64,000 bases of DNA from Sphingobacterium zeae (GTDB lineage: Bacteria; Bacteroidota; Bacteroidia; Sphingobacteriales; Sphingobacteriaceae). Of this stretch, positions 1-64,000 are shown one piece after another (position 1 is the stretch's first letter; every line of letters begins with the position of its first letter). Where the stretch lies: assembly GCF_030818895.1 (NCBI RefSeq), contig NZ_JAUTBA010000001.1:1736001-1800000 (forward strand). The letters are read 5' to 3'. The notes beneath the pieces were generated by a model. That model saw only the letters and a program-made list of their open reading frames with translations. It did not search any database and was not told the DNA's origin. A program made the position numbers and the translations under genes.

Positions 1-1
1 A

Positions 2-1597
2 TGGTTAAAAGATAATGTAAGTTTTACCGGAGAAGTACTTTTAGGACATTTGCGCTATGGAACACATGGCAAGAACAGTATCGAAAGCTGTCACCCGTTT
101 TTAAGACAAAACAACTGGATGTCCCGTAATTTGGTTGTAGCAGGTAACTTCAACATGACCAATGTGGATGAGTTGTTGCAACAGTTATACGAGTTGGGAC
201 AGCATCCGAAAGAAAAGGCAGATACGGTGACTGTTTTGGAAAAAATCGGTCATTTCCTCGACGATGAAAATCAAGATCTATTTGACCAATTCAAAAAAGA
301 AGGTTATTCTAATGTTGAAATCAGCTCGCTGATTGCTAAAAATATTGATGTATCAAAGATTTTGAAGCGTTCGGCCAAAACGTGGGATGGCGGTTACACC
401 ATAGCAGGTATCTTTGGCCATGGCGATGCGTTCGTTATGCGCGATCCGGCAGGTATTCGTCCGGCGTTTTATTACCAGGACGAGGAAATTCTGGTGGTCG
501 CATCAGAAAGACCTGTTATCCAGACAGCATTCAATATCCCTATCGGTGCTGTGAAGGAAATTAAACCGGGTCATGCCCTGATTGCCAAAAAAGATGGGAC
601 CGTATCTCAAGAGATGTTTAGACAACCCGTAGAACAACGTTCTTGTTCTTTCGAAAGGATTTATTTCTCCCGTGGATCGGATGCTGATATCTATCAAGAA
701 CGTAAAGAATTGGGGAGATTACTGGTACCTCAGGTATTGGAATCTGTCAAAAATAATATCAAAAATACCGTATTCTCATTCATTCCGAATACTGCAGAAG
801 TATCTTATTATGGCTTAATGGATGGTATTAATACTTATGTTCGTGATTTTCAAAAAGAGACTTTATTGAATCGTTCAGAAAAGATTTCTGATGAAGAATT
901 GGATGAAATCTTGAGTATTAAACCTCGTTTTGAAAAGCTTAACGTGAAGGATGCTAAATTGCGTACATTCATTACGCAGGACGCAGACCGTACCGATATG
1001 GTGCAGCACGTTTATGATACCACCTACGGTATTGTGAAAGATCATGAAGATACGATTGTTGCCATTGATGACTCGATCGTTCGGGGAACAACACTGAAGC
1101 AAAGTATTCTAACTATCTTAGACCGTCTGAATCCGAAAAAGATTGTCATTGTTTCTTCGGCCCCGCAGATTCGTTATCCCGATTGTTATGGTATTGATAT
1201 GTCACGTATGGGTGAATTTGTTGCATTCGAAGCAGCCATCAATCTCTTGAAACAACGTGGTATGGCACATGTTATCGATGAGGTTTATCAGAAGTGTGTG
1301 TTGTCGATGACGCAGGATGTCAACGAGATTGAAAATTATGTCAAAGCGATCTATGCGCCGTTTACCGATGAGGAGATCTCAGAAGAAATCGCTCGTATCG
1401 TCAGACCACACCACCTCAAAGCTGAACTGGAAGTGGTGTACCAAACCCTAGACAATTTACACCAAGCTTGCCCAGACCATAAGGGCGATTGGTATTTTTC
1501 AGGCGATTATCCTACACCTGGTGGAAACAAGGTGGTCAACAAAGCGTATATGAACTGGATTGAAGGAAAGAATGTGAGAGCATATTTCAGTAATTAA
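2..1597 (+). CDS. Amidophosphoribosyltransferase-like protein (5' end outside window)
   Basis: Class II glutamine amidotransferase fused to a phosphoribosyltransferase domain. The reading frame is open from base 2, so the gene starts upstream of the window and the N-terminal nucleophile cysteine is not visible. The visible part carries the glutaminase-domain segments RDPAGIRPAF and ASERPVIQTAF, and further on the PRPP-binding loop VAIDDSIVRGTT (about 1054-1095), the hallmark of PurF-type enzymes that make 5-phosphoribosylamine at the first step of purine synthesis. Bacteroidota often carry a second, longer PurF paralogue of about 610-630 residues besides the canonical one; the length and C-terminal extension here fit that paralogue, so I give no symbol. 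A strong terminator follows directly. Confidence 0.88.
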   Translation, partial: WLKDNVSFTGEVLLGHLRYGTHGKNSIESCHPFLRQNNWMSRNLVVAGNFNMTNVDELLQQLYELGQHPKEKADTVTVLEKIGHFLDDENQDLFDQFKKEGYSNVEISSLIAKNIDVSKILKRSAKTWDGGYTIAGIFGHGDAFVMRDPAGIRPAFYYQDEEILVVASERPVIQTAFNIPIGAVKEIKPGHALIAKKDGTVSQEMFRQPVEQRSCSFERIYFSRGSDADIYQERKELGRLLVPQVLESVKNNIKNTVFSFIPNTAEVSYYGLMDGINTYVRDFQKETLLNRSEKISDEELDEILSIKPRFEKLNVKDAKLRTFITQDADRTDMVQHVYDTTYGIVKDHEDTIVAIDDSIVRGTTLKQSILTILDRLNPKKIVIVSSAPQIRYPDCYGIDMSRMGEFVAFEAAINLLKQRGMAHVIDEVYQKCVLSMTQDVNEIENYVKAIYAPFTDEEISEEIARIVRPHHLKAELEVVYQTLDNLHQACPDHKGDWYFSGDYPTPGGNKVVNKAYMNWIEGKNVRAYFSN

Positions 1598-1615
1598 GTT
1601 CAAAAATATCAGTGG

Positions 1616-1645
1616 AAGGGATGCATTTATGCATCCCTTTTTTTT
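1616..1645 (+). terminator. Rho-independent terminator after the amidophosphoribosyltransferase-like gene
   Basis: Inverted repeat GGGATGCAT / ATGCATCCC with a two-base apex, followed by a run of eight T. It lies 18 bases after the stop codon. Confidence 0.85.
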
Positions 1646-1729
1646 ATCTTCGTACTCAGAAAAATCTGAATCCTAAATTAAAAGACCGATCAATAGCAAA
1701 GGGAATTGCTGTCAGTAAATAAACCGATC

Positions 1730-2992
1730 ATGAAACATATTTTTAAGAGCCTCTATTTTCAAGTTGTGCTGGGTATACTGTTGGGTATCATCTGTGGAAT
1801 CTATTACCCTGACTTTGCTGTTAAGCTAAAGCCGTTGGGCGATGCTTTCATAAAACTGATCAAGATGGTCATTGCGCCATTGATTTTCAGTTCCATTGTA
1901 ATCGGTATCGCTGGAATGCAGGATACAAAAAAAGTGGGAAAAATCGGCCTGACTTCAATTATCTATTTCGAAATCATGACCACCATCGCCCTGATTATTG
2001 GTCTCGTCTTTGTCAATTGGATACAGCCGGGTACCGGGATGAATGCTGATCCGGCAAGTCTCGATGTCTCTTCGGTATCCCATTACATTTCAGAATCCAA
2101 AGAACCGCACAGCTTCATGGATTTCATCATAGGTATTATTCCAAGTAACGTCATCGCTGCAGTAGCTTCAGACAACATGTTGCAGGTGCTCGTGTTTGCA
2201 GTCCTTTTTGGTATTGGAATGACAAAAATAGGGGAGAAAGCGTCCGAGCCTGTACTCCATGTGTTGCAGTCGTTTCTAAAGGTCCTTTTTTCCATTATCA
2301 AAATGATCATGTATCTCGCTCCGATTGGAGCAATGGGAGCCATGGGCTTTACGATCGGTAAGTTTGGAATTCAGGCCTTGTCTAAACTGGGTATGTTGAT
2401 GGTGAGCTTCTACCTGACCTGTTTCATTTTTGTGATTATCGTCATTGGAGGAGTATTGTATTTCTATCTCAAGGTAAACGTATTTAAGTTCTTAAAATAT
2501 ATTAAAGAGGAAATTCTGATTGTATTGGGTACTTCGTCCTCCGAGTCGGCATTGCCTGGTATCATGCAAAAGATGGAAGATGCCGGCTGTGCGAAACCTG
2601 TCGTCGGGCTAGTCATTCCTACGGGCTATTCTTTCAATCTGGATGGAACAAGTATCTATCTGACAATGGCTGCGGTCTTTATTTCACAGGCACTCAATAT
2701 GCACCTTAGCTTGGAGCAGGAAATTACGCTATTGTTGGTCTTGCTGTTAACTTCCAAGGGAGCAGCCGGTGTTACTGGAAGTGGTTTTGTGACCCTTGCT
2801 GCAACATTACCTGTTGTTGGCCATGTGCCTGTAGAGTCGGTTGCGTTGATCTTTGGCGTAGACCGTTTTATGAGTGAAGCTCGGGCAATAACCAATTTAA
2901 TCGGAAATTCAGCGGCAACACTGGTCATTTCGAAGTATGAAAACAGTTTGGACGAGGAGATCCTGCATGAAAAGCTAGGCTCAAAAAGATAA
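1730..2992 (+). CDS. dctA: Dicarboxylate/amino acid:cation symporter (DctA type)
   Basis: Inner-membrane secondary transporter of the DAACS family, moving C4-dicarboxylates or acidic amino acids with protons or sodium. Seen: about 420 residues with the expected eight membrane helices and two re-entrant hairpins, the serine-rich HP1 loop [10 protein letters not shown], the substrate-site motif NLDGTSIY in TM7, the HP2 loop [11 protein letters not shown], and the TM8 motif [16 protein letters not shown], which is closest to DctA rather than to GltP. A TTG at 1706 would add eight residues; I prefer the ATG at 1730 because it leads straight into the first hydrophobic helix. It is a single gene between two terminators, convergent with lon. 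Substrate is inferred from the family only. Confidence 0.9.
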
Positions 2993-2995
2993 AAA

Positions 2996-3021
2996 AGCCC
3001 GGAAAATCCTGTTTCCGGGCT
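2996..3021. terminator. Bidirectional terminator between dctA and lon
   Basis: Ten-base-pair stem AGCCCGGAAA / TTTCCGGGCT with loop ATCCTG, A-rich on the left and T-rich on the right, placed between two convergent genes. Confidence 0.85.
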
Positions 3022-3051
3022 AATTTTAATCGATGTTCATTTGAGAATTCG

Positions 3052-5530
3052 TTAATTCTCTTTTTTTGTATTTTCTACATCTTGTGCCAAATTGATGGCA
3101 CCGATTACTTTTTCTTCCAAGAGGGCGAGTTTGATCACCTGAGCCATTTCAGTCACATAGTGGAACTCCATGTCTTTGATATAATCTTCCTTGATCTCCA
3201 GAATATCTTTTTCATTGGATTTGCAAAGGATAATATCCTTGATATTAGCGCGTTTAGCGGCAAGAATTTTCTCCTTGATACCACCCACGGGCAACACCTT
3301 TCCGCGCAGGGTGATTTCTCCTGTCATGGCTAATTTTTCCTTCACTTTGCGTTGCGTAAAGAGCGATGTCAGCGCCGTGAGCATGGTGATACCGGCCGAT
3401 GGACCATCTTTTGGAATGGAGCCCGCGGGAACGTGAATGTGAATATCCCAATGGTCAAATACGCGATAGTCTATTCCGAAATCAGCAGCGTGCGCTTTGA
3501 GGTACGCCAGTGCAATCGACGCAGATTCTTTCATCACATCGCCCAGATTACCCGTCAGGCTCAAACGGCCTTTTCCCGGACTTAGTGAAGACTCTATAAA
3601 TAAGATGTCGCCACCTACGGATGTCCAGGCCAATCCAGTCACCACCCCAGCCACATTGTTATTTTCATACATGTCCTTATCAAATATTGGCGCACCTAGG
3701 ATATCGAGCAGGTCTTGTTCACTGATACTTGGGTTATAATCTTTCTCCATCACAATGCGTGTCGCAATACCACGGACGACAGAGCCAATCTTTTTTTCCA
3801 ATCCACGTACACCAGATTCACGTGTGTAGTCCTCGATTATTTTCTCGATAATTTTACCTTTTAGGCTGACATTCTTAGAAGCCATCCCATGCATTTCCCG
3901 TTGTTTTGGCAAAAGGTGTTTTTTGGCAATTTCGATTTTCTCCTCGATGGTGTATCCATTTACTTCAATAATCTCCATCCGATCCAATAAAGCTGGCTGA
4001 ATAGAACTCAATGAATTGGCTGTTGCAATAAACATCACTTTGGAAAGGTCAAACTCCATTTCCACATAGTGATCATAGAAATGCGTATTTTGTTCGGGAT
4101 CCAATACCTCCAATAAGGCCGAAGAAGGGTCTCCTTTAAAGTCTGCACTCATCTTATCGATTTCGTCCAAAATAAATACAGGATTTGCCGTCCCGGCTTT
4201 TTTCAACGATTGAATGATACGCCCTGGCATTGCTCCGATATAAGTTTTGCGGTGACCCCGGATTTCTGCTTCATCGCGCACACCGCCTAACGCCATGCGG
4301 GTATATTTACGGCCAAGCGCTTTGGCGATAGATCTTCCCAACGATGTCTTACCGACTCCCGGAGGACCTACCAAACAAAGAATAGGCGCCTTCATATCAT
4401 TTTTTAATTTTAATACCGCAAGGTATTCAATGATACGTTTTTTTACTTTTTCCAGTCCGTAATGGTCTTTATCGAGTACTTTTTGTGCTTTGTTTAAGTC
4501 AAAATTATCTTTTGTTGTTATCATTCCAGGGCAGATCCAAAAGGAGCTCGAGGTAATTGAGCTGTACCGAATAATCTGCCGCAGCAGGATTAATGCGGGA
4601 GAGTTTCTCCAGTTCCTTTGTAAAATGTTTTTCAACTTCAAGACTCCACTTCTTTGACTTACCGCGTTTTTTAAGCTCTTCCAATTCAAGATCCGGCGTA
4701 TTTCCACCCAGCTCTTCCTGAATCGTTTTCAGCTGCTGGTTTAAGAAATAATCGCGTTGCTGTTTGTCAAGATCCACACGTACTTTATTCTGAATCTGAT
4801 GCTTTAGTTCCAGCATCTGGATTTCAGTCGTCAACAGCTCCAATAAAAGTTTTGCGCGGTTCTCTACTTTCGGTATTTGAAGCAGCTCCTGTTTTTTTGT
4901 CATTTCGACATTGATATTCGACGAAATGAAGTTGATCAGAAAAGAAGGGCTTTCAATATTTTTAATCGCGATACCAGCTTCACTAGGCAAGTTTGGCGAC
5001 AGTTGGATGATCTGCAGCGCCATTTCTTTTAAAGTGGAAATTGTCGCTTTGAAGTGCTTGGTCATCTTCGGCTTTGCCTCGTTGAATTTCTCGACACGTG
5101 CCTTTAAGTAAGGCTCAGTTCCGACAATTTCCAACAAGTTGAACCGCTGTTTTCCCTGAATGATGACGGTGGTATTACCATCCGGCATTTGCAGTACTTT
5201 AATGATATGAGCAACGGTGCCCACTTTGTTTAGTTCTTCAAATCCTGGGTCCTCTACGGTCATATCCTTTTGAGACACGACACCGATAGTCTTGCTGCCC
5301 TTATAAGCTTCTTTGACCAATTTGATGGATTTATCTCTACCTACGGTAATCGGAATAACAACACCGGGAAATAATACGGTATTACGTAAAGGCAAAATTG
5401 ACAATGCTTCTGGAATTTCAGCATTCGCCATATTATCTTCATCCTCTTGCGTAAGTAAGGGAAAGAATTCGGTATCCTCTGCAACGATTGGAATTGCTTG
5501 ACTGAAATCAAAAGTTTCGAATTTGCTCAT
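3052..5530 (-). pseudogene. lon: Lon ATP-dependent protease, interrupted by a one-base frameshift
   Basis: Cytoplasmic AAA+ serine protease that degrades misfolded and regulatory proteins. The N half (ATG at 5530, stop at 4505, 341 residues) has the LON substrate-binding domain and coiled coil. The C half (to 3052) has the Walker A loop GPPGVGKTS, Walker B region FILDEIDKM, and the protease domain with catalytic Ser in KDGPSAGIT and Lys in GGIKEK. The two halves are in different frames. At 4510-4513 the plus strand has TTTT (AAAA on the coding strand); removing one base gives a continuous 825-residue Lon reading PWNDNNKDNFDL, the spacing expected for this family. All domains are otherwise intact. 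An ATG at 4524 lies right at the junction, so separate translation of a 490-residue ATPase-protease part is possible. A sequencing error is the simplest alternative. An upstream start at 5584 (TTG) is not needed. Confidence 0.9.
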
Positions 5531-5873
5531 AGTGTTTATTTTGTGTATTTGGCAGTCGCTGACATGTTGACGGCAGACTTTCAAATTTTAAGCTTCTAAT
5601 AATGTTTCCCCTGTATTGCAAGCGGAGTGCCAATTGCTAGAAGTCAGCAAAATTACAAATCTATTTTCCAGAATAGGAAAAAAAGGCAGGTTAAATAAAA
5701 TTTATCTGCCATTTATTGGAGAAATAGGCATAATAATTGTAATATTGGAGTGTGAAAAGGCGCTGATGGCAGTTTCTGGTGTTACGGAAATCATACGGAA
5801 GCTATTTTCAGAGACGTAGAAACGATCGCTAGCGATCATTATGAAGTGAATATAAAAAAGTAACTATTTAGAT
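5531..5873. other. Divergent intergenic region, lon / TPR gene
   Basis: 343 bases without a convincing gene. CAAATCTA at 5656-5663 reads TAGATTTG on the minus strand and could be the -7 element for lon, but no matching -33 TTG is found at the usual spacing. A 67-codon open frame at 5616-5819 has no recognisable features and is probably chance. Confidence 0.4.
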
Positions 5874-6530
5874 ATGAATTTAAAATCATTTAAATTGGGT
5901 TTGTTTACTGGGGTTTTTGCCTTAGTTGCTTTTAGCGCAAATGCACAACAACCAAAACAGGCCGAACATAGCAACGCTAATGTGAGAATGGGGCAAAAAG
6001 CTCTTTTGGATGGTGATTTCAAGAATGCCGAGTCATACTTGACAAAAGCTCTGCCTCAAGAAGGAAAAGATCCGGATGTATTATATATGTTGGGTTATTC
6101 CCAGTTTCAAAATGGTGACTATAAGAAATCAGCAGAAACTTTTGGTAAAGTGGTTGCGTTAAATGGTAAAAATGCAAATGCTTTATATTTCAAAGCAAAA
6201 GCGACGAACAATCTTGCTGTTCAATCGACAAATAAAGCTTCTGTCGCGAATAAAGAGCAGTTGTTGAAAGGAGCTATCGAAGATTATACAAAGGCAATTG
6301 CCATTACACCAAACGATTCTAAATTCTATCAGAATAGAGCGATTGCTAATCGTGACTTAGGTATTTTGATTGGTACAGCGGGCACGCCAAACTATAATAA
6401 GGCGATGGCAACCGATGCTTATAATAATGCAATCAAAGATTACGAAAAAGTACTAAGCTTTGATTCGTCTAAAAAAGACATCCAAACCGAAATCAAAAAA
6501 GCAAAAGTATATAGAGATAATTTAAAATAG
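5874..6530 (+). CDS. Secreted tetratricopeptide-repeat protein
   Basis: 218 residues. The first 24 form a signal peptide (hydrophobic run then AFSANAQ), so the protein is exported to the periplasm. The rest is three to four TPR units: one from about residue 36 (ALLDGDFKNAESYLTKAL), one from about 68 (LGYSQFQNGDYKKSAETF), and later units around AIEDYTKAIAITP and AIKDYEKVLSF. TPR proteins act as protein-binding scaffolds; no catalytic motif is present. It is a single gene with its own terminator. Abundant periplasmic TPR proteins are common in Bacteroidota, but partner and role cannot be told from sequence. Confidence 0.85.
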   Translation: MNLKSFKLGLFTGVFALVAFSANAQQPKQAEHSNANVRMGQKALLDGDFKNAESYLTKALPQEGKDPDVLYMLGYSQFQNGDYKKSAETFGKVVALNGKNANALYFKAKATNNLAVQSTNKASVANKEQLLKGAIEDYTKAIAITPNDSKFYQNRAIANRDLGILIGTAGTPNYNKAMATDAYNNAIKDYEKVLSFDSSKKDIQTEIKKAKVYRDNLK

Positions 6531-6550
6531 TATCACTAGTACGTATAGAG

Positions 6551-6581
6551 AGGGAATTCCAGCAGGGATTCCCTTTTTTTT
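6551..6581 (+). terminator. Terminator after the TPR gene
   Basis: Stem AGGGAAT / ATTCCCT (6551-6557 with 6568-6574) followed by eight T. Confidence 0.8.
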
Positions 6582-6701
6582 GTCTAAAATTTTAGCGCTT
6601 TATGGTGTAAAAATAAGTTGGTTCACTATTTTTTCTTTATCAATATAAAAACGAAAGGCTGTATTATTCTGTTCTTATTCTAAATCAAACAAGTAATAAA
6701 T

Positions 6702-7256
6702 ATGGAAACGAATCGATTGTCAAAAGAAATGCAAGAAACTTTAATCAAGCAAATGACTAAGGAAGCTGAAGCGGCACAAATTTATTTGGCATTAGGGGTC
6801 TGGGCAGATGATCAGGGGTATGGTGGAGTGGCCAATTTCCTGTATAGACATGCACAGGAAGAGCGTAACCACATGACGAAGATTATGGGGTATATCCTGG
6901 AACGGGGTGGCCGGCCAAGAATTGAAGCCATTGCACAACCTCCAGCAGATCCGCAAACGTTGACAGAATGTTTTAACCGCGTTTTCAAACACGAAGTAGA
7001 TAATACCGAAGCGATTTATAACATTGTCAATTTAGCAATGGCCGAGAAAGACTGGGCAACGTGGAATTTTGCACAATGGTTTGTCAAAGAACAGATCGAA
7101 GAAGAGAAGCTAGCGCTGGAATTGATTGATAAATTGAAGATTGCCGGTGGAGACCGTGCTTCGGACGAATCCTTATTTGCGTTGGATTCCTCTTTGGAAG
7201 CTATGCCAGACGAAGTGACGCTAGCAAGAGAAGCAACTGCTGACGATCCTAAATAA
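6702..7256 (+). CDS. ftnA: Ferritin
   Basis: Bacterial non-heme ferritin, 184 residues, which oxidises Fe(II) and stores Fe(III) in a 24-mer cage in the cytoplasm. Seen: a ferritin-like four-helix bundle with the ferroxidase residues in the expected places, Glu in KEAEAAQIYLAL (helix A), the E-x-x-H pair in HAQEERNHMTK (helix B), and Glu residues in NFAQWFVKEQIEEEK (helices C/D). The C-terminal 20 residues are acidic and probably disordered. ATG at 6702 starts the conserved helix with a short lead. A bidirectional terminator separates it from the convergent TonB receptor gene. No iron-box operator was recognised upstream. Confidence 0.92.
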   Translation: METNRLSKEMQETLIKQMTKEAEAAQIYLALGVWADDQGYGGVANFLYRHAQEERNHMTKIMGYILERGGRPRIEAIAQPPADPQTLTECFNRVFKHEVDNTEAIYNIVNLAMAEKDWATWNFAQWFVKEQIEEEKLALELIDKLKIAGGDRASDESLFALDSSLEAMPDEVTLAREATADDPK

Positions 7257-7274
7257 TACTAAACTGTATAAAAA

Positions 7275-7310
7275 AAATGAGGAATCCTTTTCAGAGATTC
7301 CTCATTTTTT
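7275..7310. terminator. Bidirectional terminator, ferritin / TonB receptor
   Basis: Twelve-base-pair stem AAATGAGGAATC / GATTCCTCATTT with an A run on the left and a T run on the right, between convergent genes. Confidence 0.88.
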
Positions 7311-9605
7311 TTATTTGATGTTAAGCGGTAGATAGACACCGAATGTGATGTTTCTGCCCATATTGTAAACGCCAAAATTTGGATCTTCTTGCGATAGCCG
7401 ACCCGGGCGCAATCGGCTTAACGCATCGTAATAACGCTTGTTGGTCAGATTGGACGCTGCCGCAAATATTTTCAGTTGCTGCTGCCCGAAATGTAATGTC
7501 GTACCGATTCCGGCATTCAACAATGTGTATCCGTCTGCTGGAGTTTCGAAGGTTTCGTCAATGCGGCTCTGTTTAAAATAATTGTCTAACCCCACTGATA
7601 AGTAAAAGGCATTCAATCCGCTTATTTTAGGCTCGAGGCGCAGGGTATTGTGCACTACGCCGGCCGGGATCAATGCCAATGGTCTGTCAAAGGTTTTATT
7701 CTGTGCATGCGTATAACTAAACGTGTTGTCCAGGTGAATCCAGTTCAACAAATGAAAATTCAAGCTTCCTTCAACACCATATAGATTGGCGTTGACCTGT
7801 CCATAGCGGTATACGTCATAAGTATGTGAATCGCCATCTTCACCAACCACAGTTTTTGTATCCCCTTTTGTTGCCGAGGCATAAATAAAGTTGTGAATAT
7901 AGTTTTCGTAGATTCCGATACTTCCGGTAACGATGCTATGGCCAAACTCGAGTGTTGCATCCGCTTGATAGCTTCTTTCGGGTTTCAGGTTCTCATTACC
8001 GACCTCATACCGCGAAGTACCCTCATGAACACCATTGGAGCCGAGTTCTGCGGGGTTGGGCGCTCTAAATGCTGAGCCCGCATTTGCTTTAAAGTTGAGA
8101 TCCTCATTGAAAATATGCGTATAACCAAGAGCACCACTGACGTTACTGAAGCTATTTTTAAAACCAGGAAATTGCTCTTCATCTTCAACAAACAGCTGTT
8201 TGCCTTTGTTGTTGACATAGTCATAGCGTAAACCGACATTAAACGTGTTTTCACCCCAGCTTTTCTTTGCATAACCAAAAGCTCCCAATTCCAGCTGGTC
8301 ATAGGCTGGGATTAAGAACTCGCTCCCTTTATTTACACTGTGTTCCTGACTTGCGCTAATACCAAATACGTGTTGCCAGCCGTTTCTTTCACTTAAAGAA
8401 TACTTGGCATCGAGGGAATAGGTATTTAGGTCAAAGAACAGGGATGGGGTAGCTTCTTCCAATTCTCGACGTTGATTCTTTTGGTAGCCCAAGTCAAGTT
8501 TTAAATTGCCCGACCCGATAACAAAGCTGTTGTTGAGGGCCAATTTATAGTGACGGATGTCCTGTTTGGGGAAATCCAATGTACGGCTTTTAGCGTTTGT
8601 GTAAAGCGGGTCGCCCGGTTCGGCATCGTAAAAACCGATGTTATTTTTTAGGTAAGAAAAATTAAGGTGCGAATAGCCCCATTGCTTGTTTAGCCCGAGC
8701 ATACCGCTTAAATTGCTGTTGTTAAAGCCGCTATTGCCGTATCTTCCTGCAGGGGTATTATAAGAATACGCATTCTGATACGATCCACGACCACGCCATA
8801 CGAAGCCATTTTCATTACCTGTTAGCATAACAGAACTATTGGTCATTCCATTGTTGGTCGCATAGCTTGTCAGTAATTCGCCTTTAATATGTCCCTCGGT
8901 AGGAACATTGGGCTCCAGTACATTGATCACACCACCGATGGCATCAGATCCGTACATCAATGAAGCCGCACCACGTAAAACCTCGACACGGTCGGGTTGA
9001 TTTTGGTCGATTTCAATGCCGTGTTCGTCGCCCCATTGTTGTCCCATCTGTTTTACCCCATCGCTTACCGTGACCACCCTATTATAGCCCAGACCCCGTA
9101 TAACAGGCTTTGAAATTCCTTGTCCAGTGGTGATCTGACTTAGTCCGGGAACTTGTCGCGCAAGCGCATCAATAAGATTTGTTCCATTTCCCTGCAACTC
9201 ATCTTTGGAAATAACAGCTACTGAGGTGCTGTTGCGACGGCTCTGAGAAGTGACGAGTGTGCCTGTAACGACTACTTCATTCGTTTCAATAATGCTTTCT
9301 GTCAAGGAAAAATCAAGGGAAAGATTTTCCGACGTTAAATCAACGGCCTTGACAACGGACTGATAACCCAAAAAACGGACCTCAACCAAGTAGCGTCCAT
9401 TTGAAGGAAGAGATTTAAAGCTATAATGACCTTGTTGGTCTGATGCCGTGCTCGAACGAAGCTGTTGCAGTGATATGGTAGCACCAGCAATTGGCAGGTT
9501 GGTTTTGGCATCCGTTACTTTACCGCTAATTGTTGAGGCAAGCGCCGGAAGTATGGAGAAATAGGAGACAAGCATAAAAATGCAGCCTATAATTTTAAGT
9601 TTCAT
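7311..9605 (-). CDS. TonB-dependent outer-membrane receptor
   Basis: 764 residues. Signal peptide (MKLKIIGCIFMLVSYF to LPALAS), then a carboxypeptidase-regulatory-like domain (ISGKVTDAKTNLPIAGATI), a plug domain with DRVEVLRGAASLMYGSDAIGGVINV, and a 22-strand barrel ending in a C-terminal aromatic strand. It imports a ligand across the outer membrane using TonB energy. ATG at 9605 is chosen because it directly precedes the signal peptide; the frame extends upstream without a better start. It lies 192 bases downstream of a small Cys/His protein gene on the same strand. The plug architecture and this neighbour resemble metal receptors (ZnuD-like) more than SusC-type glycan receptors, because no SusD partner is present; the metal role is inference. 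Confidence 0.88.
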   Translation of the reverse strand: MKLKIIGCIFMLVSYFSILPALASTISGKVTDAKTNLPIAGATISLQQLRSSTASDQQGHYSFKSLPSNGRYLVEVRFLGYQSVVKAVDLTSENLSLDFSLTESIIETNEVVVTGTLVTSQSRRNSTSVAVISKDELQGNGTNLIDALARQVPGLSQITTGQGISKPVIRGLGYNRVVTVSDGVKQMGQQWGDEHGIEIDQNQPDRVEVLRGAASLMYGSDAIGGVINVLEPNVPTEGHIKGELLTSYATNNGMTNSSVMLTGNENGFVWRGRGSYQNAYSYNTPAGRYGNSGFNNSNLSGMLGLNKQWGYSHLNFSYLKNNIGFYDAEPGDPLYTNAKSRTLDFPKQDIRHYKLALNNSFVIGSGNLKLDLGYQKNQRRELEEATPSLFFDLNTYSLDAKYSLSERNGWQHVFGISASQEHSVNKGSEFLIPAYDQLELGAFGYAKKSWGENTFNVGLRYDYVNNKGKQLFVEDEEQFPGFKNSFSNVSGALGYTHIFNEDLNFKANAGSAFRAPNPAELGSNGVHEGTSRYEVGNENLKPERSYQADATLEFGHSIVTGSIGIYENYIHNFIYASATKGDTKTVVGEDGDSHTYDVYRYGQVNANLYGVEGSLNFHLLNWIHLDNTFSYTHAQNKTFDRPLALIPAGVVHNTLRLEPKISGLNAFYLSVGLDNYFKQSRIDETFETPADGYTLLNAGIGTTLHFGQQQLKIFAAASNLTNKRYYDALSRLRPGRLSQEDPNFGVYNMGRNITFGVYLPLNIK

Positions 9606-9797
9606 CTGTACTATAATTTCTACGTATGTAATATCAGCGGTACAAACGACAAAGCTTGAATCAGCTACCAAGGCGTTATTGTGCCAAGGTTGAACCGATA
9701 GCTGGTCGTATGCATCGTTTGACTGTTGAGTTGTAAAGACCCTTATGGAGTCCTGGTAGCAATAGTGGTCAACTTATGTTAACACGCACTATTGAAA

Positions 9798-10124
9798 TTA
9801 GCATAGAAATGAATAGAGGGGTGGGCCTCGATTGCCAGAAATCAATGATCTGACTATCTGGTCTCCAATGATGAACAGACCAAATTCAACGATTTTAACA
9901 GGAAGTATGAATTCACCCTGCGTAAAATTAAAAACCAGTTGAGGATGTGAATTTTGGTCGCAGATAGCACATTTGGGGTGATCAGCCTGATGTTTTTTTG
10001 CTGGGCTATCTACGATATGCAGTGCAGCCTGGGGATGTTCATGACTGTACACAATGAACTGACCAATTAAGAAGGTCATCAAGAGCACGAATGCTGCGAA
10101 TTTGTTCAATGAGATATCTTTCAC
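9798..10124 (-). CDS. Small membrane-anchored Cys/His protein, possible metal-related partner of the TonB receptor
   Basis: 108 residues. An N-terminal hydrophobic helix (AAFVLLMTFLIGQFIV) is followed by a His-rich stretch with YSHEHP, KKHQADHPKCAICD and HPQL, including one C-x-x-C pair, and the tail ends RGPPLYSFLC. The His/Cys content and RGPP tail recall short DUF2946-like proteins found next to metal-responsive TonB receptors; this comparison is from memory and tentative. It sits upstream of the receptor in the same orientation, so the two may form a transcription unit. The 192-base gap between them has no recognised riboswitch. Function otherwise unknown. Confidence 0.65.
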   Translation of the reverse strand: MKDISLNKFAAFVLLMTFLIGQFIVYSHEHPQAALHIVDSPAKKHQADHPKCAICDQNSHPQLVFNFTQGEFILPVKIVEFGLFIIGDQIVRSLISGNRGPPLYSFLC

Positions 10125-10243
10125 GCTGAAATCACTACGTTTAAACCCAAGCTGTCACTCGGATCACTTTATTAATCGGGTCAAAGATAATGAAAATAAA
10201 ATATAAAGCAATCGTGTTGCATTTATTAATATGATAGGATCAT

Positions 10244-10282
10244 AAAATTCGCCGCTGAATCAAAGACTCAGCGGCGAATTTT
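10244..10282. terminator. Long hairpin terminator
   Basis: Fifteen-base-pair stem, AAAATTCGCCGCTGA at 10244-10258 with its complement at 10268-10282, loop of nine. It serves the minus-strand lipoprotein gene that ends at 10306. Confidence 0.8.
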
Positions 10283-10305
10283 GCTGATGTATAAGACTTA
10301 TCGTA

Positions 10306-10893
10306 TTACTTTTTGGGATGAACAAACTTGCCGACAATTTCATATTGATTGGCATCTAGTCCCTGAACGTCTTGCAATTTGACAATGCGATAAAGCGAAT
10401 CGCTGAAGTAGTCTAAATTTTCCTGACTATCGTATAAGCTATTTGTTATCTTTTTATCGATATGGATGTGTTTTACCTTTTCGTTCTTATCAAATTCGAT
10501 ACGCAGTTTCTGTATCTGCAGATCTTTCTTTTTCGCTGTAAATTCGGTCACACAGTCGACAGCTTTGACTTCATACAATGTGGGATCGAAATTTTTGCTG
10601 ATATCAGCAGCTTGAAAAGCGGACAGTTCATTTTTCCAGCTTCCAATTTTCAGCTCGCGCTGTTCTTTTTCTCCATCTTTGCTGACAGATTTTAGCACGG
10701 CGGGATTGAGCTGTTGCAAGCGATTGACTTCTGCATTAAAAAACGAGTCGACAGAAAATATGTCGGAAGATTTTTGAGGGCTTTTTGTTGCGGAAGGTGA
10801 TCCACAACTCCAAAAAAGCAGCGCACTACCCGCAAAAAAGGAGCGTGCGCTGCTACTGATTTTATGTACGTTACTATTCTGATACCAATACAT
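10306..10893 (-). CDS. Putative lipoprotein of unknown function
   Basis: 195 residues with an N-terminal lipobox, LLFWSC, preceded by a short hydrophobic stretch, so it is probably lipid-anchored in the cell envelope. The mature part is charged and predicted mixed alpha/beta; no catalytic motif or known domain is recognised. Its ATG at 10893 lies 20 bases inside the end of gpmI, so the two are probably translationally coupled. A long terminator follows. The link with glycolysis is positional only. Confidence 0.7.
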   Translation of the reverse strand: MYWYQNSNVHKISSSARSFFAGSALLFWSCGSPSATKSPQKSSDIFSVDSFFNAEVNRLQQLNPAVLKSVSKDGEKEQRELKIGSWKNELSAFQAADISKNFDPTLYEVKAVDCVTEFTAKKKDLQIQKLRIEFDKNEKVKHIHIDKKITNSLYDSQENLDYFSDSLYRIVKLQDVQGLDANQYEIVGKFVHPKK

Positions 10894-12406
10894 TTCCTGT
10901 CATTTCAGCGGGGATATTGACGCCCAAAATTTGTAAGACGGTTGGGGCAATATCACCTAATTTACCGTTGGCTATTTTTTTGTACTGATCGTCAATCAAG
11001 ATACAGGGAACCAAATTTGTTGTGTGCGCGGTGTTTGGCGATCCATCTTCATTGACCATAAATTCCGAATTGCCATGATCGGCCAAAATTATAAAGGAGT
11101 AACCATTTTTAAGACCAGTCTCTACGACCGTTTTGGTACATTGATCCACAGTTTCTACGGCTTTAATGACAGCATCAAAAACTCCTGTATGACCTACCAT
11201 ATCTGGATTTGCAAAGTTCAGACAGATAAAATCAGGCTGAAGTGTTTCCATATCGTTAACGATAGCCGCTGTAATTCCTTGAGCTGACATCTCGGGTTGA
11301 AGATCGTAAGTTGCCACTTTGGGGGATGGAACCAACAAACGGTTTTCACCTTTAAATTCTTGTTCACGGCCTCCTGAGAAGAAAAATGTGACGTGTGGAT
11401 ATTTTTCTGTTTCGGCGATACGCGTTTGTGTTTTATGGTTAGCCTCCAATACTTCACCCAACGTGTTGGTTAAGTTATCTTTTTGAAAGACCACTCTCAC
11501 ATTCTGGAACGTTTCATCATAAGACGTCATGGTCACATAATATAGATCCAACGGTTTCAGATCATATGCTGGGAATGCTTTTTGAGTTAGCGCAATTGTA
11601 ATCTCGCGGCCACGATCCGTTCTGAAATTATAGCAGAATACCACATCGCCTTCTTGTATTGTAGCCACAGGCGCTCCGTTGGCGTCTACCAAGGCAATTG
11701 GTTTCACAAACTCATCCGTTATCCCTTCATCGTATGATTTTTGGATAGCGGCCACCAGGTCATTGGATTTTTCACCTTCCGCTTTTACTAAAAGATCGTA
11801 TGCTAATTTTACCCGTTCCCATCTGTTGTCGCGATCCATCGCATAGTACCGACCGATTGCCGATGCGAAGGTACCTGTTGTTGTTGTCAAATACGCCTGT
11901 AAGTCTCTCACGTAATTAATGCCCGAGTTTGGATCCGTATCACGGCCATCCAAGAAAGCATGTACAAATACTTGTTCACTGCTCAGTCCAGCATGTTTTG
12001 CGGCATCACATAAACCCTTTAAGTGCTTGGTGTGCGCGTGTACGCCACCATCGGAAAGCAAACCGATAAAATGTACCTTTTTGTTATTTGCTAAAGCATA
12101 TTTAAATGCGTCTTGAATCACTGGGTTCGAATTGAATACGCCGTCATTGACCGCTTTGTGAATACGTCCCAATTCTTGGTAGACAATTCTTCCGGCACCA
12201 AGATTCATGTGCCCTACCTCAGAGTTACCCATTTGGCCGGCAGGCAAGCCAACAGCTTCGCCCGAAGCTTCTAAAGTTGAGTTTGGATATGCTTCTAATA
12301 AATGGTCTAAAAATGGGGTGTTTGCAGCTTCAACTGCATTTGATTTATCATGTTTTCCATATCCTAGTCCGTCTAGGATCATGAGTGCAACTTTTTTCTT
12401 ATTCAT
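10874..12406 (-). CDS. gpmI: 2,3-bisphosphoglycerate-independent phosphoglycerate mutase
   Basis: 510 residues, full length for iPGM. Cytoplasmic glycolysis/gluconeogenesis enzyme that interconverts 3- and 2-phosphoglycerate with two Mn ions and a phosphoserine. Seen: the N-terminal metal site MILDGLGYG, the catalytic Ser in QMGNSEVGHMNLGAGR, substrate-binding HAFLDGRDTDP, DRDNRWERV, and the C-terminal metal ligands NFANPDMVGHTG and LADHGNSE. ATG at 12406 is at the family start. A minus-strand promoter lies only about 8 bases upstream of the start codon, which would make the mRNA almost leaderless. Confidence 0.97.
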   Translation of the reverse strand: MNKKKVALMILDGLGYGKHDKSNAVEAANTPFLDHLLEAYPNSTLEASGEAVGLPAGQMGNSEVGHMNLGAGRIVYQELGRIHKAVNDGVFNSNPVIQDAFKYALANNKKVHFIGLLSDGGVHAHTKHLKGLCDAAKHAGLSSEQVFVHAFLDGRDTDPNSGINYVRDLQAYLTTTTGTFASAIGRYYAMDRDNRWERVKLAYDLLVKAEGEKSNDLVAAIQKSYDEGITDEFVKPIALVDANGAPVATIQEGDVVFCYNFRTDRGREITIALTQKAFPAYDLKPLDLYYVTMTSYDETFQNVRVVFQKDNLTNTLGEVLEANHKTQTRIAETEKYPHVTFFFSGGREQEFKGENRLLVPSPKVATYDLQPEMSAQGITAAIVNDMETLQPDFICLNFANPDMVGHTGVFDAVIKAVETVDQCTKTVVETGLKNGYSFIILADHGNSEFMVNEDGSPNTAHTTNLVPCILIDDQYKKIANGKLGDIAPTVLQILGVNIPAEMTGNVLVSE

Positions 12407-12413
12407 CGTATAA

Positions 12414-12444
12414 CAAAGATAATCTTAATTTTAGAATCTATCAA
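12414..12444 (-). promoter_or_regulatory. Bacteroidota-type promoter for gpmI
   Basis: On the minus strand, TTG (12442-12444) is followed after 20 bases by TATCTTTG (12421-12414), a full match to TTG-N19-20-TAnnTTTG. The -7 element ends 7 bases before the gpmI ATG. Confidence 0.65.
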
Positions 12445-12463
12445 CGCATCTTAAAAACTTCCC

Positions 12464-12493
12464 TTGTTAATCACCAATATTTTTATAGGTTTG
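12464..12493 (+). promoter_or_regulatory. Bacteroidota-type promoter for the DUF4783-nadC-plsY cluster
   Basis: TTG at 12464-12466, 19-base spacer, TAGGTTTG at 12486-12493: a full match to the consensus. It points to the DUF4783 gene and back-to-back with the gpmI promoter. Confidence 0.65.
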
Positions 12494-12565
12494 TGGCATC
12501 ATTTGTGTTCCATCATAAATGGAACTGCCTAAGGATTGATTTTGATTACAGAATCTGTTCTATAC

Positions 12566-13036
12566 ATGTTAAGCTATATGAAACTTTTAAGCCATTGCGG
12601 ATTTATACTTATTACGAATCTTTTTTTACACAATGCTGCGTTTGGTCATTTTTCGATGCCTGTAAATCCACGGATGGAAGAAAACTTGCCCGGGGCTGAT
12701 GATTCTTTGGAAAGAATTTCGGAAGAGCTAAAATCATATTTGAAAGAGGGTAATGCAAAAAACATAGCCAAGTATTTTGCCTCAAACATCACCTTGTCGA
12801 TTTTAGGGGAAAATGGTATTTATACAAAGTACCAATCAGAAATCATGTTGGGGACATTTTTTAATCAGCATAAACCCAAGACAGTAAAACTGACGCAGTC
12901 GAGCAATGCCAACAATGGCTATCAATATTTTACCTTTTCTTTAGCCACAGAACAGGCCAACTATCGGGTCTTTGTAAAGATAGGAGCAGGGAGTAATAAC
13001 CATTCCATCGAAGAGTTGAGGATCGACAAAAATTGA
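12566..13036 (+). CDS. DUF4783 family protein
   Basis: About 156 residues from ATG 12566 (a second ATG at 12578 is equally possible; the upstream TTG at 12536 is less likely). An N-terminal signal-like segment runs to AAFGH. The rest matches the small NTF2-like DUF4783 family of Bacteroidota: LKSYLKEGNAKNIAKYFASN, then LSILGENGIYTKYQSE, and YRVFVKIGAG near the end. Members are usually encoded just upstream of nadC, as here (77 bases). The function is unknown; an NTF2 fold suggests small-ligand binding but no active site can be named. Confidence 0.78.
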   Translation: MLSYMKLLSHCGFILITNLFLHNAAFGHFSMPVNPRMEENLPGADDSLERISEELKSYLKEGNAKNIAKYFASNITLSILGENGIYTKYQSEIMLGTFFNQHKPKTVKLTQSSNANNGYQYFTFSLATEQANYRVFVKIGAGSNNHSIEELRIDKN

Positions 13037-13113
13037 TCCTGATCCTATTTTTTTTATCAATCTATTTTTCGATTAAAAAATTATTCCACATCTTAGCCCA
13101 ATAAATAGCATTT

Positions 13114-13971
13114 ATGGAGAAGGAAATCAAGGACTATTTGGCCCAGTTTGTAAAACAAGCTGTCGCGGAGGATTTGGGCGATGGAGATCATACCTCATTA
13201 TCGACAATTGAAGCCGGCGCGCAAGGTGAAGCAAAGTTGATTGTGAAGGATAATGGTGTACTGGCAGGTGTCGAAGTAGCGCAGGCAATTATCGCCTATG
13301 TGGACGACAGTTTAGTCTGTGAGGTATTTATCCAGGATGGAAGTCGGGTTAAAATGGGTGATATTGCTTTTTATGTCAGGGGAAATATCCAAAGTATTTT
13401 ATTGGCCGAACGCTTGGTGCTGAATGTGATGCAGCGTATGAGTGGTATAGCCACAACAACCCGGCAGTATGTGGATCTGTTAGCAGGTACAGATACAAAA
13501 ATTTTGGATACGCGAAAAACGACGCCCCTGTTACGGGTGCTAGAGAAAGAAGCCGTGCGCATTGGTGGAGGCACCAATCATCGTTTTGGTCTTTTTGATA
13601 TGATTTTAATTAAGGATAATCATGTAGACTATAGCGGCGGGATTATACCTGCGCTAGCGCGTGCAAATGCCTATAGAAAGAGCCTAAATAAACCAATAGA
13701 AATAGAAATTGAAGTCCGAAATTTTGTGGAACTTGATGAAGTTCTTAACTTTGGCGAAGTGGATCGAATCATGTTAGATAATTTTTCACCGCAAGATGTT
13801 GCCAAAGCTGTTCAGATTATCGACCGTCGGTTCAAGACAGAGGCCTCTGGGGGAATAACTTTTGACATGATTAGGTCATATGCGGAGGCCGGGGTAGATT
13901 ATATCTCAGTAGGTGCTTTGACACACAGTGTGAAGAGCCTTGATCTTAGTCTGAAGGCCAAATTAATATAA
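13114..13971 (+). CDS. nadC: Nicotinate-nucleotide pyrophosphorylase (carboxylating)
   Basis: 285 residues, full length. Quinolinate phosphoribosyltransferase: quinolinate plus PRPP gives nicotinate mononucleotide, CO2 and PPi, in de novo NAD synthesis in the cytoplasm. Seen: DTRKTTPLLRVLEKEAVRIGG (split here: DTRKTTP binds the substrate carboxylates), HRFGLFDMILIKDNH, IEIEVRNFVELDEV, and the C-terminal phosphate site EASGGI and ISVGALTHS. It is 14 bases upstream of plsY and downstream of the DUF4783 gene, so probably cotranscribed from the promoter at 12464. Confidence 0.96.
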   Translation: MEKEIKDYLAQFVKQAVAEDLGDGDHTSLSTIEAGAQGEAKLIVKDNGVLAGVEVAQAIIAYVDDSLVCEVFIQDGSRVKMGDIAFYVRGNIQSILLAERLVLNVMQRMSGIATTTRQYVDLLAGTDTKILDTRKTTPLLRVLEKEAVRIGGGTNHRFGLFDMILIKDNHVDYSGGIIPALARANAYRKSLNKPIEIEIEVRNFVELDEVLNFGEVDRIMLDNFSPQDVAKAVQIIDRRFKTEASGGITFDMIRSYAEAGVDYISVGALTHSVKSLDLSLKAKLI

Positions 13972-13985
13972 GAACTAATTAATTA

Positions 13986-14636
13986 ATGATATCGATTTAT
14001 TTAGTAATTGCAGTATTACTAGCGTACTTGTTTGGGTCCATACCAACGGCTGTTTGGTTGGGACAGGCATTTTATGGGGTAGATGTTCGTGAGTATGGTA
14101 GTGGTAATGCTGGGGCGACTAATACCTTTCGTGTGTTGGGACCGAAAGCGGGATCGATTGTGATGTTTGTCGATATTTTTAAAGGCTGGACAGCAACCAA
14201 TCTAGCTTATTTAATAGAACTGGGGCAAAATACGAGCGATGTTCAGTTTGTTAACTTTCAGTTGGCATTGGGCGTTATCGCGGTATTGGGACATTTATTT
14301 CCTGTATTTGCGGGATTCAGAGGAGGGAAGGGCGTAGCAACGCTCTGTGGTATGATTCTCGCGATCCATACGCCTGCAGCCTTGGTTTGTGTTTCTGTAT
14401 TTGTTGTTATCCTGTTGACCACCCATTACGTTTCATTGGGGTCCATTTCGGCAGGATTTGCATTTCCATTCAGTTTGGCCTTTATATTCAAAACAACGAT
14501 ACCTTCCGTACTCCTGTATGGAATAGCGATTTGTATCCTCTTGTTGATTACCCACCAAAAGAATATAGAGCGTCTGTTAAAGGGGCATGAGTCCAAGATC
14601 TACCTTTTTAAGAAAAAAGCGAAGGAAAAAGAATAG
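13986..14636 (+). CDS. plsY: Glycerol-3-phosphate acyltransferase PlsY
   Basis: 216 residues, inner membrane. Transfers the acyl group from acyl-phosphate to glycerol-3-phosphate, the first step of phospholipid synthesis. Seen: the three PlsY motifs, GSIPTAVWLGQ near residue 17, GSGNAGATNTFRVLG near residue 38, GHLFPVFAGFRGGKGVAT near residue 102, plus five hydrophobic helices. Start ATG 13986 is 14 bases after the nadC stop, consistent with an operon. The C-terminal tail is lysine-rich and cytoplasmic. Confidence 0.95.
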   Translation: MISIYLVIAVLLAYLFGSIPTAVWLGQAFYGVDVREYGSGNAGATNTFRVLGPKAGSIVMFVDIFKGWTATNLAYLIELGQNTSDVQFVNFQLALGVIAVLGHLFPVFAGFRGGKGVATLCGMILAIHTPAALVCVSVFVVILLTTHYVSLGSISAGFAFPFSLAFIFKTTIPSVLLYGIAICILLLITHQKNIERLLKGHESKIYLFKKKAKEKE

Positions 14637-14761
14637 GCACAATAATTGCATCCGCTACGATGGATTAATAAATTATTGTAAAATATCCATGTTGGATGCG
14701 CTGAAAAGCGATTATCTTTCGCTTTGAAACTCCATATGGCCCTTGAAATAAAATATAAACT

Positions 14762-15574
14762 ATGAACGGAATGTTTAAGTATTCAGCTATGGTATTAGCG
14801 TGTGTAACACTGGCATCGGGGTTGTCAGGTTGTGCAACTTCTGCTGTTACCGGGAAAAAATATTTGAAATTGGTCAGTGCTGATCAAGTGAACGAGCAAG
14901 CTGCATTGGCTTATAAAGATTTTTTATCGAAGAATAGTTCAAAAGTAGTCACTGGGACTGCCGATGCCACAATGGTTAAACGTGTGGGTAATAGACTGGC
15001 CACAGCGGTGAACCAATATTTGCAAAGCACCGGTCGTGCCAACCAATTTAACTTCAATTGGGAATTCAACTTAGTAAGGAGTGATGATGTGAACGCTTGG
15101 TGTATGCCTGGTGGTAAAGTGGCAGTTTATACCGGAATTTTGCCTGTTACACGTACCGAAGCAGGACTTGCCACGGTAATGGGGCATGAGATAGCCCATG
15201 CGATTGAGGAGCATTCCGTAGCGCAGGCTTCGAATCAGATTGCTTTGCAATTGGGCGGACAGATTTTAGGTTCCGCAGCCGGCGTATCTGGCAACAGTAC
15301 TCTTGGAGTTTTCAATAATCTTTACGGTTTGGGAGGAAATTTGGCGCAGTTGAAATTCTCCAGAAGCGATGAATCCGATGCAGATGCTGCCGGATTGATC
15401 ATCATGGCTTTGGCGGGATATAATCCAAATGAAGCGGTCGATTTTTGGAAACGTATGGCCTCGGGAAGTCAGAAAGGGCAGCCAGAGTTTTTGAGTACGC
15501 ACCCTAGCGATGAACGACGTATTGCGGATATCCAAAAATTGATTCCGAATGCGATGAAGTATTATAAAAAATAA
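14762..15574 (+). CDS. M48 family metalloprotease lipoprotein
   Basis: 270 residues. Signal with lipobox LSGCATSAV makes it a lipoprotein. The zinc site is HEIAHAIEEHS (HExxH), and the third ligand is Glu in SRSDESDADAAGL, as in the BepA/LoiP group of periplasmic M48 peptidases that act in outer-membrane protein quality control. The C-terminal STHPSDERRIADIQKL is a family signature. It has its own terminator. The E. coli-like quality-control role is inferred from the family. Confidence 0.92.
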   Translation: MNGMFKYSAMVLACVTLASGLSGCATSAVTGKKYLKLVSADQVNEQAALAYKDFLSKNSSKVVTGTADATMVKRVGNRLATAVNQYLQSTGRANQFNFNWEFNLVRSDDVNAWCMPGGKVAVYTGILPVTRTEAGLATVMGHEIAHAIEEHSVAQASNQIALQLGGQILGSAAGVSGNSTLGVFNNLYGLGGNLAQLKFSRSDESDADAAGLIIMALAGYNPNEAVDFWKRMASGSQKGQPEFLSTHPSDERRIADIQKLIPNAMKYYKK

Positions 15575-15592
15575 ACGATTGATAGGATACGA

Positions 15593-15627
15593 AAAGAGGG
15601 ATTTGCGTGAGCAGATCCCTCTTTTTT
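15593..15627. terminator. Terminator between the M48 and DUF5362 genes
   Basis: Stem AAAGAGGGAT / ATCCCTCTTT with a 11-base loop and a T run, between convergent genes. Confidence 0.85.
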
Positions 15628-15647
15628 TGCATTATATTTTGATCAAG

Positions 15648-16124
15648 TTACACCCCGGCTAGCGCATCGCTAACGCCAAGTACTACACCGATGACCAATC
15701 CCATAAAATTAAAAGCGATGGTAATGATGACCATGATGCCAATAAATTTGTAGTGTTTTTTTAACGCATCCAAGCAAAGCTCCAGCTGAATGGTATCGCG
15801 GTTTTCAATTGCTTTTTTCGCTTTAGATCCGAAATTATACAGAAAATAGATGGGAAGGCAAAAGAAAGCAAGAAAGAGCAGGTACAGGACACCGAATGTG
15901 GATAAGGCGCCCGCTGTGACATATTCGTCAGCACCGAGTGACAAGGCGCTTGCGCCAAAGATCAGGCTAACCATGGTGATGGCCGAGATGCCGATGAAAA
16001 TAAAACAGACGATGGCCAAAAAATTGGCCCATTTGGCTGCTGAAGCTAAAAAAGCGAGTCCTGCTGGAGACAGTTTAAGGTCTGCAGGTTCTAGAAAAGA
16101 AGAATTTTGAATACCGTCTTCCAT
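15648..16124 (-). CDS. DUF5362 family membrane protein
   Basis: 158 residues with four hydrophobic helices: about residues 35-60 (FLAIVCFIFIGISAITMVSL), 70-115 in two parts with YLLFLAFFCLPIYFLYNF, and 128-152 (FIGIMVIITIAFNFMGLVIG). Between helices 3 and 4 lies SKAKKAIENRDTIQLELCL followed by LKKHYKFIG, characteristic of small Bacteroidota membrane proteins of the DUF5362 group. Function unknown. It is a single gene, convergent with the M48 protease gene. Confidence 0.75.
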   Translation of the reverse strand: MEDGIQNSSFLEPADLKLSPAGLAFLASAAKWANFLAIVCFIFIGISAITMVSLIFGASALSLGADEYVTAGALSTFGVLYLLFLAFFCLPIYFLYNFGSKAKKAIENRDTIQLELCLDALKKHYKFIGIMVIITIAFNFMGLVIGVVLGVSDALAGV

Positions 16125-16589
16125 GAAGCGTAAAATATTAGGTGTGCGAATTTCAGAAATGTTCTTGGCTTTTGAAACAAGTTTTTATACAAAACGTCCA
16201 GCGTATACAATCGTTTAGATTTTTTCAATTCGTTAGGCACTAGTCGTGCAATTGCTACAGGAAACTGAATTGTATAAGGTAATTTTCAACTGTTAGGAAA
16301 TTAGCTAAAATTTTTTAAAAAATTAAATTCCGATTGGAAGAATGTTGTTACAAAAAAAAAATCCAGAATTGATGTGGAAAACTATTTTTGATCAGATAAT
16401 TAGAATGTAAATGCTGGTTTAAAACATCTTACAACGTTTTTTTTCGTGATAAATTATCTATTGATGTCTAATTTTTGTTGTGGATTTCATGAAATGGGTG
16501 TGGTTTAGTGTGTTAAGTTTATATTAAGTCCTTTGTAATTTCAAATCTCTTAGTAATTTTGCTTAACATTTTTTAACAAATCACATTAT
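16125..16589 (+). promoter_or_regulatory. AT-rich upstream region and promoter of the Oar-like receptor gene
   Basis: 465 bases without a gene, very AT-rich. TTG at 16533-16535, 18-base spacer and TAATTTTG at 16554-16561 form a full Bacteroidota-type promoter, putting the transcription start about 20-25 bases before the receptor ATG. Nothing else recognised. Confidence 0.65.
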
Positions 16590-19500
16590 ATGAAAAGATC
16601 TTTACTCTTTTTCGCTCTTGTTATGGCTAGTTATGGTGCTGTACAAGCTCAGGTTACAACAAGTAGCGTTACAGGTATTGTAAAAGAGGCTAATGGACAG
16701 TTCACATCGGGAGCAACAATTAAAGCTACGCACGTGCCATCAGGAACTGTTTATTCTGGCTCGGCTAACGCTGCAGGTCGGTTCAACTTAGCTAATATGC
16801 GTGTTGGCGGACCGTACAAAATTGAAGTAACCTATGTAGGACAACAACCTATCGTGTATGAAGATGTTTATTTGCAATTAGGTGAACCATTCGTAGTAAA
16901 TCCTGTTTTTGGCGATTCAGCGACTAATCTTGAAGAAGTAGTTGTTACAAGAGCTGGCGTCTTAAAAGGAGAGCGAAATGGAGCATCTACTATTGTTGGG
17001 CGTCGTCAGATCGAGAATTTGCCTACAATTACTAGAAGTGTAAATGATTTAACCCGTTTAACTCCTCAAGCTAACGGTACTGCTATTGGTGGGGGAAATT
17101 ACCGTGCCAATAATTTCAGTGTTGACGGAGCGAATTTCAATAACCAATTTGGTATTGGCCAAAATATTCCAGCAAATGGGTCTCCAATTTCTATTGACGC
17201 GATAGAGCAGATATCGGTAAATGTAACTCCGTTTGATGTTCGTCAATCAGGTTTTACAGGAGCGTCTATTAATGCTGTAACACGTTCTGGTCGTAACGAT
17301 TTCTTTGGCTCAGCTTTTTATAGTGGTCGTTCTGATAAACAACAAGGAAATCGTGTAAATGATGTGGTGTTTACACCTAATGATCTAAGTGTAAAACAGT
17401 ATGGTGTAAGTTTAGGTGGTCCAATTATTAAAAACAAGTTATTCTTCTTTGTGAATGTTGAACAACTGAAGCAAACTGAACCAGGACCGACCAAAGTTGC
17501 TTCTGTAAAAGAATCTGACTATGGAACTACAAGTTATTTTGCAAGACCTACAGTTGCTTTTATGGATGAAGTGAGTAATTATTTGAAAAATACTTACGGT
17601 TATGATCCTGGTGCTTACCAAGGATATTCTTCGAAAAGTAATAATGATAAGATTTTTGCTCGTATCGATTGGAACATTGCTGATAATCACAAAATCAATT
17701 TTAGATACAACCAAGTTAAAGGGAAATCTCCTTCTAATTTGAGCTCATCGTTTAGTGGATCTAATATTGATACAAAGGTGTATCCAATGAATAGAACTGG
17801 AAATAATGCGTTAAGTTTTCAAAACTCGAATTATTTCCAAGAAACAAATTTATATTCTGCGACAGCTGAGTATAACGGAAAGGTTGGTAATTTGAATCAC
17901 TCCGCCCGTCTATCTTATGTAAATCAAGATGAGCCGCGAAGTGTCTCTGGAGATATATTTCCTTTAGTTGACATACGTGATGGTATTGCTGGTACAGGTG
18001 GTAACATACTTACCTCTTTCGGAACAGATCCGTTTACGTACGGAAATCTTCGCTCGGTCAAAACTTGGACTGCAAATTATGACGCTAACTATACCTTGAA
18101 CGATCATTATTTTACTGGAGGTCTTCAGTTTGAGACGTCTCGGACAGTAAATGGGTTTCAACGTTTTGGAGCTGGGTACTATATGTATAATTCTTGGCAA
18201 GACTTTATTGGGGGTAAACCTGCTGTAAACTATGCGTTGACTTATCCATTAACTGCAGATGGTTCGCAAGCTATGCCAAGCTTCAAGTTTAACCAGTGGT
18301 CACTTTATCTACAAGATCAGTTTACAGTAAATGAAAAACTGAAATTAACGGGGGGAGTGCGTTTAGAACTTCCAACGTATCCAGATGTTTCAGAAATGAA
18401 AACTCACCCACTGTTGCAGAGCCTAGAATTTGCTAACGGACTTCATCTAAATACAGGTGCGATGCCTAAAACAAGAGTAATGGTATCTCCGCGTTTTGGA
18501 TTTAATTATGATGTTAATGGTGATCGTTCATTTATTGTTCGTGGAGGTACAGGGGTATTTACTGGTCGAATTCCTTTTGTTTGGATTGTTGCTCAATCAG
18601 GAGATTCCGGTATGCTTCAATATACAAAGACTTATGCTGCTGGCGATGCAAATATGCCATCATTTAGCCCAGATATTAAAGCAAACTACCCAGCCACGCC
18701 TGATGCAGCAGGAACTTCATTGCCCGGAAATATGTCAGCGATGGATGTTAACCTTAAATTTCCTTCAACTTGGAAATCAAGTGTAGCTGTTGATTACAAG
18801 TTACCTTGGGGAGTAGTGGGTACAGTAGAGGCTATCTATAATAAAGATATTAATGCTGTAGTTGCAAAAAATGTAAACTTGGTTGATCCAACGGCAATGA
18901 ATATCGCTGGATATGGAGATACTAGATTTATCTTTCCGAATGCAAACGCAGATAAATACCTATATACAATTGACTCAAAAGGACAACCTGTTAAAGGATC
19001 TTCAGGACAGTTTATTCCAACGTACATGACCAATGCGAAAGGTGGACATTATTATTCGGTAACTGCTCAATTGCAAAAAAGCTTCGATAAAGGATTTTCC
19101 GGAATGGTTGCATACACTTATAGTGGTGCTAAAAATTACGGTGATGGAGCTGGAGATCAAATTCAAAACCTATGGTCTATTCCTCTTCAAGCAAATGGTA
19201 ACTCCAATAATCCTGAACTGGGATATACTACCAATATTGTTCCTCATCGTTTAATGGGATCTGTGACTTACACCAACAATTGGATTGGTAAATTGAATAC
19301 TTCGATGACATTATTCTATAGTGGAAGCTCAATGGGTAGATTCTCTTACTATTATGGTTCTGATTTTAATCGTGATGGTCAAAATAATGACTTAATCTAT
19401 ATCCCGAAAGATGCTTCAGAATTGAAATTTATTGATATAGCAGCTGGTAATAGTAACTATGGTAAAAAAGCATACACTGCGCAGGAGCAATCCGACATAT

Positions 19501-19898
19501 TTTGGAGCTTAGTGGATGGCGATAAGTACCTTAGCGAGCACAAAGGAAAGTATGTTGAACGTAATGGCGCTGTTGCACCATGGAGACACCAGTTTGACTT
19601 CCATTTGTCACAAGAAGTATTTAGAGGAATTGGCGGCGGAAATAATTCGTTAGAATTCTTTTGGGATGTGATGAATATTGGTAACCTATTTAATTCTTCT
19701 TGGGGTACTTATAAAATTAATAACAATATTTTATTGACTCCAAAAAATATTGATAAAGTAGAAGCGAATGGTACTACAGTTCCAACATTTAACTTGGGCT
19801 ATGCAAATGGCGATGTAATAAAAGAGTTGAATCGACCGAACGAATCGATATCTTCAACTTATTATATGCAGTTCGGTGTTAAATTTAAATTTAACTAA
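16590..19898 (+). CDS. Oar-like TonB-dependent receptor with carboxypeptidase-regulatory domain
   Basis: 1102 residues. Signal peptide (to AVQAQ), an N-terminal carboxypeptidase-regulatory domain (TSSVTGIVKEANGQFTSGA), a linker with the TonB-box-like LEEVVVTRAG, a plug domain containing FSVDGANFNNQFG and INAVTRSGRNDFFGSAFY, and a long outer-membrane barrel ending in MQFGVKFKFN. This is the large OmpA-related/Oar type of receptor, without a SusD partner next to it. Ligand unknown; Oar homologues are linked to adhesion or protein export in some species. It stands alone with a strong promoter and terminator, suggesting high expression. Confidence 0.9.
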   Translation: MKRSLLFFALVMASYGAVQAQVTTSSVTGIVKEANGQFTSGATIKATHVPSGTVYSGSANAAGRFNLANMRVGGPYKIEVTYVGQQPIVYEDVYLQLGEPFVVNPVFGDSATNLEEVVVTRAGVLKGERNGASTIVGRRQIENLPTITRSVNDLTRLTPQANGTAIGGGNYRANNFSVDGANFNNQFGIGQNIPANGSPISIDAIEQISVNVTPFDVRQSGFTGASINAVTRSGRNDFFGSAFYSGRSDKQQGNRVNDVVFTPNDLSVKQYGVSLGGPIIKNKLFFFVNVEQLKQTEPGPTKVASVKESDYGTTSYFARPTVAFMDEVSNYLKNTYGYDPGAYQGYSSKSNNDKIFARIDWNIADNHKINFRYNQVKGKSPSNLSSSFSGSNIDTKVYPMNRTGNNALSFQNSNYFQETNLYSATAEYNGKVGNLNHSARLSYVNQDEPRSVSGDIFPLVDIRDGIAGTGGNILTSFGTDPFTYGNLRSVKTWTANYDANYTLNDHYFTGGLQFETSRTVNGFQRFGAGYYMYNSWQDFIGGKPAVNYALTYPLTADGSQAMPSFKFNQWSLYLQDQFTVNEKLKLTGGVRLELPTYPDVSEMKTHPLLQSLEFANGLHLNTGAMPKTRVMVSPRFGFNYDVNGDRSFIVRGGTGVFTGRIPFVWIVAQSGDSGMLQYTKTYAAGDANMPSFSPDIKANYPATPDAAGTSLPGNMSAMDVNLKFPSTWKSSVAVDYKLPWGVVGTVEAIYNKDINAVVAKNVNLVDPTAMNIAGYGDTRFIFPNANADKYLYTIDSKGQPVKGSSGQFIPTYMTNAKGGHYYSVTAQLQKSFDKGFSGMVAYTYSGAKNYGDGAGDQIQNLWSIPLQANGNSNNPELGYTTNIVPHRLMGSVTYTNNWIGKLNTSMTLFYSGSSMGRFSYYYGSDFNRDGQNNDLIYIPKDASELKFIDIAAGNSNYGKKAYTAQEQSDIFWSLVDGDKYLSEHKGKYVERNGAVAPWRHQFDFHLSQEVFRGIGGGNNSLEFFWDVMNIGNLFNSSWGTYKINNNILLTPKNIDKVEANGTTVPTFNLGYANGDVIKELNRPNESISSTYYMQFGVKFKFN

Positions 19899-19926
19899 GA
19901 ATAATATATAGTAAATTAATCAATGG

Positions 19927-19964
19927 CACCCCAAAAGCTTGATGATAGCTTTTGGGGTGTTTTT
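19927..19964 (+). terminator. Terminator after the Oar-like receptor gene
   Basis: Twelve-base-pair stem CACCCCAAAAGC / GCTTTTGGGGTG with loop TTGATGATA and a T run. Confidence 0.9.
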
Positions 19965-20496
19965 ATTATAAAATAGCTGATAATGAAGTGGTAGACTTGT
20001 AAATAAAATTGGCAGTAGTAAATCAAGCAGCTTTTTCATTTAATAATAGCTAGTATTTTGAGACTGTAAAAGAACTGTGTTGGAATAATAAATTACTTGT
20101 TACAATAATTTTCCTGAACTTTATTTGAAAAATCTTTAAAAGAAGTTATCCTGTAATAATCCAAAATATGCTCCATGCTCAGGGATGGAGTGATGTGCGG
20201 ACGAAGATTCAATAACTGAGCCCTTTTGATTACAATGAACATAGCAGCGCATTAAAGGATTTGAGAAATGTAATCCTAAGAATAGCTATCTTAGTGATGG
20301 TGATGATGTTTCTTCCGTGAACTATTGCTCAGAAAAATTAAATGAGAGATGATTATCACCACAACCCTAAACATTGAATACTGGGGAAATAAATTTTAGA
20401 CATGTGTTTAGCTTCAACAAACAGTGATTTTGTAATCACTTCAATTTTAACCTATGTTTATATTGTGGGAAGATTTAAAGCTGTCCATTTTTTCGT
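19965..20496. other. Gene-poor degraded stretch
   Basis: About 530 bases between the receptor terminator and the first transposase remnant. AT-rich, only short open frames; I see no supportable gene. Together with the flanking insertion-sequence remnants it looks like decayed accessory DNA. Confidence 0.4.
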
Positions 20497-20790
20497 TTAT
20501 AGGTGGTCTAATAAAAGGGGCATCACCGGATTTTCAAAGATGCCCACAAATGTTGATACTGCGCAAATGGTTATCCTTTCGTCATAGCTTGTAAAATAGC
20601 GAAAGGTATAGATCTTAAAAAATTCACGACTGAAATGCTTGTTTATAGGAAGTATTGGACTTATTGGGAGCTCTACCAACTCCTAAATGGTTAAGATTCT
20701 CTGAGGCACTGTGCAATCCGTTACTGATATCACGAACTGAATCTGTCAGAAAAATGGCAAAATAACACGCTCGCAAGATGCGTCCAGCTC
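20497..20790 (-). pseudogene. IS4-type transposase remnant, copy 1
   Basis: On the minus strand a broken frame reads FLTDSVRDISNGL then NLNHLGVGRAPNKSN, the N-terminal segment of IS4-family DDE transposases with a DUF4372-like domain, followed after a frameshift by REFFKIYTFRYF. Stops and frame changes show it is dead. About 60 bases around 20720-20780 match, in inverted orientation, the segment at 22432-22490. No terminal inverted repeats were identified. Confidence 0.7.
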
Positions 20791-21103
20791 TTGGTCCCTT
20801 TTTGGTGTCTGTAACTCTAGTGTTTAGCGACCAAATCTTTGAAGAATTCGCGGTTCACAAGGGATAAAAATCTGATTAAAAACGTTTAACTTTACAATTG
20901 GCAGTGTGTTAAAATTTGGCGATTTAAATATAGCAACTTTGCTTTATCAAAATGCCGCCACTTTATTAACGTTTATGACGAAGGTGATTGTATATTGTAG
21001 TCAGCAAGTTTGGCCAAAATTTAGATTTACAAATTAGTTGTTTCAAGAAAATTGGAAATAAAATCACATTTTATAAAATTGTAAACTTAAATAACGAAAT
21101 TAG
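20791..21103. other. Intergenic region upstream of the barrel gene
   Basis: About 310 AT-rich bases; no gene or clear promoter element recognised. Confidence 0.35.
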
Positions 21104-21985
21104 ATGAAAACCTATTTAAACTGGCTAATCATTGTTTTAATTATTTCATTAAATTATTCTTATGCTCAGAATAAGGATTTCCAGATATCTGTTGGCTCTC
21201 ATTTATACATTACTAAGTTAGACTGGTCGATTGCTGGGAATATTAATGGAACAGACCCAAATGTACTTTCGGAATTAAAATACGATAACATTCTTACAAT
21301 TGGGCCTGAATTAAAATTGATATATCCTGTCCAGCAAAAAATTAGTGTTTTCTTTGCTTATCAAAGAGGTTTTACTATTTCTGGAATGGCTAAGGATCGT
21401 GATTATTCAGGTGATAACCGCACAGACATGACCTATGATGAATCTTTTTCGAGCAATAAAGGAAATCAAAGTTCAATAAAACTTGGTGGACGTTATACTT
21501 TTTTAAATTTCAAAAAGATATCATTTAATGCAGGTACCCAATTTATTCAAAATAAACATAGATTTTATCTACTTAAAGATGAGATCCCAGACCTCAAGAC
21601 AACTTACGACTCTAGATGGAAGGCATTATCCCTAAATCTTGGTGCTGACTATTTTATTAATAATGCTACCTCTATTAGTTCAGAGGTGACCTATTCATTT
21701 TTCAAATACTATTCTAAAGCAAACTGGAATCTGATCAAAGATTTTCAGCATCCAGTGAGTTTTGAACAAATGGCTAATGGCAATGGATGGTCGATAAAAA
21801 TACAGGTTGAAAGAAATATTTCTGACCAATTTAATTTATATCTAAGTATGCTATCGGGTAAACAATCTTCATCAAAAGGGGTTGATATCTCTTATTATAA
21901 ATATGGTGATAATTCCACAACTCGATTTAATGGGGTGTCTTATTACGCCACAGGGATTTCATTGGGTTTAATTTACGGTATCTAA
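21104..21985 (+). CDS. Outer-membrane beta-barrel protein, possibly omptin-like fold
   Basis: 293 residues with a signal peptide (LNWLIIVLIISLNYSYAQ) and a mature part rich in alternating aromatic strands, ending in GISLGLIYGI, as expected for a 10-12 strand outer-membrane barrel. Segments WSIAGNINGTDPNVLSELKY and RDYSGDNRT resemble a barrel family distantly related to omptins and the Protochlamydia outer-membrane protein; I recall this similarity and hold it with low confidence. No omptin catalytic Asp/His pair can be assigned. The gene is bracketed by two inverted IS4-type remnants, so it may have been carried in as cargo. Confidence 0.65.
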   Translation: MKTYLNWLIIVLIISLNYSYAQNKDFQISVGSHLYITKLDWSIAGNINGTDPNVLSELKYDNILTIGPELKLIYPVQQKISVFFAYQRGFTISGMAKDRDYSGDNRTDMTYDESFSSNKGNQSSIKLGGRYTFLNFKKISFNAGTQFIQNKHRFYLLKDEIPDLKTTYDSRWKALSLNLGADYFINNATSISSEVTYSFFKYYSKANWNLIKDFQHPVSFEQMANGNGWSIKIQVERNISDQFNLYLSMLSGKQSSSKGVDISYYKYGDNSTTRFNGVSYYATGISLGLIYGI

Positions 21986-22073
21986 AGATTTTTTTCCAAT
22001 TTATTTTTTACAAGGATGGCAGGGTCGCCGCGGTTTATTCTTGTCATTAATTTTTCTTGACCTTTTCCGTCCC

Positions 22074-22312
22074 TTAACGGTTTACATTCAGATATAGCTT
22101 TTCATAGAAAACTGTTTTACTACTATTTGTCTGTCCCGCTTTCAATTCGTCAAGAGGAAAACCTTCATTATCATAAGTTTTTGATTAATGAGAGCCTCAT
22201 TTTTTTCCTTGACGACCTCTACCATAGTTATTTGATTAAAATAAAGCTCGTTGTTTTCTGAGCAACCTAAATAGCCAATAATCCGCCGAAAATTAAACTT
22301 AGATTCGCCCAT
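22074..22312 (-). pseudogene. Small degraded reading frame
   Basis: On the minus strand ATG at 22312 opens a frame (NFRRIIGYLGCSENNELYF) which stops at about 22148 but continues in another frame as YDNEGFPLDELKAGQ to a stop at 22074. The second half has the look of the YD-containing repeats in Bacteroidota lipoproteins. One frameshift separates the halves. No family can be named with certainty. Confidence 0.4.
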
Positions 22313-22431
22313 ATCATTGCAGTCTAGTTTTATTAAATGCCGTCCAAAACGAATGGAAAAAAACTATAAAAAAGTTGAGTATTTGTGATTTCAAAAAATC
22401 TTTTATTGAAAGGCCTCAGCAGTTGAACACA

Positions 22432-22767
22432 TCTTGTGAGCATGTTATTTGTCATTTTTCTGGCAGATTCGGTTAGTGATATCATTAATGGTCTTCGAAG
22501 CACTACAGGCAATATTAACCATATTGGTATTTCGGAGAAATGGAATTTGAATTTCTCACTAACAACATGTACTGGAAGCGGGGTATGGTAGCGATAATGT
22601 ACAAACAAAGCTGGCAGATAAAGATCTTTTTCAAACACCTAAGCAGCTTGCTTAAAGTGGCCAGTTTTGCGGGCATATCAAAAAATTCCATACGAATACA
22701 GATATGGGCCGCATTGATCAGAGTATTTTTATTGAAATATATACAGAAAAAAGTTATCTACAGGTAG
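22432..22767 (+). pseudogene. IS4-type transposase remnant, copy 2 (internally deleted)
   Basis: The plus strand encodes FLADSVSDIINGL and NINHIGISE, matching copy 1 and IS4-family N-termini, then after a deletion WQIKIFFKHL, AGISKNSIRIQIWAALI and LLKYIQ, the C-terminal DDE region (conserved W-x-I-E/K-x-F-F-K) of the same family. The central catalytic part is missing. Orientation is opposite to copy 1, and the two flank the barrel gene. Confidence 0.75.
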
Positions 22768-23217
22768 AATTTGTTTATTTTGGTGAGTTTTATACGAGTG
22801 AATTTCTTTTAAAAAATTGATTTTTAAAAGTGGGCTAACGATCCTTTTATCTATAAAAAAATGCCTGATAAAAACGGGCGGTTTGGGGTATTTTAAACAT
22901 CAGGAGGATAGACAATGGTTGTATATAGAAACATAAAATTTTTGACAAGAAAGAATTCCTTTTTATATATTGCTAATTTTATTTAGAATGATAGTGATAA
23001 TTTGTTTTTAATTTGTTATCTTAGTATGTGGTCCGTGTTTTTGAAGATAATTTGTTTCCTTGGATAATTGTGGTTTTTCTCCATTTGAGAGAAGAAAGAA
23101 AATACTGATTTCTCCAACTGGAAAATTGTAGTTTGGATGTACTTCTTGACGACTTTTTTGAAAGCTAAATGACTGTAAAATTAACCTATAAATAGTCTAT
23201 ATAGTTAATCTAAAATA
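22768..23217. other. Intergenic, nothing recognised
   Basis: 450 very AT-rich bases before the metalloprotease gene; no open frame of interest and no consensus promoter found. Confidence 0.4.
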
Positions 23218-24396
23218 ATGATGAATATGAAAAGAAACATTAAAAAACTTTCTTACTTTATTTTACTAGCGGTCTCATTAGTTAGTTGTACAAAAGAAAA
23301 TGAAATTAATACAACGAAAATTGAAGAAGTGTCACCTGCTGATTCTACAATTCATAAGTTTAATTTACCAGGGGGTAGTGAAATTAAGGTCTTAGAAAAG
23401 AAAGGTAATTACTATATCGCAGATGATATTCTTCTTAGCAAGAAGCAGTTTTTAACTTTAAAAAGCTTGAGTGGCTCGACTTTACCAAGAAGTGCGGTTA
23501 TGACAAATCTTGTTAGCAAATGGCCAAACGGTGAGGTTCCCTATTTAATAGAAAGCAATTTCTATGATGTACAAAGAGTTAGTGACGCAATAAGTCGTTA
23601 TCATAATCAAACTCCTGTTCGATTGGTTCCAAAGCAGCCTTGGCATAATGATTATGTCATATTTGTTAATCACCCATCGACGAGCATGTCTAGCTTGGGC
23701 AAAATTGGAGGTGTACAACAAATACATATATCTACATCTGCAGGGTACGGGACTGTAATGCATGAAATAGGTCATGCTATTGGCTTATTTCATGAGCATA
23801 CAAGGTCCGATAGAGATCAGTTTGTACAAGTGGATCCAAGTGTTGCGAATAATATTAATTATCAAAAATATGATACAAATTTTTTAGGGTTTGATGTTGG
23901 TTTTTTTGATTTTAATTCTATAATGATGTACCCTATGAGTAATGTTTTAAAAAATAAATCTGATCCCACTTATAATTGGCCACTTAATAGAAGCGATTTT
24001 TCGACAGGTGATATCTCCGGGATCAATTATATATATGGAGTTTCTCCTTATATAGATGTGCGCTTAGATGTTACCGATTATCAATCAACTCCTGACGGAT
24101 CTGAAAAGACTTACGATGTATATGTGGATTTCTATCAAAACGCCTCCAAAACAATACCATTAACTACAACTCATAGTATTAAAATATATTTTGAACAAGT
24201 TGAAGAACGAAAATCAAATAAAGCTAACCCAATTGAAGTAATTAAATTTAATTCAAGTAATATTGTTCCTGCAGGAGTCAGTTCATTTAAACTTGTTAGC
24301 GGGTTGATAGAAAGCAGATGGTATGAATATGGCGACTTAGATTTTTTACTTGATCAAAGAATCAATGTCATTCAAAAATCCGGATATCAGTTTTAG
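23218..24396 (+). CDS. Astacin-type zinc metalloprotease lipoprotein (M12A)
   Basis: 392 residues (383-392 depending on which of three in-frame ATGs at 23218, 23221, 23227 is used). Lipobox VSLVSCTKEN gives a lipid-anchored, probably surface or periplasmic protein. The catalytic centre is HEIGHAIGLFHEHTRSDRD, the astacin signature HExxHxxGxxHExxRxDRD, with the Met-turn SIMMYP about 60 residues later. A propeptide-like region of roughly 100 residues precedes the domain (WPNGEVPYLIE is the typical start of the astacin fold). The C-terminal 110 residues are a beta-rich tail of unknown role. It lies in the decayed mobile island, so acquisition by transfer is likely. Confidence 0.9.
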   Translation: MMNMKRNIKKLSYFILLAVSLVSCTKENEINTTKIEEVSPADSTIHKFNLPGGSEIKVLEKKGNYYIADDILLSKKQFLTLKSLSGSTLPRSAVMTNLVSKWPNGEVPYLIESNFYDVQRVSDAISRYHNQTPVRLVPKQPWHNDYVIFVNHPSTSMSSLGKIGGVQQIHISTSAGYGTVMHEIGHAIGLFHEHTRSDRDQFVQVDPSVANNINYQKYDTNFLGFDVGFFDFNSIMMYPMSNVLKNKSDPTYNWPLNRSDFSTGDISGINYIYGVSPYIDVRLDVTDYQSTPDGSEKTYDVYVDFYQNASKTIPLTTTHSIKIYFEQVEERKSNKANPIEVIKFNSSNIVPAGVSSFKLVSGLIESRWYEYGDLDFLLDQRINVIQKSGYQF

Positions 24397-24743
24397 TTTG
24401 AAGAAATTATAATGAAAAAATATCTGTATATTTAATTTTGCTATTTTACTTCATATTGGAGTTAATGATTGTGAACTAGTGTTTAAATATTTTTTGTTAA
24501 AAATTAACCTAATTATCACATCAATAACATCAATGTTTGAAGAAAACTTGTCGCAACTTGGTTTCGGTCCCATATCACAACCTCGGCAAGCCCGGATCTC
24601 AGGCAGTAGCAGATGCGGGAGAGCCTAAATTAGATACGAGAGATCGTAATCTGTTGGAAGCTCAGATTATAGGCCTGTATTTATGACAGATTTGGAGAGC
24701 AGCCTATTCATTAATCCTTAAATGACTTTAAATATTATTTTAT
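24397..24743. other. Intergenic, no gene
   Basis: About 350 bases between the protease gene and the left end of the IS1182-type remnant. Short non-AT-rich patch at 24560-24680 has no open frame that I recognise. Confidence 0.35.
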
Positions 24744-25671
24744 GGGGCTATCTCAAAATATGAAATGGCCCCTTTTTCTGTCTATACTTATTAAGTAATT
24801 GAAATTCAATTATTTGTATAATATATCAGAAACATTTATGGTCAAACGTAATAGTTTTAAGCCCTACTACCAAGACCAGCTCATGGTAATTCCTTCAATT
24901 TTGGATGAACTGGTTTCCAGGTTGAATCCTGTACGGATTGTAAACGATGTTATCAACCGTATCAATATTCAGAGGCTCCTGGATGCCTATAAAATAAAGT
25001 GCAGTTCCAGTTATTACACAAAGATGTTGTTGAATATGCTGGTCTATGGCTATATCAGCAATGTTTGCAGCAGCCGCAAACTTGGGGTAGCCTGTCTGGA
25101 AAATATCAACTTCATGTGGCTGAGCGGGATGAGTTTTCCGGCTCATAATGCCATAAAAAGATTTCGTGGCATCCGTTTAAAGGATGTCCTTCGCAATATA
25201 TTTGAAGAAGTTGTTAAATTACTGGCTGATGCAGGATTGTTGAAGACAGTAGTTATCTAAACAGATGGCACCAAGATCGAAGCGATTGTCAACCGTTATA
25301 CTATTGTATGGAAAAAGACCATCCTGAGCGTATTCAGATCTGAGGATGAGCTTCCCCGAACCTCTGGGCCTGATAGAAATTTACAGGGCTAAGTTCAGGC
25401 CACGGTGGATAGACTGAACTGTGCTGGAAGGGAATGCCTGGGTCAACAAATAGATACGGGCGATGTTGCGTTACGCCGCCAAAATTTATCTAGACAAAAT
25501 AGCGCATTGCCATCGGGGGACTGTGCTGGTGAAGCGGAACAGTTGCAGCGGGACTGATAAGGGTGCAACGTTCATGCATATGAATTATGACCATATGAAC
25601 AATGGCCAGCTCAAGCCGAGGTACAGTGTACACATATCCACTTACAAATTTCTAATCAGTTCACTGTCAAC
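24744..25671 (+). mobile_element. IS1182-type insertion-sequence remnant with broken transposase
   Basis: GGGGCTATCTCAAAA at 24744-24758 resembles the left terminal repeat typical of IS1182 elements. The transposase begins at ATG 24838 and reads YYQDQLMVIPSILDELV, NMLVYGYISNVCSSRKLG and NINFMWLSGMSFPAHNAIKRF, all family signatures, but stops at 25260. Downstream the same reading continues in fragments: TDGTKIEAIVNRYTIVW (25264-25314) and [19 protein letters not shown] (25564-25617). Several stops and frame shifts, and loss of the catalytic C-terminus and right end, show the element is dead. Confidence 0.82.
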
Positions 25672-25756
25672 TTGACCATCCACTCAAATCCTTGTGACAC
25701 TGGCCCATTGCCCTTAAAGAGCTTTTGCACTCATATATATACAAGTTTGGCAGTGT

Positions 25757-26257
25757 TCATTTATACTTCTTAACAGGTTTCGCAGAATGGTTTTTTCGGT
25801 ATTGTTTATAATTTCCATGTTTTTCATATTCCAAGGTTCCTTCCTTACAGTAACCGCTGAGATAAACTGAGAATTTATTGCTTTGGTCTTTGTTGGCATT
25901 CAGCTGTTGGATGATATCAGAAACACGACGGGGTATCTCAAAGAAGTTGGAATTATAAACAAGGTCATCCAGTTCTTTAGTCAGTTCGATACGGCGTTTT
26001 GACTCTGGGGGAATATTGTAGAGCGGCGTTAAATCAATCTCTTTTCTGAATATCTTATGTGGTTGAATTTTGAGCGCACGGCAGATCAGAATAAAGTTGT
26101 TCAAAGAAGAACCTTTTCCTTTTTCAATAGCCGAGACCGTATTGGTAGTCAATCCAGTCATATTCGCAACATCTTTCAAGGTATAGTAGATTTTTTCCCT
26201 TTGAATGCGCAATTCCTCACCAATTTCCTCCAGTATGTTCTCGTTAATATCTGCCAT
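25757..26257 (-). CDS. XRE-family transcriptional regulator
   Basis: 166 residues from ATG 26257 (an ATG at 26263 would add two). Residues about 8-65 form a Cro/CI-type helix-turn-helix: LRIQREKIYYTLKDVANMTG then LTTNTVSAIEKGKGSSLNN. The C-terminal 100 residues are unassigned. It is transcribed away from the hairpin array and sigma/Cas12f-like genes, with palindromic TTTGCGCA sites in the shared intergenic region, so it probably represses itself and the array promoters. It sits beside the IS1182 remnant. Confidence 0.88.
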   Translation of the reverse strand: MADINENILEEIGEELRIQREKIYYTLKDVANMTGLTTNTVSAIEKGKGSSLNNFILICRALKIQPHKIFRKEIDLTPLYNIPPESKRRIELTKELDDLVYNSNFFEIPRRVSDIIQQLNANKDQSNKFSVYLSGYCKEGTLEYEKHGNYKQYRKNHSAKPVKKYK

Positions 26258-26274
26258 ATACAAATGGAAGACTT

Positions 26275-26323
26275 ATTTGCGCATAATTTAAATAATAATA
26301 TTTTTTATTTTATTTGCGCAAAT
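26275..26323. promoter_or_regulatory. Paired operator-like palindromes
   Basis: ATTTGCGCAAAT at 26312-26323 is a perfect 12-bp palindrome; ATTTGCGCATAA at 26275-26286 is a near copy, 18 bases before the regulator start. A third copy, TTTGCGCAAA, is at 26642-26651. Spacing between the first two centres is 37 bases. These are the best candidates for the binding sites of the neighbouring XRE protein. Confidence 0.6.
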
Positions 26324-26344
26324 AAATATTAGTATGTATATTTG
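26314..26344 (+). promoter_or_regulatory. Promoter P1 toward the hairpin array
   Basis: TTG at 26314-26316, 20-base spacer, TATATTTG at 26337-26344: a full match to the Bacteroidota consensus. The -33 TTG is inside the palindromic operator at 26312-26323, so repressor binding would block it. Confidence 0.7.
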
Positions 26345-26641
26345 TTTCAACGAAAGCCGATAAACTAAATGTGAACTGTGAACCATACCAATAATTGTTG
26401 AGTCATAATGCAATACTAATATGGTATGATTAAAATGCAAATAATGAGAAAATTAAGTATTAAAAATATAGCAAAGTCACCGGAATAAAACTCATTACTA
26501 TTTTGTAGATTAGTATCTAGCATCCTATGTTGATAACCCCTATTATTAACGTGAACTGCCATTCAAAGCATAGGATTAAGAAAAATAAAATTATTTGAAT
26601 CGTTGAAATAGACTCGGTATTGAGTTTATTCAAAAGCTGTG

Positions 26642-26669
26642 TTTGCGCAAAAATAAAGTAATTATTTTG
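26642..26669 (+). promoter_or_regulatory. Second operator and possible promoter P2
   Basis: TTTGCGCAAA at 26642-26651 overlaps a TTG at 26643-26645; 17 bases on is TATTTTG (26663-26669), one base short of TAnnTTTG. The layout copies P1: operator over the -33 element. It lies just upstream of the hairpin region. Confidence 0.45.
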
Positions 26670-26726
26670 CGTTGAGGATGTTCTTTGACTTGTTGGTATT
26701 GAATAAGGAGAATATAAAAATTTAGG

Positions 26727-26822
26727 CTGATCGGATGTTTTGCTGATCAGTTTGATTAGAATAGGAGGCATCTTGTTATGCCGTAGGGTGAGCGCAATGG
26801 CGACTCACTAAATACCCTTTTT
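26727..26822 (+). ncRNA. Clustered hairpins ending in a T run, candidate RNA scaffold or terminator
   Basis: Three structures in a row: CTGATC / GATCAG (26727-26750), GGCAT / ATGCC (26767-26782), and a nested stem in which TGAG-CGC pairs with GCG-CTCA inside AGGG / CCCT (26785-26818), followed by five T. The last could end a transcript from P1 or P2, or be part of a guide-RNA scaffold (tracr-like) for the downstream Cas12f-like protein. No clear anti-repeat to the array was found by eye. Confidence 0.45.
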
Positions 26823-26884
26823 ATTAAAATGTTGGGTAACATCCTGCGTTATGTTCTTGATTGTTATTACGATAATAGGTGATA

Positions 26885-27372
26885 GGATGTTAATAGTCTC
26901 GAAATGTCGGTTAGTAACAATTTTTCAACGCGTAACTTTTTTCAAAGAGAGATGTTAACGATCTCAAAAAGTTAGGTATACACAACATTGCTCTATTCGA
27001 GCGTTCGTAACTTAAGATGTTGATGACCTTAAGATGTATGGTATATTCAATAACGCGAAAAAATCGCAATTGGGGAAACTATCATGTTAATGATAGCAAA
27101 AAGTAGGGTATACACAACTACACCTTGTGACCCCTCATTCAATCGCGGATGTTAACGGTCTCACAATGTAGGATCTATTCAACAACGCGATCCGGCATCC
27201 CAAATAAACTTAGATGTTAATGACATCTAAACATAAAGTATACACAAGAAAGAGCTTTTTAAAAAACAGCGTTATGAAGATACAAAAATTTAGGGGATAC
27301 ACAACTGATATATTTACCAGTAGAATGAATCGTCTAGGATAAAGATGATTTAGAATAAAGGGTATACACAGC
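26885..27372 (+). repeat. Array of about eight diverged hairpin repeats, candidate guide-RNA array
   Basis: Each unit has a core near GATGTTAA flanked by complementary arms and, about 20 bases on, a conserved tail, then 20-28 variable bases. Cores start at 26885, 26950, 27015, 27082, 27147 and 27212; two further units have hairpins near 27271 and 27329. Arms differ but still pair: GAGAT/ATCTC, CTTAAG/CTTAAG, CTATCAT/ATGATAG, TTAGATGT/ACATCTAA, ATCGTCT/AGATGAT. Tails are of two kinds: GGTATACACAAC (ending 26986, 27118, 27248, 27305, 27372, with small changes) and TATTCAACAACGCG-like (26924-26932, 27040-27057, 27171-27189). The first six units alternate between the kinds with a 130-132 base period. 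Hairpin, fixed tail, variable 3' segment is the form of type V crRNAs. Confidence 0.65.
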
Positions 27373-27430
27373 TGGACCGCGTAACGACAGTATCTCCCAT
27401 TCAATGCCAATAAGTTTTATTAACAATTTA

Positions 27431-27490
27431 CACTTACCCAGCTTCGGTTTCCATAAAATCCGTCAAATTCCGCCGGAGTTGCGGTAAGTG
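27431..27490 (+). promoter_or_regulatory. Closed stem upstream of the sigma gene
   Basis: CACTTACC (27431-27438) pairs perfectly with GGTAAGTG (27483-27490), enclosing about 44 bases that contain TCCG and CGGA. It lies 30 bases before the sigma ATG and could be a leader structure or the last part of a guide RNA. Confidence 0.45.
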
Positions 27491-27520
27491 ATTTTCGCTT
27501 TAACCAAGAAAGGACGAATT

Positions 27521-28330
27521 ATGAAACTACTTTTACGAAAACAAGAGACCATACGCGCATTAGAAAACCTCCGCCAAGGTGAAGAAAGGGGGCTTAAATT
27601 CTTCTACCAAAAATTCTATAAACATTTCCTTTTTCGTGCACACCGCGCAACAGATGACGAATGTACAGGCGAAAGTATTGCCCAAGAGGCCTTTCTACGC
27701 CTTTGGCTGTTCCGAGAAAATGTACATTCCGAAACTGAAATCTTCGACTTTCTGAAAGTTCAGGTGAAAACCGCGGTTCAGGCTTTTTACAAAAAATCAA
27801 AAAACAAATTTCAGCGAAGCTTACTGCGGCTCGATAGCATAGAGGATTATCAGGAGTTTATGCTGGGCTATGAACTGGAAGAGGAAAACGAAGACGATGT
27901 GCTCTATATCGAACAACTGGAATTGGAAAAGAAAAAGAGAATGGATCAGCTTAATGCTATTCTTCCAAACCTCAACCGCGATCAACAACTCTTTATTCGT
28001 CTCTGCCTCAAATATAGTTTTAACTATGAACGTATCGCGTACTATATGGGAAACATATCAGATTATGAGGTTAGTCTACAAATTGAAAATGCAATCGAAT
28101 ACCTACGTGCCATCGTCCATAGTGAAGAGAAAATGCAGCTTGTAGCCAAGCCGGTCGAATTTAAGTTAAATGGTGAAATGACCGAAGAGGAAGCTGAAGT
28201 ATTTCGCATGCGCTACGAATTGCAATATTCCTTCGACAAAATTTCGGAAGCATTGCAGCTGGATGGGGGACAGGTAAGGACGTTGTTTATTAATGCGCAC
28301 GCAAAAATTAAATCAAAAAAAATAGCATAA
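27521..28330 (+). CDS. Sigma-70 family (ECF-like) factor with two sigma-4-like regions, partner of the Cas12f-like protein
   Basis: 269 residues from ATG 27521, preceded by AAAGGA 10 bases upstream; the GTG at 27488 lies in a stem and is less likely. Residues about 18-92 form sigma region 2 (FYQKFYKHFLFRAHRATDDE, then ESIAQEAFLRLWLFRENV, the -10-binding/RNAP-core helices). Residues about 142-200 look like region 4 (LPNLNRDQQLFIRLCLKYS then YERIAYYMGNISDYEV), and residues about 218-266 look like a second region-4 module (MTEEEAEVFRMRYELQYSFD, then KISEALQLDGGQVRTLF). An acidic linker (EDYQEFMLGYELEEENEDD) separates regions 2 and 4. Ordinary ECF factors have one region 4 and are about 190 residues. 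No anti-sigma gene is adjacent; instead the Cas12f-like gene follows 16 bases later, implying one operon and a joint function. Confidence 0.8.
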   Translation: MKLLLRKQETIRALENLRQGEERGLKFFYQKFYKHFLFRAHRATDDECTGESIAQEAFLRLWLFRENVHSETEIFDFLKVQVKTAVQAFYKKSKNKFQRSLLRLDSIEDYQEFMLGYELEEENEDDVLYIEQLELEKKKRMDQLNAILPNLNRDQQLFIRLCLKYSFNYERIAYYMGNISDYEVSLQIENAIEYLRAIVHSEEKMQLVAKPVEFKLNGEMTEEEAEVFRMRYELQYSFDKISEALQLDGGQVRTLFINAHAKIKSKKIA

Positions 28331-28346
28331 AAAAAATAAAAGCAAT

Positions 28347-29441
28347 ATGGCAGCTGATACAATGGTGTTGACCCGGAAAATACAGGTGTTCGTGGATTGT
28401 GACGATAAAGAAAAACGGTCGGAATATTTTAAAAAACTCTTTGAATGGCAGGATCTCGTATTCCGTGCCGCTAATATGGTCATCACCCACCAATATGTGC
28501 AGGAAAATCTGAAAGACCTGATTTATTTGCAAGATGATGTTAAAATTAAACTGGCCGATAAGGCAAAGAATCCCGAAGGTGTATTGAATACTTCACGCAT
28601 GAACACTACTTACCGCGTGCTATCTAATTATTTTAAGGGACGAATTCCTACGGATATTCTATCACAAATAAACACGGCTTTAATCAAATATTTTCAGGCA
28701 GATCGTCTCTCCTATTGGAAGGGTGAAAAATCACTTCGCAATTACAAAAAGGATATGCCCATTCCCTTTCCTGGAAGACGAATTAACTTGAGTAAAGATG
28801 AGAATGCTAGAGATTTTAAATTCACATTATTCAAAATACCGTTTCGCACCTACCTCGGTAAAGACCGGTCGGATAAACGAGTGCTGCTACAACGTGCATT
28901 GGTCGGACAAATCAAAGTCTGTAGTAGCGCAATCAAAATCGTCAAAGGTAAAATCTTTCTGCTGTTGGCCCTCGAGCTCCCAAAGAAAATCCAAGAATTG
29001 AAAGATAACATTATCGCCGAAGCGTCGCTTTCAATCGAACATCCCATAGCAGTCACCATCGGAAAGGAGTCCTTTCAGATCGGTAATAAAGAAGAGTTTA
29101 CTTACCGACGTATGGCCATCCAAGCCGCACGGCATCGCTTGCAAAAAGCTGCAGCATTTGATAAAGGTGGGCGTGGTCGTAAGCGAAAAATGAAAAGCTT
29201 GGAGCACTTCAACGAAAAGGAGAAAAATTATGTAGACACCAAGCTCCACCTCTATAGCCGCCGATTAATTGAACTTTGTGTGAAAGCACAGGCAGGCACC
29301 CTCTTGTTGGTCAACCAATCCAATAAGGAGGAAATTGCCAAAGGCGATAAATTCTTACTGCGAAACTGGAGCTACTACGGTCTTATCGAAAAAATTAAAT
29401 ACAAAGCTAAAATGGTCGGGATCAACGTTATCATCGAATAG
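28347..29441 (+). CDS. Nuclease-dead Cas12f/TnpB-like RNA-guided DNA-binding protein
   Basis: 364 residues. N-terminal part (FEWQDLVFRAANMVITHQY, KGEKSLRNYKKDMPIPF, SSAIKIVKGKIFLLLALELP) matches the recognition and wedge regions of miniature type V effectors. The RuvC fold follows: RuvC-I position is IAVTIGKES (about 234-242) where the catalytic Asp is replaced by Thr; the RuvC-II position is GTLLLVNQSN (about 317-326) with no acidic residue; the bridge motif NWSYYGLIEKIKYKAKMVGI (340-359) is intact, but the protein ends five residues later, without the CxxC zinc ribbon and RuvC-III Asp. It should therefore bind guide RNA and DNA but not cut. Its operon partner is a sigma factor. Nuclease-dead Cas12f proteins tied to sigma factors have been reported in Bacteroidota as RNA-guided transcription activators; this assignment follows from that. 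A TldR-like repressor derived from TnpB is the alternative. Confidence 0.82.
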   Translation: MAADTMVLTRKIQVFVDCDDKEKRSEYFKKLFEWQDLVFRAANMVITHQYVQENLKDLIYLQDDVKIKLADKAKNPEGVLNTSRMNTTYRVLSNYFKGRIPTDILSQINTALIKYFQADRLSYWKGEKSLRNYKKDMPIPFPGRRINLSKDENARDFKFTLFKIPFRTYLGKDRSDKRVLLQRALVGQIKVCSSAIKIVKGKIFLLLALELPKKIQELKDNIIAEASLSIEHPIAVTIGKESFQIGNKEEFTYRRMAIQAARHRLQKAAAFDKGGRGRKRKMKSLEHFNEKEKNYVDTKLHLYSRRLIELCVKAQAGTLLLVNQSNKEEIAKGDKFLLRNWSYYGLIEKIKYKAKMVGINVIIE

Positions 29442-29442
29442 A

Positions 29443-30330
29443 TCAATCCAATTTTTTCCCTTTATAAAACTTGCTCCATGCATCCCCGGCATAGCCGTTA
29501 TCCAAATATTCAAAGGTGGAAGCACTCGCCCCCTTCAGCTCCTGGCCGCGATAGAAAACCGTCCAGGAGTCTTTCGCATACCCTCCTCTAAGTGCTGTAA
29601 AGGTAGATGCCGAAGCGCCGTTAACTTTTATTCCCTGATAGTAAACTGCCCAGGCGTCTTTGGCATAGCCATCACCCAAATATTCAAACGTTGAAGCAGA
29701 AGCCCCTTCCACTTTCTGATTTTTATAAAAAACAGACCAACTGTCCTTGGCGTATTGACCGCCGAGAGGCTGTGTGGTAGCTCCAGCAAATCTATCGTTC
29801 TTTTCGCCCCTATAATAGCTGTTCCAATTATCTTTCGCATACCCCCGACCGAGATTTTCAAAGCTCGAAGCGTTTGCCCCATTAATTTCCTTGCCTAAAT
29901 AGTAGACTTTCCACGCGTCTTTGCTGTAACCATTTCCCAGTGTCTGGAAAGTAGAAGTTGTTACGTTTGACAATGGCTTGCCATAAAAATAAACTTTCCA
30001 GGCATCGCTAGCATAACCGTCTCCAAGAAATTGGAAAGTAGATGGGCTGGCATCAGTTAGTATTGACCCTCGAAAATATACTTTCCAGGTATCCTTGGCG
30101 TAACCCGAACCTAAAAATTGAAACGAACTGGCGTTGGCGCTTGGAATTTCTTTGCCACGATAATAGATACGTGATCCGATTTTGCTGTAACCATCACCCC
30201 GATGTTCCTGAAAGAAAAAAGTAGCAGGATTGGCATGCACTACTTTAGCACAAATAGCCTGTGTGGCAGTAGTCAACAAAAGAAGAACGAGCATGGTTTT
30301 AAATGGGACTTTTGACATCATATAGGGCAT
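29443..30330 (-). CDS. Secreted DKNYY-repeat protein
   Basis: 295 residues; signal peptide TMLVLLLLTTATQAICA, then about nine tandem repeats of roughly 29 residues with the pattern GYAKDxWxVYYxGxxxxGASASTFxxL, the DKNYY family. Ends with a short tail. Starts at ATG 30330, with in-frame ATGs at 30321 and 30318 also usable. DKNYY proteins are exported and of unknown function, often in cell-surface contexts. It converges with the Cas12f-like gene with a single base between stop codons, so read-through antisense transcription between them is possible. Confidence 0.82.
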   Translation of the reverse strand: MPYMMSKVPFKTMLVLLLLTTATQAICAKVVHANPATFFFQEHRGDGYSKIGSRIYYRGKEIPSANASSFQFLGSGYAKDTWKVYFRGSILTDASPSTFQFLGDGYASDAWKVYFYGKPLSNVTTSTFQTLGNGYSKDAWKVYYLGKEINGANASSFENLGRGYAKDNWNSYYRGEKNDRFAGATTQPLGGQYAKDSWSVFYKNQKVEGASASTFEYLGDGYAKDAWAVYYQGIKVNGASASTFTALRGGYAKDSWTVFYRGQELKGASASTFEYLDNGYAGDAWSKFYKGKKLD

Positions 30331-30649
30331 CGGGTTAAATTTGAAAGCAAATGATCATATGTTACTCTTGTTAATGAGACCCAATAATCACAATAAAGTT
30401 TAGTCATCAATTAATTATTTATTTCTTGGAACTAATGCGATTGAAAATAGAAGGTCATTATTTCGCATGCTTATGTCTTCAACTAAATTCCAACCGTTTA
30501 AGCGCTCACGCTGCGGTTATAAAGATAATAGTTTTTATGAAATTGTCGACTCCGACGAAAAAGCGATTGTCCTGTCAGATCTTTGTCAATACGAACGGTC
30601 AAACTCGGAATATTTGGTCAAGTCGTATTTTTTTTGTATATTGCTGGTT

Positions 30650-30955
30650 ATGAGTTTTAAAGAAAAATTAGAGAACTGGCGCACGTCAATCAATCGCGCC
30701 GGTAGTGGTGAGGAATTGTATATTTTGCTTTTGAACTACAAAAAGTTTATCAATAAAAATTGGATGGACGATTTTGGCGATCCAGGCAACTGGAAATCGG
30801 AATTAAATCAGGTCATCAGCAAAGTAAGAATGAAAGTGGATGTGGCAGAAATTCAAAATTGCGACGATCTCTCGTCCTACAAAGACGACGCTCGGCAAAC
30901 AGCCCATTCGCTCAATCATACATTAAGATATCACCACTCATTGACAAAAGAGTAG
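30650..30955 (+). CDS. Hypothetical protein
   Basis: 101 residues from ATG 30650 (MSFKEKLENWRTSINRAG). The frame is open upstream to 30467 but that part looks non-coding. Helical, charged, with NKNWMDDFGDPGNWKSELNQV in the middle; no family recognised. Its stop codon lies inside a strong terminator. Confidence 0.55.
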   Translation: MSFKEKLENWRTSINRAGSGEELYILLLNYKKFINKNWMDDFGDPGNWKSELNQVISKVRMKVDVAEIQNCDDLSSYKDDARQTAHSLNHTLRYHHSLTKE

Positions 30956-30976
30956 GCTAGGCCTACTCTTTTTTGT
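30946..30976. terminator. Terminator overlapping the hypothetical gene's stop
   Basis: Twelve-base-pair stem AAAAGAGTAGGC / GCCTACTCTTTT with a three-base apex, then more T. It can also serve the convergent gene at 30990. Confidence 0.85.
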
Positions 30977-30989
30977 CTATAAAGCAGCA

Positions 30990-31253
30990 TTACTGTAAAG
31001 GGATCAGGACATTCTGTTCCAAGCGAACAGGTACCTGCTTCACCGAAGTAAAACCATCTTCTTTGGAAATAATATTAGAAAGATCAAGCCCCCTTTTTGA
31101 GAACGTACTGATTAAAGCTGTTCTGAAAGTAGCTTTCGATGATCCCCAGCCTTGTCCTAAGATGGTGTCGTTGTTGAGCTGGATCAGTTCATCTGTGGAG
31201 TAATAACTGAACTTTTCCAGTAAATGTTGGTAAAGATTTGTTGTAGTAGCCAT
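30990..31253 (-). CDS. Small conserved hypothetical protein
   Basis: 87 residues starting MATTTNLYQHLLEKF; contains LGQGWGSSKATFRTALISTF, which looks like a conserved structural core. No signal peptide, membrane segment or catalytic motif, so probably cytoplasmic. Function not recognised. Convergent with the gene ending at 30955. Confidence 0.6.
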   Translation of the reverse strand: MATTTNLYQHLLEKFSYYSTDELIQLNNDTILGQGWGSSKATFRTALISTFSKRGLDLSNIISKEDGFTSVKQVPVRLEQNVLIPLQ

Positions 31254-31621
31254 ACAATTTAAAAATTTAAAGGATTAAACCATAAACTGTATCCAGATCT
31301 TATTGGGAAAATAATCGTTTTGCGACGTTTATTTTGGTCGAAACCCGTATTAATTTACCACCGCGGTGCCTCCACTCGGTTGGTATTGCATCATGCAATT
31401 CTGAATACTCTACAAATATAGTAGATTATTTTTTATAATAAAATTTTTTTTGTTTTTAGGGGTAAATGACCTTTAGCAACAGAAATAGGAAGGTCAAAGC
31501 GAGGCGCGGTGTTGACTGTGATTTGGTTATAAAGCGGTTAGCTGGATGGGAAATTTATCATGTTACTGTAATCTCATCGAAAATACTTTAAAAAGCAGAG
31601 ATAACACAATACTTTTGCGCC
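31254..31621. promoter_or_regulatory. Intergenic region with a promoter next to the DUF3050 start
   Basis: 368 bases without a gene. TACTTTTG at 31610-31617 matches TAnnTTTG, with TTA (one mismatch to TTG) 19 bases upstream; its end is 4 bases before the DUF3050 ATG. A 10-bp palindrome CACCGCGGTG is at 31359-31368 and TGCATCATGCA near 31388; their role is unknown. Confidence 0.5.
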
Positions 31622-32392
31622 ATGAATAGAATTGCGGAAATTAATGAATACATTGCTGCTGAACGCGAAGTATTATTGCAACACCCTTTATACCGTAAAG
31701 TCAAAACGATCAAAAATTTACGTTCTTTTACCGAAGGGCATGTGTATGCTGTATGGGATTTTATGTCTTTATTAAAAGCTTTACAGATTAAATTGACCTG
31801 TACCACACTTCCATGGTTCGCCAGTGAACATCCTTCAACGCGCTATTTGATTAATGAAATTGTATTGGCAGAAGAGTCGGATGAATATATCGATGGACGC
31901 CGATTAAGCCATTTTGAGATGTATCTCGACGCAATGTCCGCTATGGGAGCCGACCTCCATCTGATCAATAAGTTTATTGCCAATGCCAAAAAATCGGATA
32001 ATATATTCGATGCTATAGCATTGACAACATTGGATAAGCGAATCAAAGATTTTCTGAATTTTACATTTGAAGTGATTGCCGAAGGCAAAGTGCATAAAAT
32101 TGCGGCGGCATTTACCTTTGGACGTGAAGACCTCATTCCCGGAATGTTTACCTCTATTTTAGAAGAAATTAAAGCGAATTTCCCTACAGCCAATTTAGAC
32201 AGTTTTATTTATTATTTTCAACGCCATATTGATTTAGATGGCGACGAACATGGTCCATTGGCGATGCAGATGATAACAGATCTTGCGAAGGACGATGAGG
32301 TTAAATGGACGGAAATGAAGGAGATTAGTAAAGTTGCGCTGCAAAAAAGAATTCAACTGTGGAATGCAATTGAAGATTCCTTATATGGATAA
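31622..32392 (+). CDS. DUF3050 (heme-oxygenase-like fold) protein
   Basis: 256 residues, cytoplasmic. Matches DUF3050: LYRKVKTIKNLRSFTEGHVYAVWDFMSLLK at the start (split motifs HPLYRKV and EGHVYAVWDF), NEIVLAEESDEY, HFEMYLDAM, FTFGREDLIPGMF and HIDLDGDEHGPLA. The repeated His and Glu positions suit a helical heme-oxygenase-like di-metal fold; activity is unknown. Single gene with a promoter very close to its start and a palindromic hairpin after it. Confidence 0.82.
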   Translation: MNRIAEINEYIAAEREVLLQHPLYRKVKTIKNLRSFTEGHVYAVWDFMSLLKALQIKLTCTTLPWFASEHPSTRYLINEIVLAEESDEYIDGRRLSHFEMYLDAMSAMGADLHLINKFIANAKKSDNIFDAIALTTLDKRIKDFLNFTFEVIAEGKVHKIAAAFTFGREDLIPGMFTSILEEIKANFPTANLDSFIYYFQRHIDLDGDEHGPLAMQMITDLAKDDEVKWTEMKEISKVALQKRIQLWNAIEDSLYG

Positions 32393-32411
32393 TACGTTAA
32401 GCAGATCTTTG

Positions 32412-32449
32412 AGAACGGCCTTTCAGATCATGATCTGAAAGGCCGTTCT
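32412..32449. terminator. 38-bp perfect palindrome between convergent genes
   Basis: Arms AGAACGGCC...ATCA and their exact complement meet with no loop at TCATGA (centre 32430/32431). There is no T run, so it is either an unusual bidirectional terminator or a protein-binding palindrome. Confidence 0.6.
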
Positions 32450-32542
32450 ATGTAGATTATAACAAGTCTTTATTTATCCGTTATCTTGTAAGATCGCGCA
32501 CGAGCTGTTTATTGAAATCGCGTTCTTTCGAAAGCCAGTCGA

Positions 32543-33439
32543 TTACTTCAAAAAGTCTGGCGATTGATAGGCTGGATTGGGATAGGTATAGAACCCTTCT
32601 CCGGTAGCGACGCCTAATTTGTTCTTGTCTATAAAATGTTCTTTGAGATAGGCTACAGTTTTGATCTTTATGGGATCATTGGTTGCCTCGGCACTCATTT
32701 TGTTAATATTATAGGCAGTTGTGATGCCAACGATATCGAGTATGCCAAAGGGGCCTGTTGGCGCTCCCGTGGCAACCATCCAAGTCTTGTCGATCGTTTG
32801 GGCATCGGCTACTTCGTTGACCAAAAGATCCGTTGCTGCCGATAGTAGCGGAACAAGTAAGGAGTTTACAATATAGCCAGGCTGCTCCTTATGCAGTGGC
32901 AGTGCAACCATCCCAATGGATTTTGAAAAGTTGACCACCTGCTCAAATACTGTTTTGTCTGTGCCTGGATGGCCCATAATTTCTGCTGTATTGTGCTTCC
33001 AGATCTCATTGGCAAAATGTAGGGCCAGGAACTTCTCCGGACGGCCAGTTTCTTGGGCAAACTGACTTGGTAGTAGGGTGGAAGAGTTTGTTGCAAAAAT
33101 GGTTTTCTCCGGAGCGACTTTCGCTAACTCCTGATAGAAACCTATTTTAATGGCAGGGTTTTCGGGAACGGCTTCGATCAGAAAATCTGCGTTCGCTACT
33201 GCCGAAGCAAGGTTTGAATCGTAACTGAGCCTGTCAAAGGTTGAAGCCAGTTGTTCCTTACTCGCATGAAGATCTTTCTCGAATGCCTGCGCCATAAGAT
33301 CAAATTTAGCTTTTGCTTTTTCAAGTACCTCATCGTTGATGTCATATACGGTGACATCATAGCCATGAAAAGCAGCTTGGAAAGCGATCTGATAACCTAA
33401 AACACCGCTTCCTGCAATCGTTATATTTTTAAAGTCCAT
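32543..33439 (-). CDS. 3-hydroxyacyl-CoA dehydrogenase (NAD-binding)
   Basis: 298 residues. Rossmann motif AGSGVLGYQIAFQAAF at residues 7-22, then VYDINDEVLEKAK, the catalytic His region FALHFANEIWKHNTAEI and PGYIVNSLLVPLL, and the C-terminal domain GPFGILDIVGI. It oxidises 3-hydroxyacyl-CoA, most like short-chain 3-hydroxybutyryl-CoA dehydrogenases. 55 bases downstream of the oleate hydratase gene on the same strand, so probably cotranscribed and involved in handling hydroxylated fatty acids. Confidence 0.88.
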   Translation of the reverse strand: MDFKNITIAGSGVLGYQIAFQAAFHGYDVTVYDINDEVLEKAKAKFDLMAQAFEKDLHASKEQLASTFDRLSYDSNLASAVANADFLIEAVPENPAIKIGFYQELAKVAPEKTIFATNSSTLLPSQFAQETGRPEKFLALHFANEIWKHNTAEIMGHPGTDKTVFEQVVNFSKSIGMVALPLHKEQPGYIVNSLLVPLLSAATDLLVNEVADAQTIDKTWMVATGAPTGPFGILDIVGITTAYNINKMSAEATNDPIKIKTVAYLKEHFIDKNKLGVATGEGFYTYPNPAYQSPDFLK

Positions 33440-33494
33440 CCTATTATTATTATTATTATTTAAATTCGTTTCTGTTATTTTCTGATTTTTATCC

Positions 33495-35435
33495 TTATCC
33501 TTTGATTCCCTTTAACCAATCTTTGAATTTGCTGATCTGCTCTGTGAGAAAGGATTCATGCTCTTCTTCGTCAGCGGAACCAAGCGGTAGGATATGTTCA
33601 AAATAAGTGCCTTTCAATAGTTTACGCAGTAAACCTTCTCCTATAAACGGTTTATCGTCATTTAACGTTTTGGCCGCCTTTAAGAGATGACGGATGTCGT
33701 ATTGAAGGGGATTGATATCTGGAACCTGTTTATTTAAGTTTAAAAGTTCATATACGGCAATCCGTGCTGTACGTACTGAGCTTTCCATGGTAAAAACCAC
33801 ATCGTTATTAGTTTCGACAAACTGACCGACCAAGCCAAGATTTTTGCAGCCTTCAGGGACAACTCTTGGACGGTCACCCTTTGCTCTAGGCATAAACATA
33901 GACGTAATGTAGGGCATAAACGCCGTGCGCACAATGGTATTTGTGATAACATCGTCCAGTTGCTCAATAATGCCCAGATGGTAACATAACTCGGCTAGAA
34001 TTTCATCTCCCGTACATTGGGGCATTGGCTTTTTAATGTAATTTCCTTCTTTATCCATAAATAAAGCATATACCCACAAGACAAGAACATCATCCGGTTG
34101 GCCAGGGAAGTGTGGCTGTCTATTACAGGTGAAACTCATCAGCCAATCGGAATCGGTAATGGTGATGATACCGCCAGTAACTGTTTTGCCGGAATAAGGG
34201 TCGTTGACGGAATATTCTTTTAGTTTTTCGACTAAAGCCGAAGGCTTACAAGTCAGCGTTGCAGACTCCCAGGCTGATTTTTCGATGTTACTACAGAACT
34301 TTTCGGGTCTACCAAATATGGTCGATTTGGCAGCAAGGTTTTTCCAGAGCTTCCAGCCTGCACTCTGACCGCTGCTGCTGTTGTCGATACCGATAATCGG
34401 CGCATTTTTGTTGTCCCCGTAGAAAGTATCTTCTGTCATTGATCCGGTCGTTACAATGACGAAGTCGTCTTTTCCGACCGGAATTTTTACTTCTTTGCCA
34501 TCTTGTTCTGTAATTAGGGCCTCCACTACTTTTCCATCGATATTGCTTTGGATATCCAGGTCTTTGACCAATACATTGAACCGAATGTTTACACCTTTGC
34601 TTTGGAGTACTTTGCGCAATGGGGTCACAAAAGTATCGTATTGATTGTATTTAGGGAATACCAATGACGAAAGGTCGTTCAATCCATCTATTGCATGCAA
34701 AAAGCGGTGCATGTACAATTTCAGCTCAAGTAAACTGTGCCAGTTTTCGAAAGCGAACATGGTACGCCAGAACGTCCAGAAATTGCTGGATAAAAATGAT
34801 TCGCTAAAGTAGTCTTCGATGGTTAAGTCATCTAATTCTTCTTTATTTTTGAGGAGCAATCGAATGATGGCCAGTTGATCTAGCTTACCTAGGCCAAATT
34901 TACTGAAGTCTTTTATCTCACCCAGTTTATGAATGAGCCTGGCTTTCGAGTAATTGGAATCATTATCATTGATCAAACGGTATTCATCCAGGACACTATA
35001 GGGCGCAGGCATCTCCAATGCAGGAATGTCCTGAAACATGTCCCAAAGATTTTCGTAGGTCATATCCATTTCCCGGCCCCCACGGATGACATAGCCGTCG
35101 GTTGCATTACCAGCCCCATCTAACGAGCCGCCTTCCACATGGAGCTGTTCGAGAAATGTGATGTTCTCCGCAGGAACATGACCATCGCGGATAAAATAAT
35201 AAGCCGCAGACATCCCTGCGATACCACTTCCGACGATGTAGATTTTACTGTCTTTATATGATTTTGGTGGAATGCCTTTATTGCGCTGATAATTACCGAT
35301 CTGATCAGAAAAAGGCATCGATTTCTTTGGTATATTACGTTGAACCTCTTTGCTCGAATCAGGTTCATGATCAACGTTTTTATATTCGGCAGATGTATTC
35401 AAAACTTTGTCGAATTTGGAGGTGATTTCTTTCAT
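33495..35435 (-). CDS. ohyA: Oleate hydratase
   Basis: 646 residues, full length for the family. FAD-dependent enzyme adding water to the cis-9 double bond of oleate to give 10-hydroxystearate. Seen: FAD motif [15 protein letters not shown] near residue 46, [38 protein letters not shown] (active-site loop), [32 protein letters not shown] and [17 protein letters not shown], all oleate-hydratase hallmarks. Lies between an AraC regulator and a hydroxyacyl-CoA dehydrogenase on the same strand. Members can detoxify unsaturated fatty acids; that role here is inference. Confidence 0.94.
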
Positions 35436-35531
35436 GATACGTATGTTTTTTAATCCTTGACTAAAGTTACTAAGATCACCCTAATCATTTGTGCCCTCAA
35501 ATTCGCTATTGTTCTACCGAATTTCCGCTAT

Positions 35532-36452
35532 CTACATATTTTGTCGCTTTCGGTACTCTGATGGTGATAAAGTGGCGTATTTTTTGAAAAAACGACCGAA
35601 TGCCGAAATGGAATGGAAGCCGATTTCATACGAAATTTGTGAAATTGTTTTTCCCGGGTTTCCGAGCAGTACATAGGCTTCTTTAAGTACATACTCGTCA
35701 ATAATTTCATGCGGCGTTTTACCGGATGCTCTTTTAACAACCTGAATGAGGTATTTGTTTGAAATAAACAACTGGTCGGCGTAATATTGTACATCTTTGT
35801 ATTGGTTGCTATGTCGCTGCACCAGGTCTGTAAACTTATAGAACAAATGATTTGTTTCTTGGGTACTATCTACAGCAATCTGGTGTTCGGTAGCCAATTC
35901 GTCGGCGATTTCCAATAATAAATTAAAGATGATGGTCCGAATGATGTCTGCTGTAAAACGTGTCGTCCGTAACGTAACATCCTTAAAGTAGCCTATTAAT
36001 TTGATTAATTTGTCAATGAGATTATCATTAGCGCTGACTATAGTAAAAGTCGAGTTCTTAAAAAATCCCAGTTGCTCAATAAAAAATGGATTGGCAATAT
36101 GTTTGAGAAGAAATGCTTTGTCAAAGAAGATCAGCTTCATTCTAAAGTTGGCACTGACCTGTGAGAATTTGATAATTGTTGTCGGTGCCGATACGAGAAT
36201 CCTATGTTTTGAGAAACGGTATTCCTGATTATCGATTTCAATCGTGATATCTCCTTCTGTACAGATACAGATTGCATAGAAGTCGATGCGAAAAGCATTA
36301 CTGGGGTATTCAAAGATGGGATTTCCAGAAGAAATGTAATAGGGGCGGTGGCAATTGACGCCAAAGAATGATAAGGTGTCTTGAAGACTTTCTTGTGTGT
36401 AGCAGTTTTTCTTCGCCTTAAGCTTCATGGATTTTTTATTTGACTCGGACAT
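35532..36452 (-). CDS. AraC family transcriptional regulator
   Basis: 306 residues. N-terminal cupin-like sensor domain (residues about 50-125) and a C-terminal pair of helix-turn-helix motifs: YYADQLFISNKYLIQVVKRA with SGKTPHEIIDEY, then ISQISYEIGFHSISAFGRFF with KKYATLSPSEYRK. 96 bases upstream of the oleate hydratase gene and in the same orientation, so it is a likely regulator of it, perhaps responding to fatty acids. Confidence 0.92.
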   Translation of the reverse strand: MSESNKKSMKLKAKKNCYTQESLQDTLSFFGVNCHRPYYISSGNPIFEYPSNAFRIDFYAICICTEGDITIEIDNQEYRFSKHRILVSAPTTIIKFSQVSANFRMKLIFFDKAFLLKHIANPFFIEQLGFFKNSTFTIVSANDNLIDKLIKLIGYFKDVTLRTTRFTADIIRTIIFNLLLEIADELATEHQIAVDSTQETNHLFYKFTDLVQRHSNQYKDVQYYADQLFISNKYLIQVVKRASGKTPHEIIDEYVLKEAYVLLGNPGKTISQISYEIGFHSISAFGRFFKKYATLSPSEYRKRQNM

Positions 36453-36492
36453 GGGCTGAGAAGATTGTTTCTAATAAACGAATGGGCTTTGC

Positions 36493-36993
36493 TTATTCAG
36501 ATACTGTTCGTTTAAGGATAAGTTTCTCGGTCGCTAAAGCATCCTCTACCCCAACGAAGAAACTTTTGAATCCGAATTTGTTCAGTAGTCGTTTCGATGC
36601 GGTATTATCGGGATCAATAATACCGATCACATCTTTATCTGGATTTAATGTTGTTGCAAGGGCCAGCATCGACTCGCAGATCTGCGTTCCCAAACCTTTT
36701 CCCCAGTGTTCTTTGCGGAGCAAATAACCAATTTCAAATACGGTTGCATCTTTTTTGTAGTTAACAAGCTTACAGTCGCCCAAAAGCATTAAAGAATCCG
36801 CTTCGATTACTTTGAAATAACCTAAATCAGGATCTTGATTGATTTCTAAAATCGAATCGAATTTTTTCCGCGCCTGTCCAGCGGATAATCCTTTGCCAGT
36901 AATGTATTTCATGACATCATCCGCTTTAACCAAGTCGTGGAAAGCGTCAAAGTCTTCCGGGAGATATTTTTTGAATAGAAGTGTATTGTACAT
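36493..36993 (-). CDS. GNAT family N-acetyltransferase (RimJ/RimL-like)
   Basis: 166 residues. GNAT fold with the beta4-P-loop YLLRKEHWGKGLGTQICES (acetyl-CoA pyrophosphate loop, K-G-L-G-T) and the late N-K-F-G-F segment LLNKFGFKSFF typical of the RimJ/RimL subgroup that acetylates protein or small-molecule amines. Substrate unknown. Same strand as the AraC gene, 40 bases upstream. Confidence 0.88.
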   Translation of the reverse strand: MYNTLLFKKYLPEDFDAFHDLVKADDVMKYITGKGLSAGQARKKFDSILEINQDPDLGYFKVIEADSLMLLGDCKLVNYKKDATVFEIGYLLRKEHWGKGLGTQICESMLALATTLNPDKDVIGIIDPDNTASKRLLNKFGFKSFFVGVEDALATEKLILKRTVSE

Positions 36994-37210
36994 GGCTAAT
37001 GCGTTTATTTACAAGATAAGGTTGTTTTCTCTGAAATCAAATTATAGGAACCTAAATCATCATCTTTCTGTCTTATTTAACTTTTTCATGATTTTAGTTC
37101 TCCAATTTAACTTACATTGCCTTTCTGTAAAGCGGAAGGGAAGCTATTATAAGAATGCTATCCCGTAGCGATATGGTGTAAATAAGAATTTTTAGAGGGA
37201 GATAATAGGT

Positions 37211-37663
37211 ATGGAAATAAGAGCGGCAAGTGAAGCGGACTATGCGGCAATCCTGCGCATATGGGAAAATTCGCTTCGGGCAACACATGATTTTTTGAAG
37301 GAGGAGGATCTTCAGTTGTATAAGAGACTGATCCCAACCGAGTATTTACCACAATTAAAGGTATATGTAATCGATGACGATGGACAGCCTACCGCTTTTT
37401 TCGCAGTCTCTGATGATAATCTGGAAATGTTATTTGTGGATTCAGCCTACAGGGGAAAAGGTATTGGGACTGTGGCACTACAGCATGTGCTGGGTAGGCT
37501 ACAGGTGTATAAAGTTGATGTCAATGAGCAAAATCAGCAGGCTGTTGATTTTTATCTGAAAAAAGGATATCAGCTTATCGGGCGCTCAGCTGTAGATGGT
37601 ATGGGAAAACCCTATCCGATCTTGCATTTACATCACGAGAGCGCTATCAATGGATCGAAATAA
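37211..37663 (+). CDS. GNAT family N-acetyltransferase
   Basis: 150 residues. Starts MEIRAASEADYAAILRIWE; acetyl-CoA loop VDSAYRGKGIGTVALQHVL; C-terminal VNEQNQQAVDFYLKKGYQLIG. Resembles the YjaB type of small GNAT enzymes. Substrate unknown. Likely an operon with the VOC gene 19 bases downstream. Confidence 0.88.
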   Translation: MEIRAASEADYAAILRIWENSLRATHDFLKEEDLQLYKRLIPTEYLPQLKVYVIDDDGQPTAFFAVSDDNLEMLFVDSAYRGKGIGTVALQHVLGRLQVYKVDVNEQNQQAVDFYLKKGYQLIGRSAVDGMGKPYPILHLHHESAINGSK

Positions 37664-37682
37664 TTTTAAAATGAAATAACTT

Positions 37683-38135
37683 ATGATACAAGGTTTATAC
37701 GAAACGCATATTCAGGTGCGTGATTTAGCTAAATCTGTCGCATTTTATACAGAGGTATTGGGATTACGAGTGGCACATCGGGATCCGACACGTCCCATTG
37801 TTTTTTTGTGGATTGGAGCGGGAAAAGACTATATGTTGGGGTTGTGGCAGGAAGAAACAAACTTTCAACCGAGACACTTTGCTTTTAGAGCGGATAAAGA
37901 AGATATCTTGAATTACGCCGTGGACTATCTGAAAACTCGTGACCTGACACCTTATAATTTTTTAAATGATGGGATTGAAGCACCGATGGTCTTTGCATGG
38001 ATGCCGGCATTGGCCATTTACTTTAATGATCCGGATGGCAACCAATTGGAGTTTATCGCAGTTTTGGAAGGAGCGGGTAGGCCTGAACTAGGCGTGTTGT
38101 CTTATGCCGATTGGATCGATCGTACAACACAATAA
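37683..38135 (+). CDS. VOC (glyoxalase/bleomycin-resistance) family protein
   Basis: 150 residues; two beta-alpha-beta-beta-beta modules with typical TEVLGLRVAHRDPTRP and FNDPDGNQLEFIAVL, the latter carrying the metal-ligand Glu. Begins GLYETHIQVRDLAKSVAFY, whose His can be a metal ligand. Could be a dioxygenase, glyoxalase or antibiotic-binding protein; cannot be distinguished. Cotranscribed with the acetyltransferase upstream. A hairpin with long arms (CACAATAAG / CTTATTGTG) overlaps its stop. Confidence 0.85.
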   Translation: MIQGLYETHIQVRDLAKSVAFYTEVLGLRVAHRDPTRPIVFLWIGAGKDYMLGLWQEETNFQPRHFAFRADKEDILNYAVDYLKTRDLTPYNFLNDGIEAPMVFAWMPALAIYFNDPDGNQLEFIAVLEGAGRPELGVLSYADWIDRTTQ

Positions 38136-38151
38136 GTCGCTTTTTCGCGGC

Positions 38152-38220
38152 TTATTGTGTTGAATTCCATTCTTCGGCAAGGATAGCAAAGACCACATCA
38201 TCTTCCCATTGACCGTTCTA
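38152..38220 (-). pseudogene. Fragment of an acetyltransferase C-terminus
   Basis: On the minus strand, NGQWEDDVVFAILAEEWNS runs to a stop at 38152-38154, the C-terminal strand of RimJ/RimL-type GNAT proteins (W-x-D-x-V-V-F-A-I-L-x-x-E-W). Only about 22 codons remain, between convergent VOC and hydrolase genes. Apparently the tail of a deleted gene. Confidence 0.6.
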
Positions 38221-38230
38221 GACTTTCTTG

Positions 38231-39037
38231 TTACTTTGTGGTCTGCTGATATAGTCTAATGATTTCATCAATGACCAGATCCTGTTCATCGTAAAAGACA
38301 TGATGCTCTGCATGTTGAGCCAAAAGATAACCACGGTTGCTTTTTTGATCGGCAAATTTTTTAAGGGCAGCTACAAATAAACTCCGGTCGGGTTCTTCAA
38401 AAGGTGATTTTCCTGAACCAATGACAGTCATGGGAACATTAATTTTTCCTGCAGCCTCATGTAGAACAGCCGTTGAAGCTTCGTAGTTTAAAATGAGATG
38501 ATAGAATCCTAAGCTTTCTTTTTTGATGTTATTAAGTTCACTGGCATATTCTCTCTTTAACGATTTGGATCGCTCCATAGTCATGAAATAAGGGGAGACA
38601 ATATCGATCATTACTGTGCCAACAACCTGACCGGGATTGGTCGTTATAAATTTCATCGTATAGTTACCACCAAAAGAATGGGCGACGAAGAAGTACCGAT
38701 CTCGGTACCCCAATTGCTGCAATGCAGTTTTAAGATCTTTGACTTCATTTGCTAGGCTAATGTTCACCGTGTCAATTTCACTTTTCCCAAACCCCGCCCG
38801 GTCGTAGGTAATCAAAGGAGCGCCCATTTTGTTGGACAGTGGTTCCAATAAGCATCGCCAAACAGAACCGTCATTTCCCGCTCCGGACTCAAAGACGATA
38901 GGGACTCCTTTTCCTTTCATTAAAGTAAAATGGAGATTATGGTTTCCCACATTGATCAGCGTATCCCTAAGCTGGGCTTTTAAGACGAGCCCGGAGGCCG
39001 CTAGCCAGACTATAATAAATAGACGGAGTTTATACAT
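38231..39037 (-). CDS. Secreted alpha/beta hydrolase
   Basis: 268 residues. Signal peptide LFIIVWLAASGLVLKAQ. Alpha/beta hydrolase fold with oxyanion region IVFESGAGNDGSVW, catalytic Ser in VAHSFGGNYT (G/A-x-S-x-G), acid in VIGSGKSPFEEPDR region, and His in QHAEHHVFYDE. Periplasmic esterase or peptidase of unknown substrate. Its ATG overlaps the end of the upstream methyltransferase by 8 bases, so they form an operon. Confidence 0.85.
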   Translation of the reverse strand: MYKLRLFIIVWLAASGLVLKAQLRDTLINVGNHNLHFTLMKGKGVPIVFESGAGNDGSVWRCLLEPLSNKMGAPLITYDRAGFGKSEIDTVNISLANEVKDLKTALQQLGYRDRYFFVAHSFGGNYTMKFITTNPGQVVGTVMIDIVSPYFMTMERSKSLKREYASELNNIKKESLGFYHLILNYEASTAVLHEAAGKINVPMTVIGSGKSPFEEPDRSLFVAALKKFADQKSNRGYLLAQHAEHHVFYDEQDLVIDEIIRLYQQTTK

Positions 39038-39815
39038 AAGCCCTCACATCGTTCATTTTAAGTGTCATGCTTGTCGCTTCTGTTTCTATCCATCTTGTAT
39101 ATTCCTCAATAGCCTGCAAGCGAAGTTCGTCAGTAATATAACCTTCGATGACCATTTGTCGCGACTGGGCCACTTTGTTCCAGATGGCTAAGTTTACTCC
39201 AAAATTGTCTTCTCCTCTTTTATAAACTTGATCAGCATTGATCACCTGAATTGCATTGAACCCTGCTTCCTGTAGAAGTGCGGCTACTGTATCGGCAACC
39301 CGATTATTCATGCCTGCATCTTCTCGCCATCTAAGGAAAGTACGATAAAATTCAAGCATGCTCTCTGGTGGAGCGGGATTCCACTCGATCGTGGTATGGT
39401 TGTAATCTAAAATAGAAATTTGCCCAGCAGGCTTTAGCCAGGATTTGAAAAGATCCAGTGCTTTAGGAATATCGCTTAACCACTGCATGGTGCGCGCTGT
39501 AATAATCAAGTCAAACTCATGTGGCGGCTGGTAGTCGAAAATATTACAGCAGACAAGACTTAAATTTCTAGTGCTAGCATACAGCTCCTTTCCACTGTCT
39601 ATAAAAGCAGCAGTGTTATCCAGACCGATTATTGTCCCGTCACCGATATGTGCCGCAACCTCATTGGTCAGTGTACCTGTACCGCAGCCTACATCCAATA
39701 TTTTCATTCCAGGAGACAGTAAGGGAATAATCGTTCTATAATCGGAAGATAATGTCCTTCTTTCAAATATCTTATTGGCCTGTTGATCCTTTCTGTCGAT
39801 AAATTTCTCTTTCAT
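39030..39815 (-). CDS. Class I SAM-dependent methyltransferase
   Basis: About 261 residues from ATG 39815 (alternatives at 39821 and 39854). SAM motif I is ILDVGCGTGTLTNEVAAH, followed by IIGLDNTAAFIDSG, and DLIITARTMQWLSD at motif post-I. Small-molecule or protein methyltransferase, substrate unknown. Overlaps the downstream hydrolase start by 8 bases. A 54-bp palindrome lies upstream. Confidence 0.86.
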   Translation of the reverse strand: MKEKFIDRKDQQANKIFERRTLSSDYRTIIPLLSPGMKILDVGCGTGTLTNEVAAHIGDGTIIGLDNTAAFIDSGKELYASTRNLSLVCCNIFDYQPPHEFDLIITARTMQWLSDIPKALDLFKSWLKPAGQISILDYNHTTIEWNPAPPESMLEFYRTFLRWREDAGMNNRVADTVAALLQEAGFNAIQVINADQVYKRGEDNFGVNLAIWNKVAQSRQMVIEGYITDELRLQAIEEYTRWIETEATSMTLKMNDVRAYV

Positions 39816-39988
39816 GAACATGGGTTTAGGTTTTTGTAAATATAGCTTTTGCATTCGTTTTAAAAAAGTCGCTATGCATCACTAAAATTCCATGCTTTCT
39901 AAGCAATAGTAAAAGCACCCTATTATTTACTTGATACCAAAGTTATACCAATACCTACATTAACCGTGATATAACAGGAATACTACGC

Positions 39989-40042
39989 GGGGATAGCAGG
40001 GGGTTAACAGGGATATATCCCTGTTAACCCCCTGCTATCCCC
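39989..40042. repeat. 54-bp perfect palindrome with repeated GTTAAC modules
   Basis: Perfect inverted repeat centred at 40015/40016 with no loop: outer ends GGGGATAGC / GCTATCCCC, centre AGGGATATATCCCT. The module CCCTGTTAACCCCCT occurs at 40019-40033 and again at 40041-40055 just outside the palindrome. It lies in the 450-base gap between the divergent methyltransferase gene and lipoprotein gene. The only other feature seen there is AT-rich sequence before 40268. Confidence 0.85.
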
Positions 40043-40267
40043 CTGTTAACCCCCTATAAATACCTTGTTAGTTTACCAGTTGGTATTGTTTTAGTGTCAA
40101 TTGGTGCACAACACAATAGCATCCCTATTAATACAGAAAAATGTCCTTTTAAGAGAGAAATAATCAGATTTTTTTTATATTATTTCACTGTATTCTTTAG
40201 AATAATTTTTATATTGTTGAACAACGATTCTATTACCGTTATAGTTGCACTAAAATATCCTGATCTT

Positions 40268-41101
40268 ATGCGAAAAGTATTTAAAATGCTCATGCCGATT
40301 TATTGTGCTGTTTTTCTTTCAGCCTGTTCTTCTAACTACCTCATGACATTCAACGGCGAGAATGTAAAGAAAGATGAAGACAAAGGAACATTTTCTTTTG
40401 ATAATGATACGCTACAAATCGATTATTCCTTTGCCGACCGAGATGGTCGAATTTATCTGCGGATAGAAAACAAAATTGATAAGCCGATCTTATGGGATCT
40501 TAAAAGTTCGGCCTTGGTTATTAACGGTAAAGCGGTAGGCTATTCAGCCGAAAAAGCCGATTTTAACGGAAAGGTGAACGCCTCTGTTTCCAATATAGAT
40601 ACTCGAAATACAACGTTATTCAACGACGCATGGGTTAATGGTTATATTAAGGGATCGGTAAGTTTACCTAAAGATGTGGTACTTATCCCACCACATGCCT
40701 ATGTGGATGGGCATTATTTTGATTTTAAAAATGATGTTAAAGCCATTGTACGATCATCTCGAAAAGAGAAAGTGTATATGTATGATATGAATGGGGAGAG
40801 TTATGCAGTGAAACTTGCGCGATTTGAAGGTGCTGAATCACCATACAGTTTAAGGAGCTATCTAAGTTATTCTATTTTGGAAGATGGTAAAGCAGTTCCT
40901 AAAACTACGGAGCAAAGATTTTATGCTGCCCAGCTTTGGCAGACGGGTGCTGTAGCGCTTAACAATATAATTGAATTATATAATAGGCGTGGGGATGTGG
41001 TGGCTGTTAAAGAGAAAAAAGGACAAGGAGCGATGATTGTTGGGGGAGCCTTGGCGCTCACTGCAGTGGCTGCCGCAATTGACCCGAAAGAAGAGCAATA
41101 G
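40268..41101 (+). CDS. Putative lipoprotein
   Basis: 277 residues from ATG 40268, where a signal peptide and lipobox begin (MLMPIYCAVFLSACSSNYL). The frame is open back to 40094 but the extra N-terminus is unlikely. Mature part is beta-rich, with RIYLRIENKIDKPILWDL as in domains that chaperone or bind metal or protein, and a C-terminal hydrophobic helix GAMIVGGALALTAVAAAI. No family recognised. Its terminator follows at 41207. Confidence 0.7.
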   Translation: MRKVFKMLMPIYCAVFLSACSSNYLMTFNGENVKKDEDKGTFSFDNDTLQIDYSFADRDGRIYLRIENKIDKPILWDLKSSALVINGKAVGYSAEKADFNGKVNASVSNIDTRNTTLFNDAWVNGYIKGSVSLPKDVVLIPPHAYVDGHYFDFKNDVKAIVRSSRKEKVYMYDMNGESYAVKLARFEGAESPYSLRSYLSYSILEDGKAVPKTTEQRFYAAQLWQTGAVALNNIIELYNRRGDVVAVKEKKGQGAMIVGGALALTAVAAAIDPKEEQ

Positions 41102-41206
41102 CATCCAGACTTAACCATGAAAGCTAGATTGACCAATAATAAAGGCACTCCGATTTGTTGAATTCGTATAGCCATTTCAATGTATGGAAATTTAGGAAAT
41201 TTTAAG

Positions 41207-41241
41207 AACCGAACCCGTCTCAATCGGGTTCGGTTTTTTTT
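41207..41241. terminator. Terminator between lipoprotein gene and efflux operon
   Basis: Eleven-base-pair stem AACCGAACCCG / CGGGTTCGGTT with loop TCTCAAT and a T run. Confidence 0.88.
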
Positions 41242-41271
41242 AGTTATGAGAACTTCAAATTCATGAGCGTC

Positions 41272-42369
41272 TTAGTTGACCGACGTACCATCTATAATCT
41301 CTTCATCTGCTTTGCTGACCAGCGTAACGCCCTCCTTTAAGTCACCAAAAATTTCGGTCTGACCATTTATGCTGCGCCCTTTCTGAACCGGGAGACGTTG
41401 TGTTTTGCCAGCAACAACAGCAATTACAAAACTCCCTTCACCGGATGTAAATACCGCTGATTTTGGCACAACGAAAGTGCTGTCTTGGGAAGTCAAAGGC
41501 AATTCGACCTCGGCGACCATACCGGGCAATAGCTTGTTGTCGGTATTGATAATATCAATTTCTACCCGTTCAGCTCTTAACCGGCTGTCTAATGCCCCCG
41601 ATTTACGTGCGATCTTACCGGAGAATGTTTGTCCAGGCAATGATTTGACCGTAAATTGTAAGGGCTGGTTTTCCGCTAAAAAACCCGAATATTGTTCTGG
41701 AACAGCAACGGCTAACCGGAGTTTACGTTGTTGTTGAATGGTCATGATCGGCATTTCCGAACCACGGCCAGCAGGACCAACATAGGCACCCTGATTGACA
41801 TTTCTTGTTGCGATTACACCGTCGAAGGGTGCTCTGATTTCCAAATAGTTCAACAGGTTTTGTACCTCTGCGTAGGCCGATTTAGCGGCTTGGTACTGCG
41901 CAAAATCAGCATTCTTTTTTGACTCAGCAACCTCAAGATCCAGTCTAGCCACCGTTCCCTCTACTTTGCTGGTTTCGAAGAGTCTGTCGTAAGTGCTTTT
42001 TGTAGCCATATAGACCGCCTCCTGTGATTTCAGCCGCGATTTGGCTGCTGACAGCTGTGAACTCAATTCGGGAGCCTCCAATACAGCCAATAGTTGACCG
42101 GCATGCACTTTACTTCCGATGTCCACGTTAAGACTTTTGACGTAACTGCTTACCTTGGCGTAAATCTCGACCTGCTGGAATCCCGTGATTTCCCCGGGGA
42201 TCTGCATTTTATTTGTTAATTTCTGTTTGGTGGGTACAAATGTCTCCATTGCCGGAGCTGCAGCTTCGGGACTTTCTTTTTTTGCATTTTCCTCAGCAGC
42301 CGAATGGCATCCGGCTAAAGATGCGATCAGACCGGCGATAGCTACTATTTTGAACAAATTATTTTTCAT
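41272..42369 (-). CDS. RND efflux periplasmic adaptor (membrane-fusion protein) lipoprotein
   Basis: 365 residues. Lipobox IASLAGCHSAAE anchors it to the inner membrane. Lipoyl/hairpin/beta-barrel layout: KVSSYVKSLNVDIGSKVHAG and LNYLEIRAPFDGVIATRNVN are the half-lipoyl motifs, with coiled hairpin between. Bridges the RND pump and TolC. Third gene of the TolC-RND-MFP operon, 21 bases after the pump. Confidence 0.93.
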   Translation of the reverse strand: MKNNLFKIVAIAGLIASLAGCHSAAEENAKKESPEAAAPAMETFVPTKQKLTNKMQIPGEITGFQQVEIYAKVSSYVKSLNVDIGSKVHAGQLLAVLEAPELSSQLSAAKSRLKSQEAVYMATKSTYDRLFETSKVEGTVARLDLEVAESKKNADFAQYQAAKSAYAEVQNLLNYLEIRAPFDGVIATRNVNQGAYVGPAGRGSEMPIMTIQQQRKLRLAVAVPEQYSGFLAENQPLQFTVKSLPGQTFSGKIARKSGALDSRLRAERVEIDIINTDNKLLPGMVAEVELPLTSQDSTFVVPKSAVFTSGEGSFVIAVVAGKTQRLPVQKGRSINGQTEIFGDLKEGVTLVSKADEEIIDGTSVN

Positions 42370-42390
42370 ATTTTATAGATGATACTGCTT

Positions 42391-45300
42391 TTAAGATAAA
42401 GGTTTTAATGCGGCAATATAGTGCTTGCTGTCTTTGTCTTCAGGATCTAATGAGATCGATTGTGTGCTGCTTTTTTCTTGCGCCCAGGCAAATATGAGCG
42501 GTAAGATGACGAGTACGGCAAAAGTCGAAAACAATAATCCGCCAATGACGGCCCTACCGAGTGGTGAAACTTGTTCGCCACCTTCACCATGGCCAATGGC
42601 CATCGGGAGCATACCGACAATCATGGCCAAACTGGTCATGATAATAGGCCGGAGCCGTAAGGATGCTGCCTCACGCGCTGCAGCTAGGGCATCGCCATGA
42701 TGCCGACGGATATGTTCGGCATTGGTGATGAGCAAAACAGCGTTCGCAATGGATACACCCACCGACATGATAATTCCCATATAGGATTGTAAGTTGAGGG
42801 TAGATCCTGTCAACAACAGCAGAAGCAATGAGCCCAGCACAACCGCAGGCACTGTGGTGAGCACAACCATAGAAACTTTGAACGATTGAAAGTTAGCCGA
42901 TAGCATCAGGAATATAACAATAATGGCTACGGCCAGACCCGATTCAAGGCTGCTCATGGTCTCTAACAATACTTTTCCAAGTCCTATTTGCTCCATCGAT
43001 AAACCACGAGGAAGTTCACCAAGGGCTTTGATACTGCGCTGTACATCCTTGGAGGCTGTTTTTAAATCGGTATGATCAATATTTGCTGTAACTGATACAT
43101 AGGGCATTGCCCCTAGATTGTCGTTTTCGCCATAGGTGAAGGACGGTGTGATCGTTGCAACGTCGCTCAGAATAGGACGCGCTGAATTTTTCAACAGAGG
43201 AATTTCACCGATTTCTTTCTCATCTTTCATTTTATCGATAGGAACCTGAACCTGGACGTTATAGGAAAGCCCGGCTTTTTCATCGATCCAGGTGTTCTTT
43301 TCCGTATAGCGTGAAGAAGAAGTAGAAGCGATGAGTGATCGTGTGACTTCGCTGAGGTCAACGCCCAATTGTGCAGCCCTAATGCGATCTATCTTAATGT
43401 CGTACGAAGGATATTTGATGGATTGTGCTAGTTGCACATCTCTAAAGTAAGGGATTGTTTTTAATTCTGCAATCAATTTACCGGCGTACTTCTCGTTGTT
43501 CTTTTTGTTTTTTCCTGCAATCCGAACTTCAATAGGTGTGGGCGATCCTTGACTTAACACTTTATCGGTAAGTTCGATCGGTTCAAAAGATACTTGCACA
43601 TCTGGCAATGCAGCTTTAAGCCGCTTGCGGTACTCATCACGGAAACTGTCCATATCGTGATGGTAGTCTTTCAGTGCAATCTGGAAAACGGCTTCATGAG
43701 GACCAGCCATAAAAAGATAGATTGGTGATACTGAAAACTGCCCGGGGTGTTGACCGATGTAGACGGAAGATATGCTGATATGTTCTTTCCCAACGAGTTT
43801 TTCCAGTTCGGCCAGCGCTAGTTTTGCTTTTTCTTCGGTGCGCTCGATCCGTGTGCCTTCCGCTGCACGAAGACGCATTTGGAACTGTCCCGAGTTGACC
43901 CTCGGAAATACATCCTGACCGATAGTGGAAAGTAAAATGACAACAAGACTTATTGCTCCCAGCAGATAAACTACAGTAATGGTTTTCTTCCTTTTGAACA
44001 AACGGTCGATCATTTTCATGAATCTGTTTCTGAATCGTTCAAAAATACTCAGCTTTCCATCGTTGTTAAAGTCTTCCCGTTCCACCAATAGTTTCTTCTG
44101 ATCCAGGGTATCCTGCTCGGATGCTACGGTCAGTCCAGTTGCAGCAAATTGCGCTTCATCTGCATTTAAACCCTCGGATTTGGTCGCATGTGGAGCCTTA
44201 TGCGCATGATCTTTCATCAGCCAGTTGGCCATGATGGGAACAAATGTCTGCGAAAGGAGAAAGGATATGATCATGGAGAAGCCAATGGACAGGGCCAAGG
44301 GAAGAAATAACGAACCCGGGATGCCTGTCATGGTAAATGCTGGCGCAAATACGGCTAGTATACAGAGCAGGATCAATAATTTGGGTAAGGCGATCTCTTT
44401 ACAGGCATCCCAGATCGCCAGGGCTTTGGGTTTACCCATATCCAGATGCTGGTGTATATTCTCGATCGTTACCGTACTTTCGTCGACCAGGATACCAATA
44501 GCCAAAGCCAGTCCGCTGAGGGACATGAGGTTGATGGTCTGCCCGAAAAGTTTCAGAAAGAGCACGCCGGATATCACGGATATCGGTATGGTTAGGATAA
44601 CAATCAGCGCAGCTCTCCGATCACCTAAAAATAGGAGCACCATAAGTCCGGTCAGGATAGCGCCGATGGCACCTTCGGTAATCAGACTCTTTACGGAATT
44701 GATGACATAGACGGATTGATCAAATTCATAGGATAATTTGACGTCGTCGGGTAAATTCTCCTGAATCTTTGGTAAGGCTGATTTTAAATTCTGCACGACC
44801 TCCCAGGTTGAGGCGTCGCCGGCTTTGGCAATACTAACGTACACAGAACGTTTGCCGTTGACCAAAGCATAGCCTGCGGTAACGTCGGCACCATCTTTTA
44901 CGGTAGCAATATCGCCAAGGTAAAGATTTTGTACTCCACCTTTAAATAGCGGGATTTTTTCAAAATCTTTGACCTCTTTGATCGTATTGTTCGTTGGTGT
45001 AATGTAGTTTTTGTCCTGAATACGTACGTTTCCTGCCGGAGCGGTTTGATTGTTTAGTCTTAGCGCTTCTACGACCTGATCGGGCGTCATATGGTGGCTA
45101 CGCATTAAATCGGGATCAACGTTGACCTCAATGGTACGTGGACTTCCCCCAAAAGGAGGTGGCGACAATAAGCCGGGGATTGACGTAAACGATGCCCGGA
45201 CATAGACGTTGGCCAGATCTTGCAGTTCATTATTGGATCGTTTGCTACTGCTCAAAACCAGTTGACCTACAGGAAGCGACGAGGCATCAAAGCGAATGAT

Positions 45301-45681
45301 GAACGGCGGTTGCGAGCCTGGAGGAAAGGAGGCCTGGATCCGATTGGCCAGGGCGCTTAGCTCGGCTGCAGCCTGTGCCATGTTGGTGTCTTCGTAATAC
45401 GATACTTTCATTAAGGTCAGACCTTGAATATTCTTGGTCTCAATGGACTTGACCCCATTGGCAAACAGAAGGATATTGACATAGTTTTTGGCAAAATAAG
45501 ATTCCATCTGATCCGGCGAATAGCCACCAAATGGATGGGCAATATAAATAACCGGAAGGTTCATTTTTGGCAGGATATCCACCTTGATCGATCGAACGGC
45601 ACCTATGCCAAAGACAATAAGTCCCAATACGAGTACGAGGATGGATATTGGCTTGCGTAAGGCAAAACGTATTAAATTCAT
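42391..45681 (-). CDS. RND family efflux pump, inner-membrane permease
   Basis: 1096 residues, proton-driven multidrug/small-molecule exporter with twelve membrane helices and two large periplasmic loops. Seen: GRDxxN-type N-terminus ALRKPISILVLVLGLIVFG, TM4 relay residues in LALAIGILVDESTVTIENI, TM10 region MSVGVSIANAVLLITNAE and the C-terminal MTSLAMIVGMLPMAI. The cytoplasmic linker between TM6 and TM7 is enlarged by roughly 60 residues and holds HAHKAPH and an EF-hand-like loop DFNNDGKLSIFE. Between TolC and the adaptor in one operon. HAE1-like rather than heavy-metal type by motif; the substrate is unknown. Confidence 0.93.
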   Translation of the reverse strand: MNLIRFALRKPISILVLVLGLIVFGIGAVRSIKVDILPKMNLPVIYIAHPFGGYSPDQMESYFAKNYVNILLFANGVKSIETKNIQGLTLMKVSYYEDTNMAQAAAELSALANRIQASFPPGSQPPFIIRFDASSLPVGQLVLSSSKRSNNELQDLANVYVRASFTSIPGLLSPPPFGGSPRTIEVNVDPDLMRSHHMTPDQVVEALRLNNQTAPAGNVRIQDKNYITPTNNTIKEVKDFEKIPLFKGGVQNLYLGDIATVKDGADVTAGYALVNGKRSVYVSIAKAGDASTWEVVQNLKSALPKIQENLPDDVKLSYEFDQSVYVINSVKSLITEGAIGAILTGLMVLLFLGDRRAALIVILTIPISVISGVLFLKLFGQTINLMSLSGLALAIGILVDESTVTIENIHQHLDMGKPKALAIWDACKEIALPKLLILLCILAVFAPAFTMTGIPGSLFLPLALSIGFSMIISFLLSQTFVPIMANWLMKDHAHKAPHATKSEGLNADEAQFAATGLTVASEQDTLDQKKLLVEREDFNNDGKLSIFERFRNRFMKMIDRLFKRKKTITVVYLLGAISLVVILLSTIGQDVFPRVNSGQFQMRLRAAEGTRIERTEEKAKLALAELEKLVGKEHISISSVYIGQHPGQFSVSPIYLFMAGPHEAVFQIALKDYHHDMDSFRDEYRKRLKAALPDVQVSFEPIELTDKVLSQGSPTPIEVRIAGKNKKNNEKYAGKLIAELKTIPYFRDVQLAQSIKYPSYDIKIDRIRAAQLGVDLSEVTRSLIASTSSSRYTEKNTWIDEKAGLSYNVQVQVPIDKMKDEKEIGEIPLLKNSARPILSDVATITPSFTYGENDNLGAMPYVSVTANIDHTDLKTASKDVQRSIKALGELPRGLSMEQIGLGKVLLETMSSLESGLAVAIIVIFLMLSANFQSFKVSMVVLTTVPAVVLGSLLLLLLTGSTLNLQSYMGIIMSVGVSIANAVLLITNAEHIRRHHGDALAAAREAASLRLRPIIMTSLAMIVGMLPMAIGHGEGGEQVSPLGRAVIGGLLFSTFAVLVILPLIFAWAQEKSSTQSISLDPEDKDSKHYIAALKPLS

Positions 45682-45691
45682 GTAATGTTAT

Positions 45692-47080
45692 TTATAGTTC
45701 GTTGTTGAAAATATCAAAATCTCCCGCAGCTGCGGCTTTGAGTAAAAGCGACTGCCAAAGATTGATGTGGACGATCTCTCGGTCGGTTTCGGCTCTATTG
45801 AGTGTATAAAGGGTCTGTGTAACGTCTACAAGTGTCGCTAGACCGTTTTTATACATCGTCATTTTTTGGTGGTAAGCTTGCTGAGCTGCCGACACTTGTC
45901 GCGGAGCTTCTAAATCACTTTTTAGGGCCAGTTGGATTTTCACATCAGCAGCATCCAGCTGTGCGGTCAATTGGGCTTCGGCAGTTTGGTATTCTTCTCT
46001 TAGGGCATCGTTCGTCAAGCGTTGTGCACTGATTTTTTTATTGATACGCGCAATCGAAGTCAGATTCCAGTTGATACCCAATCCCAAAAGATAATTTTGC
46101 CTACTGGGACGAACCCCTTGCCAATAATTTGTGCTGTAGGCTTGTAAATCCGTGATGTAGTCGCTCTTAAAACCAGAACCCCTGGTCTGGAAGACACCAA
46201 ATGCGCTTACCGTAGGAAGATACTCTTTGGTGGATAGTTTTATTTGTTGGTCGCCAAGGTCAATGTTACTTTGATAAAATTGCAGCAAAGGGTTGTTTTC
46301 AATCAAATTGTTGGAAAGAGGTGTGCGCTGGACAGGTGTTTTCTCCACCAGGGCAGTATCTATTTGCAGGTCCTTGGTTGCAATCCCCATTAATACCGTC
46401 AACTTATTGTTTTGCTCCTTCACATTTTCGCTGGCCTGGTTGAGGCTGATTTTTGCACGCGATACTTCCGCTGAAGCGAGTGTAGAATCTACCCCGGGCA
46501 ATAGTCCATTTTTTACTTTGGTAGCAGCAATATTTAAAAATACGAGTGCACGATTGAGATTCATCTGTTGATTTTTTTCCAATCGTTTACTGGCCAATAA
46601 ATTGAGGTAAGCTGCGGCAATCTTGACTTTATGCTGGAATCTTTCCTGAGCGAGATCCGCCTGTCGTCTTTTAACGTCAGATTTAGCCAATTCGATGCGT
46701 TCTTTTTTTCGTCCAAAGGTGTAAATGTCCCAATTGACATTGGCTAAGTAAAGTGCACCAAATGCAGCATTCCAATTTTGTTCCGGAAGGGCTACTCCCG
46801 ACGAAGCCACACCAAGTCCACCAAATCCATACAGCGGGCCATTTTGTCCATTGACTGTTCCAAAGTCCTGTTGCGCTACGATGTTCAGATTGGGCCAAAA
46901 GTCGCGTTTGACTTGTTCATTGGTCTGCAGGGAAGACTGGAGATAATATTCCTTTGCCTTGATATTTCCATAATTTGCAAGACCCTGTTCTACGGCGTCG
47001 CGCAGTGTAAGCGTCTGAGCGAAGGAGGAGGATGTCGCAAGTGACACAGCCAATGACAGCACTAAATTCAATTTCAGCAT
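45692..47080 (-). CDS. TolC family outer-membrane efflux protein
   Basis: 462 residues. Signal peptide LSLAVSLATSSSFAQ, then two OEP repeats: TLRDAVEQGLANYGNIKAKE starts the first and the LSKDLEAPRQVSAAQQAYHQ-type helices the second, with the coiled tunnel helices typical of TolC. Forms the outer-membrane exit duct of the pump. First gene of the efflux operon, 10 bases ahead of the permease start, divergent from the LytS-type sensor kinase at 47248, which may control it. Confidence 0.93.
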   Translation of the reverse strand: MLKLNLVLSLAVSLATSSSFAQTLTLRDAVEQGLANYGNIKAKEYYLQSSLQTNEQVKRDFWPNLNIVAQQDFGTVNGQNGPLYGFGGLGVASSGVALPEQNWNAAFGALYLANVNWDIYTFGRKKERIELAKSDVKRRQADLAQERFQHKVKIAAAYLNLLASKRLEKNQQMNLNRALVFLNIAATKVKNGLLPGVDSTLASAEVSRAKISLNQASENVKEQNNKLTVLMGIATKDLQIDTALVEKTPVQRTPLSNNLIENNPLLQFYQSNIDLGDQQIKLSTKEYLPTVSAFGVFQTRGSGFKSDYITDLQAYSTNYWQGVRPSRQNYLLGLGINWNLTSIARINKKISAQRLTNDALREEYQTAEAQLTAQLDAADVKIQLALKSDLEAPRQVSAAQQAYHQKMTMYKNGLATLVDVTQTLYTLNRAETDREIVHINLWQSLLLKAAAAGDFDIFNNEL

Positions 47081-47247
47081 AGGTTATCTATCATTTTATG
47101 GACACGAAGATAGTAAGGACAGCAACCCCGATGTCCCTTTAAAATGATCTATGGCATTTAAAAGTGACCAATTTAATTCGTCATTTATTTTTCTCCTGTT
47201 TTAAACTTAAAGCTTTTACTTTGTAACAGAATTTTAACAAAATAAGG

Positions 47248-48261
47248 ATGATGAGAAAGGTTTTAGAGAACAAGATAATACAAGAGATCGTTCTATTGAT
47301 CTTTTCATTTATCCTTTTTACGTTGAACGACTGGATTTTGATCTTGAGCTGGAAGGGCTTTTTGATGGGCGTGTTCTATTTTATGATCCTGTATGCGCAC
47401 GCTCAGTTAAATCGTTTCTTTCTATTACCGCTGCTACTTAAGAAGAATAAACCCTTGTTGTATGTGTTCGCGTCGGTGGCAACCCTGCTCATTTTTGCAA
47501 TCCTATTAAAAGAGCTAACGGACAACGTGATTTACAAGAATTGTTTTCTCTATAAGAATCTTGTACAGAAAACATTCCATTATCAATTTGGTGTATTATT
47601 GGGCTCGTTGATCTGTATATTGGGCAGTATCCAATTTATCGAATTTTATCGCTTTCAACGGGTGAAGACCAGACGCGAACTGCTTTCCAATCAAACGCAA
47701 CTGTCGCATTTAAAAAAGCAGCTCAACCCACATTTTCTATTCAACACGTTAAATACCATTTATGGTATTAATCTAAAGTATCCGGAACGTACTTCTGAAT
47801 TGATCATCAAAGTATCTCAGCTGCTTCGTTATCAAATGGAGAGCAGTGAACGGGAGTATGTGCCTATGGATGATGAAATTGATTTTATTTCAAGTTATAT
47901 TGAACTGGAACGCGAGCGGTTAGGCTATCGAACGAAAATTGAATTCGATTATCAAAAAGAAGAAGATATCAATTATCAGATCGCACCTATGCTGTTGATT
48001 ACCTTCGTAGAGAATGCTTTTAAACACGGGACCTGTAGTATTGAAGATTGTTTTGTATATATTTCGATCAAGATTGAAAAAGGCAACTTATATTTGCATA
48101 TACGGAATTCTGTACCCGTCAAGAAGAGGAATGTGTTCTCAGCAAAAATAGGTTTGGAAAATACGATCGCTCGATTAAAGCTCTTGTATCCTAATCGCTA
48201 CGTATTGACCGCAGATTCCAGGAAAGAAGAGTATGAGGTGTCATTGGTTATCAATCTTTAA
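47248..48261 (+). CDS. LytS-type sensor histidine kinase
   Basis: 337 residues. Four N-terminal membrane helices (residues about 10-130), then a His_kinase domain with the phosphoacceptor in LKKQLNPHFLFNTLNTIYG and an ATPase domain with ITFVENAFKHG (N-box) and GLENTIARLKLLYP (G-box). Senses an unknown envelope or membrane signal. Stop is 3 bases before the LytTR regulator, so it forms a two-component pair. Divergent from the efflux operon. Confidence 0.92.
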   Translation: MMRKVLENKIIQEIVLLIFSFILFTLNDWILILSWKGFLMGVFYFMILYAHAQLNRFFLLPLLLKKNKPLLYVFASVATLLIFAILLKELTDNVIYKNCFLYKNLVQKTFHYQFGVLLGSLICILGSIQFIEFYRFQRVKTRRELLSNQTQLSHLKKQLNPHFLFNTLNTIYGINLKYPERTSELIIKVSQLLRYQMESSEREYVPMDDEIDFISSYIELERERLGYRTKIEFDYQKEEDINYQIAPMLLITFVENAFKHGTCSIEDCFVYISIKIEKGNLYLHIRNSVPVKKRNVFSAKIGLENTIARLKLLYPNRYVLTADSRKEEYEVSLVINL

Positions 48262-48264
48262 ACA

Positions 48265-48960
48265 ATGAGTAAAAGCAACTGTATTATAGTTGATGATGAG
48301 CCCGCAGCACATTATGTACTGGTAAATTATATTGAAAGAAGTACGGATCTGCAGTTGGTCGCTCAGTGTTATAATGCTTTTGAGGCATTGGAGTTTCTTC
48401 GGCAGAACAGTGTGGATTTAATCTTTCTGGATATTGAAATGCCCGAAATTAATGGCATGGAATTTCTTAAAATGCTGGATCATCCACCCAAGACAATTTT
48501 GACAACAGCGTATTCCGAATACGCACTGGAAAGCTATGATTATGGCGTTGTTGATTATTTATTAAAACCCATCTCGTTCCCCCGTTTTTTTAAGGCTGTT
48601 CAACGCTTTTTATCGTATAAGACGACGTTGTTGCCTCAAGAAGAAGAACCGAAATCGATTACTATACGCATGGATGGACGTGTCATTGATGTCAAATTAG
48701 CTCAGATCGATTTCATCCAAAGCTTTGGCAATTATGTGAAAATTGTCACTCCAAGCCAGACTTTTTTAACAGCAAGCACCACCCAACAAATACTTACACA
48801 GGTGCCGGCATCAAAATTTATCCGTATCCACAAATCCTACATTGCTTCGATCAATAAGGTGATCAAATATGAGCATGGAATGGTACAGATCAATAATACC
48901 TCCCTACCGGTCGGTATTACTTTCCGTCGGGAGTTACAGGAGCGGCTAGCCAATAAATAG
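48265..48960 (+). CDS. LytTR response regulator
   Basis: 231 residues. Receiver domain with phosphoacceptor Asp in DLIFLDIEMPEINGMEF (residue about 54) and conserved Lys in DYLLKPISFPRF. C-terminal LytTR DNA-binding domain: IDFIQSFGNYVKIVTPSQ and FIRIHKSYIASINKVIKYE. Cognate regulator of the upstream kinase; the adjacent efflux operon is the most likely target. Confidence 0.94.
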   Translation: MSKSNCIIVDDEPAAHYVLVNYIERSTDLQLVAQCYNAFEALEFLRQNSVDLIFLDIEMPEINGMEFLKMLDHPPKTILTTAYSEYALESYDYGVVDYLLKPISFPRFFKAVQRFLSYKTTLLPQEEEPKSITIRMDGRVIDVKLAQIDFIQSFGNYVKIVTPSQTFLTASTTQQILTQVPASKFIRIHKSYIASINKVIKYEHGMVQINNTSLPVGITFRRELQERLANK

Positions 48961-49004
48961 GTCTGAGCGAATAGAGGTCTTATTGCTATAAGAGAGTCAG
49001 GTGA

Positions 49005-49901
49005 CTACCATTTCTCTTTTAGCAGTTTTTCCAATTGACCAATTTCCGCTTGGTACATGGTTTTCTTTCTCGTTCCGAAGTAAAGTATATTTTCGACGGG
49101 AGAAGTCCCTTCCCAGATCAGTTTTATTTTCCCGGAAGCAAGTGCTTCGGCACATAGGAAGTCGGGAACAATGGAAAAGCCCGTGTTGTTACTCAAGCAG
49201 CGTATAATTGAACTAATATTTGGAACGATATAATTGGGACTGAAGTCTGGATGCTCTCCAAAGTGTGTGGACCAGTAGTTTTTTAGATGATCCATATCGG
49301 CAGCCGTGCTGTACCACAATTGTTTTTTTAGCAAGCGGGCAGCTTCTTTAATTTTGTCTTCTGCCAAGAGTTTCTCTAGTTCGGATGTATCTGTTTGACA
49401 ACCCGCAATCAAGACAATACGCTCTTTTGAGAAAGCTTCATATTGCAGATTCTGCTGGTTTCCTTTCTGAGGCGTAATAATAAGATCCAATAGGCCATTG
49501 TCAAGGTCGTGCTGCATCTGAGGATATTCTCCAAATTTGATAATTAAATTAAAGGGTAGTTGCGCAATATGTTCCTCCAGGGTGTATTGAAAGGTCTCAA
49601 AACACATTCCGATACTAATTGTAACGCGTTCATCCAATGCGCGTTTGTGAAAATGCTGTTCGCCAGTTTCTAGTTTTTTAAGCGGGTCAATCACATAGTT
49701 GTACAAGATTTTGCCCTTTTCGGTCGGCACCATTCTTCGCGCAGATCGATCAAAAAGCTTGTGCCCAGTAAACGCTTCCAGGGAATTCAGATGTAGGCTG
49801 ACACCAGGCTGAGAAATAAACAATTCCTGTGCTGCAGCAGATAATGTTCCGGTTTCATAGATTGCCTTAAATGTACGAAGCCATTCTAAGTTCCATTTCA
49901 T
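49005..49901 (-). CDS. LysR family transcriptional regulator
   Basis: 298 residues from ATG 49901. N-terminal winged HTH: LRTFKAIYETGTLSAAAQEL and ISQPGVSLHLNSLEAFTG, then the periplasmic-binding-like effector domain. Divergent from the mdaB-like gene, so probably its regulator. -7 element candidate TATATTTG reads on the minus strand at 49921-49928. Confidence 0.92.
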   Translation of the reverse strand: MKWNLEWLRTFKAIYETGTLSAAAQELFISQPGVSLHLNSLEAFTGHKLFDRSARRMVPTEKGKILYNYVIDPLKKLETGEQHFHKRALDERVTISIGMCFETFQYTLEEHIAQLPFNLIIKFGEYPQMQHDLDNGLLDLIITPQKGNQQNLQYEAFSKERIVLIAGCQTDTSELEKLLAEDKIKEAARLLKKQLWYSTAADMDHLKNYWSTHFGEHPDFSPNYIVPNISSIIRCLSNNTGFSIVPDFLCAEALASGKIKLIWEGTSPVENILYFGTRKKTMYQAEIGQLEKLLKEKW

Positions 49902-49989
49902 AGTTATTATTTTTATGATACAAATATACAATTTAAGTTATTTGTGTGATTTAAAAATATTATAGAAATTTGTGTTATCAATAAGAAAA

Positions 49990-50610
49990 ATGATAGAAAT
50001 GAACATATTTATTATCAACGGCGGACAGAAATTCGCACACTCGGGTGGTTCTTTCAATACCACAATAACAAATTGGACTGTCGAAACACTGGCAGGAAAT
50101 GGATTCGAGACTCGGGTTACCAATATCAACGATGATTTTGATCCAATGGTTGAAGTTGAAAACTTTAAATGGGCAGACATTATTGTTTACCATTTCCCTG
50201 TATGGTGGTTTCAGGTTCCGAACCGTCTGAAGCGCTATATCGATGAAGTTTTTACGGCGGGTCACAACAACGGTATCTATAAAAATGATGGTCGTTCACG
50301 TAAAAACCCAGCCATTAACTATGGTACAGGAGGTTTAATGCAGGGTAAAAAATACATGGTGACTTCGAGCTGGAATGCTCCTGAGACAGCCTTTACGATG
50401 GAAAATGAGTTTTTTGATCAGCATTCCGTTGATGCAGGTGTTTTATTCGGTTTTCACAAGATGAATCAGTTTGCAGGATTAGAACATCTGGGAAGCTTCC
50501 ATTTTCATGATATGGAGAAGGGTGCGTCTCAAGAACGTATTGACAATTACGAAAAGGAATATAAACAATATTTGGAAGAGGTGTTCCATTTGGAAACGAC
50601 GTTGAACTAA
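49990..50610 (+). CDS. mdaB: MdaB-like NAD(P)H quinone reductase
   Basis: 207 residues (204 from ATG 49999). Flavodoxin-like quinone reductase: INGGQKFAHSGGSFNTTI holds the FMN/FAD pyrophosphate loop, WADIIVYHFPVWWFQVPNRL the typical W-W site, and YGTGGLMQGKKYMVTSSWN the C-terminal flavin contacts. Reduces quinones by two electrons to avoid radicals; E. coli MdaB homologue. LysR divergent neighbour probably controls it, likely in response to quinones or oxidants. Confidence 0.9.
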   Translation: MIEMNIFIINGGQKFAHSGGSFNTTITNWTVETLAGNGFETRVTNINDDFDPMVEVENFKWADIIVYHFPVWWFQVPNRLKRYIDEVFTAGHNNGIYKNDGRSRKNPAINYGTGGLMQGKKYMVTSSWNAPETAFTMENEFFDQHSVDAGVLFGFHKMNQFAGLEHLGSFHFHDMEKGASQERIDNYEKEYKQYLEEVFHLETTLN

Positions 50611-50777
50611 AAATTTATTGAGCGATAAATCGCTTTATCCGTGGCAGTATTGTGATGAGAAAAAACGGTAAAAAAATAGCGTGTATTGTAGGCCGTGCGC
50701 AGGAGGAAGGTATTAACTAGAATTGAGGTATTGCGGTGGGTGCCAAAATCATTTGTGTTGCCTTGAATAAGCTTGTT

Positions 50778-51104
50778 TTATTCTGATTTAGTGACACGAA
50801 TGATTTTGTTGGTACCTTGCTGAACAGCGACATCAACTTTATTTCGTTGCGTGTAGCTCTGTTGCAGGAGTTTTAATTTTTTGGTCAGTTGACCATCCTG
50901 ATTATCTAACCAGAAGGTGGCTGCCATAATACCAATTTGAACTCTATAACTGGAGTCCGTTTCTAGAACAAGCTGCTCGATAACCTGATGTTGATACCAA
51001 GTGAGGTTTTTGTTTTCTTTTTGGGAAACACAGGCGTGTAAAAGAAATGCCAGAAGGGCTAGATAGCCGATTTTTAAAAGTTGACTACGTATTAGGTTCA
51101 TCAC
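50778..51104 (-). CDS. Small hypothetical lipoprotein
   Basis: 108 residues. Lipobox LLAFLLHACVSQ after a hydrophobic stretch; the mature part has WLDNQDGQLTKKLKLLQQ and VDVAVQQGTNKIIRV. No family recognised. Envelope location by the lipobox only. Confidence 0.6.
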   Translation of the reverse strand: MMNLIRSQLLKIGYLALLAFLLHACVSQKENKNLTWYQHQVIEQLVLETDSSYRVQIGIMAATFWLDNQDGQLTKKLKLLQQSYTQRNKVDVAVQQGTNKIIRVTKSE

Positions 51105-51195
51105 TAGTTTTTTTGTGTTGCACCAAATCTACTATTTTTGCCCAAATAATGATTAACGTTGTGAGTTTTTACGCTCCCATTTAGACAGATACGCT

Positions 51196-51927
51196 TCACG
51201 TATTGACTAGGCTTCTTGCGTATGCGCCTTCAAGTAAATCTAAAAATGTATGAAGTTTGCTGTTCATTTCGCTGTAATTATAAGCCTGAATTTCGTCAGG
51301 TGATTGCACAAACTGGAGCGATTGGCTTTGAAGAAAGAGATCTTCTTCTGCAGCGATCAAAAGCCGGACGACTTCAGGTGTGAGTTCCATATGGCATTGA
51401 AATCCGTAGACGAGATTTGTATAGCGAACAATTTGCCGAGGGCAGCCGACGCTGCTTGCTAAGATTTTACTTTCTGGGCTAAGTCCAGGCATATCGCTGT
51501 GCCAATGTCCGACTGGTATCGGGCTGCCAAAATGAGCTATTTTGCTGTCTTGAATTCCTTCTGCTGTGAGCATGATCGGGAAAACTCCAATTTCTTTTTG
51601 CGGACTGTGTTCGTATGTTGCCGACAGCGCTTCGCCAATCAATTGTGCGCCCAGGCATATACCGACAACAGCCTTGCCTGCATTGATACATCGGCGGATA
51701 AAAGCGATTTCGGCTTTAGCGTCGAAATAAGGATATTCGATTTGGGATGAATCTGGACTTTGCGGTCCGCCCATAATGATCAACACATCGATGGAATCGA
51801 TTTGTTCTGGCAAATGGTCCTGTCTATAGACGTGGGAAAAGGTGACCTCATGCTGTTGTTTTTCTGCCCAGGCTAAATAAGCTCCGGGTGCTTCAAAAAC
51901 TTCGTGTTGTATAAAATGTATCCGCAT
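51196..51927 (-). CDS. Type 1 glutamine amidotransferase
   Basis: 243 residues; class I GATase fold resembling the glutaminase part of GMP synthase. Seen: MGGPQSPDSS (oxyanion loop), VVGICLGAQLIGEAL with the nucleophile Cys, and FQCHMELTPEVV with the catalytic His-x-Glu. No synthase domain, so it is a stand-alone enzyme, possibly hydrolysing gamma-glutamyl compounds or amides. Ends 4 bases? no overlap: the YggS gene upstream stops 12 bases before its start, so the pair is probably cotranscribed. Confidence 0.85.
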   Translation of the reverse strand: MRIHFIQHEVFEAPGAYLAWAEKQQHEVTFSHVYRQDHLPEQIDSIDVLIIMGGPQSPDSSQIEYPYFDAKAEIAFIRRCINAGKAVVGICLGAQLIGEALSATYEHSPQKEIGVFPIMLTAEGIQDSKIAHFGSPIPVGHWHSDMPGLSPESKILASSVGCPRQIVRYTNLVYGFQCHMELTPEVVRLLIAAEEDLFLQSQSLQFVQSPDEIQAYNYSEMNSKLHTFLDLLEGAYARSLVNT

Positions 51928-51938
51928 TGCTTTTTATC

Positions 51939-52670
51939 TTATAGATTCTCATTCCAGTAATAACTATCCGGAGTAGGGCGCTGTCCAAAAATTGCCGTTC
52001 CTACCCTGACAATCGTCGCACCTTCCGCTATCGCTATTTCTAAATCCCCGCTCATGCCCATCGACAGTTCTTTCATCGATACATCAGGAATAGCTAGGGC
52101 TATAATTTGTTGTTGAATATGTTTAAGCAATTTGAAACAGGCTCTTACCTGTTCGGCCTCGGCACTCAATAGACCTATCGTCATCAGTCCTTTAATTTTT
52201 AGTGTGCTAAATGTGGCTATTTGCTGAACCAGATCGATGACTTTCTCTGGAGCAGCCCCATATTTGCTCTCTTCGAAGGAAGTGTTTACCTGGATGAGCA
52301 CTTCCATGGTTTTATTTTCTTTTAAAAGGCGCTGATGCAATTTTTCGGCAAGATCTACACGATCTATTGAATGGATGCAGGATACATTATATTTGAGAAT
52401 ATCCTTGATTTTATTGGTTTGCAGGTGGCCAATAAAATGATTAACATGGGGAATAGCTTTTAAATACTCAAATTTGTCTTTCAGTTCCTGCACTTTATTC
52501 TCCGCTATCAACGTTTGTCCTGTACGTAGTGCAATTTCAATACGTTCGGCAGGTACAGTTTTAGTCGCTAGCAATAATTTTACTTCTCCGGGATTGCGCT
52601 GGTTTGCTTTGCACGCTTTGTCGATACGCTCTTGTATGATGCGTATATTTTCCGTAATAAACTCATCCAT
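51939..52670 (-). CDS. YggS family PLP-homeostasis protein
   Basis: 243 residues, full length. PLP-binding (alanine-racemase-like) barrel; the PLP Lys is in KLLLATKTVPAERI, with IAENKVQELKDKFEYL, VNHFIGHLQTNKIKDIL and MSMGMSGDLEIAI-like phosphate site LSMGMSGDLEIAIAEG. Maintains pyridoxal phosphate and amino-acid balance; no catalytic activity of its own is known. Upstream of the amidotransferase gene on the same strand. Confidence 0.93.
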   Translation of the reverse strand: MDEFITENIRIIQERIDKACKANQRNPGEVKLLLATKTVPAERIEIALRTGQTLIAENKVQELKDKFEYLKAIPHVNHFIGHLQTNKIKDILKYNVSCIHSIDRVDLAEKLHQRLLKENKTMEVLIQVNTSFEESKYGAAPEKVIDLVQQIATFSTLKIKGLMTIGLLSAEAEQVRACFKLLKHIQQQIIALAIPDVSMKELSMGMSGDLEIAIAEGATIVRVGTAIFGQRPTPDSYYWNENL

Positions 52671-52825
52671 GTTGCGGTTGTATTGTTTGTTATTGAAGTC
52701 AAAATTACAGCCAATTATTAAGAAAAAGCTAGTCCAATTTAGCTAATACAAGCTGGTCCAGTACGAGCGTCTTTACACGAGTGTTTTTAGGTAGACTGCT
52801 CGATCGGGAGCGGCTATTACCGAGA

Positions 52826-54640
52826 TTAGTTTTCTTGCGTTTTGCCGTGCATATTTGGATTATATTGCTGTACATGTTCTGCCTTAGCATAGATATGAGG
52901 TCCATTCATATCAATTCCTGCGGTTAAAAAGTCGTCAAGAATTAACTGAAAAATTTCAGATCTTGCAAATTCAATTTCCGCAGATCTTTCAATAAAGACA
53001 TTCAGCTCATAGAGTACATAAAAATCATCTAACTGTTTTTGTAGCACAAATGGTGCGGGATTAAGTTTAACTCTTTTTACGCGCGGTGGTATGTTTAAAA
53101 GCAACTCATGGATCCGTTGCCAAGGCTCTTCATAACCGACCGTTAATTCCACCTGAAAGCAGATTCCATCCTCTGAAAAGGTCGAGTAATTCACTGTATT
53201 TCCGGAAAGAACAGAGGAATTGGGAATTGTAATCTCCTCATTCTTTATGGTTCGAAGCCTGGTTACCAAGGGTGATTTTTCGATAACAACACCTGTTTTG
53301 TCGGCAATGGTGATGCGGTCTCCGATCCGGAAAGGACGCATATACGTGATTACAAGACCTGCAATGATATTGGAAATCGCAGAAGATGACCCTAAAGAGA
53401 ACAGGATACCAATAAATACGGATATTCCTTTAAAGATATCTGAATTTGCTCCGGGTAAGTACGGGAATATGAGCACCAGCGTAAATGCGTGAAGCAGGAA
53501 ACGAACGATGGTAAAGGTTGGCATGGCAAAATCACGGTGAAAACCGTTAATCTCTAATTTGCCCTTGTCAATTTCGCTAAAAATATATTTTATAAATCGA
53601 ACAGCATAGCGCATGACGGCAAGTATCACTAAAATTGTGATCAGATTTGGAATATAATGCCATATGGCCAAGACTGCGGTTTTGAGCGGTTTTGTGAAAA
53701 GTCCGATCAGATTGGAAGCCCAGCTCTGTGTAAATGGGAAAACACTGAAAACAATAGGCAGCACGATAAAGGCGATTAGGATGATCAATCCCCAACGTAA
53801 GATATTAATCGCATGAATAAACATCCGTGTTTTTTGTACCGAAGTAACGAGTACGTAATTTTTGATCTTAATGTCTTTAATCCGCTGCGTTCGTTCCGTT
53901 AGTATGCGTCGTGTCCCGTATGCTTTTAACCTATTTATTAGTAAGATCAGAATAGAAAAAACAATGAGAATAAGGAGTACGAGCCCAATTCGGGTAAGAA
54001 GTTTTGTGATGCTGTTCGCGGCACGTTCAGCTGTGATGCTATCTTGAATCTTTTTTAGATAGTTTGCCGCAATTTCTTCTTTGCTTTTTCCTTCAAGAAG
54101 TGCATCAAGTTCGGTGACGGAAGTTATGATGAGATCTTTATAAACGATGTCGGCGCTGATTTCGCTGTTTTCGATTTTAAATGAATCTACTTTCACAAAA
54201 TCATCTTCGTAGAGATTGTGGATTCTGCTAACCACGTTGGAAGCGCGATCTTTGGCTAATGACGATCCAAGCTTATTGTAGATATAGAATAACGTGTCTT
54301 GAAACGGCGCGACCGCGTATCTTTTTGTGTTTTTTTTGATCGAGTCTACTTTGACTTTCAGTTGCTGCTGCCGAATCGTATTTTCTTCGTCAAACTCATT
54401 GAGCTGCTGTTTTAAGTTCTCCTTTTTGGGACTATTTTGACTTTTAAGGTCGGCAATTTCGTGCTGCAGCTTTACCCGTTCGAGCGAATCATTGATTTGC
54501 TGTTGCCTGATTCCATTCAGTAGGGAACTCAGATCCAGCTCTTTTTTATTGACCGAATCTATTTCTTGTGCATAGAGCTGTAAGCTTGTTGACAAAAGAT
54601 AAGATAGGGTCACGAAGAAATAAATAGAAATACTTCTCAT
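52826..54640 (-). CDS. MscS-type mechanosensitive channel with extended N-terminus
   Basis: 604 residues. Signal peptide (FFVTLSYLLSTSLQLYAQ), a coiled coil at residues about 35-100 (periplasmic), then a run of about six membrane helices, and the MscS pore/beta domain near residues 400-560 with LGSSSAISNIIAGLVITYMRPFRIGD, the TM3-beta hallmark (VLTYMRPF-I-G-D). Releases solutes on hypo-osmotic shock. Bacteroidota often carry such long MscS variants. Confidence 0.9.
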   Translation of the reverse strand: MRSISIYFFVTLSYLLSTSLQLYAQEIDSVNKKELDLSSLLNGIRQQQINDSLERVKLQHEIADLKSQNSPKKENLKQQLNEFDEENTIRQQQLKVKVDSIKKNTKRYAVAPFQDTLFYIYNKLGSSLAKDRASNVVSRIHNLYEDDFVKVDSFKIENSEISADIVYKDLIITSVTELDALLEGKSKEEIAANYLKKIQDSITAERAANSITKLLTRIGLVLLILIVFSILILLINRLKAYGTRRILTERTQRIKDIKIKNYVLVTSVQKTRMFIHAINILRWGLIILIAFIVLPIVFSVFPFTQSWASNLIGLFTKPLKTAVLAIWHYIPNLITILVILAVMRYAVRFIKYIFSEIDKGKLEINGFHRDFAMPTFTIVRFLLHAFTLVLIFPYLPGANSDIFKGISVFIGILFSLGSSSAISNIIAGLVITYMRPFRIGDRITIADKTGVVIEKSPLVTRLRTIKNEEITIPNSSVLSGNTVNYSTFSEDGICFQVELTVGYEEPWQRIHELLLNIPPRVKRVKLNPAPFVLQKQLDDFYVLYELNVFIERSAEIEFARSEIFQLILDDFLTAGIDMNGPHIYAKAEHVQQYNPNMHGKTQEN

Positions 54641-54879
54641 TGTGTTGTTGGTAAAATTGAATGCCGATTTTTATTAGGTCATTGAGCACATAACGATCGG
54701 ACGGGTTCTCAAAGATAATAATTATCTTGATTAGATGGCAGCATGTCAATTATGATATAAATTGAAGGTAAAATGATACGATGCGACAGCTGAATTCCAA
54801 TTATTCCAACTTTCTTTGTTAAAAGGATTGGGCAAATGCTCAATAGGGAAAACTGTATAGCTAATTTTATCCAAAAAAT

Positions 54880-57381
54880 ATGATTAAACCTTTTCAAAAA
54901 TCTATTTATGCAATGAACAAACTTGGGAAGATGGGTCTCTGTATTGTTGTGGCCTGTGTTTCCGCTTTTTTAGATGGACAAGCCCAAGAACGCAAAGCTC
55001 CAGCTTATCCATTGATTACACACAACCCCAATTTCAGTATATGGTCCATGACGGACCAGCTTCATGCGTCGACAACGAAACACTGGACAGACGCTGATCA
55101 TTCACTGTTGGGTTTAATTGATGTTGATGGCAATACTTATCGTTTTCTTGGCAAAGAAGAGCCTAGTTATGCGGTCATTCTACCGACTTCGGAAGATAAA
55201 TCTTATACGGTACAGTATACTGAATCGAAGCCTCAAGGCGGCTGGGAGTCATCCGCTTATAATACGAATACGTGGAAATCGGGACTTGCACCCATCGGTG
55301 ATGATGCGCAGCAGGTAAAGACACTTTGGAAATCAGACGATATCTGGGTGAGACGTGAGTTTTCCGTTGCGGATCTGAAGGGTATCAATGAGCTGTTTCT
55401 AAAACTCAATCATGATGATAATATCGAAGTATTTTTGAATGGGAAGAAGGTTTACGAAAAGGTAGGTTGGACCAACAGCTTTCAATATTTGCCGATTGAC
55501 AAGGCTAATTTAAAGACCGGGCAAAATCATATTGCCATCCATTTGAAGAATACTGCTGGCGGTCGTTACCTCGATTTTGGATTGGTTGACAGGCTTAAAG
55601 AGCGTGGGCCACGGATTCAGGAAGCGGTGCAAAAAGATGTGGAAATAACAGCGACGCGTACGGTCTATAATTTTCAGGCCGGTAATGTGGATCTAAAATT
55701 AACCTTTACGTCGCCTTTGCTGATGGATGATCTGAATGTATTGGCTCGCCCCGTAAGCTATATCACATACAACGTAAAAGCAAATGATGGCAAGCAGCAT
55801 GCGGTGAAAGTTTTTCTAAGTGCATCCTCAAATATTGCGGTGTATAAACCTTCACAGGAAGTAACCGCCGAAAAATATGAGACAGAAAAATTGTCTGTCC
55901 TAAAAACGGGAACGGTCGAACAACCCATTTTGCAGAAAGGGGCCGATGATATGCGGATAGACTGGGGGTATTTTTACGTTGCTTCGCCGAAGCGGGATAA
56001 AACGCAACAGTTTATTAGTCCGAGGGCCGGAGCTGTAGATGCCTTTAGAAAGGGAACGACGACCGCTGCAAAAACCGTTAAGGGTACATCACTTGCGCTG
56101 AACACGGTCATTCCATTTGGAACTGTGGGGGCGAAAGCGGAGGAGCGTTTTGTTGAGGTTGGCTACGATGAGATTTATGCGATTCAGTATTTCAACAATA
56201 ATCTGCGGCCATGGTGGAACAATTCTGGCAAAGAAACGATGGAAAATCAGCTGTCTTTGGCTGCAGATGAGTATCGTAATGTGCTCGATAAGTGCGTGGC
56301 ATTCGACAAAGCGGTTTATGCGGATGCGCTCAAATCGGGTGGAAAAGAGTACGCACATCTTAGTATTCTAGCTTATCGCCAAAGCATAGCAGCACATACC
56401 TTGGTAAAAAGTCCGCAAAATGAACTATTATGGTTGTCGAAAGAAAATAATAGTGGTGGTTTTATCAATACGGTGGATGTCACTTATCCTTCAGCGCCCT
56501 TGTATCTGATCTATAATCCGGAGTTGTTGAAAGGGATGTTAAGTGGAATATTTTATTTCAGTGAGAGCGGTAAATATCCCTATCCTTGGGCCGCGCACGA
56601 TTTGGGTACGTATCCATTGGCCAATGGTCAAACCTATGGTGAACCTATGCCTGTGGAGGAATCGGGCAATATGATTATTTTAACTGCGGCAATCGTGAAA
56701 GTGCAAGGAAATGCTGACTATGCCAGGAAGCATTGGAAAACCCTTACTACTTGGGTAGATTATCTTGTTAAAGACGGTTTTGATCCGAAGACACAGCTTT
56801 GTACAGACGATTTTGCCGGTCACCTTGCTCGAAATACGAACTTATCTGTCAAAGCAATTGTTGGTATCGCTTGTTATGTGCAGCTGGCTGAAGCAATTGG
56901 TGAAACAGCCATTGCAAAAAAATACCGTGCAATTGCGGAGGAAATGGTTCCAAGATGGATGGAAATGGCAGATGCTGGCGACCATTATGCGCTGACATTT
57001 GATGATAAAAATACTTGGAGTCAGAAATATAATTTGATCTGGGACAAAGTATTGGGATTAAATCTATTTCCTCAAAAGGTCTATGATACGGAAATTAAAT
57101 ATTACCTAACCAAGCAAAATAGATTCGGCATACCATTGGACAGCCGCAAAGCCTACACCAAAAACGACTGGATTCTTTGGACAGCATCATTTGCTCCATC
57201 AAGGGAAGCGTTTGAAGCTTTGGTAAAACCAGTGTATAACCATGCAATTCAAACGGAATCCCGCGTCCCTTTGAATGATTTTTATGATTCCAATACTGGA
57301 ATTCGTGAAAATTTTAAGGCGCGTAGTGTCGTTGGAGGTTTTTATATGAAACTTTTAGCGGATAAGATGAAACAAAAATAA
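54880..57381 (+). CDS. DUF4965/DUF5127-family secreted protein (glutaminase-type)
   Basis: 833 residues from ATG 54880 (or 822 from ATG 54913, which better fits the signal peptide LGKMGLCIVVACVSAFLDG). Domain order: DUF4964-like start (LITHNPNFSIWSMTDQLHAS), DUF5127, DUF4965 (IDYRAFA-like helical core with HLSILAYRQSIAAHTLV and GGFINTVDVTYPSAPLYLIYNPELL), then a DUF1793-like C-terminus (LGTYPLANGQTYG, MPVEESGNMIILTAAIV). Family members are described as glutaminases or carbohydrate-active proteins of fungi and Bacteroidota; the substrate cannot be told. Exported, single gene with terminator. Confidence 0.86.
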   Translation: MIKPFQKSIYAMNKLGKMGLCIVVACVSAFLDGQAQERKAPAYPLITHNPNFSIWSMTDQLHASTTKHWTDADHSLLGLIDVDGNTYRFLGKEEPSYAVILPTSEDKSYTVQYTESKPQGGWESSAYNTNTWKSGLAPIGDDAQQVKTLWKSDDIWVRREFSVADLKGINELFLKLNHDDNIEVFLNGKKVYEKVGWTNSFQYLPIDKANLKTGQNHIAIHLKNTAGGRYLDFGLVDRLKERGPRIQEAVQKDVEITATRTVYNFQAGNVDLKLTFTSPLLMDDLNVLARPVSYITYNVKANDGKQHAVKVFLSASSNIAVYKPSQEVTAEKYETEKLSVLKTGTVEQPILQKGADDMRIDWGYFYVASPKRDKTQQFISPRAGAVDAFRKGTTTAAKTVKGTSLALNTVIPFGTVGAKAEERFVEVGYDEIYAIQYFNNNLRPWWNNSGKETMENQLSLAADEYRNVLDKCVAFDKAVYADALKSGGKEYAHLSILAYRQSIAAHTLVKSPQNELLWLSKENNSGGFINTVDVTYPSAPLYLIYNPELLKGMLSGIFYFSESGKYPYPWAAHDLGTYPLANGQTYGEPMPVEESGNMIILTAAIVKVQGNADYARKHWKTLTTWVDYLVKDGFDPKTQLCTDDFAGHLARNTNLSVKAIVGIACYVQLAEAIGETAIAKKYRAIAEEMVPRWMEMADAGDHYALTFDDKNTWSQKYNLIWDKVLGLNLFPQKVYDTEIKYYLTKQNRFGIPLDSRKAYTKNDWILWTASFAPSREAFEALVKPVYNHAIQTESRVPLNDFYDSNTGIRENFKARSVVGGFYMKLLADKMKQK

Positions 57382-57434
57382 ATAAGAACAATAAGCAAAC
57401 TTCTAACGAAGTATTTAGTTTATGTTGTGAATAA

Positions 57435-57471
57435 GACGGCGGGCAATCGAAGAATTGCACGCCGTTTTTTT
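57435..57471 (+). terminator. Terminator after the DUF4965 gene
   Basis: Stem ACGGCGGGCAAT / ATTGCACGCCGT (one mismatch) with loop CGAAGA and a T run. Confidence 0.85.
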
Positions 57472-57549
57472 CGATAGATTGAATTTATCATTTAATTTCA
57501 AATAGCGTGTAAAATCGCTATATTTAGTAGGACTAAGGCTAATAGGGAT

Positions 57550-58179
57550 ATGGAGATTCAAAAGTCATTAAAATCGGTTTTTGCTGGTAGCATTGGTTTA
57601 GTCACGCTATTTGCCCTTGTTGGGCAATTTATATTAAGTGCTTCTATTTCGAAGCTCGGCACAACCGATTATGTAATACAGTTTTTTAGCTATTTCACGA
57701 TTTTAAGTAATGTTTCGGTACTATTATGTTGTTTTTTTACTGTTTTCTTGGTAAAAAGCCGAATGGGCTTATTCTTCACTAAATCCCAAACAATTACTGC
57801 CGTCACACTCTACATACTTATTGTCGCACTTATTTATAATAGCTTACTTCGCTTTTTATTACATCCAAGAGGGCTACTCAGTCTGATAGACGAATTATTG
57901 CATGTTGTCACGCCTTTAAGTTTTTTTATCTTTTGGTGGCTATTCTGTAACAAAAGGGCGCTTCTTTGGAACCAGATTTTCTATTGGTTGATTTTCCCAT
58001 TAGGCTATTTATTGTATACCTTGTGGCATGGGTGGGTTTCCGGATTTTATCCTTATCCTTTTATGAATGTTTCTGAGTTGGGCATAGGAAGAGTTATTTT
58101 GAACAGTTTGGGAATGACTCTGGTGTTCGTCCTCATCGCCATGTTATTGATTGGATTGGGAAAATGGCAAAATAAATAG
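57550..58179 (+). CDS. Pr6Pr family membrane protein
   Basis: 209 residues, six hydrophobic helices, with YFTILSNVSVLLCCFF, LRFLLHPRGLLSLIDELLHVVTPLSFFIFWW and YPYPFMNVSELGIGRVILNS, the conserved segments of the Pr6Pr (FAR-17a/AIG1-related) group. Probably an inner-membrane protein, function unknown, with weak resemblance to lipid hydrolases of eukaryotes. Confidence 0.85.
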   Translation: MEIQKSLKSVFAGSIGLVTLFALVGQFILSASISKLGTTDYVIQFFSYFTILSNVSVLLCCFFTVFLVKSRMGLFFTKSQTITAVTLYILIVALIYNSLLRFLLHPRGLLSLIDELLHVVTPLSFFIFWWLFCNKRALLWNQIFYWLIFPLGYLLYTLWHGWVSGFYPYPFMNVSELGIGRVILNSLGMTLVFVLIAMLLIGLGKWQNK

Positions 58180-58274
58180 CGTACTCAACGTATTGAAAAA
58201 TAAGAAAACTCAAAGCTGTTCGATATTGTTATATGACAGAACAGTTTCTATTTTATACTTTAATTGAATTGAAA

Positions 58275-58796
58275 ATGGTTATACGATTTTTTATCTGTGT
58301 CTCTCTAGTGTTATGTACGATATGTTGTTTTGGACAAGTCGATGTTGATAAGATGAGATCCGATTATGCGAGCGCCGTTCAAAATAAGAAGCTTTGCGAA
58401 ACGAATCTGAAATTATTGGAAAAATCCGCCAATTCGGCAACAGAGAAGGGGTACCTAGCTGCTTATGAAATTTTATGGGCCAAACATATGGGCAACCCAT
58501 TTTCGAAATTGGGTCAATTTAAAAAAGGGAAGAAGCTTTTAGAAGAAATGATCATGAAATATCCAGATAATATCGATTTACGTTTTATAAGATGGAGTGT
58601 TCAGACACACGCACCCTCTTTTCTAAGCTATGGTAAAGATCGATTGCGCGATAAGGAATATTTAGTAAACAATTTGCATAAATTGCCCAACCCAAAAGGC
58701 AGGGAGGTGATCTACAAATATTTAAAAGAAGCCAATAGTTATCTTAAAGGTGACCATGCATTCTCGCAGGCCGAACTCAATCAGCTTGCAAAATAG
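58275..58796 (+). CDS. Small secreted hypothetical protein
   Basis: 173 residues from ATG 58275 (upstream ATG 58233 would add 14). Signal peptide VIRFFICVSLVLCTICCFGQ; the mature part is helical, with AYEILWAKHMGNPFSKLGQF and PNPKGREVIYKYLKEANSYL, somewhat TPR-like. No family recognised. Follows the Pr6Pr gene by 96 bases. Confidence 0.7.
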   Translation: MVIRFFICVSLVLCTICCFGQVDVDKMRSDYASAVQNKKLCETNLKLLEKSANSATEKGYLAAYEILWAKHMGNPFSKLGQFKKGKKLLEEMIMKYPDNIDLRFIRWSVQTHAPSFLSYGKDRLRDKEYLVNNLHKLPNPKGREVIYKYLKEANSYLKGDHAFSQAELNQLAK

Positions 58797-59003
58797 AACG
58801 TATACTGGTAGAGTATCTGGGACTTACGATCACGAGTGTATCTTGTTAATTTATGGAATCTATCGAGCTATGATCACCGTATTTGACAAAGAAAACACGC
58901 ATACTGCTGATTAACATTGTTCTACGGGATTGCATTTAATCCAATAACATGCTGATGGGGCTTTCGTGATACTTGTAGGTAATACGTTTAAGAAGAACGC
59001 TAT

Positions 59004-59579
59004 TTAAGTAAGCTGCATATACATATGATAATATTCACTACCGGCAACGGACGTTTTCTTCCCAATATTAAAGCCGATCCTTTCATAGAGCTTTCGCGCA
59101 TTTGGATTCGCGAGGTCAACAAGCAGGCCAACCTGATTAAAGTGGTTTTCTTTGGCATGTGTAATGGCATGGTGTAAAAGTTTGGTTCCAATACCTTTAC
59201 CTCTTGCAATGGGGGCAACGGCGATGGAATCGATATAAAATTCGCCACCGGCTGTTTCAGTTTCTGGAATCAAATTATTTGCGTAGTGATCCGCTATAAG
59301 ATCGAGAATAGGCTGTCTTAATTCAATAAACCGGTCACCATCGTAACCTGTCAACGAGCCTATAATCCGGTCATCGATGTCAACGGCCACAAAAGTGTTT
59401 TCATAACTGTAAAGATTTCCTTTTTGTTGGAAAAGCTGCGTTAAAAACTGTACGGCTGCCTGTTGATCTTCTTTTAAAATTAAGCGGAATATCATATCTT
59501 CCATTGCCTGAAGCATAATTTCAGGAACACGGTGCGAATCGCTTGCTGTGGCTTTTCTAATTTTATAAGGAGTATCCAT
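59004..59579 (-). CDS. GNAT family N-acetyltransferase
   Basis: 191 residues. IRKATASDSHRVPEIMLQAM at the start, acetyl-CoA loop VAPIARGKGIGTKLLHHA, and VDLANPNARKLYERIGFNIG towards the C-terminus. Substrate unknown. Single gene. Confidence 0.88.
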   Translation of the reverse strand: MDTPYKIRKATASDSHRVPEIMLQAMEDMIFRLILKEDQQAAVQFLTQLFQQKGNLYSYENTFVAVDIDDRIIGSLTGYDGDRFIELRQPILDLIADHYANNLIPETETAGGEFYIDSIAVAPIARGKGIGTKLLHHAITHAKENHFNQVGLLVDLANPNARKLYERIGFNIGKKTSVAGSEYYHMYMQLT

Positions 59580-59780
59580 GCTGGTAACAATAAAAACGAA
59601 GTTAGTAAACTTGATTGACTTTACTTAAACGATTTCATTTCCCTGATTTGCGTCGGATATTGGATCAGGACAGTTGAATATTGATCTGCTTATATTTCTA
59701 AAGTATTTCTTACTATTTTTAAAATGTGTTGTCGTATCTTAATAGAAGAGACGACAGTTTTTTGGATTAAACAAAATATC

Positions 59781-61310
59781 ATGAGTGTAAGAGTCACAAT
59801 TTCTGCTTTTTTGGTTGCTACTTTTAGTCTCATAGCGACCCTCCTTGTACATGAAGCAGATTTAAATATGATGTATGCGGCTTTCTGCTGTTCGCCATAT
59901 TTTATTATTCTCGCATTGATTTATTTTCATTTCGATGTCTTTAGGAAGAAATTTAGTGGGCTAGTGAAACGAAAAATCGTTTTTGAATGTGGTTACGGAT
60001 TTCTATTTTATTGCTTTTTTTCTTTCTTGCTTCCAGTATTCCTTTATTTATTTACATTGGATAATGCGTATGAACATCGTTATTATGCGGATTTAGTCGG
60101 GGTAATTAAGGAAATGCTGCCCTGGATGTTAACACTCAGTGCATTTCTTTCCTTATCCAGTGGGATGATGATAACCTGGGCATTAACATCGTGGAAATAT
60201 GTAATGTTTACGCTATTTGGACTACTGGTTTCACTTCCGGTTATGTTTGCATTATCAACGACTATAAGAACATTTAATGAACTCCGGGAGGAACGTCTCA
60301 CACAGGAAGATAATATCAAGAACGGACGCTATACATGGTCCTGCTCGATGAGTAATCCAACAGCTTATCCGGTTCAGCTATATAAAGGACGTTTTGTCTT
60401 TCCAAAAGATGAAGATTACGAATTTACGTTTAGCGAGGGCAATATTGTAAACTATCGTGGCGTGTGGGGACAAGCAGGGGGCGGTTCGTATGAGCAAATG
60501 ATGGCATTGCCTAAAGCATTGGATGTAACTTGGTATTCATTCGTTGAAGATACTTTTTATCGGATGGAGGGTGCAATTGATTACAATACATTGCGGACAC
60601 TTTTCAGCACGTCGTTTCAAGAAAAAGGAGCGAACAAAACTATTGACGAACATTATAATAAAATTATTTTGGGTTTTGCTCCGGGGGGCGTACTGGTGAT
60701 ATGGGTCACAGGCACAGGACGTCGTCAAATTGAAATCGGCCGATATCAAGCTAAAAAAGTAGTGATCAAAGCTACGGATGAATACAAGGGAAATGGGGCG
60801 TATGGAAATATTTTTAATAAGCAATGGCGAGAAACGGTATTGTCCGACACCTCAATTATTCCTTCGGAGATTCAGCAAGCACTTGCGACTAAACCTATTC
60901 CGTATGGTTATTGGGATAAATTGCGTATCCGCTATCAGTTGCAGCCAAAATTTATTTTTTCTTCCGACATTAAAGCTTTCGATGCAGACTTTGAATTTTA
61001 TAATGCAGAGCGTTTAGTCTTTGATGAGAGCCGCCGGTATATGGAAATGGAGGATCGAGGCCTTCCGAAAGACATTTACATCAAATGGTATGATCAGCAT
61101 AATAACCGCTGCGCCGCCCGGTTTATTTTTGATGAAGATGAAACTTTTAAAAACTTTGCTTCATTTTTCAGTGATAAAAGGGGGGATAGCGCCGAGCTAG
61201 CGATCAGTGTCGATACAAAGACTAAAATAGCAACAGCGACATTGAGCAATCAAACTGGGAAAAAGATGCTTTTAAAAACCGAAATAATCGACTATGGAGC
61301 CCATTTTTAG
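59781..61310 (+). CDS. Membrane protein with C-terminal DUF2931-like domain
   Basis: 509 residues from ATG 59781. Residues about 1-180 hold five to six membrane helices; the rest is a large, probably extracytoplasmic domain with YPVQLYKGRFVFPKDEDYEF, YRGVWGQAGGG, LDVTWYSFVEDTFYRMEGAI and HYNKIILGFAPGGVLVIWVTGTG, which match DUF2931 of Bacteroidota. Role unknown. A membrane plus DUF2931 fusion is unusual, as DUF2931 proteins are mostly lipoproteins. Confidence 0.8.
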   Translation: MSVRVTISAFLVATFSLIATLLVHEADLNMMYAAFCCSPYFIILALIYFHFDVFRKKFSGLVKRKIVFECGYGFLFYCFFSFLLPVFLYLFTLDNAYEHRYYADLVGVIKEMLPWMLTLSAFLSLSSGMMITWALTSWKYVMFTLFGLLVSLPVMFALSTTIRTFNELREERLTQEDNIKNGRYTWSCSMSNPTAYPVQLYKGRFVFPKDEDYEFTFSEGNIVNYRGVWGQAGGGSYEQMMALPKALDVTWYSFVEDTFYRMEGAIDYNTLRTLFSTSFQEKGANKTIDEHYNKIILGFAPGGVLVIWVTGTGRRQIEIGRYQAKKVVIKATDEYKGNGAYGNIFNKQWRETVLSDTSIIPSEIQQALATKPIPYGYWDKLRIRYQLQPKFIFSSDIKAFDADFEFYNAERLVFDESRRYMEMEDRGLPKDIYIKWYDQHNNRCAARFIFDEDETFKNFASFFSDKRGDSAELAISVDTKTKIATATLSNQTGKKMLLKTEIIDYGAHF

Positions 61311-61435
61311 CGCGTTAAGCGCCTCGGAAGTATATTTACGACATCCAATACATCTCGACAGGTTAGGTTTTCGCCGAAGTACCTTGTAGGGTAAGTACTG
61401 GAGTTTTTTTTCAATCCTTATTGAGTCATAAGCAA

Positions 61436-61765
61436 ATGGTACAATTGAGTTTAAAATTTTTTAGATTCATCATTCTTTTTAATCTATTCGTGACCGTCTG
61501 TATTCTTTGGCAGTCGCAAGGCTTTATGTTAAGATCCATTGATACAGCCTTGTTCTACATGTTGATATTCTGGTTGAAGGTTTTCGGTACTATCCTATCT
61601 ATTGCCGTCGAATATATTTTTCACCTTTCTAAAAAGAAACTATTTCTTAAAAATCTCCACTTTTCGCCGATGTGGATGCTTATAAGGCTTACTGGAACGG
61701 ATTTATTGTTATTTATAGTACTATGCCTGATATTGAAATGCTATACGATCGTAATTTATACATAG
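61436..61765 (+). CDS. Small membrane protein preceding an ABC ATPase
   Basis: 109 residues from ATG 61436, three hydrophobic helices (FFRFIILFNLFVTVCILW, ALFYMLIFWLKVFGTILS, TDLLLFIVLCLILKCYTIV). Its end overlaps the following ATPase gene by 43 bases in another frame, so the two are translationally coupled. It may be the (minimal) membrane partner of that ATPase. Confidence 0.6.
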   Translation: MVQLSLKFFRFIILFNLFVTVCILWQSQGFMLRSIDTALFYMLIFWLKVFGTILSIAVEYIFHLSKKKLFLKNLHFSPMWMLIRLTGTDLLLFIVLCLILKCYTIVIYT

Positions 61766-62400
61766 ATAGTCTTTCATTTAGCCGTGGTGGAAGAAAGATA
61801 ATATCAAGCCTTTTTCTGACTTTTGGTCCGAACGAGGTGATTGGAATATTGGGGAAAAATGGAAGTGGAAAGTCTACACTAATGAATATCATATTTGGAG
61901 AGATCAAACCTGACTTTGCATTTATGCGTTGCCTCGGTGTAAAATTTGAAAAGGGATATCGAACCAAGGAGATTGTATATCTACCCCAAGAAGGCTTTTT
62001 ACCTCGAGAATTGCGGCTTTCTGAAGCAATTCGTTTTTTTGAAATAGATGATCCTTATTTACTGGACCTATCCTGTATTCAAGAAAATTTAAATAGGCGT
62101 CTGAGGAACCTCTCGTCGGGGATGATCCGTTTTATTGAAACTTTAATACTATTGCATACCAAACATTCTTTTGTTTTACTTGATGAACCCTTTGTCGGGC
62201 TTAGTCCTATTTTTATTGAGGTGGTTAGTGCGCATATTGAACACGTTAGACATCGCAAAGGAATATTGATTGCTGACCACAATTTTAGGCAGGTAATGAA
62301 TGTAAGCGATCGGTTATATCTACTAAAGGATTCACATTTGATCCATGTGTCGGATCAGGAGGATCTCGTATTTGAAGGGTATATAAAAGAAATAGATTAA
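61723..62400 (+). CDS. ABC transporter ATP-binding protein
   Basis: 225 residues from ATG 61723. Walker A GILGKNGSGKSTL, Q-loop VYLPQEGFLPREL, ABC signature LSSGMIRFIETL (a relaxed form of LSGGQ), Walker B SFVLLDEPFVG and H-loop ILIADHNF. The family is the ABC ATPase of lipid-export or gliding type; the partner is the short membrane protein upstream, which suggests a non-canonical two-gene system. Its stop overlaps a hairpin. Confidence 0.88.
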   Translation: MPDIEMLYDRNLYIDSLSFSRGGRKIISSLFLTFGPNEVIGILGKNGSGKSTLMNIIFGEIKPDFAFMRCLGVKFEKGYRTKEIVYLPQEGFLPRELRLSEAIRFFEIDDPYLLDLSCIQENLNRRLRNLSSGMIRFIETLILLHTKHSFVLLDEPFVGLSPIFIEVVSAHIEHVRHRKGILIADHNFRQVMNVSDRLYLLKDSHLIHVSDQEDLVFEGYIKEID

Positions 62401-62429
62401 TCAGGTAAGTTCTACTTGATTAATCTATT
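62391..62429. terminator. Hairpin at the end of the ABC gene
   Basis: Thirteen-base-pair stem AATAGATTAATCA / TGATTAATCTATT, closed further by GTA / TAC. It covers the ABC stop codon and precedes the convergent yceI gene. No long T run. Confidence 0.6.
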
Positions 62430-62461
62430 TGATGTCATGAATGACTTATTGCTATTAAAAA

Positions 62462-63145
62462 TTATTTTGCATTTTTTGCAGTAACATTGAGTTCGATGTC
62501 AACGTTTTGTGCAATCATCCAATCTTGTGGATTACCTTCTGTACCGTAAGTAAGTCCCCAATCTTGTCTTTGGATCGTAAATTTCGAGTAGAATGTTACC
62601 TCGTCACCATTAAAAGTAATTTTTGCAGGGAACGTTACATTCACCGTTTTATCTTTGATTGTCAAATTACCACTAACTGTATTTGTTGCGTCAGCAACAA
62701 CACTTTTTCCTTGTGCCGCATCGAATGGGCCGACTTTGGTGATTTCAAATTTCGCAGTAGGATATTTGGCTACGTCAAAGAAATCAGCACTTTTTAAATG
62801 CGCATCCAAATCTGATGATTTTTTACCACCTGACGTTGTAGGATCTACCGAAGCAGAATCGGTAAGAATAGAATTCACATCGATGTTGAAAGTACCACCT
62901 GTGACAGCATTATTTTCGACGGATAGCGTACCTTCGCTTTTCAAAACACCATATCTTGGATTTAAACCACCTTTGTGGTATCCAGTCCATTTCAATGAAC
63001 TTTTATCTGCTTCAACAGTGTAAGTTTGTCCTGTTTGTTCCGTTACTTCCTGTGCAGTTGTTGTTGTTGCTTTATCTCCATTTGTGTTTTGACAAGACGC
63101 CAACAATAAGATAAGGGCTAAACCCGAAATTAATTGCTTTTTCAT
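62462..63145 (-). CDS. YceI family lipoprotein
   Basis: 227 residues. Lipobox LLLASCQNTNG. YceI beta-barrel: SSLKWTGYHKGGLNPRYG, FNIDVNSILTDSA, FDVAKYPTAKFEITKVG, VSGNLTIKDKTVNVTFPAKI and FTIQRQDWGLTYG, the complete signature. Binds isoprenoid or amphiphilic lipids in the periplasm. TACCTTTG on the minus strand (63235-63242) is a likely -7 element. Confidence 0.94.
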   Translation of the reverse strand: MKKQLISGLALILLLASCQNTNGDKATTTTAQEVTEQTGQTYTVEADKSSLKWTGYHKGGLNPRYGVLKSEGTLSVENNAVTGGTFNIDVNSILTDSASVDPTTSGGKKSSDLDAHLKSADFFDVAKYPTAKFEITKVGPFDAAQGKSVVADATNTVSGNLTIKDKTVNVTFPAKITFNGDEVTFYSKFTIQRQDWGLTYGTEGNPQDWMIAQNVDIELNVTAKNAK

Positions 63146-63234
63146 TTTTTTATCGTTTTATTGTTATATGTTATATACGATTTGAACTTTGACAGCATCA
63201 ACGCGGCCAACCTGAGCTTTTGATGCTGCTGGTA

Positions 63235-63264
63235 CAAAGGTAGAATATAGCTAGTTTATTTTTG
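63235..63264. promoter_or_regulatory. Divergent -7 elements of yceI and the HxlR gene
   Basis: CAAAGGTA at 63235-63242 reads TACCTTTG on the minus strand (yceI). TATTTTTG at 63257-63264 is on the plus strand (HxlR gene). Both fit TAnnTTTG; neither has a clear TTG at -33. Confidence 0.45.
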
Positions 63265-63449
63265 GTATCAGTTTCCTTGAAGAAACTACTTTCCAAAAAG
63301 ATAGTGCCTTATCACTTTATAAATCTGTATTTTTGTTGGAAATTTAGGTTGACGAAACGGAGACGCTCAGTCAACTGATCTAAGAATGATCGTCTATGGG
63401 AATAAAAATACCACGGGCGGCCGGCAGTAGAAGAATAAAAAATAGTGAA

Positions 63450-63833
63450 ATGAAAAAGGAAGCAACTTTAACGTCGTCGGGTGTATGTAAAACGCGCATG
63501 TTAGCCATCAATGATAGCATGGAAATTTTAGCAGGAAAATGGAAATTCCATATCATCGGTACTTTATTGTTAGTGGAGAAATTGCGTTTTATGGAGCTAT
63601 TGCGCGAAGTTGACGGGATTGGAGCCAAAATGTTATCTAAGGAACTTCAGGATCTGGAAATGAATCAATTGATCAGAAGGACGGTGCTCAACACTAAACC
63701 TTTAACTGTTGAATACGAATTGACTGAATGTGGTAAAACTTTGGGACCCATCATCGACGAAATTGCCAAATGGGGAATTACCTACCGCAGCAAGCTGCAC
63801 ACAAAACAGGAGGATGTTGTGTCTGAAATGTAG
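63450..63833 (+). CDS. HxlR family transcriptional regulator
   Basis: 127 residues from ATG 63450 (upstream ATG 63396 less likely). Winged-helix of the HxlR/MarR type: EILAGKWKFHIIGTLL, FMELLREVDGIGAKMLSKEL and VEYELTECGKTLGPIIDEIA. Often a sensor of aldehydes or oxidants. Divergent from yceI, which may be its target. Confidence 0.92.
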   Translation: MKKEATLTSSGVCKTRMLAINDSMEILAGKWKFHIIGTLLLVEKLRFMELLREVDGIGAKMLSKELQDLEMNQLIRRTVLNTKPLTVEYELTECGKTLGPIIDEIAKWGITYRSKLHTKQEDVVSEM

Positions 63834-63909
63834 TGCCTGAAATCAAAACCGCGATCGAAATGTGCTCGTTAAATGAAAACTGCTGCCGAATAGCGCCTAC
63901 TGAGGTCGA

Positions 63910-63999
63910 CTAACATGTTCTAAGCGGGGAAGGGTTCTCAAGCAGTTCAGCTATGCGATTTTCCAGGTCTTCCAGATCGAAAGGCTTGGCAAGGTAGCT
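63910..63999 (-). CDS. Response regulator receiver domain, C-terminal end (partial)
   Basis: Minus-strand frame entering from beyond the window reads SYLAKPFDLEDLENRIAELL then NPSPLRTC and stops at 63910-63912. The Y-L-x-K-P-F-D-L-E-x-L motif is the end of a response-regulator receiver domain (conserved Lys and helix 5). The rest of the gene is outside the window; it could be a lone receiver or a hybrid kinase. Confidence 0.75.
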   Translation of the reverse strand, partial: SYLAKPFDLEDLENRIAELLENPSPLRTC

Positions 64000-64000
64000 G

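What the first reader, a model, noticed from the sequence alone, without database searches (positions are those of the whole stretch)
26314..29441. Nuclease-dead Cas12f-like protein plus sigma factor plus hairpin array: candidate RNA-guided transcription system
Seen: a sigma-70 family gene followed 16 bases later by a Cas12f/TnpB-like gene without RuvC catalytic residues, preceded by about 500 bases of hairpin repeats and a regulated promoter region. Known: dead Cas12f proteins linked to sigma factors in Bacteroidota have been reported to activate transcription with a guide RNA. Inference: guides from the upstream array direct the dead Cas12f-sigma pair to promoters elsewhere in the genome. 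The XRE control and multi-unit array may make this a distinct subtype.
Basis: partly seen in the sequence, partly recalled or inferred. Interest (0 to 1): 0.95.

Follow-up and report, generated by a model that had tools for sequence, protein, structure and literature searches.

The report
CRISPR guide array that activates genes
Beside genes for a Cas12f-like protein that lacks its cutting residues and for a sigma factor, this Sphingobacterium-type genome carries a worn CRISPR-like array; guides from it and from its relatives' arrays match DNA at the heads of predicted nutrient-uptake operons, almost only on the operon's own strand, so the array likely tells the protein pair which operons to switch on.

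Summary
The 364-aa protein is a full-length homologue (51% identity) of the solved nuclease-dead Cas12f (PDB 9n9m/9n9c); the sigma factor matches RpoE of the same series (9n9q). Upstream lie a tracrRNA-like element (26765-26822) and a worn CRISPR-type array of seven scored units (from 26886). In relatives the array is regular: 36-nt repeats, 30-nt spacers.

Of 163 spacers from 11 arrays, 44 match a head region of one family of small-ORF/TlpA/SusC operons at 22/28 or better on the sense strand, 1 on the antisense. Similarity stops at the spacer ends; sites follow 5'-TTYR-like bases; none of 110 sites lies past the first ORF. In self-searches of six whole genomes, 10 of 12 spacer hits with E<0.05 lie sense at the head of, or up to 3.4 kb before, such operons.

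In this genome the array is mostly outdated: two of seven scored guides (U6 clearly, U3 moderately) have a target.

Most likely this is an array-programmed variant of the known dCas12f-sigma RNA-guided transcription system. Guide RNA, binding and activation are untested here, and the founding papers could not be read.

The parts
25757..26263 (-). Divergent XRE-type regulator gene (168-aa ORF, TTG start)
   Evidence: Pfam HTH_3 E 5.6e-8; also present upstream of the arrays of relatives read
26276..26651 (.). Three TTTGCGCA boxes (26276, 26313, 26642), candidate XRE operators
   Evidence: operator role inferred
26444..26488 (+). 14-codon ORF MRKLSIKNIAKSPE, similar short ORFs in L005 and L011
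   Evidence: role unknown
26765..26822 (+). tracrRNA-like element: two hairpins, anti-repeat AAATACCC (26810-26817), T run
   Evidence: 70 copies in 28 of 30 loci, covarying stem, anti-repeat changes with the repeat between clades
26886..27335 (+). Worn CRISPR-type array, seven scored repeats at 26886, 26951, 27016, 27083, 27148, 27213, 27270 (36 nt each), each followed by a guide of about 21-31 nt (U1-U7)
27052..27082 (+). Guide U3; 25/31 match to G000:5090061-5090091(-), 84 nt before the small ORF of a TlpA/SusC operon, flank TTTTG
   Evidence: E 2.7 alone; 23 of 2000 shuffles as good against the six own operons
27249..27269 (+). Guide U6; with the preceding G 20/20 to G000:4480008-4480027(-), at the start codon of the small ORF of another TlpA/SusC operon
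   Evidence: E 0.017; 0 of 2000 shuffles
27337..27402 (+). Possible eighth, very worn unit (U8)
   Evidence: seen by eye; not found by the profile
27431..27490 (+). Conserved hairpin between array and sigma gene
   Evidence: alignment and fold (z -1.75 for the 201-nt stretch); role unknown
27521..28330 (+). ECF-type sigma factor gene
   Evidence: 9n9q chain C 'RpoE' E 1.3e-39; sigma-70 models below cut-off
28347..29441 (+). Nuclease-dead Cas12f gene (364 aa)

Best explanation
This is a dCas12f-sigma locus with a CRISPR-type multi-guide array whose guide RNAs, paired with a tracrRNA-like RNA, likely steer dCas12f and its sigma factor to the heads of predicted SusC/SusD nutrient-uptake operons, where the sigma factor would start transcription of the operon. 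Shown by sequence: the protein homologies, the loss of RuvC residues, the array, a tracrRNA-like element whose anti-repeat changes with the repeat, and guide-site matches that stop at the spacer ends, lie almost only on the operon's sense strand and are absent past the first ORF. Inferred: transcription and processing of the array, complex formation, binding at the matched sites, and activation of the TlpA/SusC/SusD genes. In this particular genome the array is worn, and only two of its seven scored guides (U6 clearly, U3 moderately) still have a recognisable target.
For: Proteins. Array. tracrRNA-like element with covariation. Window targets. 163 spacers against 46 operon loci: >=22/28 sense 136, antisense 1, control DNA 1+1; without the three loci that seeded the search 129 against 1; 44 of 163 spacers sense, 1 antisense. 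Similarity bounded by the 30-nt spacer; 5'-TTYR-like flank; 0 of 110 sites past the first ORF. Self-searches of whole genomes: 10 of 12 spacer hits with E<0.05 sense at or before such operons (with contexts in 38, 52, 57, 67, 96), including one in a second clade.
Against: No RNA, binding or expression data. Self hits are no more frequent than cross-species hits (12 of 673 against 124 of 6825 spacer-locus pairs). 98 of 163 spacers have no sense hit >=21/28. Five of seven window guides have no own target. Two of the 12 self hits do not fit cleanly: SusC 5.7 kb downstream (G002) and a HigB-like gene with no such operon within 10 kb (G010). Some sites lie 1-3.3 kb upstream or inside the first ORF. 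SusC/SusD names rest on reading of the ORFs except the proteins scanned.
Confidence: 0.8

Rival explanations
1. The arrays work in relatives, but the locus in this window is a relic: the proteins persist while the array has decayed and hardly controls its own operons.
For: Five of seven scored guides without an own target; repeats more degenerate than in most relatives; U2 and U4 match operon heads of relatives instead (23 and 26 of 28).
Against: Both ORFs, the tracrRNA-like element and guides U6 and U3 are intact; U5 and U6 are shared with L005.
Confidence: 0.25
2. The complex is a repressor: dCas12f blocks transcription at the operon leaders, as an RNA-guided roadblock like TldR.
For: Sites lie mostly from -500 to +370 around the first ORF, where a block would also work; no expression data.
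Against: A sigma gene is adjacent and homologous to the one solved together with dCas12f; sites occur up to 3.3 kb upstream, always with the operon downstream in sense, and none past the first ORF.
Confidence: 0.1
3. The array is a memory against incoming DNA that carries such operons, not a regulator of the host's own.
For: Guides match relatives' operons as often as own ones; Cas1 present in 2 of 6 genomes; many species-specific spacers (89 of 163 unshared).
Against: Own operons are matched without avoidance, up to 31/31; no nuclease; one-strand, head-only targeting is not expected of immunity.
Confidence: 0.06
4. The matches are chance or reflect shared ancestry of array and operon leaders.
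For: The regions are A+T rich and U6 is low in complexity.
Against: Similarity ends at both spacer ends; shuffled or reversed spacers, the antisense strand and other real DNA do not show it.
Confidence: 0.02

Closest known systems
dCas12f-sigmaE RNA-guided transcription system (PDB 9n9c, 9n9m, 9n9o, 9n9q; the 2025 reports by Hoffmann et al. and Xiao et al. on Flagellimonas taeanensis are recalled, not read)
   Same: Full-length homologous dCas12f (51% identity) next to a homologous sigma factor; no RuvC residues.
   Different: A CRISPR-type array with 36-nt repeats and one to six tracrRNA-like elements per locus; TTYR-like flank instead of a minimal 5'-G (recalled); a SusCD operon family as targets. 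Whether the original reports describe arrays or such targets I could not check.
Type V-F CRISPR-Cas12f
   Same: Cas12f fold, 36-nt repeats ending in CAAC, tracrRNA-like partner with anti-repeat, T-rich 5' flank with purine at -1 (Cas12f PAM TTTR recalled).
   Different: No nuclease residues, sigma gene beside it, no Cas1 in the window's genome, spacers match chromosomal operon heads.
TldR (TnpB-like nuclease-dead repressors; abstract and passages of PMC13418256 seen)
   Same: Nuclease-dead, RNA-guided transcription control by a TnpB/Cas12 relative.
   Different: TldR represses flagellin genes; here a sigma partner and a multi-guide array.

Membership tests
dCas12f-sigmaE RNA-guided transcription | Full-length homologue of dCas12f | tested here: met
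   9n9c E 2.5e-122 over residues 3-363; Foldseek best hits 9n9m, 9n9c
dCas12f-sigmaE RNA-guided transcription | RuvC catalytic residues lost | tested here: met
   alignment to 9nzo: D to S227, RuvC-II segment gapped, C-terminus short (positions recalled)
dCas12f-sigmaE RNA-guided transcription | Adjacent homologous sigma factor | tested here: met
   16-base gap; 9n9q_C RpoE E 1.3e-39
dCas12f-sigmaE RNA-guided transcription | Guide RNA encoded nearby that matches chromosomal targets | tested here: met
   (by sequence; RNA itself not tested)
dCas12f-sigmaE RNA-guided transcription | 5'-G target-adjacent motif (recalled) | tested here: inconclusive
   -1 base A 17, G 9, T 6, C 1 in 33 clusters; TTYR-like overall
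dCas12f-sigmaE RNA-guided transcription | Guide-dependent transcription from a set distance | not testable with these tools
   needs expression and start-site data
Type V-F CRISPR-Cas12f | Regular repeat-spacer array | tested here: met
   regular in relatives (163 and 67 repeats); worn in the window (7 units)
Type V-F CRISPR-Cas12f | tracrRNA with anti-repeat | tested here: met
   28 of 30 loci; native A and B duplexes stronger than swapped; RNA not shown
Type V-F CRISPR-Cas12f | Active RuvC nuclease | tested here: not met
   alignment
Type V-F CRISPR-Cas12f | Adaptation gene cas1 in the genome | tested here: not met
   none in G000; 2 of 6 genomes have one
TldR | Nuclease-dead TnpB acting without a sigma partner as repressor (recalled) | tested here: not met
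   a homologous sigma gene is adjacent; repression itself not testable

The most novel reading that the evidence does not exclude
A natural, rewritable CRISPR-activation memory: Sphingobacterium arrays gain and lose 30-nt guides copied, next to a TTYR motif, from the heads of SusCD nutrient operons; only sense-oriented guides are kept, so each lineage inherits a record of which operons its dCas12f-sigma pair should transcribe.
Probability: 0.3. Interest if true: 0.95.

Novelty: new variant of a known kind. Interest (0 to 1): 0.86.

Why it matters
If true, a CRISPR array has been turned from immunity into a multi-gene activation programme: one RNA-guided complex with exchangeable guides would choose among families of outer-membrane nutrient receptors. 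It would give RNA-guided transcription a natural regulon, a predicted target flank, and an evolutionary signature (sense strand only, tolerant of position, never in the operon body). It would also offer a testable answer to how these bacteria control several similar SusCD operons, and a natural template for multiplex gene activation.

Tried and rejected
Rfam: one match in the window, a SAM-I/IV riboswitch at 31320-31413; nothing at the array or tracrRNA-like element.

Polarity of arrays (older spacers at the sigma end): no overall trend (p 0.27), although 17 of 22 spacers in the last two places are shared.

Window guides against the own genome: U1, U2, U4, U5, U7 not above chance. U2 and U4 match operon heads of relatives (23 and 26 of 28); U1, U5, U7 only weakly (20-21). 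In one search I took U7 and U8 a base or two off; searches use profile-defined spacers, without U8.

The other hits (L036-L040, L042-L050) fall in repeats, off the spacer start, or are weak; read as chance. In some searches, hits on array or tracrRNA copies (G002:C165, G003:C1 and C4, G011:C21 and C19) and a repeated element between tracrRNA and array (G011:C1:336530) were set aside. Cross-species hits were not counted as self hits; one of them (G003:C17:204758, E 1.6e-4) lies inside a coding sequence.

L010 does not follow the anti-repeat trend: its tracrRNA pairs no better with its own repeat (-8.10) than with that of group A (-8.43).

The small ORF has no Pfam match and no PDB fold match (best E 2.0). 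Genomes of other clades mostly lack it (found in 3 of 9), so the count covers group A only: the three loci and the 67 group B spacers were not used. Of 47 small-ORF matches 46 were used; a broken copy (L122) was left out; some of the 46 are partial or start without ATG.

Papers: searches showed no title on dCas12f-sigma; listings were partly capped (20 of 96, 12 of 19, 10 of 111). I saw listings and starts of abstracts, and passages of PMC13418256, PMC12908284 and PMC12803034.
Full report
WHAT IS THERE. The window is bases 1736001-1800000 of a one-contig 5.6-Mb genome. Its dCas12f is 94-96% identical to those of S. puteale, S. athyrii, S. prati and several Sphingobacterium MAGs. The locus reads: divergent XRE gene (25757-26263, -), about 500 bases with three TTTGCGCA boxes and a 14-codon ORF, tracrRNA-like element (26765-26822), worn array (from 26886; seven scored units, perhaps an eighth), conserved hairpin (27431-27490), sigma gene (27521-28330), 16 bases, dCas12f gene (28347-29441).

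THE PROTEINS. The 364-aa protein matches 'Nuclease-deactivated Cas12f' (9n9c and three further entries) over its full length (E 2.5e-122). Its AlphaFold2 model (pLDDT 80.9, pTM 0.57) matches 9n9m (51% identity) and 9n9c best, then Cas12f structures. Against the Cas12f 9nzo the RuvC-I aspartate faces S227, the RuvC-II segment is a gap, and the match ends before the Cas12f's last 90 residues (catalytic positions recalled). The sigma factor matches RpoE of 9n9q (E 1.3e-39). By homology the pair belongs to the known dCas12f-sigma system. The founding papers are not held, so their content is recalled: guide-directed recruitment of RNA polymerase, 5'-G flank, start sites set by distance from the R-loop.

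THE ARRAY IS CRISPR-TYPE. In four relatives read in full (L003, L005, L006, L011) the same place holds arrays with 36-nt repeats (for example GTTGTTACTCATCACAATTTGAAAGGTATACACAAC in L011), 30-nt spacers and a period of mostly 65-66. Iterated profiles found 163 repeats in 11 loci of the window's clade (group A) and 67 in 4 loci of a second clade (group B), with no hits in shuffled sequence. Further clades have irregular or few repeats. A tracrRNA-like element occurs in 28 of 30 loci, 70 copies, one to six per locus (the one in Pedobacter L027 is weak, E 0.061). Its second stem covaries. Its 3' anti-repeat differs between groups along with the repeat: AAAUACCC against GGGUAU in group A, AAAUACUUUU against AAAGGUAU in group B; mean duplex energies are -9.55 and -7.84 for native, -6.70 and -4.53 for swapped combinations; L010 does not show the trend. 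In a sample of 395 genomes of the phylum, 7 besides the window's had dCas12f at E<=1e-40. Each has an ORF just upstream that reads as the sigma gene; none gave a hit for this tracrRNA-like element (nhmmer E<=1), and a simple check for recurring 10-mers showed no such array (G099 has four copies of another repeat). In this sample the array-bearing form is thus seen only in part of Sphingobacterium.

TARGETS IN THE WINDOW'S GENOME. The whole-genome search with the window array gave one spacer hit below E 0.05: U6, 20/20 including the preceding G, at the start codon of a 127-aa ORF. A second, U3, 25/31 but E 2.7 by itself, lies 84 nt upstream of a homologous ORF. Both ORFs head operons with a TlpA-like gene and a TonB receptor (Redoxin/AhpC-TSA and Plug domains in the two proteins scanned). 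Four more operons of this kind exist in the genome; all six have a divergent ORF 0.6-1.6 kb upstream, most reading as a helix-turn-helix regulator (not scanned). Against shuffles U6 stands out (0 of 2000), U3 moderately (23 of 2000), the other five scored guides not.

TARGETS ACROSS RELATIVES. With the small-ORF alignment A1 (three sequences) I collected 46 operon loci in 10 genomes and compared the 163 group A spacers. At >=20/28 there were 326 hits (284 sense, 42 antisense) against 62 for reversed and 55 for shuffled spacers. At >=22/28: 136 sense, 1 antisense, 1+1 in 59 kb of control DNA. Three loci had seeded A1 because guides hit them; without them 129 against 1. Per spacer, 65 of 163 have a sense hit >=21/28, 3 an antisense hit, 3.5 per strand for shuffles; at >=22, 44, 1 and 0.5. 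In 33 independent spacer clusters the match is about 0.88 at guide positions 1-28, 0.76 at 29, 0.58 at 30 and near background outside, repeat included. The 5' flank is TTYR-like: -2 pyrimidine 29/33 (p 5e-6), -1 purine 26/33 (p 1.3e-3), -4 T 21/33 (p 8e-5), G at -2..-4 in 2 of 99 (p 5e-7). Sites per kb: 3.74 at -250..0, 2.35 at -500..-250, 1.53 in the small ORF, 0.28-0.37 further upstream, 0 in 64.6 kb from +370 on. In 43 of 46 loci an FSLSAQ-type leader is encoded downstream of the small-ORF start.

SELF SEARCHES OF WHOLE GENOMES. Arrays were searched against their own genomes, array and tracrRNA copies and one repeated element set aside. Spacer hits with E<0.05: G000 1, G002 3, G001 2, G010 4, G003 1, G011 1; 12 in all. 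Ten lie in sense orientation at the start of, inside the first ORF of, or 0.1-3.4 kb upstream of an operon with SusC-like and SusD-like genes (as read from ORFs). The other two: a 31/31 match in G002 with SusC/SusD-like genes 5.7 kb downstream in sense, and a 30/30 match in G010 inside a HigB-like gene with no such operon within 10 kb. A near-identical HigB-like gene lies upstream of such an operon in G003, and this spacer matches there 26/28. G011 belongs to the second clade and has no small ORF, so the target class is the TlpA/SusC operon rather than the small ORF. G002 is an 8.4-Mb MAG and may be mixed.

INTERPRETATION. Strand bias with tolerance for position, and exclusion from the operon body, is what guide-set, promoter-independent transcription predicts; a roadblock or immunity does not predict it. 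My best reading is that the array programmes dCas12f-sigma to transcribe SusCD operons. Against full confidence: no RNA or binding data; self and cross hit rates equal (12 of 673 and 124 of 6825 spacer-locus pairs); 98 of 163 spacers unmatched; and a mostly outdated array in this genome.

HOW GUIDES CHANGE. 74 of 163 spacers are shared with another species' array and 89 are not, without polarity. Cas1 was found in 2 of 6 genomes (G010, S. detergens; G012, S. olei) and not in the window's. Exact 30- and 31-nt self matches (G002, G010, G011) suggest fairly recent guides. How guides are gained is open; the rewritable-memory reading is therefore kept as the novel case only.

NOVELTY. The protein pair is known. 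The array-plus-tracrRNA form with a SusCD regulon is, as far as I could check, a new variant; searches showed no paper on it, but the founding preprints are not in the library, so it may already be described there.

Noticed in passing
G000:C1:5307843-5308055 (L002:1501-1713): A second, partial dCas12f sequence (residues 295-364, 79% identical) in the same genome, probably a remnant.
   Followed up: partly
window 26444-26488: A 14-codon ORF (MRKLSIKNIAKSPE) with similar short ORFs at the same place in L005 and L011; it may be a leader peptide.
   Followed up: no
window 27431-27490: Conserved long hairpin between array and sigma start, preceded by a conserved CAATACCAAT motif; compensatory changes visible in the alignment.
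   Followed up: partly
L080, L081, L133-L136, L176, L178: SusC or TlpA proteins of the target operons share a conserved FSLSAQTPRKDSGADG-type stretch after variable N-termini; its strict conservation is unexplained.
   Followed up: partly
L084 and homologues (alignment A3): Small ORF family (about 124 aa) heading the target operons: predicted all-helical, no Pfam and no PDB fold match.
   Followed up: partly
window 31320-31413 (-): SAM-I/IV riboswitch (48.8 bits).
   Followed up: no
window 24799-25260 (+): ORF with a DUF772 transposase domain, perhaps an insertion-sequence remnant upstream of the XRE gene.
   Followed up: no
window 29443-30330 (-): DKNYY-repeat protein directly after dCas12f on the other strand.
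   Followed up: no
L026, about 3050 to 1180 nt upstream of dCas12f: Six tracrRNA-like copies, most followed by one or two repeats: looks like separate tracrRNA-repeat-guide modules rather than one array.
   Followed up: partly
G010:C1:2315235-2315936: A cas1 gene lies about 4 kb from an exact-match target site (2311178) in S. detergens.
   Followed up: no
L021 (JAQSXG010000218.1): A record labelled Neobacillus carries a Sphingobacterium-like dCas12f locus on a 7.4-kb contig: probably a binning error.
   Followed up: no
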